DNA of 64,000 bases from Cyathus striatus (taxonomy: Eukaryota; Basidiomycota; Agaricomycetes; Agaricales; Nidulariaceae). The stretch spans positions 6,448,001 through 6,512,000 of the forward strand of contig JAOVFP010000002.1 in assembly GCA_025738555.1 (NCBI GenBank), written 5' to 3'. This document shows positions 1 through 64,000 of this stretch, one piece after another. Position 1 is the first letter of the stretch. Every line of letters starts with the position of its first letter. Below the pieces are notes generated by a model that had not been told where the DNA came from, did not search any database, and saw nothing but the letters and a program-made list of their open reading frames with translations. A program made the translations under genes and the position numbers.

Positions 1-715
1 TGATCATCTGCGTGGAAGCTGTTTCGAGGAGATGGGTGGGGGGTGGAGGGGGTATCGTCCCCCGATACTTATATGCGGTGTAAAGGGGCGATTGACATTG
101 GAAGGCCCGGTATATGCTTGCTCCGCTTTCGACCGCGATTCGGACATAACTTATTCTAGTCCATTATGAAGCATGGAAAAAGTTCGCCATGAACTTGGAG
201 TTGGGAACTATTTCCATTTCGCTATGTTCAACGCTCCTCTGCCTTCATAGCGGCAGACGACGAGGACTTGCCAAGCTATAAGTAAGGAATTCACCTGGTA
301 AGATCTTTAATCCATGCTCAAGCCTCACCTGACCTTATTTCAGGATTTTTTCAAGCCTTCAGCGTCAGGGGTGGTCATCATTGTGTGGGGAAAAGAGGTG
401 AAGACGAATTCGAGTCTACATTATCCCCCGACACTTATGTGCGGCCGAAAGGAGAGTCGTGGCTGTCATTTTGATTGATTGCTGTCGGTAAGCAGCGGGG
501 GTGCACAATGGTTGGTTACCGGGAGCTTGATTGATTGTGAAATACGGTGTAGCGGAGTTTGTAGTCTCCTGTTATTATCCGATTGGATCTCTCAGGGACA
601 TCAGAATTCCCACAGCTCAATTCTCTGTCAAGACGAATCAGCCTGCCTGTCCAGCTGGGTGTTTATATACCATTTCGTGGCCAATTTGCGCGGTTAGGTA
701 CCACTAGTATTACTA
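1..715. other. CpG-normal flank, possible gene fragment, no recognised product
   Basis: This stretch has ordinary CpG content, unlike the DNA from about 715 onward, so it is probably old single-copy DNA next to the transposon island. An intron-like segment (GTAAGATC at about 299 to TTTCAG at about 343) hints at a plus-strand gene fragment, but the flanking frames are short and match nothing I know. A 72-residue open frame lies at 479-697. Two imperfect copies of a roughly 25-bp motif (CCCCCGAYACTTATRTGCGG) occur at about 56 and 425 in direct orientation. I infer no function. Confidence 0.3.
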
Positions 716-1075
716 ATTGAAGTACTTAAGTATGTACATAGGATTCATAGTGTGTGTGCACAAATATACTTCTGGCTTGCTTCTGGTAATACCATGCTCT
801 TTTCCCTGGGGGCTGGAATTATTTTGCAATATTCTGTCTCCATTTATTTAGTGGTTCAACACACTTTTCTTAAATATATTAAATTTATCATACACTTGTA
901 GTTATTAGTTAATACATTAGTAACCCTACTGGCATTATTTTATTCTTGTATTTATTATTTCTTCTTTGCAAATACTTCCTGGTGGTTTTACATATAATTT
1001 AAGCTCATATTGTATTGGGTTTCATTTAGATGGAAAGAAATACACCGTACTGCTGCTCTTTTAATGCATAACTTT
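715..1075. other. AT-rich stretch, nothing recognised
   Basis: This is the start of the CpG-poor transposon island. It is AT-rich, with no convincing coding frame and no recognised terminal repeats. Confidence 0.4.
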
Positions 1076-1077
1076 AA

Positions 1078-1116
1078 CCATTTTGAATTGATCTACATAA
1101 GATCAGTGACAACTGC
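1078..1116 (+). repeat. Direct repeat, left copy
   Basis: A block of about 40 bp containing TTTTGAATTGATCTACATAA and the following GATCAGTGACAAC is repeated in the same orientation at about 2,593-2,633 with two or three changes. The pair brackets a 1.5-kb segment holding the solo LTR. It may be the ends of an older element or a local duplication. Confidence 0.55.
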
Positions 1117-1535
1117 TGAAGTTGGCTGCCCTGGCACCAAGAAAGGGTTACATTAACACACAGCCCCATGTACGATATACATGAAAATAGAGATAAAGGC
1201 AGATGAATTAGAAATAGAGTAAAAAAAGGGCAAAATGAAATGAGAAGTAGGCGAGATTGAAGAGAAATGGCTACAGACTACACTACCAGCACAGGTGCAT
1301 CAAAACCCTCATGCAAAAAACCCAGTGGGAAAAACATGCAGTCATAGGGAAAAAGCTACTGGCAGAACTAAAGTAACATAAAAAATAAGGAAACAGTGAG
1401 GTGAGAATGAAGGGGAGGAGGGTGGGTAATGAAAAATGCAATGCAATGCTGGTGTGAAGTGACAGAGCGCTGGTGCAGGATGGAGGAGGAAGAATCAGTG
1501 CCCAAAAACAGAGATATAGAGGAAATGCACCTGGT

Positions 1536-2298
1536 TGTTACATACCAATTCTCTTCCTGCTTAGAAGTGGTTGTGAAGACACCTGGAGGGTGTGGGAAAC
1601 TATAACAGAAACCCAAAGTGAGTATGGGTACAGGAATGGGAGTGGGAGTGTGGAAATGAACTGTGGCTTCAGCATATGTGCTGTGCCACCTGGATATCCC
1701 TGGGGAATGGTTTGTATTTCACAACAGATGATACCCAATGTAAGGAAATGTTTCAGAGTATGCAAGGGGCTTTGCCACTACACTAGGCAGTGGGAGAGAA
1801 ACCCAAAGGAAAACCTGGAGTGGGTTTTGGAACTTAGAGTAGGAAGAAAGTGTACAGAGTTGATATGAATACTGAAGACTACCTAGTACATTTGGAAGAC
1901 TATTTTTATGTACTAGTAAGACGTAGGTACGAATCTGGAGACAGAATGCTAAGTGTAAGTAAATGAAATAAAGACTGGGCAAAGAGGAGTAGCAGTGCAA
2001 ATGATGTGCTCAGAATGAAGAATAAGAAACTAAACTACATTGACCATAATGAAACGTACAAGTGAGAATGGAAGAGAGGAGTAATGGTATAATGACATGG
2101 TGAGGCTGTCATAAGAGAAACTACATATCTGAAGTATCTGATAGAAAACCCAATGGGTTCTGGGTATGAACCCAGGCAGGAATGTCAGGAAGTGTAAACC
2201 CGAAGCGGGTACATGCTGGGAATGGACCAGGTATGTTGGAAGGTCATGTGGGAACATTCTGTAATGTCAGCATGATGTATCCAGACATGGATGTAACA
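1536..2298 (-). mobile_element. Solo LTR of the Gypsy family found at 20.5-28.0 kb
   Basis: This 763-bp segment aligns over its full length with the two 766-bp LTRs at 20,497-21,262 and 27,262-28,027. It starts TGTTACATACC and ends ATGTAACA, so it has the TG...CA termini of an LTR. The five bases before it (1,531-1,535, CTGGT) are repeated exactly after it (2,299-2,303), which is a clean 5-bp target-site duplication. No internal retrotransposon sequence remains, so it is a solo LTR left by LTR-LTR recombination. It is more diverged than the other two LTRs and has lost most CpGs, so it is probably older. Strand is given to match the coding strand of the complete element. Confidence 0.92.
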
Positions 2299-2592
2299 CT
2301 GGTGCAGGAGGGAGGAGGAAGAATGTGGAATATTCAATTCTCTGTGCTCCTTGTACCATCCACACAGCCAGTTCTGAAGTGCAATCACGGTCTGGCCACT
2401 GTGAGTAAATTGTGTTTAAGATCAAGAATAAAATGAGTGTCAGTGGCCTTGAGCAAGAGGTCATGAACAAATACACTCATGAAGATGATTCCAGTAAGTG
2501 CCAGCCACCTGTGAAGCATGAGCACTTCACAGCCTGAAAAGCCATGTCGCTACCATCCCTATTGGCCCAGTGCAAGTGTCCCCTTGAACTAT

Positions 2593-2633
2593 GACCATTT
2601 TGAATTGATTTACATAAGATCAGTGTACAACTA
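2593..2633 (+). repeat. Direct repeat, right copy
   Basis: Partner of the block at 1,078-1,116 (about 40 bp, same orientation), lying outside the solo LTR. Confidence 0.55.
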
Positions 2634-2639
2634 CTATAT

Positions 2640-4380
2640 TACTTAAATTGAATGCCACATACTGATTAAACATTGCATATAAACCAATGAACCCAGTAAA
2701 AGCCCACTGCTAGTTCTTTCTGGCCACTGGTCTGTATTTAATACTAAATAGAGATTTAATGTTGCATTTTATTGAATGTATTTAATTTACATCAAGCTAG
2801 CTATTTACATGCCTTCTGCTTACATATCTATAAATAAGTGCTCTGACATTTATGTTGAAGCTAGTTTCCTTGTGTAAATGGTAGATCTCCATTGAATTTG
2901 ACATTCACTTTCTGTAGTAAGTACTCACAATGCATCCATGCATGCATGTAACCAAATAATGGGAGGCCAATGCCAAACACTTGGTTCAGTTGTGTGAATG
3001 AGCCAGCATGTTCATGGGTTTTGTTGGCATTAGAAATTACCACATTTGGCCCAGATCTGTGGATTGAATAATAACAGGGGACACATCACCAGGTGTAGTG
3101 GAATCAATTGCTTACTATATAAAGATATAAGGCTGGCAAGTGGCACAGCCCACTACCTCAAGATTCTGATAAGTGAGGGATACTGGATTACATACAGGAG
3201 GGGCAAAGTGATACAGTAGAAAATTATTGATAGTCTAATACTTATAAAAAAGATGAATTATAAAAGGGGAGGAACAAGTCAAGTAGTGTGTATCACAAGA
3301 GGACACCTATTATTATGTTACATTAAAATTTGTAGCAACAGATGGTGTTTATAGCATGCTTGGGATCATATACTCAGTAATAAGAATTGCAGTAAAATCA
3401 GATTGACAAATAAAAAATAATATGTATTAGAAATAAACACAGTTGTGGTTTGTGTATGCTTAACTACATAACCAGTGAGAATGTGAGACAGAGGGGTTGT
3501 GATAACAAGGCAGCCAATCACTACATGGAACAGAAGCTGTGAGGAGTCAATGAGTAAATAGTAGTTTCTACAGCATTGATTGAAACATATAGATCATGTT
3601 GAGGAACATTCTTGAAGGCACATATCAATAATTAAATATCCCACACTTTTGGATCTGTGAATGTCAAGCATGAATTTAGTGTAGATAATGTGGTTCATGG
3701 GGACTCAGGACCTCAATATGACAATATCAGAAGAATCAAGTGTAGTAAAATTGCAGAGAATACTCACTAAGTGGAAGCATTTCTCATGAGTCATAGTGGG
3801 GGCATTTCAACTCTGTACTTGAATTGAGCTGTGTCTGGGTTGGGTTTATTCAAATGTATCTACTTGCACCTTGTATATTAACAACTGCTTGTTTGATGCT
3901 CATATCCATGCATTTTATGAATATCATTATGAATGAAGTACTGGGAACACTCATAGTCATAATTCTTTACAAGCTAAAGATGAGTGGCCAACTGGGACTT
4001 CCAGAGGTGGACAAGATGACTCATAAGATAAAAGTCTACCTTTAAGAAGTATGTGAAGACACATGAAAAGTAGCTGATAATGTCCCAATGAGAGGGAGTA
4101 TGAGCATCTGTGAGTGGATAGTAGTAGTAGAAGAGAAATGTGAACCACTTGAATATACCTGCTCTCCTATATTTTTGAAGTTCTGATGTTTTGAGTACTT
4201 TCAATCTTGACTGTGCCTTTGCAAATTAATATTCTCTCTTGTACAGGCCCTAATATCCAAGTGATGCATTCAACAGATTCAAACTCAAAAAATAAGTAAA
4301 AACTACCTCTTGTTACATGGAATGTAGATAGACCAGCTAGTAGAAATTTGATACAGCATGTTTTGATGGAGAGGAGGTAA
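2640..4380. other. CpG-poor stretch without recognised genes
   Basis: AT-rich DNA with only short shadow frames. A phrase of the form GGC(C)TGGCAAGTGGCACAGCCCACTACCTC at about 3,131 has a related copy near 40,998, so at least part is a dispersed repeat. I see no protein family, RNA gene or clear terminal repeats. Confidence 0.4.
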
Positions 4381-4391
4381 ATTTAGGGCTG

Positions 4392-4540
4392 CCAACCATA
4401 CTGTATATGGTATACAGCTGTACAATAACAGATTGTTTACAGGTGTTTCTGTACTATTCCCCATACCATAAAAAAAAAACTGAAGTGCCATATGGTATGG
4501 TATTGTCTTATAGATGGCTGTATTACAGTATATGGTTAGA
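4392..4540. repeat. Short imperfect inverted repeat, MITE-like
   Basis: AACCATACTGTATATGGTAT near 4,393 has an imperfect inverted counterpart ending in ACAGTATATGGTTAG near 4,539, with several further TATGGTAT motifs between. This resembles a very small foldback or MITE remnant. I could not define a target-site duplication. Confidence 0.35.
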
Positions 4541-4879
4541 TATTTTCGGCTGTAATGTGTCTTTCTATAGTTCAAAGTCACATTTTATAATGTAGAAAGA
4601 AAGCTCTATAGTAGCTCCTCAGTCTAAGACATGATATGCAAATTAAATTCATTGGGAATCAAACATACAAACAGATGCTCATATTTATGTCATAGGAACA
4701 GTAGTGCATGCTAGTCTAATTCAACAATTTTGACACATAGGAGACAAAGCTGCTGCTTAACTATCATGAGGCTTCTAATGGTGTCCAACTTTAAACTAGA
4801 ATGTCAAAGTGAGATTGTGTCTTGCCCTTCTGAGAAAATGCACTTGACAGCTACAGCCGAGCCTAATATATGTTATTAA

Positions 4880-6950
4880 GTTGGAATACACAACTGAATG
4901 GTAAAACAAATACCTGGAATTCCTAAAAGATTGAGGGTGAGGCGAGACAAGCAAGGAAATTGAAAACAATGGCTATGCCACCACTGAACCAGATTGCAAG
5001 TAGTAAGGTCCTCCTGTTGGAGCATGAAATATTGTTCAAGCTCATCAACTGCAGCTTGTGGCTTTCGAGCAAAGCACACTGTGAAGTTCTCTGCATCAGA
5101 GGAGACACCATTTGAAGATATTTCAGCTATGGGGTGTCCATTGGAGATGCCAGATTCTGAATCAAAAACTTTAAGGTAGTTGTTGCAATAGTAGTTGTGA
5201 AGGGACTGCTTCACTTCAATGAGATAGGAAGAGAGTGTGGGATCATCGTTATAATCAAATTCAAGGCCAGCATATGAAATATGAGGATCTACAACTGTGA
5301 AATAATAAATACAAGTGACTGTTTATAGAACAATAGAAAGACTTATGAGCAGCCCAGGTATACAATAGTGATTGGTCAAATTTCTTGTAATACTCACTAA
5401 TTTTTTGATGTGCTTCAATAAGACCATTCTTGAGGTTCACCAAAGCATCATCAGGAAGCTCCCATAAAGCACCCTTTAGTTCACTTTGAAGCCCACAGAA
5501 TACAGCAGCAGTTTGAGAAACCATGGGCCACTTAGTGATTGATATTTGCATTATTGCTGAGTGAAACTTCTTCATCCACCTAGTGACCAATGAGATGGCA
5601 TCCCAGTTGTCATCAGATAATTCATAAGCTCAAAATTCACAATGTGTCACATAGATATCTATTGCAGAATGATATTCTAATGCACACTCTGGAAAAGTAT
5701 CAGAAACATACCAGTTCAATATAGAAATATAGAAGTAAAACTCACAGAGCATCTGATGAGTTGATGACCACCTTGTCTTCACATCAAGTATAAGCATTAA
5801 CAGATTTCATTTATTATCATTTGAGTTCAATCCAGCCACATGAGTCCAGTTTTCATGCTGTTGGGGACTGGAGCTAAGGTAGTTATTGCCACCCACAGAG
5901 TCAATCATTACCTGCCCAGAAGCTAACAGAGTTTCCTCCTTTGTTGGAGGACCAGATCAATTATAAAGAATATTATATAACTGATGCATCACAGTAAACT
6001 TTTTCAAATGTCCTGTTAGTCCTAAATAAAACATATTTAAGACATATTCATATAATATAATTGAAACATACCATTAAGACTGTGTCTCATCTTTGGAGTT
6101 ATCTTAAGAATTGAGCAGCTGCCATGATAACACTGGTAGTAGCGAGTACCTTCTTCCTTTTCACCATTTCTTTCATGGGTAACTTCCTCATAGAACAGAT
6201 AAATAGGATTAGTTTTTCCATGCTAAAGTATGATTGTGAACATTAGCAAATATTTGTAAAAATTGATACATCAGAGGCTCACAGTTTGAGTGGGAGTTTG
6301 AGTAGGTGCTGGTGGAGACACAGTGATATCACCAGAATTCGTGCCAGTGACTATAACAGTGTTGCAACTCTTTTTTGGAGCTGGGCGAGGTAGGTTGGTT
6401 TGGGGGTTTACAGCTGACTGAGTGCATTTCTGCTTTGATTTCCAGGATGCCAATTTCAATGGTAATGCATCAGCAAGCTAAATAAAGATAAAACATGTCA
6501 AAATATGAGAATGATTCAGGTGAATGTCATGTACCTCCTTATTACTGATTCTATGTGATGCCTCTAATGCCTCGTCCTCATCATAACCCTCAATATTTGA
6601 ATCAGATAATAACTCAGGAACATCGTCAGCACCTTCAATCTCAGTGGGATCCATGGGAATGATAGCTTGGTTGGAGTGTGAAGCCTTTCCTTGACTTATC
6701 TTCACAGAAGATGTGTTCAGAAGTGTTGGCTTACCAAACTTATTGAACTTCTCTGCATCTATGTATTCTTGCATGCATGCACTGTTTCACTTGTGGTGCC
6801 CATGTCCTAGTTTCCCTAAAATGTTACATTAGTTTACATTGGTGCTACTCATAATATATTAAGATGTACCTTCACTAGGAGCATGAGTGCAGTGTGCATC
6901 ATTGAGAAGAGCAGTATCTTGAGTCAGATTATCATCAGACATGATGTGAA
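4880..6950 (-). pseudogene. hAT-superfamily transposase remnant
   Basis: On the minus strand, scattered frames keep landmarks of fungal hAT transposases in the correct order. From 5' to 3' they are an acidic and serine-rich N-terminal part (6,774-6,478), the phrase KTRWSSTHQML near 5,750-5,780 typical of the hAT core, a helical segment with GLIEAHQKISEYYKKFDQS (about 5,440-5,380), and the dimerisation region with DELEQYF and QWWHSHCFQFPCLSRL (about 5,040-4,930). The frames are separated by stops, frame changes and possible introns. The conserved stretch stops at LGIPG (about 4,912) where functional members continue, so the 3' end is missing. hAT transposases cut and paste DNA with an RNase-H-like fold and leave 8-bp duplications. 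I found no terminal inverted repeats here, so this is a dead fragment. Confidence 0.75.
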
Positions 6951-8796
6951 CAGTGAAAAAAAACAGTATGAAGTATATTTGTTATGGAATGGTGTCCATA
7001 ATGCCATTTATATGACTTCTTGTGTAGTCTAAAGCCTTTTACGATCCTGGTGTATTTGGCAGATGGCCCTTGCGTCCTGATAAGCACTCAGCCAATAGTA
7101 TCATAGAACCCAAGTGGGGCAGGAGATGAAACTAAAGATATGAGTAAAAGCACATTGCTGAAGGGCTCACAAGTGGTTGAAATCTTGGAATTTTATATCC
7201 TTTTATCACAGCAGTGCTTCATATTGCTTGGATATTGCTTAATGCAGTATGTGTGCACCATGGATTTCGATACCCTCAGTAAATTAGGCTGGGTATCTGG
7301 TGAGGTAAATAGATCCACCATAATCAGAAATTTTTGTTTTGTTCAAAACACTGATTCATAGTACTTACACAGTGGTACTGGAAAAAGTAGCACCAGTAGA
7401 CTCAAGTGGTGGAAACACCAGGGGGGTCAACACATGTAGAAGATGGAGAGCAGATGCAAATGTAAACATTGTAACAGGGACCATACCATTGCTTGTCATA
7501 CTGGTGGTAGTACTTATTGCCAATGCTAGGTCATCATTAGTGGAAGCCTAAGAGCTGACACTAGCTGCATGAATGGGAACCAGAGCTGCTTCTAGCTCCT
7601 TGTGTCAATGCAGATTGTGTTGATTGCACTGAAGTTTTGTCATGAAGGTTGAGACCAAGACGGGTACCAGCCTGTCAGTAATTGTATCAATATTGGCACC
7701 ACAAAGACTATGTTAAAGTTGGTAAGAATCTGTAATTTATAGGAATGCATGCTAGTGTGAATGAACCACTGTTGATTTTACAAAATAAGATGAAAAGATC
7801 AGATATCAAGTGTTAAGCTGAAAATTTGAATGCCACCAAGATAATAAGGTGCTGGGAAGGTATGTATGTTGGATTTCATCCCTTATCTCATCTAATCCAC
7901 TCATATCTTATCTTATTGTCACGTGATTAGTCACATGACACAATGCGAATACCATGCATATCAACATGCATAATTCATCAAGAACTACAGGCACAGTGCA
8001 CAGTTCGACCATGCCTTTTACATACCTTTTACATATGTAATACATGAGTTTGCACAGTAGAAGCACAGTAGACATGCATTGTAGTGTAGGCAATAGTTAC
8101 ATGCAATATCCTCATGGACATTACTATTAATATGGTCATTTTAATTAGTTTCTCTTCACTCTTGTGCTAGTTTATTCCAGACTTGCAATAAGAATCATCT
8201 TTCTACTTTTATCTCAAGTGTTTGAGTTCAACTTTGAGCATTTTGCTTGTCTGTTGCTAACAATGTAAGTATGGAAATAAAGGATTTGGTAAGTATAATA
8301 GACTTACAAGTTCCTCTAGTCCAGTTGACCTGAACTGGTAGGCAAACAGGCACATTAGATTCCAAAGCAGTGGGATAAAGGATAGATAGGTTGTCACCAA
8401 AGAAAGGGTAAGAATATACAGGGTGTTGATGGTGAATAACAGCAGAGAGAAAATGGAAATGCAAGCAATAGCAGTGAGTGCTGGCAAGAAACAATGTCCA
8501 AACTAGGGTGTTCAATGAAAGATAAAGGACTAAACAAAGGGAAAAAATGAGAGAAAATCAATACTTACAACTAAAGACCCAATGTCATATAATGTCACAA
8601 GTGATCAATTAATCTGTATACCAACCAATCACAGAATGTAATGGGGCTTCAGCCAATCATATTGCCAGAAAGTGAGACCCCAACTGTGATCCACAAATTG
8701 ACTTATAGGGAAATCCAAAGGTCCCTATAACCCAACTATCTTAAAAGGTAGTGGGAATAATACATTGCAATCAATTGTTTGTAGATAGAAATGAAT
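6951..8796. other. Mostly non-coding CpG-poor stretch
   Basis: Short frames only (for example 7,339-7,551 on the plus strand, with a hydrophobic stretch IPLLVILVVVLIANA). No family is recognisable. The hAT remnant may extend into the first few hundred bases on its 5' side. A TCTTATCTTATTG-type repeat phrase lies near 7,900. Confidence 0.35.
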
Positions 8797-8798
8797 TA

Positions 8799-9254
8799 TG
8801 GTGCGAGTCACTTAGTCACCACAACTTTTGTACAAGGAAAAGTCACTTGATATTTCTCATACAAAATAACCCCATTTTCTTATTCCTCTTGTAAAAATGC
8901 TTGTTTTGATGAACTGAATAATTCTACTAAACAGTTTGTCAAAATTTCCAAAACTGAGCGAGTTATATTTTTCACACATTCCAGATTTTGCCGAATTACC
9001 ATATCGGGAAGGTAATTACTATAAATAGACATGGTTAGTTATCACTCTTATGCTTCAAATTTGTGAAGGAAGCTATGAAAGCACTACATTTCACCTTACA
9101 ATCTACTCTTTTGATGAAGTATCAATATCATACAGATATAATATACTCTTAAACCTTTAAAAAGATGAACAAAATTGGCCCAAAAATTTCAAAAAATTTC
9201 GTGGCCCAATTTTGCCACTGTACAAAACTAGTGGTGACTAAGTGACCCGCACCA
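8799..9254. mobile_element. TA-flanked MITE (Tc1/mariner-like), 456 bp
   Basis: The left end TGGTGCGAGTCACTTAGTCA at 8,799 is matched by the inverted right end TGACTAAGTGACCCGCACCA finishing at 9,254. The similarity runs on through CCAC and TTTTGTACA, giving imperfect terminal inverted repeats of about 37 bp. A TA dinucleotide sits immediately outside both ends (8,797-8,798 and 9,255-9,256), as left by Tc1/mariner-type transposases. There is no coding capacity, so it is a non-autonomous element that would need a transposase supplied elsewhere. Confidence 0.8.
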
Positions 9255-9373
9255 TAGTAATAATGTCAATGCTAGAAAGTGTGAAATCATTGAGAGAATG
9301 GAATCAATATAGCAACAAAATCAATAAAATAGAAATTAAATAAACAAATTTATTACTTGAAAACTAGTATATT

Positions 9374-11068
9374 GCACTGCTCCATGAGATCAGGTGGACT
9401 TCAGGTAGAGTCCAGGTAAAATCCTGGACTCCAGGTGGACTTCAGGTGGACTCTACTGGACTCTACTGTACTAAGTAGTTTAGACATTACCTGGGGTTTA
9501 CCTGGACTCCAGCTGGATTCTACCTGAACTCTACCTGTACTAAGTAGTTGAGACATTACCTGAGGTTTACCTGGACTCCAGCTGGACCATACCTGGACTC
9601 TACCTGTACTAAGTAGTTGAGATATTACCTGGAGTTTACCTGAACTCCAGCTGGACTCTACCTGGACTCTACTGTACAAAGTAGCTTAAACATTACCTGG
9701 GGTTTACCTGGACTCCAGCTGGACTCTACCTGAACTCTACCTGTACTAAGTAGTTGAGACATTACCTGAGGTTTACCTGGACTCCAGCTGGACCATACCT
9801 GGACTCTACCTGTACTAAGTAGTTGAGATATTACCTGGAGTTTACCTGAACTCCAGCTGGACTCTACCTGGACTCTACTGTACAAAGTAGCTTAAACATT
9901 ACCTGGGGTTTACCTGGACTCCAGCTGGACTCTACCTGAACTCTACCTGTACTAAGTAGTTGAGACATTACCTGGGGTTTACCTGGACTCCAGCTGGACT
10001 CTACCTGGACTCTACCTGAACTCTACCTGTACTAAGTAGTTTAGACATTACCTGGGGTTCACCTGGACTCCAGCTGGATTCTACCTGAACTCTACCTGTA
10101 CTAAGTAGTTGAGACATTACCTGGGGTTCACCTAGACTCTACCTGTACTAAGTAGTTGAAACATTACCTGAAGTTCACCTGGACTCTACCTGAACTCCAC
10201 TGAACTCAAGTGCCTAAGCTGTACCTAGACTCTATTGTTACAGTTGTAACATGTTTCCTACAGTTATCAAACCATGTGTGAAAGTGTGACATGTTGGAAA
10301 ATGCTGAAAAGCGTGACAAGCGTGGGAAGAAGTGTGACATATCATATCCACGCTTTTTCAGCATTTCCAAACATGTCGCACTTTTCCCCATGCTTGTCAC
10401 ACACGTCACACATTTCCCATGTTTGTCACGCTTTTCAGCATTTTCCGACATGTCACGCTTTTTCCAACGCGTCACACTTTTCCCACGCTTGTCACGCATG
10501 TCACACATTTCAAACATTTTCCAACACATCACACTTTCACACATGGTTTGATACCTGTAGGAAACATGTTACAACTGTAACAATAGAGTTTAGGTACAGC
10601 TTAGGCACTTGAGTTCAGTGGAGTCCAGGTAGAGTTCAGGTGAACTCCAGGTAATGTTTCAACTACTTAGTATAGGTAGAATTCAGGTAGAGTCCAGGTA
10701 TAGTCCAGCTGGAGTCCAGGTAGAGTTCAGGTAGAATCCAGCTGGAGTTCAGGTGAACCCCAGGTAATGTCTAAACTACTTAGTACAGGTAAAGTCTAGG
10801 TAGAGTTCAGGTGAACTCCAGGTAGAGTCTATCTGAAGCCCAGTTGACTAAGTCCAGTGGACTCCAGGTGTATTCCAGTTATTTCTGGACTCTACCTGAA
10901 CTTTACCTGGAGTCCAGCTGGAGTCTATCTAAATTCTACAATTTTTCTATATAAAGTTCAGATAGAGTCCAGGTAGAGTCCAGTAAAGTCCAGGTGGACT
11001 TCAGGTGGACTTCAGGTGGAATACCTGGACTCCAGGTGGACTCCACCTGATTCCATGGAGCAGTGTAA
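9374..11068. mobile_element. Foldback element 1: large palindrome made of CTGGACTC-type tandem repeats
   Basis: The left end CACTGCTCCATG (with GATCAGGTGGA following) reappears inverted as TCCACCTGA...CATGGAGCAGTG at about 11,044-11,068. Between them the left arm is a tandem array of phrases such as GTACTAAGTAGTTGAGACAT, TTACCTGGACTCCAGCTGGA and CTCTACCTGAACTCTACCTG. The right arm (about 10,560-11,060) is the same array in the opposite orientation. The centre (about 10,265-10,545) is itself palindromic and consists of TGTCACAC/TTTCCAACATG motifs. No transposase is encoded. I did not find a convincing target-site duplication. Foldback elements of this type are mobilised in trans by DNA transposases; that is inference here. 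Confidence 0.7.
9536..9950. repeat. Higher-order tandem repeat, two units of about 207 bp
   Basis: Inside the left arm of foldback element 1, a 207-bp block made of three diverged sub-repeats (marked by TAGTTGAGACATT, TAGTTGAGATATT and AAGTAGCTTAAACATT) occurs twice in a row almost unchanged, the second copy starting near 9,743. This shows recent tandem duplication within an older array. Confidence 0.75.
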
Positions 11069-11183
11069 TGACCTCTTGAAAACTAAGGTACTCAACTGCA
11101 AGTCTAATCTATGAGTAAGGCTGTTAACCATGTGTGCATAGCCACTATGCTACTCAGTCTTTTGGAGAACTTGTCAATGAGCC

Positions 11184-12540
11184 ACATGTTTCAACTGACT
11201 ATCAGAGAGTCAGTTGAGAGTCAGTTGATAGTATCAGAGAGTAAATTGATAGTAAGATGAGACTTAGTTGAGAGTCAGGTGAGAGTCAGGTGAGAGTTTT
11301 GAGAGTCAGATGAGAGTCAGTTGATAGTCAGATTATAATTACATACAAAATAGAGTAATTGCTAGTCTCACCTTACTGTCACCTTACTATTAGCTTACTC
11401 TTATTCAATCTGGTATCAGATAGTAATCTGAGAGTTGATTGATACAATTTCACCTGACTATCATCTGACTATCAATTAAATTTGTATGAGTTATTGGTGT
11501 AAAATAGACTCCATATAGATTCCACCTGATCACTATAGTTTCCCACAGTTATAACACTTACCTAGACTATAGTTTCCTACAGTCATTACACATGTCACAA
11601 TGTGTGACATGTGTGACATGTTGAAAAAAGTGGACATTCTGAATGACACACTAGGACAAGTGTGCACAGTCATCACACTTACCTAGACTATAGTTTACTA
11701 CAGTCCTCACACATGTCACAATGTGTGACATGTGTGACATGTTGGAAAAGCGTGACATGTTCAAAAAAGCGTGATATATCGGAAAACAAGTGTGACATGT
11801 TGGAAAGCGTGACATGTATGACACGCTGTCACAGTATCATAGCCATCACACTTATCACACTTTTCATGTATTGTCACGCTTGTCACGCTTGTTCCAACCA
11901 TGTCACACTTTTTCCAGTATATCACATAGTGACTTGTGTGACATGTTGAATAGATATGTCACACAAGTCACGCTTTTCCAACATGTTACAAGTCACACTT
12001 TTCCCAGCATGTCACGCTTTTGGGAAAAGTGTGACTTGTGTGATACAACTCCATGTGTGACATGTTGGAAAATATTGGGAAAAGTGTGACATTGAAAAAT
12101 GTTGGAAAAAGTGTGACATGTGTGACAAGTGTGGGAAAAGTGTGACATATTGGAAAAAGTGTGGCAAGTGTGATGGTTATGATATGTGACAGTTTTCCAA
12201 CATGTCACATTTTCCCCACGCTTGTCACACATGTCACACTTTTTCCAACATTTTTCAATATGTCACGCTTTTTCCAACATGTCACATATGGAGTTAGGTG
12301 AGAGTCAGGTAAGAGTCAGGTAAGAATCCAAGCTAAGCCCAATACTAATTTCAGGTCACAACTGACTCTCAACTGACTCTAATGAGACTCTCAGTTGACT
12401 CTTGAGACTCAGTTGAGAGTCAAATGACAGTCAGATGAGAGTCTAACCTGACTTCTGAGACTTAGTTGAGAGTCAGATGAGAGTCAGGTGAGACTATCGA
12501 TACTTATATGAGAGTCAGTTGATAGTCAGTTGAGACATGT
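11184..12540. mobile_element. Foldback element 2: GAGAGTCAGTTGAT array outside, GTGACATGTTGG array inside
   Basis: The left end ACATGTTTCAACTGACTATC at 11,184 matches the inverted right end GATAGTCAGTTGAGACATGT finishing at 12,540. The outer arms are repeats of GAGAGTCAGTTGAGAGTCAG. The inner 11.58-12.29 kb is an array of GTGACATGTTGGAAAA/TTTTCCAACATGTCAC motifs in both orientations, the same motif as the centre of foldback element 1. No transposase frame is present. The immediate flanks do not show a duplication I can defend. Confidence 0.65.
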
Positions 12541-13390
12541 TGGGAGTGACACATACAGGTCTTTTGTAAATGTTGCACTTTCTATTACTTATCGAATACT
12601 TTACTGTCATTTCTAGGGACTTGTAAATTTTTTGAGTTTCTTATACAATGTTGTCTACATACCACACCAGTACTGCAGCACAAATATCATAGAATCAAAT
12701 TATCAATTCTACCATGATTTTATGTCATTATCAAGGAGGTCCATGGAATTTGCCAAGCAATATCAGGTTAGGTAGGTAGGGTACCTCAGCAGCCTCTTAA
12801 TTTTTAGGCAGACCTGATCCAGGAATTAGTTAATATTTCCCTATATTGGGTGAGTTAATAAGCTCTTATGCTATTAGAAGATGTAATACTGAGTTTTTTA
12901 TGTTGCATAATTGAATACAGTCAGCATTGCAGCATCCAGAGCATTGCCAGAGTGTATCATTGGCTATTGGCTGGCTTAGTCACTGCAATGGGCAACTTGA
13001 TTGCACTGAATTTGCTTCTATTTGTGCAACTGATAAAAAATTTGTAATTCCTATGGACTGAAGTGATATCAGTGCTACAATCCCTCTAAAAATAGCATTC
13101 CAGATAAGTGTAATCTATCTATGTATGCAAAGCAGTAGTCCTGACATAGCTTATAGGGTATTATAATGAAAGATGGAAAGTGAATGATGCTTTGTGCACT
13201 GTGCAACTCAATGGTCCCTGTTAGCAGTACTTTGCACTCCCCCCCCTTCACCATGAATTCACATGGATTTCACATGAAAGGCAGAAATTCATGTGAACTT
13301 CACATGAATTTCACCTGCTCATCAAGTGCATGCAGAAACTGGATATTTGAGGATATAATAACTGGCCTCTATAACTGATTTGCACATGAA
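12541..13390. other. CpG-poor spacer before the retroelement remnant
   Basis: No supported gene. A TCACATGAATTTCACATG-type motif is repeated around 13,250-13,320. The gag-like coding similarity begins just after, near 13,394. Confidence 0.35.
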
Positions 13391-13393
13391 TCC

Positions 13394-15780
13394 ATGAACC
13401 AGAATGCCAGGGAAGCATTCTATAACATAAAATATAACCCAGTATCAGGGTTACAAGGCTTGTTCAACACAATGACCAAATATATGCAAAGCATGGCAGC
13501 ACCACTTAATGAATATGCATTCACACAGGCATTCATCAACATCATGCCAACTGAAATGAGGAAGAAACTAATCAAGAACCTATTGTTGGTCCCTGACATC
13601 AACACTGCTGACAACTTCTTAGCCATAGGCAAATCAATCAAAACAGGTAAACAGAATTTTTGCAATACTAAACAATACCTAAATAATCATGTACAACCAT
13701 TCATATCATGCCACCACACCCAACCAGTACCCCTCAGGCAGAGGGACTGCATTCCACTATTACCACAGAAAGGGACAGGCCAAAGCCACAATACCATAGG
13801 GTCATAATAATAACCCAACCAACTACTAAAGACAAGACCACAAAAGGACCTCAGCCCCAACAGCATAAAATGAACATGCCCCAGCCAACAAACCAAGTGA
13901 CACAGATTAAGAACCCTCCTAATGCAGAAAGCAAACCTGCTACCCAGCCTATCACACTGCAGGTGACATTGGACACCTGCTACTACTGCAGCAGGACTGG
14001 TCACTTTAAAAGGGATTGTCCTCGCCTAGTCAAGGACCATGTTCATGCAGCCCACTCCATGGCAGAAAAAACAATGGATGGTGAAAGAAAAGCATCTAAC
14101 ACTACTGATAACAAAGCACTACCATTAGAGAATGGCAATGATGCAGATTGGTCTGAAATTGAGACTGATATTGAAGATAACCCATACAGAGAATATGATG
14201 AGTCAGACAGCAACTACCCAAATGCTGTAAGGGTGGCAACTGTAGTCCACCATCCACAAAGCAGCACACCTGAGAGCATGCCAAAAACCAAGCACATGGT
14301 GATGAATTTCACTAAAAAAATAATAGACTGCCCCAACATTCCTAAAGATGAGAAATAGTACTTAGCCACATACATCAAAATAGGAAAAGCAGCAGCATGG
14401 ACACTGTGGGACTCTGGGAGCACCACAACAGGTATTACCCCTTTATATGCACAGATATCTGAAATACCTGTAAGCAGACTCTCAAAAGAATATATTCTAC
14501 AATTAGGCACAAGAGGAAGTAGGTCCACTGTAAAATATGGGATGTTTCTGGAACCTCAACTTCCAGGACTATGTGGAACCATATATGCAGATGTGGCCAA
14601 CTTTGACCACCACAATCACTAACAAAGTCAGTCTAGACTTTGGGAGGAGATGCATGATATTCAATGAGATAGATATCCCAGGAGTGATAGTGTGTTTATC
14701 CTTAAATGATAGACAACTATGGCAACACTGCACAATGGATAAAAAAGCACATTGACTACATCCATGCAAGCAGCAGGTACCAACTATAGAAACTATGCCT
14801 GACATGGAAGGACTAGGGGAAAAATGCCCCTTACCAGCAGATAGTCCCCATCTACTCCTAAACTATGAGGAGTATTGTAAATATACTGACAACAGGGGAA
14901 CAGGAACCCCTGATAAAAAACAATTGCATAAGCATACACAGTTCCAAGAGCTAGAAGAATACTACTGTCAACCAACATTGTCAAAAATCAAGGTAGAGGA
15001 CCTGATAACTGATGACACCTCAGAAGCACCACACCTGATGTGGAAGCTTATCAATAAACCAATTGCAAGCATCAGACCAGGGTGGATCATTGACTCTCAA
15101 ATGCCAGACAAGTGGAACATGATGGTGGCCAATATGAACCTACTCCTAGACAGATATGACAACTCACTCAGCAGGTTCTTCAACAAACCAAAGCCACATG
15201 ACATGTCCACCCATGAGGTAATAACACCACCTCCCAGGTCAGGAGAGCAAGTAACAAAGTTATTCACAGAAAGCAAATCAGACTATGAATAATTGCTTAG
15301 GGCACTTCAGCAAAAATTCACCCCTCCAAACAGCAGAAGAAAACCACAACCACCCAAGATTGATAAAGGGAAGGGCAAAGCAATAGCCCTAACTAATGAC
15401 AACATCCCCAGACAATAAGACAACTGGCTGTCATCTCAAGCTGACATACTAAGTGGCACACCTGATCATCTACTGCTATTTTATGAAGTAAACCATGAAA
15501 TACACCTCATTGGCAAGGGTAAGAGATACAAGTACCACATGCCCCATTGCCCCCATGCACTCTGACAGGAGTTCTATGAGAAATTCAACTGATATGAAAA
15601 TGCTGGATGGTGGGAGGCAAGATCAGTCACCCAAGCTACCCCCTTACTATATCTAACAAAAAAGAACCAATGACTGAGAACCATCATTGATGTCTGATAG
15701 TGCAATTAAAATACAATAAAGGATGTCACTTCACTCTCAGATCAGGAAACTATCTGGGAAGATATTGCTAGGGGGAAGTA
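13394..15780 (+). pseudogene. Retroelement remnant, copy 1 (gag 3' part, CCHC knuckle, protease, start of RT)
   Basis: The plus strand keeps, in order: a capsid-like stretch with GLFNTMTKYMQS and FINIMPTEMRKKL (13,400-13,670); a zinc knuckle CYYCSRTGHFKRDCP (about 13,978-14,022) of CX2CX4HX4C form; an acidic linker; an aspartic-protease-like phrase LWDSGSTTTGITPLYA (about 14,405-14,452); and the start of a reverse transcriptase with LRTIIDV and NTIKDVTSLSDQ (about 15,677-15,750). Stops and frame changes interrupt the frame repeatedly, and similarity ends abruptly near 15,780 before the RT catalytic motif. This resembles gag-pol of LTR retrotransposons common in Agaricomycetes. No LTRs were found. 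It is dead, and CpG-poor like its surroundings. Confidence 0.75.
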
Positions 15781-16149
15781 CAGTGTAAGCTGCTGTCTAC
15801 ATATCAGAGTTGTTGTCTCTATTTGGTTGTGTTTGCCAATGGCCTTATGCTGTTGGCCTCTATTTACATATGCTTATGCAATATGGACAATAGCTTTTAC
15901 TTTTGTACCTCATAGACTACCAATTGACATGGTCTGGTTTACATCATACAAGTGTAAGAGAACTCATGAAGGACTGCACCTTTACACTTTTTTAAACTTT
16001 CTGGTTTAATTTGATGACTACAAGAGTACACAATGTGAAACAGCCATGCAGCTATAGTGACAGTATGGAATGAAAGCCCCATGTCATCATCAGAATTGAA
16101 CATTCCAAGACATCAGAAAACCCTTCTATCCCTACCAAGCCTTCCTAAA

Positions 16150-18980
16150 CAGTCACAAAGCACCATCAACAAGTTATAATAAGAATGCCCACCCCACCCT
16201 CTTCCTCCTGACACTTGCCCTGTGATGAGAGGGACCTGACCAGATCACCCTCAGGGCAAGATGAGCAACAAATATACTATAATGCTCCATCCACAATTGA
16301 AGGAAGAAAAACACTAGTGGAAGAACTGGTGCCTCACATGGCCAATCAGCCAGGCAACCAAACTGCTGCAACAGTAGCAGTGAGTGAGTACCAGCAAGGG
16401 GACAATGGCCCCTTGCACATAAGTGACCTGGAATAAATATGGCCAGATCAAATACCAGTACAACAACCTGCACCACAGACACCACAGGCCACCAACACAC
16501 CTGGATTAATCAATCCAGGACAGAAGGAAAGGCAAGATAACAATGACAATGAATCCATTATCATCAATGAGAAGGAAATGACCCTCAAGCAATGAATGCA
16601 GTCTCTTCAACTACTGCACACCAACAAAATCTCCAAAAAAAGAATAGAAGAGCTACTACAAAAAGCCCAGAGAAAGGTGGACAAAATAGCCACTGAGTTT
16701 GTGGACTGAGGTGAAGATAGGTACATTGAGGCTGTAATGGCCTACCTCACCAACCTCATACAATTATACTACTCAGCAAAGGCCAAACAGAGGGCCTCCT
16801 GAGCAATAATACCAATGTCTCAGGTCACACTAGACCCAAGGCAAGTGATACCACAAGAACAAATCAAAGAAGAAGAATGGTCACAATGACAACTGTTCTC
16901 CAACCCTAATATTGACATTGCAGTGGCCCATATTTATCAGCCATGTCAACCCCAAGAAGGAGCAGAACAGTATCAACTTAGAGCATCAGCACAACACCAA
17001 TATAGGGTGATCTCAACCCAACAACAAGTACCAATAATTGCCCCAAGCATGATGACTGGAGTGTCATCATTTCAACCAAAAATCACATCCTCACAACACT
17101 TCCCCCATGAGACAAGCATCATCCCAGAATTTGTCATGACAAGGTTGAATTGAGTCTCTGCTAGCAGGAGAATATTGAGGGCCACCCAAAAGGAGAAATA
17201 GATAGCCCTCCAATGAATGCAAGTCAAAGACATTGAGGAACACAATTACTCTACTATTGATAATCAATGCATATGATTTGATGAAGGGAAATGCATGGGC
17301 CTTGATGGAGGAGAATGCACATGAGAGGTACTGAGGAGCACACACCTAATGGATAATGGTAGGACCATAGAGCACCCTGCTAGTATACATAGGCCATCAG
17401 TTGCCTTCATGAGAGAATAGGAGGACAATCACCCTCCACCAATAAATGAAGCATCACTTAAGTTATATGAAGAAATCAACCCTCAGCAGGAATACTTCAT
17501 GCCTGCCCCTATCAAAACAGAAGGAACACCAGTTCCTTCAACACATGCACAGACATAGGGACAGCAGTTCTCAATGCCACCCCCAGTGCAACTCCAAACT
17601 ATATGACTGGGAGTCATTGATGCCCAGGAACATAGATGTAATGTGATGTATGACAAGCTATGCAGCATAATACACCAATACCTGGAGAGATGAATGTCCC
17701 TACATGAAGGATGTCAACTGTTACATATCGACACCAAGAACTTATGCAAATTTTCAGGCAACAAAACACTTTATCATATGTATAAACACTAGCTATTAGA
17801 CATGAGTGTCCAAATGTGCCTCTTAATGTTAGGAGGACAGGACCAAGAACATGAATGGGTACTATTGTTAAAAGAGTACCTTGAAGGATCTGGATTGCAG
17901 GGCCTGTTCAACACAATGACCAAACATATGCAAAGTATAGTGGCACTCCTAGATGAATACACATTTACACAGGCATTCATCAATGCCATGCCAGCTGAGA
18001 TGCAGAGGAAACTGATTGAGGACTTACTACTAGTCCCTGATATCAACACAGCTGATGACTTCCTAGCCATCAGCAGGTCTATTGAAACTGGGAAGCATAA
18101 CTACTGAAATACAGAACACTATTTGGACAACCACATGCAACCACTGATATCATGACACAATATCCAACCAATGACTCTCAAGTCCCAGGATAGAGCACCC
18201 CCCTCCCCCCACAGGAGAACAATGGGAATTTGACCTCAGAAAAATCCACCACCCCAACCAAGTGGCAAACTCAAATGGACCCAATAGCAGAAGACCAGCT
18301 TACCAACACCAGCAAATCAACCAGCCCATCCTAAGGCCACACCTAAGATAGAGGTCAATCCAACCTCCAGCACACTCAACCAACAAGCCACAATGGAGGC
18401 TGGAGCTTTATATATTTTCAATAGGTTTTTTTATATATCCCTTGTTTAATTATGGGAGGTGGCATGGGAACTCAGCCCCTCCCTGCTGTTTCCTTGCTCA
18501 ATGTGCTCAGCATTGGCATCTCAAAATCAAGATGTAACAAATTTAAAATTAGATATGTTATGTTCTTTTTACATGTGTATCAAGGCTTGTTATAATTGTG
18601 AAAAAACAGGCCATTTCAAAAAGGACTGCCCCCACCTGAACAGAGACCACATCTGTGCAGCTCACTCTGTGACCAGGGGACCAAGGCATAATGGAATTGA
18701 AGCATCTGCCCTGACAGATGATGAGGCTTCACTATCAGAATACAGAAATGACACAGACTAATTAGAAATAGAGACCAACATTGAAGACAACCTATACAAT
18801 GAATATGACAGGTCAGACAGCAACTATTCAGACACTGTAAGAGTGGCAACAGTAGTGTGCTGCCAATGGAACAGTACATGTGAACCTGAGGACAAACCAA
18901 ATATTAAGTGGGTGGTAATGAAATCCACCAAACAGACTATTGATTACCTGAACATCCTGAAGGAAGAGGGGTGCTGACAA
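16150..18980 (+). pseudogene. Retroelement remnant, copy 2 (gag only, interrupted)
   Basis: A second, longer but equally decayed gag of the same family follows copy 1 in the same orientation. It starts with a glutamine/proline-rich N-terminal region (about 16,215-17,160, with in-frame TGA and TAA stops). It then repeats the capsid segment seen in copy 1 (GLFNTMTKHMQS, FINAMPAEMQRKL, LLVPDINTADDFLA; 17,890-18,100) and the zinc knuckle CYNCEKTGHFKKDCP (about 18,589-18,633). About 180 bp of AT-rich DNA (about 18,405-18,585) separates the linker from the knuckle, which looks like a small insertion relative to copy 1. Similarity ends near 18,980 where a minisatellite begins. The 16.0-16.2 kb spacer between copies is unrecognised. 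Confidence 0.7.
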
Positions 18981-18984
18981 CTAT

Positions 18985-19480
18985 TGTCATACTTCAACTG
19001 CAACTGCAGTAAAATTGCTTGGTGATGTACAGTTGCAAAAATATGAAGCTACTTCAATTGCACTGCTGTCAATACTTCATACATTTACTTCATACAACTT
19101 CAGTCTGCACTTCATAGTACCTTCACTTCATTGCAGCTGTTACTTCACTGTTTGACTTCAGCTTCACACTTGATATAGTTATTACTTCACTATTGTACTT
19201 CCACTTCACATACTTTCAGTCTGCACTTCATACTCTCTTCACTTCATTGCAGTTGTTACTTCACCATTTCACTTCAGTTTCACACTGGTTGCAGTCATTA
19301 CTTCATCATTGTACTTCCACTTCACTCAGCTCCAGCCTTCACTTCATACTTCCTTCACTTCATTGCAGTTGTTACTTCATCATAGTATTTCCACTTCACA
19401 TATGTCCAGTCTTCACTTCATACTTCCTTTACATCATTGCAGCTTTTATTTCATTATTGTACTTCCACTTCACACAGTGT
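18985..19480. repeat. Minisatellite, about 113-bp period (TTCACTTCATTGCAG family)
   Basis: Blocks beginning CTTCACTTCATTGCAGYTGT recur near 19,127, 19,240 and 19,355, each followed by TACTTCAC, CACTTCAG and CTTCACAC phrases. The open frames here are a product of the pyrimidine-rich repeat and are not genes. A related array lies at 28,165-28,540. Confidence 0.75.
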
Positions 19481-20100
19481 TGTTTAAGATTAAGTTAATC
19501 TAAGGTGCTAACAGGAATTGACTTTGTTTGTGTTACAACACCTGAGTGTCAGGAAATATTTAGCAAGGATATTCTTGGTAATTTAATGGGTGATCTTGTA
19601 CAGCAAAAGCTGTATGAATTGTATGAAACTTGGTATGAAGGGTAATGTACAGCAAAGGCTGTATTTAATGACAAGTATAATGGGAAGGGTATAGTACACA
19701 CTATAGACTTAGTGCTATTTATAATGTGTATATTGTATAGATCAATGTTCAACTTGCTTAGAACATGACCTATGATCTGATTCTGCTTCTGTTACTGTTA
19801 CTGTTACTATTTCTGACTGGACTGGCTGTACTGATAAAACTGTACTAATAACTAATGACTAATGACAAATGGGTGAGACTACTGGGGGGTGGGTAGCTAT
19901 CTATCTACTGCCAAACTGCCCTCCTTATATACCTTTTCCCAACCTGCTTAGTAATCCAATTCCCACTCTACAATCCTACATTGTTCTCCAAAACAGGTGG
20001 TGTGCAAATGTAGATTTCAGATCTGAGGCTGTATGGAACAATGGTATTTGAGGGTTAGTCAGCAGAGGACAATAGCATATGTTCAAACAATGTGTAATGA
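19481..20100. other. AT-rich stretch without recognised features
   Basis: The phrase TGTACAGCAAAGGCTGTAT occurs twice (about 19,594 and 19,651), and a short TGTTAC run lies near 19,790. No gene is supported. Confidence 0.35.
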
Positions 20101-20104
20101 ATTA

Positions 20105-20400
20105 CATTGTTCTGGGCAAGAACAATAGGAATCCATTTTTATAACAATGGAGTTGTATATAAATAGTTTCACATTGTCTTCAAACAATGGGTGAAGAGCC
20201 TAATGCAGTTTATTTGTTATGAACAATAGGAGTGAAAACAATAGAGTTGTATATAAATAGTTTTCTCATTGTCTTCAAACAATGGGTGAATAGTACAATG
20301 CAGTTCATTTGTTATGAACAATAGGATTGAAAAAAATGGAGTTGTATATAAATAGTCTCTCATTGTCTTCAAACAATAGGTGAATAGAACAATGAAAGAG
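20105..20400. repeat. Minisatellite, three copies of about 95 bp
   Basis: The unit contains GTTGTATATAAATAGT, CATTGTCTTCAAACAATGGG and ATTTGTTATGAACAATAGGA and occurs three times in tandem. Within the unit ACAATG and CATTGT motifs form small inverted repeats. Confidence 0.75.
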
Positions 20401-20496
20401 TACATATTATCCTTTATTAGTGTATTATTTGTATGAGTAATTAATTATTGGTATGTGTTTTGTATTTAATGGTAATTTAGCCTTGTTTTTTCATGT

Positions 20497-21262
20497 TGTT
20501 ATGTACCGATTCCCTTCCTACTGGGAAACGAATGTGAAGACACCTGGAGGGCATGGGAGAACTATAATGGAAACCCAAAGTGAGTATGGGTATGGGAACA
20601 AGAGCAGAAGTGCAGAAGTGAACTGTGGCTTCAGCATATGTGCTGCGCCGCCTGGATATCCCCAGGGAATGGTTCTTATTTCAAGGAAGACAATATTCAA
20701 CAGAGGAAGATGTTCCAGAGTATAAGAGAGGGCTTTGCCACTACACTAGGCAGTGGGAGAGAAACCCAAAGGAAAACCTGGAGTGGGTTTCGGAACTTAG
20801 AAGTAGGAAGAAGTGTATGAGGTTTATATGAATACTCAAGACTACCTAGTACATTTGGAAGGCTATTTATATATACTAGTAAGACATAGGTACAAATCTG
20901 GAGACTGAATGCTAAGTGTAAGTAAACAAAATAAAGACTGGGCAAAGAGGAGTAGTGGCGCAAATGATGTGCTCAGAATGAAGAATAAGAAACTAAACTA
21001 CATTGCCCATTAATGAAATGTACAAGTGAGAATGGAAGAGAGGAGTAATGTTATAATGACATGGTGAGGCTGTCATAAGAGAACCTAAGTATCCAGGATA
21101 CCTGATAGAAAACCTGACGGGTTCCAGGTATGTTCCCGGGCAGGAACATTGGGAAGTGTAAACCTGTAGTGGGTACATTCCGGGAATGGACTGGGTATGT
21201 TGAAAGGTCACGTGGGAACCTTCGGTAATGTCGGCACAATATATCTGGACACGGATATAACA
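20497..21262 (-). repeat. 3' LTR of the Gypsy element
   Basis: 766 bp, TGTTATGTACC to GATATAACA. As the element is on the minus strand, this is its downstream LTR. It is the same length as the partner at 27,262-28,027 with scattered transitions. Confidence 0.92.
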
Positions 21263-21275
21263 GTATCCCCCTTTT
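21263..21275 (-). other. Polypurine tract next to the 3' LTR
   Basis: The complement of the bases just inside the LTR reads AAAAGGGGGATAC, a purine run at the position where plus-strand DNA synthesis of LTR retrotransposons is primed. Confidence 0.65.
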
Positions 21276-22098
21276 AGGGCCAAGCCCACGAGGTCATACT
21301 GTGTGCAAGAATATATAACTAAAAATAATATGAGAAATCCTATTGGTCAGTGAATGTTCAAATAAGAGAAAGAGAGCACATCTGATTCCTTTGGCAAGGA
21401 AAGTAGCAAAGGTGCAAGCTACAAGTTCCTGAGTAAGTTCCAGCAAGTTGTAGCTGAATCTGAGACCTATTAACACTGCCCATGGATGTGGAAGGACATG
21501 TGCATCAATATTCCACTGGTAGCCATTCGTTCCGGATGTTCTGGTAATGTGGCAAGCTTGGTTGCACTGCCGATTGTATATCCGACTGAGATGAGTGTCA
21601 GAACTGGGTTGGAAGCATCAGAAGAGTTGGGAATGGATGGGGAAGTGATTGGAAGATGTTGGATGAGGTCTGGATTGGATGCAGAAGTAGCAGGAACTGC
21701 CAGGGAAAATGCAGGAAGCATTGGAAGATAGCGTAGTCTATCAAGTTGAGTTACAGATGTCGTGATGCCAATTTCCAGGTGGTAGGCAAACTCAATAAGT
21801 TGTCCTGAGATGTTTCCAAGGTATCCAGGCATGTTGTCCATGTTTCCATATTGAAACCTTGCTTGTGGAATGCCTCTGGGATCCAGATGCATATGAGGAA
21901 GTTGTGACGGGTGCCAGAATTGCATCAGAAGGTGAGGAAGTAGCTCAGGTCGAGTTGCAGATGCAGAGGGAGTGATGGAAATGGTCGTAACACATTACCA
22001 AAGAACTATTGTACTTGTATCTCGCTTTTTGCTTGTTATTCATTGTTTTTGGTTTTTGTATAAGGTGAAACTGCAAGCGGATAATAAGTAATGTGAAA

Positions 22099-25000
22099 TT
22101 AAGAAATAGAGGTAGGGCCGGGCTTATCCGGATAGTGGGAGTGAAACTCTTCAATGATATCCATAGCATGTTCCAGTTCCGTGGCCAGAAGCCATGAGAA
22201 CTCTTCATCGGTCCCTTCATACCCTAGCCAGCATACATAGTACCTCAGTTTGCAATGCAAACAACGATCCAGTTTAGAGTCCAATATTTCTGAGACCTCA
22301 TATTCAATATCACCATCAACCTGGACAGGTGGTGGTGGAGGAATAATGCAATCTGGGATAGTATTTTCAGTATTGGGTTCAAGCATGGATACATGGAATA
22401 CTGGGTGGACTGCATGAAATTGTTCTGGAAGGCACAAGGTACATGAATGCGATTCGGCAAGTGCAATGACTTCAAAAGGTCCTAGGAACTTTTCTGCAAG
22501 TTTCTGGGATGGCCGGGTTGTCTGGAAGTACCGGCTTTGACGTATACTTTTGTCCTGATGGGGAATGCAGGTGCGGGTTTGCAACACACATCAGCAGGTG
22601 CTTGGTAACATTTCTGCACACTGAGTATTTTGGTCCGAAGCATCTCATGAAGTTCCTCAAGGTTTACTGCAAAGTGCTGGGCACAAGCAGAAGTGAGATC
22701 ATGTTCCAGATGTATCGCAAGGTTTGGGTGATAACCCTTGTTTGCATAGAATGGTGAAATTCCTGTGGTTGCACTTGGTGCATTATTGTAAGCAAATTCA
22801 GCAAGAGGTAAGAGATCACACCAGTTATCCTGCTGGTAGTTGCAGTAGGCCCAAAGGTATTGTTCCAGAGTTTGATTTGTACATTCTGTTTGGCCGTCAC
22901 CTTCGGGATGATAACCCAAAGTGAAATGCAAAGTGATGTCAAGGGCCGTACCGAGGGAACAGAAGAAATGTGACACAAACTCGGAACCATGATCAGAAGT
23001 GATGTGTTCCAGGACTCCGTGCTTGGAGAAACGATCCATGATAATGAGTATAGAATCATACTTGGAAGCCGATGATTTTGGAAGTTGATCTATGAAATCC
23101 ATAGATATCGAGTGCCATGGGTGTCTGGGAACCGGAAGTTGTTTCAGGGTTCCATACAGGTGGTGGCGCTGTGGTTTAGAATGCATGCAAGTATTACAAG
23201 ACTTACAATAGTCCTTTACAAATGCCCATATAAGCAGCCAAGTATATTCACATCGAATTAGCTTGAGGGTCTTGTTCTGTCCAAGGTGTCCTGAAAGTGG
23301 GTGGTCGTGTTTGTACTGTAAAACCCGAAGCTGAAGGGTTCTGGAGTCTGGAACATAGATCTGGTTATCTAGATGGAGGAAACTGTCTGGGGTTACAGTC
23401 CAATGATTCTCAGGAGTCCGCATTCGGATAACTGCGACCAGGTCATTAGAGAGAGCTGATAATATATCAGTATGTAACTGTTCAATGTCCATGATGATAC
23501 TAGTGTGAAGAGTGGGTACAATAAGTGAGGTTGCTCAGAGAGAAGTAATAAGCTGTTCCTGTGTGAACACTGGACAATAGTTATGCAGATTGACCTTAGC
23601 ATAGTCGCTATCCCCCTCTTTAGGGTAGACATCCCATCGTCTAGTCAGAGCATCCGGCTTCGCCCTGAGTTTTCTGGGTCGAAAGCAGATAACTAGATTG
23701 AACTGGGAAAGATACTTGGACCATCAGGCTTGTCATCAGGACAAGATCTTGGTTGTGGAAAAGTATTCCAAGTTCTTGTGGTCTGTGACGATGTTGATGG
23801 GTGAACCGGAACCTTCCAGGTAATGATGCCAGACTTGAAATGCTTCGAAGATAGCAAGCAATTCCTTGTCATGGGTGTCGTAGTTTAACTTGGGAGGTGT
23901 AAAGGTTCATGAGTGGAAAGCGATAGGGTGAATCTCACCATCATCGGAAACTATAGACAGGATAGCAGCCAACACATAATCCAAAGCATTGGTTTCCATG
24001 ATGAGCTGCTTGTCAGGAACCCAATGGGTAAGGATGGGTGCCGACATGAAAGCATCCTTAAGTTCAGTGAAAGTGGAACAGCATTTTTCCGAGAAGTTCC
24101 ATGGATTACCCTTCCAGGTAAGGCAGGTGAGTGGAACAACTATGTCAGAATAGTTGTATATAAAATGCCAATAGAAATTAGCAAACCCAAGGAAAGATTG
24201 AATGTCTTTTACTTTCCTTGGTTCAGGCCATTCTTGAATAGTCTTCACCTTTGTTGGAGACATGGTGAGACCATTGGGCGATAGTATATATCTGAGATAT
24301 TCCATGGATTCTGAGTGGAACTCACACTTATCTGCGTGTGTACAACCCATGCTTCCGGAGTCGATGCAAGACTTCCCTAACATGTTGGTGATGTTGCACA
24401 AGGTTATCAGAGTATATAAGGATGTCATCCAAATAAACTATAACGCACACATCAAGAAGGTCTTTGAAAATGTCATTCATAAAGCATTGGAAACCTGCAG
24501 GTGCATTGGAAAGTCCGAAGGGCATGACTAGCCATTCAAAGGATCCATAGTGAGTCCGGAAAGCGGTTTTCCATTCATCATCCTCAGTAATGTGGACCAG
24601 ATGGTACACATGATGCAGGTCAATCTTGGTGTAGATATGGGCGCAACAGGGACTGTCGAGCAAATCTGAAATGAGTGGCAAAGGATAATGATCCTTTTTA
24701 GAAATAGTGTTCAACCCATGGAAATCCACACAAAGCTGAAGCAATCTGTCCTTCTTGCAGACAAAAAGGATGGGAGCCCCATGCAGAGAGCACGAAGGTT
24801 GAATGAATCCAATCCAGATATGTTCATCGATGAATTCCCGAAGAGCGGAAAGCTCAGATTGGGAAAGGGAATAGATCCGACCTACAGGAGGTGATGCACC
24901 TTCCTCTAGGTTGATCTTTAAGTCATAGGGACGGTGAGGGGCAAGTGTATCTGCCCAGGATTTGCTAAATACATCAGCAAACTCATGATACTCAGATGGT

Positions 25001-25650
25001 ATGGAAGAGAGATCCAGAGCTTCCTCAGGATTGAGGGCAGCAGCAGAAGTGACAGCACCAAGCTGGATATGGAAAGTCTGTGCTCCCTCTAAACAGCATG
25101 CACGCGAGAAGGCAGCACCATTTATTAGCGAAATGCTAGGAGGAGGTGGCAGAGACTCATCAGGAGTGACCAGAGATGGATCCTCGGAAGTGGAACCTGG
25201 TTCCGAGGTATCAGATTTGAGTGAAAGTTGCTCGGAAGTGTCTGGAGTCCGGAATGTTAATGAGCCCGATACCCAGTCAATCAATGGATTGAAGCGGGTG
25301 AGCCAATTATATCCTAGGACTGCAGAACACATGGAATCAAGAGGTGTCACACAGAGTTCAACTGTGATACATTCACTGGTAGGGAATAGTACAGGCAGTG
25401 TAACGAACTTGGTTATTACATGGTTGCTGGTGCCATCAAAGAGTCTGAGAGCGATGGGTGGAGTAGGTGAGGTAGGTATAGCATGTGTCCGAATGAAAGA
25501 TGAATCCATAAAACAATGGGTAGAACCTGAATCGACTAGAGCACTATATGAAACTGTACAGGGTGTAGGGAGAGCATGGATGGTACTACAAAGTGGAATG
25601 TGAAGTGCATTGGGGTCTGAAAGAGTGGAAGTGTTGAGTCTTACCTGCAT
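22099..25650 (-). pseudogene. Gypsy pol remnant: protease, RT, RNase H, integrase, chromodomain
   Basis: Read on the minus strand from 25,650. First comes a retropepsin with LVDSGSTHCFMDSSF, then a reverse transcriptase with LCVDFHGLN, MPFGLSNAPAGFQ and the catalytic VIVYLDDILIYSDN (about 24,430). RNase H follows with ETNALDYVLAAIL and KELLAIFEAF. The integrase has an HHCC zinc-binding region (HDHPLSGHLGQNKT...CKSCNTC), SMDFIDQLP and TSDHGSEFVSHFF. A C-terminal chromodomain carries YEVSEILDSK and YYVCWLGYEGTDEEFSW (about 22,330-22,180). At least three frame changes or stops break it (near 24,400, 23,900 and 23,500, and again near 22,500). In the integrase the residues between MDRFSK and HGVLEH are missing compared with the family, a short internal deletion. 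Chromodomains of such elements are thought to steer insertion to heterochromatin. Non-functional. Confidence 0.9.
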
Positions 25651-25712
25651 CGGCTGCGCACAAGAGGGAACAACACGGTCCTCAGCTTGTGTGGTGTCCA
25701 GAGGACCGCTCC

Positions 25713-27225
25713 CTATTTTTTCGAACCTGAAGCTGGGTTGGAAAGAGGTGCGGACCTGTGGGTCAAGGGACCCACAGAAGCCAATGTAGGAACCAAAGTG
25801 GCTAATCCAGATGCCTGGGCTCTAGCTGTGGAAGAGGCAGAGCAGGGACATTCTTTGGCATGATGCCCCAGATTACCACAGAACAAGCATAGATTGTTGT
25901 CCATGCGACACTGACGTTCTTGTGGCAAGAGTTTGCCATCTCAACCAACCTTGTCATTCAATTCTGGCCTCCGTTGCTGAGGAGGCTGCAAGGAACAAGG
26001 CGGGTGACTACCAGCACGATGGGAATAGCTCAGATGGGGTGCATATTGGCCCAAAACAAGGTGGGAAGGCGTCAGGGTGACTGGGGTGGTTTATGGGAGC
26101 TCTAGCAGAGCTCTCTGGAACCTGTGAACCCTGAGGCTGGTGGGATTCCCGTGTATGCTCAGACTGGCATTCCCAGTACTGACTATCAATCCCTTGAGCT
26201 AGCTTAATCATCCTGTGCTTTGTGGTAGGTTTCCCAATATGAGAGATCTCATCCTTAATGCGACCCGGAAACCTGGAATAGAGTTGGTGGCATAAGGATT
26301 TATCATCCCAGTCAGTCGGTGCGCTGTGCAAGCCTGTTGAACTGTACAAGATATTTGGACAGTTTCTGTGAATCCTTCATAACGAGAACATCCAGATCAT
26401 TCTTAGCATCCCCTTCTGGGTTCGCTAACCTGAAGTTGTCCTCTAGCATGATGACGAAAACCTCCCAAGAGTGAAGAAACTCATCATCAGCATAGGGGTG
26501 TGAGAGGGTTGGTATAACAAGCTGAAGTGCAGTATCCCAAAGATATGCGAGAGTGAAGTTGACCTGGGAATGTCCATCCGAGTATTGGGAAGGATTATTC
26601 CAGAAGTAAATCTGACACTGAGTGATGAACTGCTCCAACTTCTCAGTACTGGAACCATCAAAAGTATCTGGCTTTTGAACATTACATTCCCGACGTGATC
26701 CCAATGTACCCCAGGCAGTTTCCACAACTCTCAAGAGAGCTTCGGCAAGCCGGTCTTCCCGGGAGTGGCACACAAGAGGTGTGTGCCTGGGATTGTTGAC
26801 ATCATCCTCATCACCATCATCCCCTGAGTCTGAGGATGGTGGAGATGGAGGGTTGGGCTGAGAAGGAGGTGGAGGTGGTGGCCCAATGGTACCACCATTG
26901 GAGCCATGACCCTCAGGAGTGTCCCAGTCTGCTGCAACTGTACCGTATGGCGGTGGAGTGCCATCTGGAGGAGCCTGAGCAGATCCGAGGTTCCTGGCTG
27001 CAGGAACAGAAAGTAGCTGAGCAGAAGTCAAGGGTGGACTCAGGAAAGTAGCACTAGGAGGTGGTGCTGGGCTGGGTGTAACCCGAGATGGTGTAGAAGG
27101 TAGAGAACCTGAAGTACTCTGTGGAGGCTGTGCCTTGTAGCTGCATGGGTGGCATGAGCACCTACAGCATTGGTATGACTAGTAGTATGCACTGTGCAAG
27201 TAACTGAAGTTCCAGTTGGAGCCAT
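25713..27225 (-). pseudogene. Gypsy gag remnant with CCHC zinc knuckle
   Basis: The probable start is the ATG at 27,225 (MAPTGTSVTCTV), just downstream of the 5' LTR. The frame shifts near 27,130 and continues from about 27,031 with a proline-rich N-terminal part (GPPPPPPSQPNPP). The capsid segment follows with KPDTFDGS, LEQFITQCQIYF and SWEVFVIMLEDNF, then a second shift near 26,340 (PTDWDDKSLCHQLYSRFPGRI). A zinc knuckle CLFCGNLGHHAKECP (about 25,890-25,850) ends the region. Gag packages the element RNA; with at least two frameshifts this copy does not make an intact protein. Confidence 0.85.
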
Positions 27226-27261
27226 GATAGAGAGATATCCAAGGTATTAGTATTCGTATAC

Positions 27262-28027
27262 TGTTACATACCGATTCCATTCCTACTGGGAAATGAATGC
27301 AAAGACACCCAGAGGGTGTGGGAGAACTATAACAGAAACCCAAAGTGAGTACGGGTATGGGAATAAGAGTGGAAGTGTGGAAGTGAACCGTGGCTTCAGC
27401 ATATGTGCTGCGCCGCTTGGATATCCCCAGGGAATGGTTCTTATTTTGAGGAAGACAATATTCAACAGAGGAAGACGTTCCAGAGTATAAGAGAGGGCTT
27501 TGCCACTACACTAGGCAGTGGGAGAGAAACCCAAAGGAAAACCCGGAGTGGGTTTTGGAACTTAGAAGTAGGAAGAAGTGTATGAGGTTTATATGAATAC
27601 TCAAGACTACCTAGTACATTTGGAAGGCTATTTATATGTACTAGTAAGACATAGGTACAAATCTGGAGACTGAATGCTAAGTGTAAGTAAACAAAATAAA
27701 GACTGGGCAAAGAGGAGTAGCGGCGCAAATGATGTGCTCAGAATGAAGAATAAGAAACTAAACTACATTGCCCATTAATGAAATGTACAAGTGAGAATGG
27801 AAGAGAGGAGTAATGTTATAATGACGTGGTGAGGCCATCATAAGAGAACCTAAGTATCCAGGATACCTGATAGAAAACCCAATGGGTTCCGGGTATGTTC
27901 CCGGGTGGGAATGTCGGGAAGTGTAAACCCATAGCGGGTACATTCTGGGAATGGACCAGGTATGTTGGAAGGTCATGTGGGAACCTTCGGTAACGTCGGC
28001 ATGATATATCCAGACACAGATATAACA
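27262..28027 (-). repeat. 5' LTR of the Gypsy element
   Basis: 766 bp, TGTTACATACC to GATATAACA, upstream LTR of the minus-strand element and therefore the expected site of its promoter. Confidence 0.92.
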
Positions 28028-28164
28028 CATGTATGGTATTGGGTATATTTGATTAGTAGTGTTATGTATCATGTGATTGTGAGAAGTATTTGGTCATGTG
28101 ACATGACTGTGCAATTCCTTTTATTGTGGTATACAGTGCATTATATATAATTAATAATCAGGCC

Positions 28165-28540
28165 TGACAACAGTTCCAGTCTGCACTTTATGTTTCCTTC
28201 ACTTCATTGCAGTTGTTACTTCACTATTTCACTTCAGCTTCACACTTGTTGCAGTATTTACTTTATCATAGCACTTCCACTTCATGTACTTCCAGTCTTC
28301 ACTTCATATTTTTTTCACTTCATTGCAGTTGTTACTTCACTGTTTGACTTCAGCTTCACACTTGATGCAGTTATTACTTCACCATAGTATTTCTACTTCA
28401 CACAGTTCCAGTCTGCACTTCATACTTTTCTTACTTTATTACTGCTGTTACTTCACTGTTTCACTTTAGCTTCACACTTGTTGCAGTTATTACTTCATCA
28501 TAGTATTTTCACTTCATACTTTTCTTACTTCATTGTTTGA
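28165..28540. repeat. Minisatellite related to 18,985-19,480
   Basis: Blocks starting TTCACTTCATTGCAGTTGTT recur at about 28,196 and 28,313 with a period near 117 bp, in the same orientation as the array at 19 kb. Confidence 0.7.
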
Positions 28541-29685
28541 TGACAATCATTAATTACTACTAATTGTCATATTTCTCACATATGTCACATATTTCACACA
28601 TGTAACATGTGTCACTATGTTACTATGTCACATTTGTCACAAAATTCATGCCTGTCACACCGGTCACGATGTCACAAGTCATATGTGACACATGTACAAC
28701 TGTTGGTATCTGTTATTCTCTTCTCATATTTCACACATGTTACACTTGATTTGCATCTAATATCTGTTATATATTCATATTCTTCACACCTGTTATGTTT
28801 TTTACATATATCCCAGCATATTGCACTTTTCACATTTTGTTAACATATTACTCAGGTTACATATATATAACATATGTTACACATCTCTCATTTTGATACT
28901 GTACCATTTAAATCAGTTTGGAATGGGCAAAATTTTGACATGATATGAGGCCTTCATAATATGTCACTCAAATTATTGAAATGGTATAAGATTTATCATA
29001 AGTTGCAAATTCATACTATCATACTAGTCACACATCTCATAGATGTAACACTTTCTATTTCAAAAATTGATGGTAAATGTGACAAAATGATTATACAGCA
29101 GGTATTTGCAGTTCTGTAACAATTGAAATTGAACAGTGTGGGGACTGTCAAGAGAAATACAAGAAATCATATAGTTCATTGATTAATAGAGAAAAAAGTA
29201 TATTCTAGCTATAAGTCTGAACTTTATAAGGAATAAAAAGTCATATGTACAGATGACATTAAAGCATTGTACTATTCTGTTGTCATGTAGAATGTATGAC
29301 CATTGATGCTTATATTCTAATCGAAATACCAGCACTTACTTGTGCACAAGCAATATCTACTGCTTATAAAGTTGAGTGGACTGCTACAGTCCAGGCTCAC
29401 TTTAAAAAAGTGTTGTCTCTGTAACCTAGAGAGGATGATAGTACCAACTTTAACAATGCAATATATTCACCATCAATTATCACATATCACTCATTCCAAT
29501 TATTACATATATTATTGTCTGACCTAATGTTATGTTGTAATTTAGCATCCCAATATAAGCATATAAAGTGTACTAGCTGAGAATAACAACAGGAATAAGG
29601 TGTTGAAAAGTTATAATAGAAGTAATAATGACATGCAACCAGAATGAAGACTATAGTAGTGGGGCACTTTACAGTCCCCCACATG
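28541..29685. other. CpG-poor stretch with TCACAYATG-rich segment
   Basis: 28,575-28,890 is rich in TCACACATGT/ACATGTGTCAC phrases, resembling the motif arrays of the foldback elements. The remainder to 29,685 is AT-rich with no supported gene. Confidence 0.4.
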
Positions 29686-29689
29686 TTTA

Positions 29690-29940
29690 CATGGAGTCCA
29701 TGTGGACTCCATGTAATTTTCCAGGAGCCTACATGGAGTTCATATAGACATTGGGAGACTCTATGTGAAGTGAACATGGAGCTTACATGGAGTACAGAAG
29801 GATTGATACAGAGATAAGTCTGTGTACAAACTCTACATGGACTCCAGGTAAATTTTCCACATAAAGCCCATGTATACTCCATGTAAAGTCCACATAATCC
29901 TTGTGTACTCCATGTAATCCCTGTTCACTCCTTGTACACC
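29690..29940. repeat. Palindromic motif array (TACATGGAGTCCATGTGGACTCCATGTA)
   Basis: About 250 bp of repeated ACATGGAGT and ACTCCATGT in both orientations, so the segment could fold back on itself. It looks like the core of a small foldback element; ends were not defined. Confidence 0.55.
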
Positions 29941-30000
29941 ACTAAAGTAAACCATTCTTTACTTTATTATAGTAAAAATAATACAATTAATATAAAATGT

Positions 30001-30085
30001 CCCCAATGGGAATTGAACTACTGACATAGCACATTAACTTACCAAAGCATGGTGCAACTTACCATTACACCAACTCAGCTTGTAG
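30001..30085 (-). other. tRNA-like segment (A box and B box), possibly a tRNA-derived SINE head
   Basis: The minus strand contains TGGTGTAATGG, matching an internal A box, and AGTTCAATTCC, close to a B box, about 48 bases apart as in tRNA genes. The T arm looks mutated by C/T and G/A changes, the acceptor stem does not pair, and the anticodon region is unclear. I therefore do not call a functional tRNA. Confidence 0.35.
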
Positions 30086-30186
30086 TTTGTACAGCACAAA
30101 CTCCACAAGACTAGTGGGCATGCTCAGTGGTACCCAGCTGTCAGCAATGAAATGTATGCACTGTCAACATTGACAATGAACATATT

Positions 30187-30240
30187 ACTCTCCCTCTTCC
30201 CTCTTCCCTCTTCCCTCTTCCCTCTTCCCTCTTCCCTCCT
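30187..30240. repeat. Microsatellite (CTTCCCT)n
   Basis: About seven perfect copies of the 7-mer CTTCCCT. Confidence 0.95.
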
Positions 30241-30840
30241 TCAGCTCTCCCCTCCTCACCACTCTCAAGCTTCACACTCACAATGACGAATGATGAATGA
30301 CATTTCATTCTCTCACTCCATCCATTCCCTTCCCTCCCCTTGTGATAAAGATGAGCACCATGCCATGCCATCCCTCTCCCTGCTGCTTCCACTCCATCAT
30401 TAGTACCACATAAGGCATCGCCCCCAAGATGCTCTCAAAGTGTACATTGAAGCCAGGTACACTAATTCCTCCCCTATCTCGAGTCTCCTACTAACTCATG
30501 TCCCACAGCATTGTCTACAAATCATAGATGTGTCAAACATCTCTAGTCTTGATTGTAAAATGTCATTAAACTTACATACACACTCTACATGTTTCATTCT
30601 AGTTGCTTATTACTGATACACTTCCATAATGAACTAATTGCCACATCCCATGTCATAACCCTCAACTTAACAGGAATAGGTTTGTTTCCTTTGCCTTAAT
30701 AATGTACTCTGCACTTTTGGATACTTCTGGTCAGAAACAATTTGAACAATGGTATAGATATACAGGTAACCAGACACATGTGATGAGCTTCTCTCACTAG
30801 TGTTAAGTGTTCAGTACATTATAATTCTCCTCCTACTGTC
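30241..30840. other. Unrecognised CpG-poor DNA
   Basis: Pyrimidine-rich then AT-rich sequence with no coding or structural signal I can support. Confidence 0.35.
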
Positions 30841-30954
30841 CCTTCAGGCTCCACAAGTGTGAGCAAATGTTGAAAGCAAAATTAAGTACACATACTTATA
30901 GTTGTTATATCTTGTGTCAAATAAATAAAAAATCAAAAGAGTAACACCCATCAA

Positions 30955-31215
30955 ATACATGATAGATGTGCAAAGTGTGACAAATGTGATGTGCATGAAA
31001 AGCATGAAAAGCGTGACAAATGTGTGACAAATGCGATGCATGTGAATATATATGACAAATGTGACACATATGAATATATGTGACAGATGTGATGCATGCA
31101 AATATGTGTGACAGATGTGACACATGCAAATTTAGGTGACAAACATGAAGCGCAGGAAGAATGTGACCAATGTGACATTTGCTAATATATGTGAGACCTA
31201 TGATCACCTATAATC
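30955..31215. repeat. Degenerate repeat of GTGACAAATGTGATGCATG
   Basis: A run of about 10 imperfect copies of a short GTGACARATGTGAYRCATG motif with an irregular period near 20-35 bp. The minus-strand histidine/cysteine-rich open frames over it are products of the repeat. 31,200-31,380 continues with CCTATGATCACCTATGATCACC. Confidence 0.6.
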
Positions 31216-31415
31216 ACCTGTGAAATCATTATTAGTAATAATATGTGAATACACACTTAAAATGACCTATGATCAATCACCTATGATCACCTTGGAAACT
31301 ATTTGTAGTAATAGTATGTGAATATGCACTTGAAATAACCTATGATCACCTATGATCACCACTACATTCATTAGTAACCCATAGATTCATTAGTAAACAT
31401 ATAATAGTAGGCACT

Positions 31416-31470
31416 CATAAAAAGCCCAGAATTTTTGAGTGCTGCACTCAAAAATCCTGGGCTTTTTATG
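31416..31470. repeat. Near-perfect 55-bp palindrome (27-bp arms, 1-bp spacer)
   Basis: Arm 1 is CATAAAAAGCCCAGAATTTT plus TGAGTGC (31,416-31,442). Arm 2 (31,444-31,470) is its reverse complement with a single mismatch (CCCAGA versus CCCAGG). The arms have the appearance of a pair of transposon terminal repeats abutted with their interior lost. It would extrude a strong hairpin. Confidence 0.85.
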
Positions 31471-31494
31471 ATCAAATTGGCTAACACCCTTCAC

Positions 31495-32235
31495 TATCTT
31501 GCTGTATGAAGCTTGCTCGCTGGCTCAGGCATAGAGTGTACAGGCCAGGTTGTCACATAGGCTGATAACATTTGGCCAACCATTCCATTTGGACCTTTTT
31601 TGTAACATATAGGCCAACTAGCAAGCTTCTATGACACTTGTATCAAAGCTGGTTTGTCCTTATTCATTGATTGAACACAAATATATTGACTGATGCACTT
31701 CATTCTCAGCATGTTTGGCTATAACAGCATTTACTTGCTCTACCTTTAGGTACTTCACAAGTTGAAGGGCTCAATGATCAATGGCTAACTAATTACACAC
31801 ATTTTTTAAGGTTGGAAGTAATGTTTCAGAAAACTATGTCAATTTCAGGCAGAGGAAAGGTTTTTAATTTAAGTATGTTTAAGTCAGACCAATTGAAATA
31901 GTCTGAGAAGAGCCCATGGGGGACAGAGAAGAATGTGTGTCTGATTTTATTTGTCTTGACTATCTCGCTTTACTAGGTTTGGAACACAATGCTTGCTTGC
32001 TGGCTACAAGCCTAACATATGAGCATGGTTGTTATGTAGAATGAACATATATAAGCCAACAAGCTAGCTTCAACAGTGCTTGTATGAAAGCTGGTTTGTC
32101 CTGTATTCTATGAACACAAATATATTAAACTGATGCACTTCATCCTCAGCACATTTGGCTATATGAATCTATGAGCAGAGACTATGCAACCTGATTTGGT
32201 CCTTCACAAGCTGAAGGGCACAATGATCAGTGGAG
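31495..32235 (+). repeat. Diverged tandem duplication, two copies offset by about 450 bp
   Basis: The phrases GAAGCTTGCTCGCTGGCT, AAAGCTGGTTTGTCC, GAACACAAATATATT, GATGCACTTCATYCTCAGCA and CACAAGYTGAAGGGC occur in the same order twice, first at 31,505-31,780 and again at about 31,985-32,225. No coding function seen. Confidence 0.65.
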
Positions 32236-32239
32236 ATAT

Positions 32240-35200
32240 CTACATGAAGTATGCTACTTCCAAGGATGAGGATAATTTAAGTATTACCTTACCACAGATA
32301 CAAGAATCCAGCTCACTGTAACTTGTCAATAAGTATAGGTCTATTTTCTATTTAGAGATATCACAAGGATTTCCATCTCTCTAGTGCCCCTTCCTCCACA
32401 TTGGCCCCTGCCTATGACCTCTGTAGATGCACTGGTGGTAAAACACCATGACATTGTCACTGATCTGAAACATACTATTAGCTGAAACACAGGGAAGAGA
32501 CTAAAATCATACATTGTAAGTGTGTAACTGTTCATTGTATGTGCATGTAGGAATTGGCAGAATCCTCCTGGGCATCTGAAGCAGGGTTATGAAGATCAGG
32601 AAAATGAACTGAAATAAATACTGTGGATGGTGTGGATATGAAAGTAATTCTGCAAGAAACGACAAATAAGTATGCAAGAGTGCACCTTACTATAAGTAAT
32701 CAATCTACTTAAAAAACAAAAGTGAAAACTACCTCAGTAATATCTGGTTTGATACACTATAGGATGTGTGCTATGGGCTAACTTGTGAAGGGTTTGAAAG
32801 TTTATTTGGAATAAATGCCCACAACTTCCCCATCTATACTCCAAATTGACGACTTGAACACTCTCCCTTCCACTCCTCACCACTATCATACATGATGACA
32901 ATTACTACCCTGACTGACTAACAACTATAGACAAAGACAAAAAAGGGATGATGAACTGGCGGAATGGACAGGGACCATATATGAATGAATGAGTAACTGT
33001 GATCCTTTGGCCTTTCTTAATAATCACATTCAGGTGTACACTGTGCAAGTGCACAGCCCAGGTGAGAAATAATTGGGCACCACAACATGCATCTGCTCTA
33101 GCTAGAGGCCAAGGCTGGCTGTCCTGTGTCTGGCCCCTCTCACACCCTTCTTCTGGTGCCTCTTTGCAGGTAATGCGCCACCTATATGTCTCTATGGCAA
33201 TCCTCCACATGCTCTATGCCAGTGACATTAGGGCTTAACCACCCAATCTCACTCAAACCCCTTACACCACCCCATCCCTACTCCTTCCCCTAGCCCAGGT
33301 CCACCGCCAGGTGCACTACTCATAAATGGTGCTATGAGCTACTCACCTTCCAACCTAACCCTCCTACTTGCCAACCTTACCCCCCTTCATATCCTCATTG
33401 CCCATATCCAATTTTGTGCTATGGCATGACTCACTACCATTCCACGTTCTCACCCTCTCTTCTCCCATATCTGTGCTGCCATTTCCCTTTCAACAGCCAA
33501 TGGATTCTCCTCCCACTCTGGTCAATCTGTCACTGTCTTTTCATTCTTACATCCCTCATAGCATTCTGATAAAGTCCTTCACATGTTATACCAGACACCA
33601 GGTTTGCACATGAGGAAGGGTGTCAAGAGACATTGTCTCATGGAAATGTGTTTTCGAAGACATAGGGGTAGCAAGCAAATACCCAGTGGTAAGTTGTTTT
33701 CTTTGTTATACCCCCCCTTTCCCCCCTCACCATCTTCCCTTGTCCTTCAATGTTTCTCTTATTACCCCTGCTTTGATTCCTTCTCAGCTCATTCTATCTT
33801 TTGGTTTGACACCTCCCCTCCTCTATCTCGTACATATCCACCTTCTATCTTTGTGTTCTTGTCTCATTACCTACTACTCATCTTTCTCTTCTCCTCTTTC
33901 TTTACTGTCATTGTGCCAACCCCTTGCCAACAGCACACCACCCCAAATGCACCCACACACCCACATTGATAGCAAATGACAGCTGACAGTACCACATGCC
34001 CCTCAGCACATGATAGGACATGGGCAGTTGTACCCCCTCCTGGAACATCCTGTACTTTCTTGGCAAATTGATATGTGGTTCCAACTGCGAATGGAGCAGG
34101 TACCACCATGGTAAAGATAAGTGAAGTCAAGGTCAAATAATGTAATTATGTCTCATCTTATCTCCTTTCTTCACTCTCCTCTGTTTTCCGCAATGCACCC
34201 TTCTTCATTCTTCCACTAGTCTTGTTCTCCTTCCCTCCCCATTTGTTCACCTACTAATGCACTTCCTAGCTCTCCACCATGAACAACCCATCAATCTTAC
34301 ATCTATGCTAGCTGCACAAAATGTGCCTGTTTGCTACAATTCACGAAACACAACCAGCTGGAGGGGGAACTTCAAACCCAGGTCAGAATGGTTCTATGAA
34401 AGGAGGAGGGGAAAGGGTTTGTTTACGTTTTCTTGTGCAGGTGATGTTTTTGGACTGGGGACTTAGGGTTTGTGATTGCTGAATGACCTTCCTGCTCCTC
34501 CCTTCCCTCTCCTTCCTCTTCCTTTCTGCTGTTTCTTGCTCCTTCCCTCCTTTCTTGCTTTCCCTGGCTTCACTAGTCTATCCTACTTCTCTTATGTGCA
34601 ACTCCTCTACCTCGATTACTCATGAAGCTGAAGTGTCACCCATAGTTTAATGACCTCAAGTGCTCTATGGCTTGCATATGTCTTTGCAGCATAGGTACAC
34701 TCATAGTTTGCTTGCATCTTTTGCCTGGATGTTGTGAGTGAGTGGGTCATTAGGCTTGGTATCGAAGGCAGGGGGAGTCACAGGAGTGGGAAACTGGAAG
34801 TGCAAAGGTATGTTCAGTCTCCCTATGTTCTTGATTCAATCTTCTCTCCTCGGCATTCATGTTACATACCTCCTTTTCTCCTTCTCCCCTCTTGTTATTC
34901 TTCATCCATTTTGTCAATTTGTTCCATTCATTCATTCATTCTACCTGTTCTCCCTCATCATTTGGTCCTCTTACATACACCCTACCTCCTTCCTTCCTCG
35001 CTTTGTTTCTTGAGTTTTGTAAAGATGAAGCTAACGAATTTTCTAGGCTTGATCCATGTTTTTCACTGCTACTATCCAGATGTTGAGCATGTATTCTTCT
35101 GGTTCTCATTCACTATACTCTCAGTGCATAAAGTGCTTATGTATTCGAAGTGGTTTGTTTCAAATTCTGGACTATGATGTGTTGGCTGCACCTATGGTCA

Positions 35201-35990
35201 GACTCTTGATCTGCATACTGCTTCCCTTGTCCCTAACCTTCCTCCACATGAACTGTTTGGGTCTCTGAGCAGTCATTGAAGAAGACATGGTATCAGCAGA
35301 TTCCACAGATGCAAACATCTTTGGTCTTTTACCCAACAAATCTTTATAGGTTGGCTATGAAGGCAGACTGTTATCATGCCTGCATGCATAGATTGAGGAG
35401 TACAGAGAGGGACTGGTGGAATGCCAGTGGGAGGCTCTGTTTACATCCTCCTAGTGATATACCTTGTACTGCTTACTATCGCTCTTTTATTCATGATACT
35501 TAGTACTCTAACCCCTTAAGCCACTGGGAATTAAAACTTCTGTCACTGATGCTAGTCTTACCCTGAACACTGATATATTTCTGCAATCAACACTGCTGAT
35601 CTGATCATTGATACCAGCATTTTTACTAAGCAAACATTCTGAGGATATTCTGTAGATAATCTCCTGCAGAAAATGAAAAATGCTCTGCAGCTAATAATTT
35701 GTTAAGAATGTATAATATTTAATGTAAATACTGGCACTTTTATGTGGTTTGTTTTACAAAACATTGTGCTGTTTACTATTTCAGATATAAGTACTATATT
35801 TTTATTATTATTTGACTATTTAATAGTGTTTTTATGCCACTAAAAGTGTAAAACATATAGAACAATTTAGATGAGTAATTATTATCTAAGTACTTAAATT
35901 ATTGTTGAAATAATATGAGGCATGATATTTGACATAATTAAGCAATATTCAGAAATTATTTTGCAGCAGAATAAGTCACCACTGCCTGTT
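32240..35990. other. Long unrecognised stretch, partly pyrimidine-rich
   Basis: Several open frames of 60-150 codons exist (for example 33,583-33,969 and 34,734-35,177 on the plus strand), but they are Ser/Pro/Leu-rich translations of CT-rich DNA with no recognisable domain, and minus-strand frames overlap them. 33,000-33,200 has a more protein-like composition in both strands but matches nothing I know. CpG is rare. If the inversion described below is undone, the last bases (about 35,990 leftward) continue the pogo transposase frame from 48,976. Confidence 0.35.
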
Positions 35991-35999
35991 GTGACAAGC
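35991..35999 (+). repeat. 9-bp target-site duplication GTGACAAGC (copy A left flank)
   Basis: Its partner is not at the other end of copy A. It lies, inverted, at 48,977-48,985 beside copy B. Confidence 0.9.
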
Positions 36000-37499
36000 G
36001 GGCACGTAGTTTTTACCGTGCACGCACAAAAGTGAGTGTGACTGAGTGTGCCACGCTCAAGGCCAAATTTTCATGCTCAATGGGTGAGCGTGTCACGCTC
36101 AAGATATATTTAATAGTTGTAAATAGCCTATTTCTAAGTCAAACTAACCGTAAATCAAGTGTACATACTGGTACTATACTATTGTAGTCTTATTGTCACC
36201 GCAGGTAAAGTTTTTAAGCAAGATAAATACTCAGAAGTAGAAGAATAAAAATTAAATTTCACGCTCAAGGTGATATTATTCACGCTCAAACTTGAACGTG
36301 CACGCTCATTTTTCACGCTCAAGGTGTGAGCGTGCACACTCATATCACGCTCAAGATTTTATTTCACGCACAGGGTCAAGCATTCACGCTCAGGGTCGAA
36401 ATTTCACGCACAGGGTCTGAATTTTCACGCTCAAGGTATGTTACTTCACGCTCAAGGTCTTGAATTCACGCTCACATTCAAACTCATGTGAGCGTGAATA
36501 TAAGTAATATAATATTAAATATACATACCCACACTCAAGTTACAGTAAATACTATGCCTGAGCGTGAGTATGTATTTACTTCACACTCACGCTCAAAATC
36601 ATTTTAATTGAGAGTGAGTGTGATAGGCACTCAGTCCAATTAACTCAACCATAAATTTCAATATAATACTTATGCTCTTTCACGCTCACTTTTAAACTCG
36701 ATTAACTTGAGCGTGAACTTAAGTATAATATTTATGGACACTATTTACACCCAATTTATAGGATATGCGTGAGCATGAATAGCAATGCCTATCACACTCA
36801 TGCTCTAACTCAATTAAATTGAGAGTGTGCCTGAATGTAAATATTATATTTGCACTCGCTCCCAAGATATAGGACATAAGCATGTGCGTGAATAGGGAGA
36901 TCTACCACTGTGATCACACTCAAGTCAAAGGAGATACGTATGAGTGTGAAGCAGTAAATAGAATGCATCAGTGTAAATAGGAATCCCCATTACGCTCACA
37001 CTCAGTACTTCACGCTCACTGTCAAATTCCTTTAAGTTGAGAGTGAGCTCTAAAAACATGCATGAGCGTGAATAGTATTATCACGCTCATGCGCAAACTC
37101 TATTCTATCGAGTAGGTATGTGAATATAACATTCACACACAAGTTATACTAATAAATATGCGTGAGCGTAATACCTATTCACACTCACGCTCAAACTCAA
37201 GTAAATCAATACATCACGCTCACGCAATCAATATCATTCAATCCTGCCAGTTGTCAGTAATTTATGACCTATTTGAGTATATATGCTTTTCAGGTAGACC
37301 ATATGCATGCAGTAGTACAGTGTGTATTTATAATAGTAGTAGATTTATGACAACTTATTGCTTCACGCTCACTTACATATTGCCTCATGCTCACATATAG
37401 AATATTCACGCTCAGGGTTAAATTTCCATGCGCAGACCCTGAGCGTGCACGCTCAACTCACGCTCACACTTGAACGTGCACGGAATTTTCTCCCTGCCC
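36000..37499 (+). mobile_element. Repeat element copy A, 1.5 kb, dense TCACGCTCA/TGAGCGTGA array, non-autonomous MULE-like
   Basis: The element begins GGGCACGTAGTTTTTACC(GTGCACG) and ends (CGTGCACGG)AATTTTCTCCCTGCCC, so the termini are imperfect inverted repeats of about 25 bp (GGGCA...CGTGCACG). It is flanked by 9-bp sequences that are duplicated at the sister copy. A 9-bp duplication is typical of Mutator-like (MULE) transposases; the family assignment is inference. The interior is packed with the motif TCACGCTCA and its reverse complement in many near-identical versions, separated by AT-rich spacers, and encodes nothing recognisable. It keeps many CpGs although the DNA to its left has almost none, so it inserted recently relative to its neighbours. 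Copy B at 48,986-50,486 is nearly identical. Confidence 0.9.
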
Positions 37500-37508
37500 C
37501 CATTTGGA
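37500..37508 (+). repeat. 9-bp target-site duplication CCATTTGGA (copy A right flank)
   Basis: Its partner is at 50,487-50,495 (inverted), on the outer side of copy B. Confidence 0.9.
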
Positions 37509-37608
37509 AGATTTGAAAACACCCTTTGGAATTGAACACGGCAAGTACTGTCGGTCAGTTACACTGTACTTAAACCCTACTCATACTTGAAGGAATTTAG
37601 ATTCGCAT

Positions 37609-39657
37609 ATGGGTATGACATCAGTGCTTGACTTACAGGCTCTAGTCGATGCATTACTTCAGCCCTTTACCCCAGTTTCTTTCTCGTTTCTAAACTCCCC
37701 TGATGCATGGATGAGGACTTACCGCGATCAACTTGAAACTACTGCGACAGGAATCTTACCAATCGAAGAGCTAGAACATATCTCTTCTCAACTTTATCCG
37801 GTACGAGTTTGAAGCGGCTCACTTCGAGAGTGTAGCTGAAAACTATCGTGTTTAGAGATGCACGTTATACGTGCTAGCCTATGCTAAGAGTTACGGACAC
37901 ATTGGAGCGTAAATATATCTTCCATTATTTGGTTTAAGAGCTAAAGATTTCATCAGTGTGCAAGATCTTAAAGAAAAGATACGCATATGGGGGAAGCTTG
38001 AAGTCTTAACGCAATTTATCGAGTCTCAGGCAATCCTTGAATCACTTCGTGCATCTTTATTAAATTATGGACAACTCGAAAGTGTAAAGTATCGCTATGC
38101 TTAATTATAAAACGCTAACGTAATTTGCATAGCAGGGAATGCATATACTAGATATGATTTTACGTTTTGATATTCTATTCATTACGGCAAGGGTTCTTGT
38201 GTGGTTGAGCGATAATGAACACCGGCTTGCATGCAGCTCAGAAACAGGCGAAAGGGTGCAGGCCTTACTTGATTTGTTCCAGTCGGTTAGTTTGTTAATC
38301 TTCCTCCTATGGATTTGAACTGAGATTTTATTACTTGCAAGCTACTTGACTGTCATCCCCAAGGGTCATCAAGGGCAAAGCTTTTGGATGCAACATTTCG
38401 ACTCTCTAAGGAGTCTGGACGTGTTCCTTCGTGCTTTATTCTTGATAAATTGGATATAGATGACGGTGGGATTGCGCTTGGGGGTGGAGGATATAGCGAT
38501 ATATGGGGAGGTAGGATTGGAACAAATCGTGTAGCTATCAAGTCAATGCGCAACTTCAATGCGCAACGCTTTGATGATGCCATTAAGGTATTCTCCGTTT
38601 AATGTCAGTCGGTTAAACCTTTCTCACCATACCAACAGTCTTTTGCTCGAGAGGCCGTCCTATGGAGACAGTTTAATCATCCAAATATCTTACCCTTTTA
38701 TGGCGTTCACCTTTGGCAGCGGGAGCCACAACCTCTTGTTTGTCTTGTCTCGCCCTGGATGGAAAACGGAAATATTTTGGAACACTTACAGAAGCCAGAA
38801 TGTAAAGACAGACTTTCACTGGTGGGTTGCACAACGGAGCAGTATAACCTTTATCCTATTCACCAGTTTACATTTGTAGATGCTAGATGTTGCTCGTGGA
38901 ATCGAATATTTACACAACTTTCAGCCTCCAGTAATTCATGGAAATTTAACAGGAGTATGCGTTCCTCTGAACTAACTTTCAGATGGTGTATTAACTTGCT
39001 ACCGTAGAACAATATTCTTATAACACCTTCTGGAGGAGCCTGTATAGCGGACTTCTCACTCTGCACATTTACGCGGGATCATGAATTCCAAATGAGTAAT
39101 CGGAATTCAACCGGAGCCATCGGAGCAGTGCTGCAATGTGCTCCCGAGCTATTCTCGAGGAGTTCTGATAGCATTACTCAAGAGGTAGGTGGTACGGTGC
39201 CTGGGCCCTTAAAATCGAAGGAAGCCGATGCATACGCGTTTGGTTGCTTGTGTTTCGAGGTAAGATATAGAATTTATCTATTAGTGTCCTATATTCATAA
39301 ATACTACGACAGATATTTACCGGGAGGCCACGTTTCTCTCAGATACCGCTTTATTTCGCCATATTTGCTATTACCAAAGATCGTCCTGTTCCTCAGCCAA
39401 CCAGCATTGACCATTCGCTCTGGGAACTTATCCAGATATGTTGGAAAAGGAGTCCCAGAGACAGGCCCACGATAACTGACATCGTTCTAACGCTTTCTTC
39501 GATCGTCAATGGCGGAAGCGATGGAAATGTTCGTGAATGTGTGTTCAAATGGGACCAGCAAGTGATACACCAACTGAACTCACCATGGGCGACTTTAGTA
39601 ACACCGTTCGGGTTTGAACAGAGCAAGTATTGGTCACCTTTATACTGCGCCATTTGA
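37609..39657 (+). CDS. Protein kinase-like protein, probable pseudokinase
   Basis: A multi-exon plus-strand gene; exon joins are by eye. An N-terminal part starting at the ATG of 37,609 (MGMTSVLDLQALVDALLQPF) is followed after introns by a kinase domain. That domain has a glycine loop GGGGYSDIWGG and ATP-binding lysine VAIK (about 38,480-38,541), the alpha-C region FAREAVLWRQFNHPNILPFYG (38,642-38,705), and CLVSPWMENGNILEHL. The catalytic loop reads VIHGNLTG (HGN at 38,937-38,945). After an intron comes NNILI, then IADFSL in place of DFG (39,050-39,058). APE-like CAPELF, the F-helix region ADAYAFGCLCFE and the C-lobe IQICWKRSPRDRPTITDI complete it. The stop is at 39,657. The family resembles TKL-type kinases expanded in Agaricomycetes. 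Loss of the catalytic Asp (HGN for HGD) and of the DFG glycine suggests it does not phosphorylate and may bind ATP or act as a scaffold. The GTPase gene begins 29 bp downstream. Confidence 0.75.
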
Positions 39658-39686
39658 CTTAACTATTTTTAGATTCACACAAGAAC

Positions 39687-40712
39687 ATGACATCAGTGTC
39701 TGTGTTACTTTCAGAGGAAGACATAACAACAGTTAGTCGTAGAGACATCATCATCGCGTGAGTTCTGTTTATGTGATATATTACCGTCAACTGATTTCCA
39801 TGTAGCTTAATGGGACCTTCGGGTGTCGGCAAAAGCTCGGTTAGTTACACTCCCTATCTCTGGCATATTTTAATTAATGCGTCAATTTTGTAGTTCATCA
39901 ACGTGGTGTTAGGTCATAATGTTGCCATCGTAGGCCATTCAATGGATTCATGCACGCAAGATGTTCGCGCCTATGGTTGCCTTCATCCCGATGGTAGTGG
40001 ACGAAAAGTCATTATGATCGACACGCCTGGGTACGATGATAGCGAACGAACAGATCACGAAGTTCTAAAAGATACTGCGAATTGGCTCGCTGACACGTGA
40101 GTTACACGATGCTTCACAAACGATCTACCTTATACTGTGCTTAGGTACAGGCAAGACATTGTTCTTACAGGAATCCTTCATCTTCACAGTATTGCCGAGC
40201 CGCGAATGCGTGGTACTCCTCGAAAAAACCTCGATGTATTTCGACAGTTATGCGGGAAAGATGCATTAAAAAATGTTATATTCGTGACAACGTACTGGGA
40301 TAAAGTGCCATCACGCATTGCCGAAATGCGAGAGTCCCAGCTGAAGTCCAAGTTCTGGGGTCAGATGATAGAGCATGGCTGCCGGATCAACCGGTTTTAT
40401 CCTCCTACGATGGAGACAGCGTGGAGTCTGGTGTCCTCGTTTGATAATAACGCACAGCGACCAGCGTTGACTATCCAGACGGAGATAGTAATTCAGAAAA
40501 AGAAGCTGCATCAAACATCTGCATTCAGAGCACTTGTTGAATGGTGGAGCAAGAAACTGCAGAGTCTTCGTGGTAGATTTGAGAACAATAAATGTCCTAG
40601 CGGTAAGGGACTGGCTCGGGCAGAGGAAGGGGTGGAGAGGGTGGCGTCGGGTAGTTCTACGAGGAGATCTCGTATTGAGAAGTACGTCTTCTTATTGAAT
40701 CCAAAACAGTAA
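39687..40712 (+). CDS. P-loop GTPase of the AIG1/septin-like G-domain class
   Basis: I can join four exons with GT-AG introns and an intact frame: 39,687-39,757, 39,806-39,839, 39,894-40,096 and 40,145-40,712. The product has the Walker A/G1 motif MGPSGVGKSSF, with an intron splitting it just after the second Ser. It also has G3 as IDTPGYDD (about 40,017-40,041), then LADTYRQDIVLTGILHLHSI, RKNLDVFRQLCG, VIFVTTYWDKVP at the G4 position, and a basic C-terminal tail. Such GTPases bind and hydrolyse GTP and often act at membranes or in defence-like responses; the fungal members are poorly characterised. Its paralogue is the N-terminal domain encoded at 63.57-62.5 kb, which has the intron in the same place after GKST. 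The start ATG is preceded by a splice-acceptor-like TATTTTTAG, so an exon upstream is possible. Confidence 0.85.
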
Positions 40713-41391
40713 CTAAACTGCAGTGCCATTGCTTCTAGGGGCTACTAGAATTTGACGTTGCCCCGTAATTTGATGCTGCCGTGATGTTACCAGTGATTAT
40801 CCTGCAGCAACCTCATGGCAATGTCACGGAAGCATGAGGGGTGGCTGTGGTCGAAGTCGATGGATGAGGCATAGGAGGGAGCAATAACTACTCCTATAAG
40901 CTGAGATTTATGTTGATTGATGATTGCTGACATTGTTAAGTTGAGAATAAGAGTTGAAAATAAGATAGTGAAGATTCCTTTTAATTAATAAAGGAATAGG
41001 GCCAGCAAGCAGCAGAGCCCACTACCTCCTCATTTAACTAACATTCACCATTAGAAATACAATTTATTACTGAGAAAATTATATTAGGAGAGAACAGCTA
41101 ATAAAAACATTAATAATTGTAGTGATAGATGTAATGAATTTGAAGTTCTGGCACCATCCAATAATGAGATGTATTACATGGTGTACTCTACAAATACTTC
41201 ATTAAGCTTGAGGGTAACATTAGCTTACAATAATAGAGAAATGAGGTGAGAGGAGAATCAGAAATGAACATCAATTGTGCAGGACAGGGCAGGGTGGTGA
41301 ATGAGCCATGTTTTGCAGCCCCTTCACTCAGTGTCAAAAGGGTTAATATTAGCCAGTGCAACTTTGAGATAGAGTTGAGGAGAGTGGTGGT
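40713..41391. other. Junction from gene territory to transposon territory
   Basis: CpG frequency falls sharply after about 40,880. No gene is supported. A phrase shared with about 3,130 (GCAGAGCCCACTACCTC) lies near 41,000. Confidence 0.4.
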
Positions 41392-42541
41392 CAAGGGTGC
41401 TCACGGATCGGAAAAATTGACCTAGGGTCCAATTTTTTGAAATCACCTTGTCGCTTCAACTAACTAACTAACATAGCTTACTAAGCGGTAAATATTTTCT
41501 AATTAGGAATGCGATGATCATCTTGGACATCTGACTCGACTACCTCTGTGTACGCTTACACCCTCTACTTTGACCTTCTCCACTACACGCGGGCCCATTA
41601 GCAACACATTCATGGTGGTACTACTAGTACATAACAGGTTATGTTAGTAAGTCTGCTGCTTAAATTTAATAAACCATTGCTAATGTATGGCAAAATTGGA
41701 TTTCACATCCAATGTACTTGCATTTGACTGCATCAGTAGCCAACTCATCAATAACATGGCTACATTTACTCAAAGATGTTACCATCCCACTTCTGTCATG
41801 TACAATCCCCTCACCATCTCTTGGTACATTGTGATCTGTTGTCTGTTCATTTTCATAGGCTAGAACCTGTGGTGTTCCTTGAATAGAGATTTCTATCTCT
41901 AATATCAGTATAGGCCCTTCAATATAGATGCCAACGCCTCTCCCTGTCACATATTCATTGCCATGAACTTGTTCTTCCTTAGCCCTGTCCATCCCCCTTT
42001 CTCTGTTGACAACCACTTGGTTTTCCTCACTTGTGGGCCCATGTAACAACATTATTTCAATCTCTGAACTATAGGTTGTGTAAGTTCAGGAATGAACACT
42101 AATATATGATTACATATTTCATACCCCAACACTACCTGCACATGGTGAGCTCCTGATATTCTGAACACCAGCTTGAACTTTCTTGCTAGCCTAACATCCC
42201 CAATGGAGCCCTCCACCCATATTCCCTGCACCCCTCATGCCCTGATCCTGTAACTCCCCATAGTTAGACTATGTAATAGGATAGACATTACACTAGCATT
42301 ATGTGTAATCACTATCTAACACACTCTAGATCATGTATATTGGTCACAGATTGAGCATACAGCACTACCTATTATATATGTATGGATAGCAAACAAAAAT
42401 ATGTAAGTATGGGTACTTTAAATGTTGTATAAAATGACCTCTGAGGCCTCTGTATGGGGGGTTCCATTTATTTTTTTCTGGCCTTCGGACAGGACTAACT
42501 AACCAACTACCCATGGGAAACTAGGATCCGTGCACCCCTTT
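41392..42541. mobile_element. hAT-like TIR element, 1,150 bp, 8-bp target duplication
   Basis: The left end CAAGGGTGCTCACGGATC (41,392) pairs with the inverted right end GATCCGTGCACCCCTTT (ending 42,541). Both ends also share an internal TAACTAAC block (41,463-41,475 and, inverted, 42,494-42,505). GTGGTGGT precedes the element (41,384-41,391) and follows it (42,542-42,549), an 8-bp duplication as left by hAT transposases, although the GT-rich context makes it less decisive. The minus-strand frame 42,052-41,666 is not a recognisable transposase. Confidence 0.7.
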
Positions 42542-42544
42542 GTG

Positions 42545-44955
42545 GTGGTGTTACAATCCAAGCTGGTCTTGTGATATTCTGATAACGTGGTGTCTTGGTA
42601 GGACCCTTGAAATCTCCACCAAAGGTTTGATACAAAAATTGCTATTTTTTGCTCAGAATGGGGGGACAAAAATTGTAAAATTTTTTGTGAATTGTAGGGG
42701 GATAGTGTATCTAGGTAACAAATTTTTGTGTTTATAGGGGGACATAGTATCTAACCTCCAAAGTCAGCCAAAATTGGTTTTCATCTTTTGTATTAGCATT
42801 AGAGTGTTTTTGGTGCATCGCTAAACATTTTGCAGCACTCAAAGAAAGCTCTTTTTGCTCTGAAATACCTATGTATGTCTGAGTAAACATTCCACTGCAC
42901 ATCCCAACAACAGAGTCACCTTGAGGCACGGGCTGAATAGAAGCAGGTGAAATTTCACAGAGAAATGAGGTAGCTGGAATGTGAACAAATTGTGGAAGAC
43001 CTAGTATGGCTGTGGGACCAAAAACCCCATGAAAGCAATGATGGCCAGGCCTTAATTGTTGCCACACTTGCATTCCAATGTAGGAAATAGCACTGATATT
43101 AGCTGAAGACAGGACCCAGTTATGCTTCCCACCCTTTCCAGCACCTTTCTCATACATTGTAATAACTGCACAAGATGTAAGTGGCAATACTTGAATTAGA
43201 ACATGCACATGCTTTTCCCAAGTAGTAATTGGTCTTTTGAAATGACTATTCCATAAGATTGATTGCTCAGTGGTACCAAAATGCTAATCTGAGCCATTTC
43301 AAAAAGTTCAGAGGGCGAGAGGGACAGAATATTCGTGTTGCCATCATTTAAGAATTTGAATAGCACCTGCTTCAGCTGCAAGTCATGCATTCACAGTATT
43401 ACCTGATTCAACCTTCCCCTTGTTCATATCACCACTGACATCCTAGGCTGACTTCATAAGGTGTTGAACCTTGTAGTTCAAACCGGTGCTGGAGCCCTGT
43501 AATTGTTCATGCTCATGTAGTACTTGTCAGATCTTCAGAGCAATTACAAGTGCTGGTGACTGATGTTCCCAGCGAGAGCATAAAGCTGATTGATACATGC
43601 CATAGGTGGGGCTGGCAGTTGTAGAAGTAAAGGGTGCATTGATACCTAAACAAAGAAATTAGTAAGTGAGTCAGTGAACATCCATTTGACCTTGAGGTGT
43701 TCTAAGGTGTCGAGAAAGGGGGATAATGTTCCACTGGATTGGGAGGGAGTAGTTACATGATATTTAAAGAAAACTAAAATAAAGAGAGTACTTAATAAGG
43801 AATAGTTGAATAAGGCGGAAATTAATGGTGATGGGATTGTGGATTGTTGAAAGAAAAAGGAAAAGTTTGAAACATAAAGCATACCAATGAACTGAAAGAA
43901 ATTTATAAAATAGAAACTTGAGGAGAGGGACGACATGGACACTGGTAAGGTAAACTGCAGTATTTAGTGGAGCTTGGTAGTGCACAGTACCAATGATCTT
44001 GAGTAATTGCAGCATTGTGGGCAATGCAGGAGTGTTGGCATTGAAGGGAAATGAGAGAGAGAGAATGTGCACGAATGCAAACAAACATGTTGACACATGC
44101 ATCACTTGATTATGTAATGGAAATTGTAATATGTTGATTTTTGTAGTGCAGGTGAAATGCCTGCTCTACACAGTGTATATAGAACAGTAATTGAGTGGGT
44201 AGGTGCATCATGCAGGAACCTTTCAGCTGCTGGCTTGAGATAAAAGGCATCAGATACAGGCTCTAAAGATAAATGAACAAGCTCTATAGGCATGATTGTC
44301 AATGTAGGAATCAGAATTGAACTTGAAGTGCTGGAGAGTCCTGTCTGTTGGATAAGCTCATCCAAGACAGTATCTGGTACATTTTTGTAGACTCATCCAG
44401 ATCCAATCCAATTTGTGAGTATTTCCCTTGTTTCAAAAGACATTATAGTAAACCTATCCTATCATGAATTAGAACAGTTAGAAAAGCATATATCAAAATG
44501 AGATTATAAAGCAAAATAAATACACTTTAAATGCTGGAAAAGAAGCTTTATACAAGGCTAAAATGTGCAATGAAAATGTTCATTGCTGGTACACTACTTA
44601 TATGCAAATTTCAGTATGGATAATAAAGAGATAGTCTTGAATACAAAGCAAAGCAGTGCAGCAGTAAGTAGTGAGGTGCACATAGAGCTATGTAATATTG
44701 ATGCGAAAAAGGATGAGGCTGTGCTGTAGATAGTGGACAGGTATCATACCTACTCCTCAGGCCAGCACTATAGGGGGATGCTAAACATGACATCATGCAA
44801 ATATTTATAGTTCCAGTAGGGGGATGCCTGCCAAAGTGTATCTGACCTCAGAGATTTTTCTGGCCAGAGTAGGGGGATCCATATCAAACCTTTGGTGGAG
44901 ATTTCAAGGGTCCTGTCTTGGTCTGATGATATTGTAATCATGTGACTTGTCACTA
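42545..44955. mobile_element. Probable TIR element with unrecognised minus-strand coding remnants
   Basis: TAGGACCCTTGAAATCTCCA plus CCAAAGGTTTGATA at 42,597-42,632 is repeated inverted at about 44,879-44,914, with looser similarity outside it. AGGGGGAT motifs recur just inside both ends. Between them are minus-strand frames 44,365-44,102, 43,390-43,196 and 43,208-42,732. The last has WVLSSANISAISYIGMQVW and GLPQFVHIPATSFL, which look like real protein but belong to no family I can name. It could be an unclassified DNA transposon. Exact ends and duplication are not defined. Confidence 0.5.
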
Positions 44956-46622
44956 CACTTGTAAGTCATATGATGAAGTCAAAGTCTAAACAGTTGTATG
45001 TCTTGTACACACTAATGGACTTGGCAGTGTTCTCACAGTAACACTTGAGAAGCAAATAGAAGTAGTGGTGTTCTGAGTCTGAGGTGATAGAAAGGAGTAG
45101 CCAGCTATATTGGATGATAGCTAAACTAAGATCAAGCTGAAGAAGCTTGATTGGAATACATGAGCTATTTATACAAAAGAAGCATGGTCTGTTTGCAGAA
45201 GGCTATGCTATTTATAAATAGAGTCTGTGACTTGCCATGACTTGGCAGAGATCTAAGAGAAGATGAAACACATACATAAATAGATAAAACATATCAGTAA
45301 GCAAAGTCTGTGCCAGTAGTATGACAAACCAGGGTGGCAGGTATTGGCAAGGGGTAAGGGGTCAGGGGTAAGGGATGATGAAGGTGAAACATGTATCAGT
45401 ACTATAAATAGATGGTCATGTGAAAAGAAAGGGGTTTGGCAGGGTTGAGAAGGGAAAAGTGTAACAGGTGGGAGCACTGGAATGCTGCAAGTGAATACTG
45501 TGATTGTGAACATCAATGGTGGGAATGACATAAGATGAAGATGATGCACCAGATACTGGGATTCTGATGTATTATTTGTTGTAATTACTGATATGGCCTG
45601 ATGTATACCTTGATTCCTCCATGCAATGGAGGCAGGAATGTGCCCTTGAGCTCAAACTTTAAGGTATATCCTAATGCTTCTAAAAACATCATCCTATATC
45701 TCTCTGTTAATTTTTATTATAATTCATTGTCATTCTTTCTAGGGGTAATTAGAGTTCTCATCATCTATTATCCCCATTGTTGTATGCATGTAAGTATATT
45801 TTATGGTCTGAAAGTGTAACAATCAATGTAAAAAAAAAACACAATGGTTAGATATTTTAATAATAGAGAACTTGAATGATACTGTATATTCATATGAAAA
45901 ACATTGACAATGTCAAGATTTATACCCTAGCATGTTATATAGTTTAAGGTCCCAGAAGCACTGCAAAGATATTTTGTAATATTCTCACACTGGAAACTGT
46001 GGCATTAGCACTGTGCTGGGATCACTGCAACATGAGGAGGTTTAAGAATTGCAAAACACTGCATTTGAGAGCATTTCTCCTGAAGTTTAACATTAAATAT
46101 TATATTTTGTATGAATGTAATATGCAGTAGATCTTGTTAATACTTATATAATTTCCTCCTAATACTATTAAAGTTTCAGTCTGACAAAAATATTGAACTT
46201 TTGTGAACTTGATCTAAACTCCAGTATGGCCTTGTTATACCAAGTGTATGTAATATTCATTTGCATAATATTTAAACTACTTATATATGATATTACCAGT
46301 TGCCTATAAAACTCTTCACTTGAACCACATGTCAGAGTTTCTGTTTCCAACTGGATATGTTTTAAACTAATAACAATTACTTAAAAGTACCAATTTCATT
46401 AAAAATATATCAAACTGCACATATTTTGCAAAACAATTCAAAGTAATACATGACCCAATCATTTATGGCAGGTTTAACAAGAAAACAAATGTAATTTCAC
46501 CAAAGTATGTATACACCAATGTGCAGGTAGAAGCAGTCAATTGCAATTCAATTGGCAACCTGATATGGTAAGTAATAAGTACCACAGCATTAATTATGCA
46601 GGCAATATTGTTGAAAAGATGC
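44956..46622. other. AT-rich CpG-poor stretch without recognised genes
   Basis: Only short frames. 45,150-45,230 has repeats of CTATTTATAnAA. Nothing further is supported. Confidence 0.35.
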
Positions 46623-48976
46623 TACAGTTGAACCCTTCTTATCTCATAACTCATAAGTTTTTTGGTCCACCAACTCAGTTCACAGAGATTTGCAGACCAT
46701 AACATATAAAGCTCATAATCCATAAGTCATACAATTTTACGCAGGAAACCCCATATTATTACATAAGCATAGTAGGGTTTATTCATTCTATCTATAGTTT
46801 CCTTCAGCCAAATTTTGTATTTACCAACTCTCCACTCACCCTAACATGCCACTCATTGAATCAATAGCTAGACTATGAGTTTTAAAATGCCACTGGGTGA
46901 AATGAGACTCAGGGAAAGAGACTGTAGGTGAAAATTGAAATTCAGGACACCTTTCTTTCAATGTTGTGCACACAGTGCACTGCCATCATGCCTCTCAAAC
47001 CCATTGCAGTTCTTAAGAAAGGCCTTTCCAAGTTTATGAAGTCTATTACTGCATGCAGAGATCTTCTCACTGCAAAGTTGTGCTGAAAGGAAACCATATC
47101 ATCATCAAATGAATACTGGCTGGATCATGAAGCAAACACAGTTGATGAGCAATGTGTTCTTGAAACTCTGGAGTCATCATCAGACTATGAGAGAGGGCTT
47201 GAATGTTTAGATAACCAGGAAAGGGCAATTGTAATGAAATTGAAGGAGTGGAGTGGTGAAGTACTCAAAGTTGCTAGAAACAAGTGTAAACATATGTGAC
47301 TCTCATTTCATAATGAAAGGATACACTTACCTATTGTAATTCACAAAGGTCCTGCAAATAATGTTCATAAACCTTAAATAAGAAAGGAGGCTCATCCTCT
47401 TCTACTCCTGTCATTACAAAGACAACAAAAGAGAATGCTTCATTGGCACAGAGGATTGAAATCCTTGACTGGCATCACAAGAATGGTAAATAACAGACTG
47501 ACATGGCTCAACACTTTGACAAGATTTATCTGAACCTCCAAACCAAACAGCCACTGATTTTGCTCTGGCTGAAGCACAATGCAAAATGGCAAGCACAATG
47601 GGAAGAGGCTAACTGCTCTAGCAATTGAATAACCAAATGAGTACAACAGACTCAGCATTCAAAAGTATCAGAGATGATGTACATATAGGTCTCAAAAGCT
47701 ATGATGAATGGGATTCTGCTGTGTGGGGAGGTTCTTCATAATAAGTGGAACCAATTTGCTACATTGGTTGGTGTTCTCAAGGACAGCAGACTGAATCCCA
47801 GTAATGATTGGATAGCACACTTTAAGGATAGGAATGGCTTGAAGGAGATGAGGTGACATGGGGAAGCAGCTTCAGCAAATGCTGAAACTGTGGAATGAGA
47901 ATAGAAAAGGGTGCAAGAATTGATACAAGAGAGTGGATACCAGCTGCATGATATTTTCAATATGGATGAAACCAGGCTTTTTTATGTGTACATACATGCC
48001 AGGCCCTGCTGTGGATATGTTATCTAACCTGTTTCTTTAGAATGGTACCAGATAGAGGTCTGACAGACATAAAACAAGCAGGAGTAAAAGGCAGAAAAGT
48101 CTGGTTGACATACACACTCACATCCAATGCTGATGGCTCTGAAAAACTCCCACCTTTCATTATAGGAAAGGCTGATCACCCTCAAGCTTTCAAGAAAAAA
48201 ACTGGTGAACAACTTGGCTTTTACTGTCACAATAATGTGAAAGCATGGATGACTGCCAAACTGTATCAGGAGTGGATTCAGCAATGAGATAACAGCCTTC
48301 ACTGAGAAGATCAAAACATACTTCTCCTTCAGGATAATTTCTCTGGTCACATTGTTCCCAATGGTCTTCAAAGGATTTGAGTTGAAAACTTTGAGCCCAA
48401 CCTTACCATGCATGTTCAGCCAAAAGACAAAGGAATTATCAGGTGCTTCAAGGCTCACTATTGTGCTAGGTTCATTCAGCAATTAGTTGATTGTTATGAT
48501 GAGGGTATTACCCCTTCCAATATTTATGACCTCAACCAGCTGCAGGCTATGCAAATAGCAGATGAAGCATGATATGATGTAAACACAACTACCATTCAGA
48601 ATTGCTGGCATAAGGCAGGTATCTTACCTGAAATGAATGCAACCTTGTTATCTGTGCCCCAACCATCAATCCCAGTTTCATTCCTAATTCATGATGCTTC
48701 ATTCCAGATGGATTCAGTCTCTCATGCAGAAAGGCTTGTTGAAAATGCACTTGGTGTACTTGTTGCTACAGGTGCATTGCAGACAAGCAACCAAATGACA
48801 GTTGAGTCTCTGTTGAACTCCAAAGGCAAATCACATGCTTTGACAGAAACATCAGACAATGAAATCTATCAAGCTGTCATGAAATCAATTGCTGCTCATC
48901 AGAAGCTAGAGGTAAATGGGGGTGATGATGTGGACCAGGATATTCAGGTGGAGCCTCATCCAATCTGGCACAATGT
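46623..48976 (+). pseudogene. pogo/Tigger-type transposase remnant (5' TIR, CENP-B HTH, DDE domain)
   Basis: A pogo-type terminal repeat CAGTTGAACCCTTCTTATCT starts at 46,625 directly after a TA. The plus strand then encodes a CENP-B-like DNA-binding region (LAQRIEILDWHHKNG...QTDMAQHFDKIYLNLQTKQPL, about 47,445-47,560), and a DDE domain with FNMDETRLF (about 47,960), WLTYTLTSNADGSEKLPPFI (48,093-48,160), LLLQDNFSGHIVPN (about 48,320-48,362) and VQPKDKGIIRCFKAHY (about 48,414-48,461). The three catalytic acidic positions are therefore visible, but stops and frame changes break the gene. The frame is cut at 48,977 by the duplication flanking copy B, and the 3' TIR is not found here. In the order before the inversion it would continue leftward from 35,990. 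Confidence 0.8.
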
Positions 48977-48985
48977 GCTTGTCAC
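48977..48985 (-). repeat. 9-bp target-site duplication (complement GTGACAAGC)
   Basis: Matches 35,991-35,999 exactly in inverted orientation. Confidence 0.9.
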
Positions 48986-50486
48986 GGGCAGGGAGAAAAT
49001 TCCGTGCACGTTCAAGTGTGAGCGTGAGTTGAGCGTGCACGCTCAGGGTCTGCGCATGGAAATTTAACCCTGAGCGTGAATATTCTATATGTGAGCATGA
49101 GGCAATATGTAAGTGAGCGTGAAGCAATAAGTTGTCATAAATCTACTACTATTATAAATACACACTGTACTACTGCATGCATATGGTCTACCTGAAAAGC
49201 ATATATACTCAAATAGGTCATAAATTACTGACAACTGGCAGGATTGAATGATATTGATTGCGTGAGCGTGATGTATTGATTTACTTGAGTTTGAGCGTGA
49301 GTGTGAATAGGTATTACGCTCACGCATATTTATTAGTATAACTTGTGTGTGAATGTTATATTCACATACCTACTCGATAGAATAGAGTTTGCGCATGAGC
49401 GTGATAATACTATTCACGCTCATGCATGTTTTTAGAGCTCACTCTCAACTTAAAGGAATTTGACAGTGAGCGTGAAGTACTGAGTGTGAGCGTAATGGGG
49501 ATTCCTATTTACACTGATGCATTCTATTTACTGCTTCACACTCATACGTATCTCCTTTGACTTGAGTGTGATCACAGTGGTAGATCTCCCTATTCACGCA
49601 CATGCTTATGTCCTATATCTTGGGAGCGAGTGCAAATATAATATTTACATTCAGGCACACTCTCAATTTAATTGAGTTAGAGCATGAGTGTGATAGGCAT
49701 TGCTATTCATGCTCACGCATATCCTATAAATTGGGTGTAAATAGTGTCCATAAATATTATACTTTAAGTTCACGCTCAAGTTAATCGAGTTTAAAAGTGA
49801 GCGTGAAAGAGCATAAGTATTATATTGAAATTTATGGTTGAGTTAATTGGACTGAGTGCCTATCACACTCACTCTCAATTAAAATGATTTTGAGCGTGAG
49901 TGTGAAGTAAATACATACTCACGCTCAGGCATAGTATTTACTGTAACTTGAGTGTGGGTATGTATATTTAATATTATATTACTTATATTCACGCTCACAT
50001 GAGTTTGAATGTGAGCGTGAATTCAAGACCTTGAGCGTGAAGTAACATACCTTGAGCGTGAAAATTCAGACCCTGTGCGTGAAATTTCGACCCTGAGCGT
50101 GAATGCTTGACCCTGTGCGTGAAATAAAATCTTGAGCGTGATATGAGTGTGCACGCTCACACCTTGAGCGTGAAAAATGAGCGTGCACGTTCAAGTTTGA
50201 GCGTGAATAATATCACCTTGAGCGTGAAATTTAATTTTTATTCTTCTACTTCTGAGTATTTATCTTGCTTAAAAACTTTACCTGCGGTGACAATAAGACT
50301 ACAATAGTATAGTACCAGTATGTACACTTGATTTACGGTTAGTTTGACTTAGAAATAGGCTATTTACAACTATTAAATATATCTTGAGCGTGACACGCTC
50401 ACCCATTGAGCATGAAAATTTGGCCTTGAGCGTGGCACGCTCAGTCACACTCACTTTTGTGCGTGCACGGTAAAAACTACGTGCCC
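48986..50486 (-). mobile_element. Repeat element copy B, inverted near-identical partner of 36,000-37,499
   Basis: The reverse complement starts GGGCACGTAGTTTTTACC and ends TTTTCTCCCTGCCC, is 1,501 bp long and follows copy A almost base for base. Near the end I see one difference (GAGCGTG here, GAGTGTG in A). The flanking 9-bp sequences are TCCAAATGG on the right and GCTTGTCAC on the left, the swapped partners of those at copy A. Interior and coding content are as for copy A. Confidence 0.9.
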
Positions 50487-50495
50487 TCCAAATGG
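50487..50495 (-). repeat. 9-bp target-site duplication (complement CCATTTGGA)
   Basis: Matches 37,500-37,508 exactly in inverted orientation. Confidence 0.9.
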
Positions 50496-50596
50496 GAGTC
50501 CAATGACTGCTCCCCTTCCGCAGAAATGTTGATGGATTTTGGCTCTAGCACGCATGTTCGGGTGTCTGCACGCATACGTGTTTAGTTCGTTGTGGT

Positions 50597-52042
50597 CTAA
50601 GGTATAATTATACCTTCATAATAGCGCACTGCGTACTGCTCTTGGATGGTTTCACGAAGTTGCTCCACGTCCCAGTCGCTCTTTCACCGGGTCGTCAGCT
50701 TCTGCAAAATACAACTCAAAGATTTCCCGTCCTAACCTTTCTGATGAGCTCACACCATACATTGTCATGTGTGATGGCAATACTGGCATCGGGAACCTAC
50801 CAAACATGGCAGTTAATTACTCAATAAAAATAATGCTTCTTACCTCAGACAGTAGCATATTATTAATTATACTTAAAGGATGTAATGGCTACATGGGACA
50901 AATGTAAATTGAAACTAATATAGAGAAAAACCACTCACATTGTTTATTACTGGAAAATGAGTAATTCTCATATTATTACCGCAGTCTTGACGAGACGAAG
51001 ACTGTGCTCCACACTCATTGCCAATATTACTCTTCGATCCCTTACCATTTACTTGCTCATGTGATGTTTTGGGAGAAGATGATTTCCCCCCTCCTTTATT
51101 CGTGGTCACTACACTGGTAAGATCCCATAGCTCATCCCATGTCTCCTCCGACAGTGCAATTTTGAAACCACGCAAGAACAAGCATTGATTGCCAGTGTTA
51201 TCTTGTATTTCATTTCCTGAGACGAAATCTGGATCCGGCAAGGGGCCGGATCTACAAGATGAAGCTCCTCCGGATCGCTTCCAAATGTAGGATGGTTTAT
51301 CTATGTCGCCCGATTTTCCTATCACCAGTACACTGTTACGGTTTTGTACGGATGTATCGAAGGTTGCAATTCCCCAGGTTTTGGACTTCATACACCCGGT
51401 AATGAAGTATAAGGAGTGACGATCCAGGTCACGGCCACAGTTATCCCGTGCATATCTATACCAGTTCAGCGCATGTTTAATGATGAATTGTTTCCAGTGC
51501 CATTCATTAGCCATGTCTATCTCAGAAGCTCCATGGGGCAAAGAGAGAATCGCTCCTGCATCTCCATCTTTACAACTGAAGGAAATGTCCCTATCAACAG
51601 ATTTAACACTATCGTATCAGCTTTCACAGCAACGATTAAGATGACTATTAATAACGCACTTCGTATTCATGTCTAAATCCGATTCTATATGCAGACTTGA
51701 GATTTTGCTGTCGCCAGGGTCAGCCGAAGTCTGAGATGCTGTATGAAGGATTGGCAAGGAGACAGAATTGAATTCGTTCGGAAGGCAAGCTGGAAGATTT
51801 ATGGGATGTTGTGCCGGTAACAAAACATTGAACAAAAAGTCGAAGCCACCGTTGCGTGTAATAACCCCGACATCTCCAATAGAAACACCCTTACGGCGGT
51901 ATTCAACAGGCAGGCCTCTGGCTGGTTGAGGAAAGCACAGGGGATAGCCATTCTTAAGCGGAAGCATTTTTTCAATGTAGATTTCACTGCTGACGGGAGC
52001 TGTCTTGAAAAGGGCTCGGGCCTCTAATGGAAGAGACCCCAT
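50597..52042 (-). CDS. Hypothetical protein of an Agaricomycete family (SIGDVGVIT motif)
   Basis: A minus-strand gene of at least four exons. Exon 1 begins at the ATG of 52,042 (MGSLPLEARALF) and holds LPVEYRRKGVSIGDVGVIT and GGFDFLFNVLLPAQHPIN. After an intron (acceptor TTCAG near 51,595) come CKDGDAGAILSLPHGAS, NWYRYARDN, SLYFITGCMKSKTWGIATF and LFLRGFKIALSE. A GTGAGT donor follows near 50,939. After the acceptor TTTGGTAG comes DASIAITHDNVWCEL, then a short last exon ending at the stop 50,597-50,599. I know proteins with this motif order as widespread uncharacterised proteins in mushrooms, sometimes next to or fused with signalling domains; no biochemical role is established. Before the inversion its 3' end would have lain a few hundred bases from the end of the GTPase/kinase pair now at 37.6-40.7 kb, on the same strand. 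Confidence 0.75.
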
Positions 52043-52220
52043 TTCATAGTTTGGAAACTGGATTTCATCCTTTCAGCATAATGAGGTTATTAGATTACCC
52101 ATGGCCCTACCGAATCAACATTTGTTTCCATTCCCGCGGCTCCTCTCCCATATTTCACATTTGAGTTTACCTAAGTATTAAAGATGTGAACTTTGAAGTG
52201 CATCGTACTTTAGAGGGTAG

Positions 52221-52637
52221 CTATGAAGTATAGGGTACCTTTGTCAGAACAGATGATTCTGCTGTATCATGTTCCAGAAACCGATCACCACTGATTAAAT
52301 GTTGGTTTCTCACGGTATCGGTAGAGTTTGGTATTAAAGCAGGTATCGGCGCGGTGTTGGGTTGGTGTGATTCAGACCGTCGAAAGGAAGGAAATATCAT
52401 TGCAAAAACGTTAACAATTGCCTGAAGGAAATGAGGGTCCCGCTCCATATAGTTGATGCTTATATCAGTAAAAATGTTTGTATTGGCAGATACTTGACCA
52501 TTGCCTTCAGCAAATACGGAGGTACCTTTACCACTACTTTGCTGACGGTAATTAGAAGGGCCTGAGAAGTTGTGTCCTGAAAGAGTGTTAGCCCACTGAT
52601 CTGTCTCAGTAGTTGATATTGAAAACATATTTACCAT
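52221..52637 (-). CDS. Unrecognised open frame, possibly a 5' exon or separate small gene
   Basis: A 138-codon minus-strand frame (MVNMFSISTTETDQWANTLS) with polar, Asn/Ser/Thr-rich composition and a middle segment DPHFLQAIVNVFAMIFPSFRR. It lies in CpG-normal DNA upstream of the gene at 52,042 and on the same strand. I recognise no domain. It could belong to the same transcription unit, but no joining intron is obvious. Confidence 0.35.
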   Translation of the reverse strand: MVNMFSISTTETDQWANTLSGHNFSGPSNYRQQSSGKGTSVFAEGNGQVSANTNIFTDISINYMERDPHFLQAIVNVFAMIFPSFRRSESHQPNTAPIPALIPNSTDTVRNQHLISGDRFLEHDTAESSVLTKVPYTS

Positions 52638-53129
52638 CTTGGCGGTTATCGTAAGCTGTAGTAGTTGATAACATTAGCTTCCTATACCGCTTGGAAATTT
52701 CGAAAGATATTCACATCTATTGATAGACATATCTCTACCAGTGCTGTTTAGGTTTGCATTGTTAACTTCGACGGCGTGAGCACCCTCAAATATAGGCATT
52801 GGGCATCAAATGATGTATCGTGTGTCCTTCGATGTTTTATAAGCACAGCTCGCGGCGTCAATGTAGATATGATTTGCAAAGGCCTACACTATGGTTTTTG
52901 GTGTGGATGAGGTGTAACTGAACTGTAGCTGCGGGAAGCGGAACAAGGAAGATCGGACATTGGTCAGTCTTGCCACTGAAGATATACTTGTAGTGTTTCC
53001 ACGGTTCCCATGAAATTCCGATGCTTGGTGACACTTTGATAACCAAAATCAGAATTACGGCTATATCCAATATTACTACAACATGTATGAACATCCCGCT
53101 ATTATCGTATCATAATCTGAATAAGTAGT

Positions 53130-53786
53130 GGAAGGTAGTGCTGCCGCAGAGTGCAGTAAAGTGGTAGTGAAGTGAAGTTTTACGTACTGTGATACAGTGA
53201 TGGGCGATCCACTGTCAAGCGCTGTGACACTTCTGACACTGATGGCTCTGTGACATAGTCATAACACTATCACTGACAGTGTTTGACATTAAGGTGGAGA
53301 CTATGCCCTAATATATCCAACATATGCATGACCTCAGACTTCAAAGATACCGAACATAGAAATGAAAATCCATTTTAAAATGTAAATTATCTTTCACTGT
53401 CACTTGCTGACACCTTGACATGTTTGACACATCGATGCCAAGATTGCTGGAGTGTCAGCCTGACGGTGTTCGACACTGTCAAGAACATCACCGCTGTGAT
53501 ATGCTTCACAGTTGGCAGTGTGCTGTGAAGCACTGTGAAGTGACGGCGCACAGAAGGCGCTCTCTCTAAACTACTACTTTAGGAAATATAAGGGTCCCGT
53601 TACTTATCTAACTATTAAGGGACAGATTGAAGCGCCCTGGAGCGCTGACGAGCGGAAACGAACAAGTGCTTAACAATTCAGCACGGGGAACTTCATAGCG
53701 CTTCACAGGGACCGCGACACACTGTGCAGTGCAGTCACAGTCACTACACAGTACTGCACTGTTGCGCGGCAGCACTACTGCCTCCC
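53130..53786. mobile_element. Foldback element 3 rich in CACTGTCA/TGACAGTG motifs
   Basis: The left end GGAAGGTAGTGCTGCCGC (53,130) matches, inverted and with a 3-bp gap, GCGGCAGCACTACTGCCTCC ending near 53,786. The following AGTGCAGTA and GTAGTGA phrases pair as well. The interior is filled with short CACTGT, TGACAC and ACAGTG motifs in both orientations and encodes nothing. No target duplication was found. Confidence 0.55.
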
Positions 53787-54150
53787 AACCTCCCTCTTCT
53801 GGACTCTATTTCTGAACACCATGTTTTCGAGGTCCAACGTCAACCGATTCGGTCGCTCGGGTGCTTGCTGATGGGCTGACTGTGTGCCAAGTACGCACAT
53901 ACTCGCATACTGCAGTCAGACCACGAGCAACCCTCTGGCAGTGTATGTAGCCAGCAGCTTTGGGAATTGGGAGGGGATATACGTTCAACTGCGGTGTTCT
54001 CGGGCTCATTTACTGGCTTTCCATCCACACCTTTTTTCGCCATTACGAAGTAACGACGCGTCAGTTTCTTTCGCATCTTCACTTTTCTCTTCCTGTATCG
54101 GATAAAACTTTTGGTTATTTCTCAGCGTCTAATTTGAACGGGGGTGCGCT
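53787..54150. other. Upstream part of the GH16 locus, 5' end not resolved
   Basis: Overlapping frames on both strands; I cannot find a signal peptide exon joined to the GH16 homology that starts near 54,190. The 5' exon may be lost or scrambled. Confidence 0.35.
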
Positions 54151-54475
54151 GTGCTTTACCGAGGGGTTTATCTGGTACTGATTTCCAGCGCTATAGGGAA
54201 CGTAACGTACTTGGATCGTGCTGATGCAACCTCAAAAGACCTCGCGTTCGTCAATAGTGCAGGAAATGCAGTTATCAAGGTGGACAATATGACGAATATA
54301 GAGAATGGGCGTTTGGTATACCATAATTTAGTGCGTATCTCCATCACCTTCCTCCCCCATCCTTTCTCAACTCGAAACCAAGTACGAATAACGTCCCAAG
54401 ACGCTTAGCAGTAGGCAGTCTAGTCATCATCAACGCAGTACACATACCCTTCAGATGCTCCGTACGCAGGCCATA

Positions 54476-55934
54476 CGGTGATTTTTATACATAATTGCAC
54501 TGTAATTACAGTGCAATCGTAATGTATAGATCACTGTAGTTATAGTGGCAGCCTGGTATTATTAAGCATAATGAAGGTCCGTATCTAAGCGTGCTGATAC
54601 ACGTGTTCCTAGAAGCTGATGTTCATGCATCCTTAGCAACAGATTATTAATCGCGCCATTTCCCGCCCTTCGCGCGATATTTCCCAAAGAAACAGTTTTC
54701 ATTTACTTTGGTCGGGATAGATTACATTTGTAATGGGCTTCTTTAAACCTTCGTTTGCTTCCCTCCTTTAATTGAAATAAAAACATATGGTGGAGTTAGA
54801 AATAACATACATTACTATATATTATAACTTAGCACACCTCTATATAAATGCACGGTGTACATCTATGTTTATATTAGGGCTAATAGCATTCTGAATCAAT
54901 GCTTTGACATCTCTAAACAGAAAGATTGTTTATTTCTTTTGGCTGTCAAGAACAAATGAAGCCAATAGTAACGACATATATCGATACATTCTACACTACA
55001 GTAGAGTAAATTAATACCAGAAATACATTGATATACTTTTATCAGTGTCAAATTAATTTGGGAGCTACCTAGGTAGGTCCTCAGCATCTGTTTTAACGAA
55101 GTTCGGTATATATTAAAGCAATAAGTTCATAAGACTTTCGAGTTTCGTCAGACCGAAACTCAGGGTGGTCCTATTGGCTTTCTAAGTCGCATTATTAATC
55201 TTTCATAACTAAAATATTATACAATTTGCAAAATATATAAGAGATTTCATTCAAGGAATGGCTATAAATCAATTGTTTTCACTTTTCCGAAACCTCCGTA
55301 TGATACGGCATCCGGCGCGATGGGTTCTTATATCACGTGAAGATATCTATCACCGATATCCCCGAACTTCGAAGGGATCTTGCCTCGGATATTCCCGGAC
55401 CCTGATGAAAGGATTCCGCCCTGCCGCCCAACGACCCCGCCCTATTCCACTCCATCCCCACCCCTCCATATTTCTACAATACATATGTCTTTATAGATAG
55501 GAATAAAATATGTACTAAATTAGCATTGTATTTATTGCTTGTCAGACATGAAACAATCAATTAACTGAGTTAAGTCTAAAATAACGAAATTTCAGGTCTT
55601 TGGAAAACATATCTACAAATTGGAAACATACCAAATTTACAAATGGCGCTCCGAATTTCAGAATGTGGGCGGAAGCTAATTGCGTAAGTTTTATTTAGAA
55701 GTGTCGGGAAGTTCTAACGCGAGGCTCGAGGCTCAAGGGCGGCTGCATGCACTACTGTGTATAGATGTAGTGCTCGTTGCGGTAATTTGTGCGGTGCACC
55801 TAGATCTATCGGGTACACGCATTGATCTAAGTGTGTAGTTTACTTTCAGTTATGTAAGTACATATACTGTAACTACAGTCAGGTATACATAATGCTCCCA
55901 CTGTAATTACCGTGAATTATTATAAAGACCACCG
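54476..55934. mobile_element. TA-flanked TIR element in an intron of the GH16 pseudogene, 1,459 bp
   Basis: The ends CGGTGATTTTTAT (54,476) and ATAAAGACCACCG (to 55,934) are inverted repeats that continue loosely through TAATTACAGTG. TA flanks both sides (54,474-54,475; 55,935-55,936), pointing to a Tc1/mariner or pogo-type mechanism. The exon ends at TGCTCC before GTACGCAGG and resumes at the CCCAG acceptor before GTATGGCCA, so the element lies entirely within the intron. There is no transposase frame. An ORF-poor AT-rich middle contains a GCGCCATTT/AAATGGCGC pair (54,653 and 55,643). Confidence 0.7.
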
Positions 55935-56375
55935 TATCTAGTGCCGTACGTCCCTTCCTTATACCACCCGCTTCCTAACTCACTTCCACATACCCAGGTA
56001 TGGCCATCATTCTGGACACTCGGGAGCGGAGGCAATTAGCCTGCCGGGGGCGAAATCGACCTGATCGAAGCGATAAACCTCATGGGGAACAACCAAGTCG
56101 CCGTTCACACCGACCCGGGGTGTACTCTCAATAGCAGTTCGTCTGCCCAGACGGGTAGAACGCTGCAAAGCGACTGTTCGAATTCTGCTGGATGTGTGGT
56201 TGCGGAGACTAAGAATAATAGTTATGGAGAGATGTTTGCGCAGGCTGGTGGAGGTGTTTTTGCGATGCCGCTTGATGTTTCTGGGATATTTACGTGGTTT
56301 TGGAGCGTATGTCTTTTTTCGTTCTCGTTTTTGTTTTGAGGGGGTGCTGATTGTATGGGTAGAGGCCTGATATAC

Positions 56376-57359
56376 TAGTCTCGCTTGCCATCCCCTCCCG
56401 ATTGGGACACATCCTAAAAAGGATTTCTCAACGTGAGGGTCTGGGCCACTTCAAAGGAAGAACGGGGGGGGTCGAACTTCGGTCAATTCCGAAGCCTTTG
56501 ATGGATTATATAAGCATCGTCGCGCGCTGAACTGACCGTTCCGAATGCGTATGCATTATCGTATTCTCGCGCATTCCACTCACGTAACGCTTAAACTTCA
56601 TATTTTATTCTTTATCATGAATACACACACTCCTTTGAACAGTAAACATGTCCTAAAGCGAAGGCTCCCCTCTAACTGGGATGAAAACACTACTGTTACC
56701 CCTCCTCGCTCCAAAGCAGCAAGATTAACAACTACTGGTGCACTCATTCCTCCCTTCACTCCCTCCCCCACTACACAATAGTGTATGGAGGAATATAGGA
56801 AGCGAGAAATGAGGAACACTTGAGATCCACTGTAGTGCAAGCCAGGTCTTGTGTTCTAATGTCATAGCTGGTTGGCATGCCTTTGAAGAGTCTGGCAGCA
56901 TAAATTCAAAGTCATCTTCTTCAAGATCATCAGGTTGATCTGACATTTCATTGAAATGTATTCCAATGATTTCATTGTCACTTGACAAAGGAGATTGGCC
57001 AGAGATAACTTCTGGAACTGGGCTAGAAGTATCATAAAGATCTTGAGCTGGAGAGCTTTCTATTGCAGATGATTCTTCAAAATCACTACTGAATTCCATT
57101 CCAGATGGCCATCGACGAGTATTGTAGCCATGCATAGTTCAGTAAAGCAGGTGGAGGGAAGTAAACATATGGATAAGATAGCGATGCGATACAAATGCGA
57201 TCGGTAAGGTGCCAACTGAGTGTTACATAATCCATCAAAAACTTCGGAGTTGACCGAAGTTCGACCCCCCCGTTCTTCCTTTGAAGTGGCCCAGACCCTC
57301 ACGTTGGGAAATCCTTTTTAGGATGTGTCCCAATCAGGAGGGGATGGCAAGCGAGACTA
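56376..57359. mobile_element. MULE-like TIR element in a GH16 exon, 984 bp, perfect 9-bp duplication
   Basis: Terminal inverted repeats of about 120 bp begin TAGTCTCGCTTGCCATCCCC and run through GGGACACATCC and AAAGGAAGAACGGGGGG to the TTCGGTCAA region with few mismatches. CTGATATAC stands at 56,367-56,375 and again at 57,360-57,368, a perfect 9-bp target duplication. Removing the element plus one duplication restores the GH16 reading frame (RPDIPDNIKN). The interior has a minus-strand acidic frame (57,135-56,725) and a short plus frame with KRRLPSNWDENTTVTPP, neither a known transposase. Non-autonomous. Confidence 0.88.
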
Positions 57360-57429
57360 CTGATATACCGGATAATATTAAGAATGCGAATTCGGTTTCG
57401 ATGATGGATACGACTAGTTGGGGGTTGCC

Positions 57430-59080
57430 TATGAAGTTCCGACAGGGGAAAACCTGGCGAAGCGAAATTCGCTTCCCGCCGTAACTCCCAGTGGGCGAAA
57501 TTCGAATTATTTCACTTTTTTTTACATATCTTACATGACATAGCATGTTAGTCCTACATATTATATATTTGAAGCATTATGGTAAAGATAACCATATAAA
57601 AAGTGCTCTATAGAGCAGTTTTTCAGGTACCTTTTCGCCGCTTGCGCCCCATCAGACAGTTTCCCACGGTCATCGAGGATACAGCAATGGCTTGTCAAAC
57701 GCCCCTCCAAGTCCACACTCATTCTCTGTTGATTTCCCACCAACGCTTGATGCTTCAGCAATACAAAAAAATAACGTAGGAGTGCGCGTGATACAAATTC
57801 GGACAACCAATCGGCTGAGCGCTCAACAGCGTGCTATCGCGTTTTTAACATTGGTACTTCAATATCATCCCCTCTCTGGTCGATGTTGAAATCTCTACAC
57901 GTGAACAATCCTCCTTACTTGAATGGTTATGTGTTTATTTATTAGCATTTCTGCTGCTTCCCCCGCTCTGTTAGGCATATTTCACATTTATGTTGCTATT
58001 TGAACTGTAATATTAAAATATCCTACAATTCAGCGGTCCCGTTTCAATATTTTTTGCCCTCTTCTACGTTCTACTGCACTACATTAATTCAAAATTGTAC
58101 GCCAACCTTTCCCACACAAATTTCATTTAGAAATTCAACTCGAAGAAGATCTCTGAGTCTATAGCTGCATCGTTATCCCTTCATATTCGTCGCTGTATGT
58201 TTTATTATATCACACTAAAACCATAAAGCATAATGGTTTACTTCAATTATTTCTGCAGCTGTTTTCATAAATTTAACGCTAGATTAGAAAAGTGGTGATG
58301 TGAGTTACCAATTTTCTGCAAGGAAGAACTTGAAAATTGCTGGGGTTTGGTTGCATACGACATACCTCACTCTAAAAAAATCATTTCAGGTATTAAATAT
58401 ACGATGTTATTATAAAAAATTTAAAGTCTGAATAGTAGAAATAACGATGTCGAAAAGGGCCGGTTGATAAGATCTTCAAGTGCCAAGAACGAATTGGTGC
58501 GCTGTTAAGAGTGGGGGGGGCAGCAGAAATGCTAATAAATAAACACATAACCATTCAATTATAGAGAAAACATGTAAAAATATGTCAGGATGTAGTAAGG
58601 AGGATTCGCGTGTAGAGATTTCTACATCGATCAGGGAGGGATGATATTGAAGTACCAATGTTAAAAACACGATAGCATGCTGTTGAGCGCTCGGCCAATT
58701 GGATGTCCAAGTTCGCGTCACGCGCACTCCTACATTAGTCCTTTATATTGCTGAAACGTCGAGCGTTGGTGAGAAATAGACAGAAAATAAGTGTGGACTC
58801 GGAGGGGCGTTTGACAAGCCATTGCTGTATCCTCGATGACCGTGGGAAACTGTCTGATGGGGCGCAAGCGGCGAAAAGGTACCTGAAAAACTGCTCTATA
58901 GAGCACTTTTTATATGGTTATCTTTACCATAATGCTTCAAGTATATAATATGTAGGACTAACATGCTATGTCATGTGGGATATGTAGAAAAAAGTGAAAT
59001 AATTCGAATTTCGCCCACTGTGAGTTACGACGGGAAGCGAATTTCGCTTCGCCAGGTTTTTCCCCTATCGGAACTTCATA
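57430..59080. mobile_element. Long-TIR foldback element in a GH16 exon, 1,651 bp
   Basis: TATGAAGTTCCGACAGGGG at 57,430 is matched by CCCCTATCGGAACTTCATA ending at 59,080, and the inverted similarity continues for about 550 bp. It runs through CGAAGCGAAATTCGCTTC, GCTCTATAGAGCA, TCGAGGATACAGCAATGGC and GAGCGCTCAACAGC and on to TTATTAGCATTTCTGCTGC. Target duplication GTTGCC lies at 57,424-57,429 and 59,081-59,086. Excision with one copy restores the frame (SWGLP joined to SSAYAASSCN). The centre (about 57,980-58,490) is AT-rich unique DNA. No transposase is encoded. Confidence 0.85.
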
Positions 59081-59682
59081 GTTGCCTTCTTCCGCGTATG
59101 CTGCTTCTTCGTGTAATATTACGGAGATGTTCGAGCCTCAGCAGTTGGTTTTACTTACCACGCTCTGTGGTGTCTGGTTCGTATCATACCCCCCCTCCCC
59201 CTCTCTTCCTCGTAAATGCTAACAACTCAACAGGGCAGGCGTACCAAACATCTACGCGAACACATGCCACACGCCCACAGGAAACTGCGTACGTCCCTTC
59301 CCCACTGTCTCCCCCCCTTCTTTCTAACCTCGTTTGAGTACAGTTCTTAGACAACATTATAGGCCCCGGAAGCAACTACGACAACGCATACTGGGAAGTA
59401 CGATACATACGAACACACACCGTTGCCAATTCACCTACTTTTGGTTCCTTACCGGCTTCTTCGTCTTCTGCTGTGTCTTCGTCTGCTGGTGGTTCGTCGA
59501 TGTCGGGTGGAACATTACCTGCTTCAAGTTCGTCGATTCCGAGTTCGGCGTCGGCGTTGGCACCTGGGACGAGCGCGAGTCCGAGTCAGCCTGCGAGTGG
59601 GGCGGCTTCTAGGATGCATATTGGCTCGGGTGTGGTGTTGGGGTTGTTGTGTCTTTTTGTTTTTGCTTTTGCTTTGTTATGA

Positions 59683-60268
59683 TTGGTTGAACTTTACTAC
59701 TACGGTATATCAAGGAGGTTTTGGATGACATTTTGCTGTGTTTAACTTTTGTATGTACTGCTTATGTAGGACACGGACTTTTTGAAGATGTGGTTGTTGT
59801 ATTCTGGGTGTTTTATTCGTTACTCATGACAGATTTATGACGGTGCTTGTGTGTACTGTCTCTTGATCGAGTACTTAGTACGTATTGCCAATTGAGTTTA
59901 ACTTCTGTTCGGATTGTTCTCGTTATGTTCAGAGTTCTCGCAAAGTTCTCGAGTCTCGACCGGTTCTCGGCGGTTTCGTTACAACAACTTGCAGTTTAAT
60001 TTTGTTATCGTTGTGGTGATCGCGTGATATAAATATGTCATTGTGAAAATCGGAGCAGCGATTACTAAATAGTTTGACTTTCACAGCCTACGCTCCTTGA
60101 AAGCTTGATCTTTGCCATGAATGACCGTGAGCGAGAACGTACTGGACGTTAAAGACTAAATGCGCAAATCTCACGATTCACGCCATTCACTAAGTTTCGA
60201 CACAAATTTCTCGATGATGAACCAATTAACATTTAGACTCTAGAGCCTGAGCACTGTCCCGGATCCAA
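59683..60268. other. Intergenic region between convergent units
   Basis: CpG-normal, no supported gene. It separates the 3' end of the plus-strand GH16 pseudogene from the 3' end of the minus-strand GTPase-kinase gene, so both terminators should lie here. I see no distinct motif. Confidence 0.4.
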
Positions 60269-63200
60269 TCAATGCATTCTGGCATCTGATGGGTTAGTTA
60301 TTTCCATCAGTATCTTTTCCACGTCACCCATGAAGGCCGGTTCCGGTGCCTGCGTTTTCAGTTGCCTTCTAAACCACGAAGGGGAAAGGAATGAGTCAGG
60401 AATTATAGTCACAGACTGCCTTGTGTCATTGGGTATGTGAGGGATCAATCTCTTTATAAGTTGATCGATAGTAGGCCGCTTATCTGGCTTCTTCCTCCAA
60501 CAGTCCCGAAGGATATTCCAAAATGAGGTGTCAATGGTGTCGGAGACATTTGATGGGAGGGTAGGGGTTTTGTTAAGGTTGGTTACCATATGTATTACTC
60601 TTGCATCTACCTGGACATCGCTGTAGGGAACATTCCCTGTTATAATCTAAAACAAACAGTAATACATCAGTGTTAGCCATGTAAAGCAGAACTCAAGAGT
60701 ACTTCGTAACAAGTTGACGCATATGAATATATGTCACAGGGCATTGTGATTTCTTTGACTTCCTCAGTAAACAATTCAGGAGCCTGCCATCGAACTGTTC
60801 CGGTGTGACGAGGACTTGTCGTTGCAGATGTCAGCGCTGGTAATTTCTGTGGTAACAGAAGGTTGCTCAGACCGAAGTCTGCTAGACAGGCTCTACCAGC
60901 ATCATTCACAAGAACGTTGACCTTAGTAGTTGATGGTCAAATACCAATCTTATATCAATTATTTGGAAGAAAACATCTTACTCCTTTGATGTCGCCATGA
61001 ACAATCTTATTCATATGAAGATATTGAATTCCTTCAGCTATATCGAACATCTTTGGGACACAAACACAAATTAAAAGTTGAAAGTACCACGTAGAAAACT
61101 TATTATCACGTACCAGATGGTAATGGTTTATTTTCATCCCATACCGTCCGATATATTCCATAACGTTACCTTCTTTCATCCAGGGAGAAATAAAGCATGG
61201 TCGGTTGGACTTCTTTCGCAGTATGAATGCCCCATAAAAAGGTAGAATGTTGGGATGTGACAGTTGATTCCACAAAAAAACTTCCTGCAGAAAGGTCTGA
61301 GAGTCACGGTTAGGTATATAAATGTAATATTACACCCTTGGCATCATACCTTTGTAACCTTCGCGGGATCATCCTTTTGGTAGACCTTCAGAACCTTCAA
61401 ACAAACTGGTTGTTCATGAAATGTGCCTTCATATATTTCTCCAAAATGGCCGTTGTTCACAGGGTTCTCTGGAATACTGATATCCTCTTCGGTAAGGACG
61501 AAGCTCGGATACCGACTAGATCTTGTTGCAAGTCGGATCAAGACTTTCCGGAAGTATCCTTTGTCAATCGAAGGAATTAATGGGTGATGGAGAAACTGAA
61601 CGTTGTGTTTAAGGGATATGTTACAAAATTTTAAATATTGCACACATACCGTCTGAAGAATATCCAAGACCTTCTGAGCATCTTCACCTGTACACTTAGA
61701 AAGTTTTCGATAGCTAGGCTTCTGCTGTATGATATTTATGACCATCGCGTGAGCTCTGTGCAGCGGATCTGACGAAGGTAAAGGTGCATATGCCTTGAAA
61801 TGTGTATCGAATTTCAAAGCTACTAGCATGTATCAATAAACTATATCATGTAACAAAACATATTAACTCTACCTTCAGGTTGGAAAATGCTTCGTAAGTC
61901 TGTATTGGAATTCTTATTATCCGCCATTTGTGTGATACGAGCTTGAGCATTAGAAGTATTTTTAACAGGAGTCGCAGGTTTAAAGCGGAAGACATTTTTC
62001 GTGACCATTACTATCGATTTGCTCTGATACCAATGTATGTGAATTAGAATTCCTTATCACCCTATTATTGACGTACCTTAGAACGATCCATAACTTTGGA
62101 AGGTTTTGAAGATCGAAATGCGGTCTGGTGCAAAGTGGAGAATTTTATGTAAGTAAATGTGCCATATTTGCAATTGAAACCACAACGTACCAGAGGTTCA
62201 CGGCGGAAGAGATTTTTCGTGACCATTACTGTCGATTTGCTCTGATGCTAATATATGTCAATTAGAATTCCTTGTCACCCTATTATTGACGTACCTCAAA
62301 ACCATCCATAACTTTGGAAGGTTCTGAAGATCGAAATAGGGTCTGGTGCAAAGTGGAGAATTTCATGTGAGTAAATATGTCATATTTGTAACTGAAACTG
62401 CTATTATTGACGTACCGCAAAACGATTCATAGCTTTGGAAGGTTCTGAAGATCGAGATGGGGTCTGGTGCAAAACAGAGAATTTCATGTAAGTAAATGTG
62501 TCATATTTGCAACTGAAACCACAACGCACCAGACCAATCATGGCCTTTAACCTTTGCTGAGGGGTGGGGGGCTTGATAGCTTCGATGGCCGAAAATATTT
62601 TCTGGAGCTGTTCTTGAGTTGCTTCATCCTTTGATATCTTAACGAGTTGTTTAAGCATGAAGTAAAGCTCCTTCCCGACGTCTGTTTCCGATAATAATTT
62701 ATGTTGATCAACGAGCTCCTCTTGAATTTTCAAAACGTCGTAGTCCACATGATGCTTTTGAAGAAGGTTGTTGACAATCTGCCATGCTGATGCGTTTGTT
62801 CCTTCAAATTTGAAAACCTCGGATCCGCCGTCAATCATATCTTTCCAAAAGTTGTCCCTTAAAGCATGCACGCGACGGTCCCCTACGTCCCAGGGTATCA
62901 CAGACCATTTCGTCGTCGCTAAGACTACGGACGAAAGGGCTTGATCACCACACAACTTGCGAAATAGGTCAAGATTCTTCCTCGTCGCGCCAGTCATGCG
63001 AGTCTCCGCTATATTATGAAGATATATGACACCACCAAGCTTCATATCATTAACATACCTTCATCATAAGAAGTCAGAAGAACAATTAAGGGGGTATTGA
63101 AATAGTGATTTTCTACATACGAAGTAGCCAGCCACACTGATATCCGTCGAAGAATTTCCGCATCATCCTCATAATCGTTATCAAATCCGGGAGTGTCGAC

Positions 63201-63568
63201 GACAACTATCCGCTTATATGAATCGAAAGGGTGCGAACGAATTATGTGCTGCAAGTTAGATGTGCATGATTCGAGCTCACGACCGACCTTCATTACGTCT
63301 TCACCAAGCAAGGTATTGATAAACTGTTTAGAAGGGGGCAGTTAATACGTGACTAGTAACTAAAACCCACGGGTATTTCCATACTGACCGTGCTCTTCCC
63401 AACAACTGGAGGACCCATAACACTAATTCTTATTTTAATAACAGGAATATAGGTAATGTAGTACACGCACAGTATTACCACGTCGGTAGGTTTTCCATCC
63501 TTAACGAACACATCGCTTTTTCGTATAATGGCCTCTTTTTTTTTCCAGGTTCTTCTCTTCGTTGGCAT
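60269..63568 (-). CDS. GTPase domain fused to protein kinase domain, with duplicated mini-exons
   Basis: A minus-strand gene from ATG 63,568 (MPTKRRTWKKKEAII) to the stop at 60,269. The N-terminal GTPase has VMGPPVVGKST with an intron after it, then FINTLLGEDVMKVG, VVVDTPGFDND, YLHNIAETRM, RKNLDLFRKLCG and VVLATTKWSVIP. After IGL at about 62,530 come phase-0 mini-exons, then AGCAAATCG...CAACCTGAAG, spliced in frame (EVALKFD) to the next exon. The kinase follows: NNGHFGEIYEG and VCLKVLK, LSHPNILPFYG, IQYLHMNKIVHGDIKG (about 60,990), LADFGLSN (about 60,875), WQAPELF and LRDCWRKKPDKRPTID. All key catalytic residues are present. The GTPase may control kinase activity or location; this is inference. 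The joins are by eye. Two separate genes remain possible, but frame and splice sites favour a fusion. Confidence 0.75.
61985..62530 (-). repeat. Tandem exon-intron duplication in the GTPase-kinase gene
   Basis: Three 48-nt exons encode TPSRSSEPSKAMNRFA, TLFRSSEPSKVMDGFE and TAFRSSKPSKVMDRSK. They alternate with a 51-nt exon (SKSTVMVTKNLFRREPL) and a longer relative starting SKSIVMVTKNVFRF. Flanking introns are also near-identical (GTACGTCAATAATAG at the donors, TTTGCACCAG or ATCAG at the acceptors). All junctions are GT-AG and phase 0, so adding or skipping units keeps the frame. Confidence 0.8.
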
Positions 63569-64000
63569 AATTCAATATGAGACGGTAGACAGAAATGACG
63601 ATAAGAAGAGAAATTTACAGCACATTATCCCAGCTCCCAATTTCGCTTTAAGAATCGAGAACGACTCGTAGAGCATCGTGTATGATGTGAGGTTGCCGCG
63701 AGTTGATATTTAATCTCGATTAAAACAGCCTGTGGTCCGTGCGGCGCGGATCGCCACATATGGAATGGTACCTAACTTTAATGTTTACATACATAGTACC
63801 ATTTCATGACGTGCTTCCCACATCGACTCCAGACAGCCAATTGCAACGTCATCCCGATCAGACGGTATCCTGAATTCCAGGATTTACAGCAACATATCTG
63901 TTACTTATCTACCTGTATACGTGCAGCCACAAAAGGCCCAATGCAAGCTTAGCGCTTAACATCTAACAAAATCGTCGTATTCCTCGCCCCTGCTTCATTT
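63569..64000. other. Upstream region of the GTPase-kinase gene
   Basis: CpG-normal intergenic DNA, presumably containing the minus-strand promoter. TGGTACTATGTATG-type and ATGGTACC motifs form a small inverted repeat around 63,764-63,805. No gene is supported. Confidence 0.4.

Follow-up and report, generated by a model that had tools for sequence, protein, structure and literature searches.

The stretch analysed here, hereafter the window, comprises 64,000 nucleotides of the Cyathus striatus genome, is free of N and forms part of an 8.3-Mb contig (C2) in a 107-Mb, 24-contig assembly. It carries two near-identical transposable elements, copies A and B, arranged as inverted repeats with a spacing of 11,486 bp, and between them a predicted protein kinase, a possible GTPase-like protein and a decayed pogo-like transposon [Table 1]. 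The start codon and exon limits of the kinase are our own reading, which puts the predicted ATG some 110 bp away from where copy A ends. A paralog of this kinase (C2:6,529,723-6,531,100; 84% to window 37,632-38,999) is found on the other strand at a distance of about 44 kb, which puts it 17.7 kb past the end of the window. No domain match was obtained for the GTPase-like pieces between 40,101 and 40,709. On the outer side of copy B, the stretch at 50,487-53,133 includes a gene piece at 50.9-51.6 kb for which all five of the proteins found are from Cyathus striatus, the best being 79% identical over 63%, and for which tblastn gave no match in a plasmid collection. A further inverted repeat at window 56,376-57,359, whose arms of 95 nt (98%) and 49 nt (92%) are separated by roughly 0.7-0.8 kb, is possibly a separate small transposon.

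Table 1. Features in and around the segment between copies A and B (positions in the window)
Feature	Position	Strand	Remarks
Half of target duplication 1, GTGACAAGC	35,991-35,999	+	Left flank of A
Element copy A	36,000-37,499	+	1500 bp
Half of target duplication 2, CCATTTGGA	37,500-37,508	+	Right flank of A
Segment probably inverted	37,500-48,985	.	11,486 bp; between A and B
Stretch with a homologue directly contiguous with that of window 50,487 (-)	37,500-37,553	+	C2:7,218,485-7,218,538
Predicted protein kinase, pieces	37,609-39,654	+	PF07714 above cut-off at 38,603-38,959, below it at 39,008-39,472
Possible GTPase-like protein, pieces	39,894-40,709	+	Weak MMR_HSR1 match in 39,894-40,097, E 0.0015, below cut-off
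Decayed pogo-like transposon	46,646-48,981	+	HTH_Tnp_Tc5 (PF03221) and DDE_1 (PF03184) matches in separate open pieces
Other half of target duplication 1, GTGACAAGC	48,977-48,985	-	Right flank of B, in the orientation of B
Element copy B	48,986-50,486	-	1501 bp, opposite orientation to A
Other half of target duplication 2, CCATTTGGA	50,487-50,495	-	Left flank of B, in the orientation of B
Stretch homologous to a paralogous locus ending at C2:7,218,493	50,487-53,133	-	87.7% over 2,661 aligned columns; carries an unnamed gene

Copy A is bounded by imperfect terminal inverted repeats (GGGCACGTAG...TCCCTGCCC), and its interior holds numerous TGAGCGTGA/TCACGCTCA motifs without a long open frame. 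Scoring 40 of 441 candidates gave at least 143 matching pieces of this element family in the genome. Twenty-four of the 40 loci examined passed a filter for both ends and are considered complete; the 16 partial loci were excluded, among them L042, which has a perfect duplication yet failed the end filter. A 9-bp target duplication of their own flanks 12 of the 24 complete copies perfectly and one at eight of nine positions; the remaining 11 (A, B, L003, L004, L040, L041, L046, L058, L060, L061 and L062) have none. Target duplications of about 9 bp are typical of Mutator-like elements (MULEs), a class that the present element fits on the length of its duplication. The transposase search does not support assignment to this class: the MULE transposase domain PF10551 had no genome match at E 0.001 in a six-frame search that does not handle introns (two candidates scored). 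Membership of the Kyakuja/Dileera/Zisupton (KDZ) group, whose transposase domain has at least 159 matches in the genome, was likewise set aside in view of published duplications of 7 bp for Kyakuja and 8 bp for Zisupton and Dileera, against 9 bp here (PMC12730594, as far as the portion consulted goes). Identical scores among some of the KDZ-domain matches on contig C9 (and C23) may reflect recent duplication. No Pfam match above the cut-off was obtained with four open frames taken from larger members of the family, and none of the matches listed from the literature on families with 9-bp duplications was taken up as a candidate for the element. A stretch resembling the right end of the family (71%) is also found at C7:1,840,550-1,840,720, about 450 bp from an internally deleted pogo-like copy.

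Aligned with each other, copies A and B show a single substitution, at window 36,047, where A has T and B has C, and a 1-bp indel that gives copy B an additional A base; outside the indel they are 99.93% identical. The earlier note on this DNA had given the positions and bases of both copies and their flanks, all of which proved correct when re-read from the window. It had also pointed out that neither copy has matching flanks of its own, in agreement with the placement of both among the 11 complete copies devoid of a duplication, and that the four flanks nevertheless form two perfect 9-bp pairs swapped between A and B, a pattern that we find to be base-exact at the element ends. It is the exact position of each 9-mer against an element end, not the uniqueness of the 9-mers, that gives the swapped flanks their weight: GTGACAAGC occurs seven times in the window (chance mean 0.61), five of them at 10.3-12.2 kb, and CCATTTGGA three times (chance mean 0.83; three or more occurrences in 3 of 100 shuffles). 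The five occurrences of GTGACAAGC fall in a repeat-rich tract at 10,300-12,230 that contains many GTGACA-type units. Each of the four A/B flanks has a single match at 100% in the assembly, so that there is no second haplotype to confuse the picture. Comparing the flanks of the 11 copies without a duplication of their own (220 comparisons) returned three exact 9-bp matches, two of which are those of A and B; in a control that drew 9-mers at random from the ends of these loci, one or more matches, of either kind, turned up in 20 of 2000 runs. The loci L040, L041, L046, L058, L060, L061 and L062 found no exact flank partner among the 11 such copies compared, nor did a search for a partner to one flank of L061 succeed; other rearrangements may be hidden at these loci.

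How A and B are related to each other was assessed in an alignment of seven full-length copies (A, B and L003-L007). L003-L007 are 98.5-98.9% identical to A outside gaps, and A and B are mutually the closest of the seven. Nine substitutions are common to A and B and absent from L003-L007, seven of them being CpG-to-TpG/CpA changes, and the two copies have since acquired one change each, a further substitution of the CpG-to-TpG/CpA type in A and the 1-bp indel in B. No additional member of the A/B sublineage was found among the matches scored. The nine shared changes imply that one copy descends from the other, that both arose in a single hybrid-element event, or that gene conversion homogenised them; probably the common source grew old at one site before giving rise to two copies, or else later gene conversion made the two alike. 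Of the history put forward in the earlier note, the inversion itself is upheld by the paralogous empty site and the CpG content described below, and the two independent insertions that it invoked are not supported, in view of the nine substitutions shared by A and B.

The CpG content of the DNA around the two copies changes abruptly at each of them. In 500-bp flanks, the counts of CpG and of TpG+CpA are 0 and 71 to the left of A, 19 and 59 to its right, 0 and 106 to the left of B, and 16 and 75 to its right. The present junctions accordingly join dissimilar DNA (Fisher p 1.6e-6 and 2.0e-6), whereas the restored junctions do not (p 1.0 and 0.34); with 1-kb flanks, the corresponding values are 1.4e-9 and 3.5e-13 for the present order and 0.089 and 0.44 for the restored one. 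That the CpG jumps at both copies vanish once the inversion is undone, as had been proposed, is therefore borne out by the Fisher tests, none of which is significant in the restored order. Within the segment, CpG content is gene-like at 37.5-41.0 kb and depleted, as in transposons, at 41.0-49.0 kb, and this one boundary, near 41.0 kb, would be left after undoing the inversion.

The junction formed by CCATTTGGA (junction 2) has a counterpart elsewhere on the same contig. Window 51,986-50,487 (minus strand) matches C2:7,216,992-7,218,493 at 89%, and window 37,500-37,553 matches C2:7,218,485-7,218,538 at 87% (E 4.3e-8); in the alignment of C2:7,216,992-7,218,538, the two matches overlap by a single CCATTTGGA and no element is present. 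The uninverted junction, in which 50,487 is joined to 37,500 through one copy of the target, is thus found intact in related sequence at a paralogous site. Since the paralog is continuous through CCATTTGGA, the DNA now outside B formerly adjoined the DNA now inside A. The homology stops 45 bp past the duplication, and the tract on the 37.5-kb side is accordingly short.

Junction 1, formed by GTGACAAGC, presents a more complicated picture. The pogo-like transposon that abuts it has copies on contigs C4, C11 and C7 that are 91-95% identical, and their homology to the window stops at 48,981, 4 bp inside target duplication 1. Beyond this break the pogo-like copies run on, sharing a tail of about 364 bp on C11, C4, C7 and C8 and to about 246 bp on C17; a sixth match (L024) departs from the alignment at a different point. 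The tail is absent beside 35,999, and BLAST found no match to it of at least 60 bases (E 1e-5) in the 64-kb window. With the break falling at this point within the duplication, GTGACAAGC must have carried an old truncation scar by the time it served as a target. A pre-existing truncation that happens to fall inside a 9-bp target is an awkward coincidence, which we count against the simplest account. The loss of the tail beside junction 1 nonetheless seems to be older than the event, because the shared duplication spans the scar. Genome-wide searches with the sequence on either side of junction 1, and a comparison of its predicted joined sequence with loci retrieved from the genome, found no homologue that crosses it, and no other partner was found for the flank at 48,985. 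We infer junction 1 from its duplication and the CpG content only, and it is less secure than junction 2.

The observations at the two junctions indicate that the 11,486-bp segment is very probably inverted. A coincidental match between two insertions whose own flanks had mutated or been deleted, with no rearrangement at all, might be entertained given that mismatched flanks are common in the family (11 of the 24 complete copies), but it would have to produce two perfect 9-bp matches at exactly the predicted positions, it runs against the CpG test, and it is refuted in effect by the empty paralog, which joins the homologues of 50,487 and 37,500 directly; we regard it as hardly credible. It is also improbable that on the true chromosome the copies have matching flanks and that the 1.5-kb inverted repeats led the assembler to reverse the unique sequence lying between them. 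Such an artefact would account for the restored order being the ancestral one at junction 2, but the gap-free window, the 8.3-Mb contig and the assembly in only 24 contigs suggest long reads able to cross 1.5 kb, and A and B have been resolved with their own private differences.

The account that we favour, at a probability of roughly 0.6, is that the segment was flipped by homologous recombination between A and B after the insertion of an inverted daughter copy nearby. A first copy would have entered CpG-decayed transposon DNA at GTGACAAGC, a choice of first site that is our guess from the CpG context, and this resident copy would then have gathered CpG-to-TpG changes over time. An inverted daughter would next have inserted at CCATTTGGA, 11.5 kb from its parent and about 110 bp ahead of the predicted start codon of the kinase, and crossing-over between parent and daughter would have flipped the DNA between them, leaving each copy with one half of each duplication. 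Ready recombination is to be expected between inverted repeats as long and as similar as these, which would make the swapped state likely once the pair existed and is the reason for which crossing-over is favoured here. The order of the insertions and the recombination step are what we infer. The recombination between the copies proposed in the earlier note thus remains the preferred step, yet copies with only two differences do not separate it from a hybrid-element insertion, in which, after replication, the left end of the element on one sister chromatid and the right end of its sister are inserted together into CCATTTGGA 11.5 kb away, so that a single step yields the swapped footprints along with the second copy and the inversion. 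The latter, a real possibility to which we nevertheless give less than even odds, predicts precisely this footprint pattern and copies that are identical at birth (PMC2775673, in the part consulted). Both features are in keeping with what is found here, and both are equally expected from a daughter copy followed by recombination. A hybrid-element insertion would further agree with A and B being each other's nearest copies and the sole members of their sublineage among the matches scored, and it needs only one prior insertion. Against it, the transposase must act on the ends of two elements, an event presumably rarer than crossing-over between 1.5-kb inverted repeats, and it does not predict the missing pogo-like tail beside junction 1 either. 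Chimeric copies, the expected mark of recombination, are not visible here because A and B differ at only two positions.

A second pair of copies bears on the same choice. L003 (C6:4,822,168-4,823,646) and L004 (C6:4,874,490-4,875,967) are in direct orientation 52 kb apart and are 99.86% identical, and their left 9-bp flanks, CAAATTTTC and GAAAATTTG, are mutual reverse complements. By our own derivation, such a pattern would be left by two left ends taking part in one transposition, not by simple crossing-over, and we count it in favour of a hybrid-element insertion. The right flank of L004 is homologous to C6:4,826,273-4,826,566 from the first base at the element end, while its left flank is not; so precise a start of the homology speaks for L004 being a breakpoint. 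On the other side of the ledger, the support that the pair lends to a hybrid-element insertion comes down to one AT-rich 9-mer, and homologous stretches recur in tandem in both flanks of L003, suggesting that these flanks may always have been neighbours. The excision joint predicted for the pair has four genome-wide matches, none of them near 4.8 Mb of C6 (control pattern, 0); a search for its empty site, allowing up to two mismatches, gave 11 matches against five for the control, one of them being L004 itself and the three best others sharing only about 19 bases; and no third partners were found for the two right flanks. L003/L004 hint at a product of aberrant transposition and are offered as a lead only. 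Carrying the idea further, one may speculate that this undescribed fungal family with 9-bp duplications pairs the ends of different copies, such that neighbouring DNA is flipped and reshuffled by individual aberrant transpositions instead of by recombination, with A/B and L003/L004 as outcomes and the 11 of 24 copies without a footprint of their own as a wider trace; we consider this unlikely.

Exchanged duplications at inversions made by transposons are well described in Drosophila (PMC2775673; PMC3355041), and the products of recombination and of hybrid-element insertion are strikingly alike, the copies being chimeric in the former and identical in the latter; chimeric copies are the mark of recombination used for Galileo (PMC2775673). 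The Galileo inversions of Drosophila buzzatii, 2z3 among them, resemble the present case, in the portion of that work consulted, in having two cut-and-paste copies in opposite orientation, one per breakpoint, with exchanged target duplications and a single copy of the target in the uninverted sequence (PMC2775673). The present case differs from them in being fungal, in its size (11.5 kb, not a chromosomal inversion), in its 9-bp instead of 7-bp duplication, in that the uninverted state is seen at a paralogous site and for one junction only, and in copies too similar for chimerism to show (PMC2775673). Inversions by alternative transposition are known in maize, and impala in Fusarium is cited as a fungal example of non-standard transposition (PMC8225341). 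The alternative (reversed-ends or sister-chromatid) transposition of maize Ac/Ds likewise places element copies at both breakpoints with ends from different copies; reversed-ends inversions, as far as the part of the source consulted describes them, leave one new duplication and lose the DNA between the donors, whereas both pairs are exchanged here and the left flank of A and the right flank of B share one duplication (PMC8225341). Transposon-linked variants of Marasmius oreades, which likely belongs to the same order (Agaricales), also involve rearrangement between nearby transposon copies; those reported in the portion consulted are 13 deletions and one element inversion with its middle lost, and swapped footprints are not the evidence there (PMC9674265). 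No fungal inversion argued from swapped duplications was recognised among the open-licence papers listed, as judged by titles, beginnings of abstracts and term counts. The type of event is therefore already known, and what is added here is a new case with unusually clear traces, whose internal proof is good for one of the two junctions.

Small inversions made by transposons are hard to prove from one genome. At this locus the exchanged footprints, the empty site at the paralog and the CpG boundary all agree, which provides a base-exact fungal case, and pairing up orphan target duplications offers a simple scan for further such inversions. Copies A and B are still 99.93% identical inverted repeats, and continued flipping of the segment between them would be expected, such that its orientation may differ between nuclei or strains. 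The flip would have taken the predicted kinase and the possible GTPase-like gene out of a gene-like setting and placed them at the margin of CpG-depleted transposon DNA. Neither of the sequences compared with its paralog has lost CpG in excess of it (23 vs 25 for 50,487-53,133; 20 vs 21 for the kinase at 37,632-39,700), and the kinase having undergone no extra decay makes this locus usable to ask how fast decay spreads into newly placed genes.
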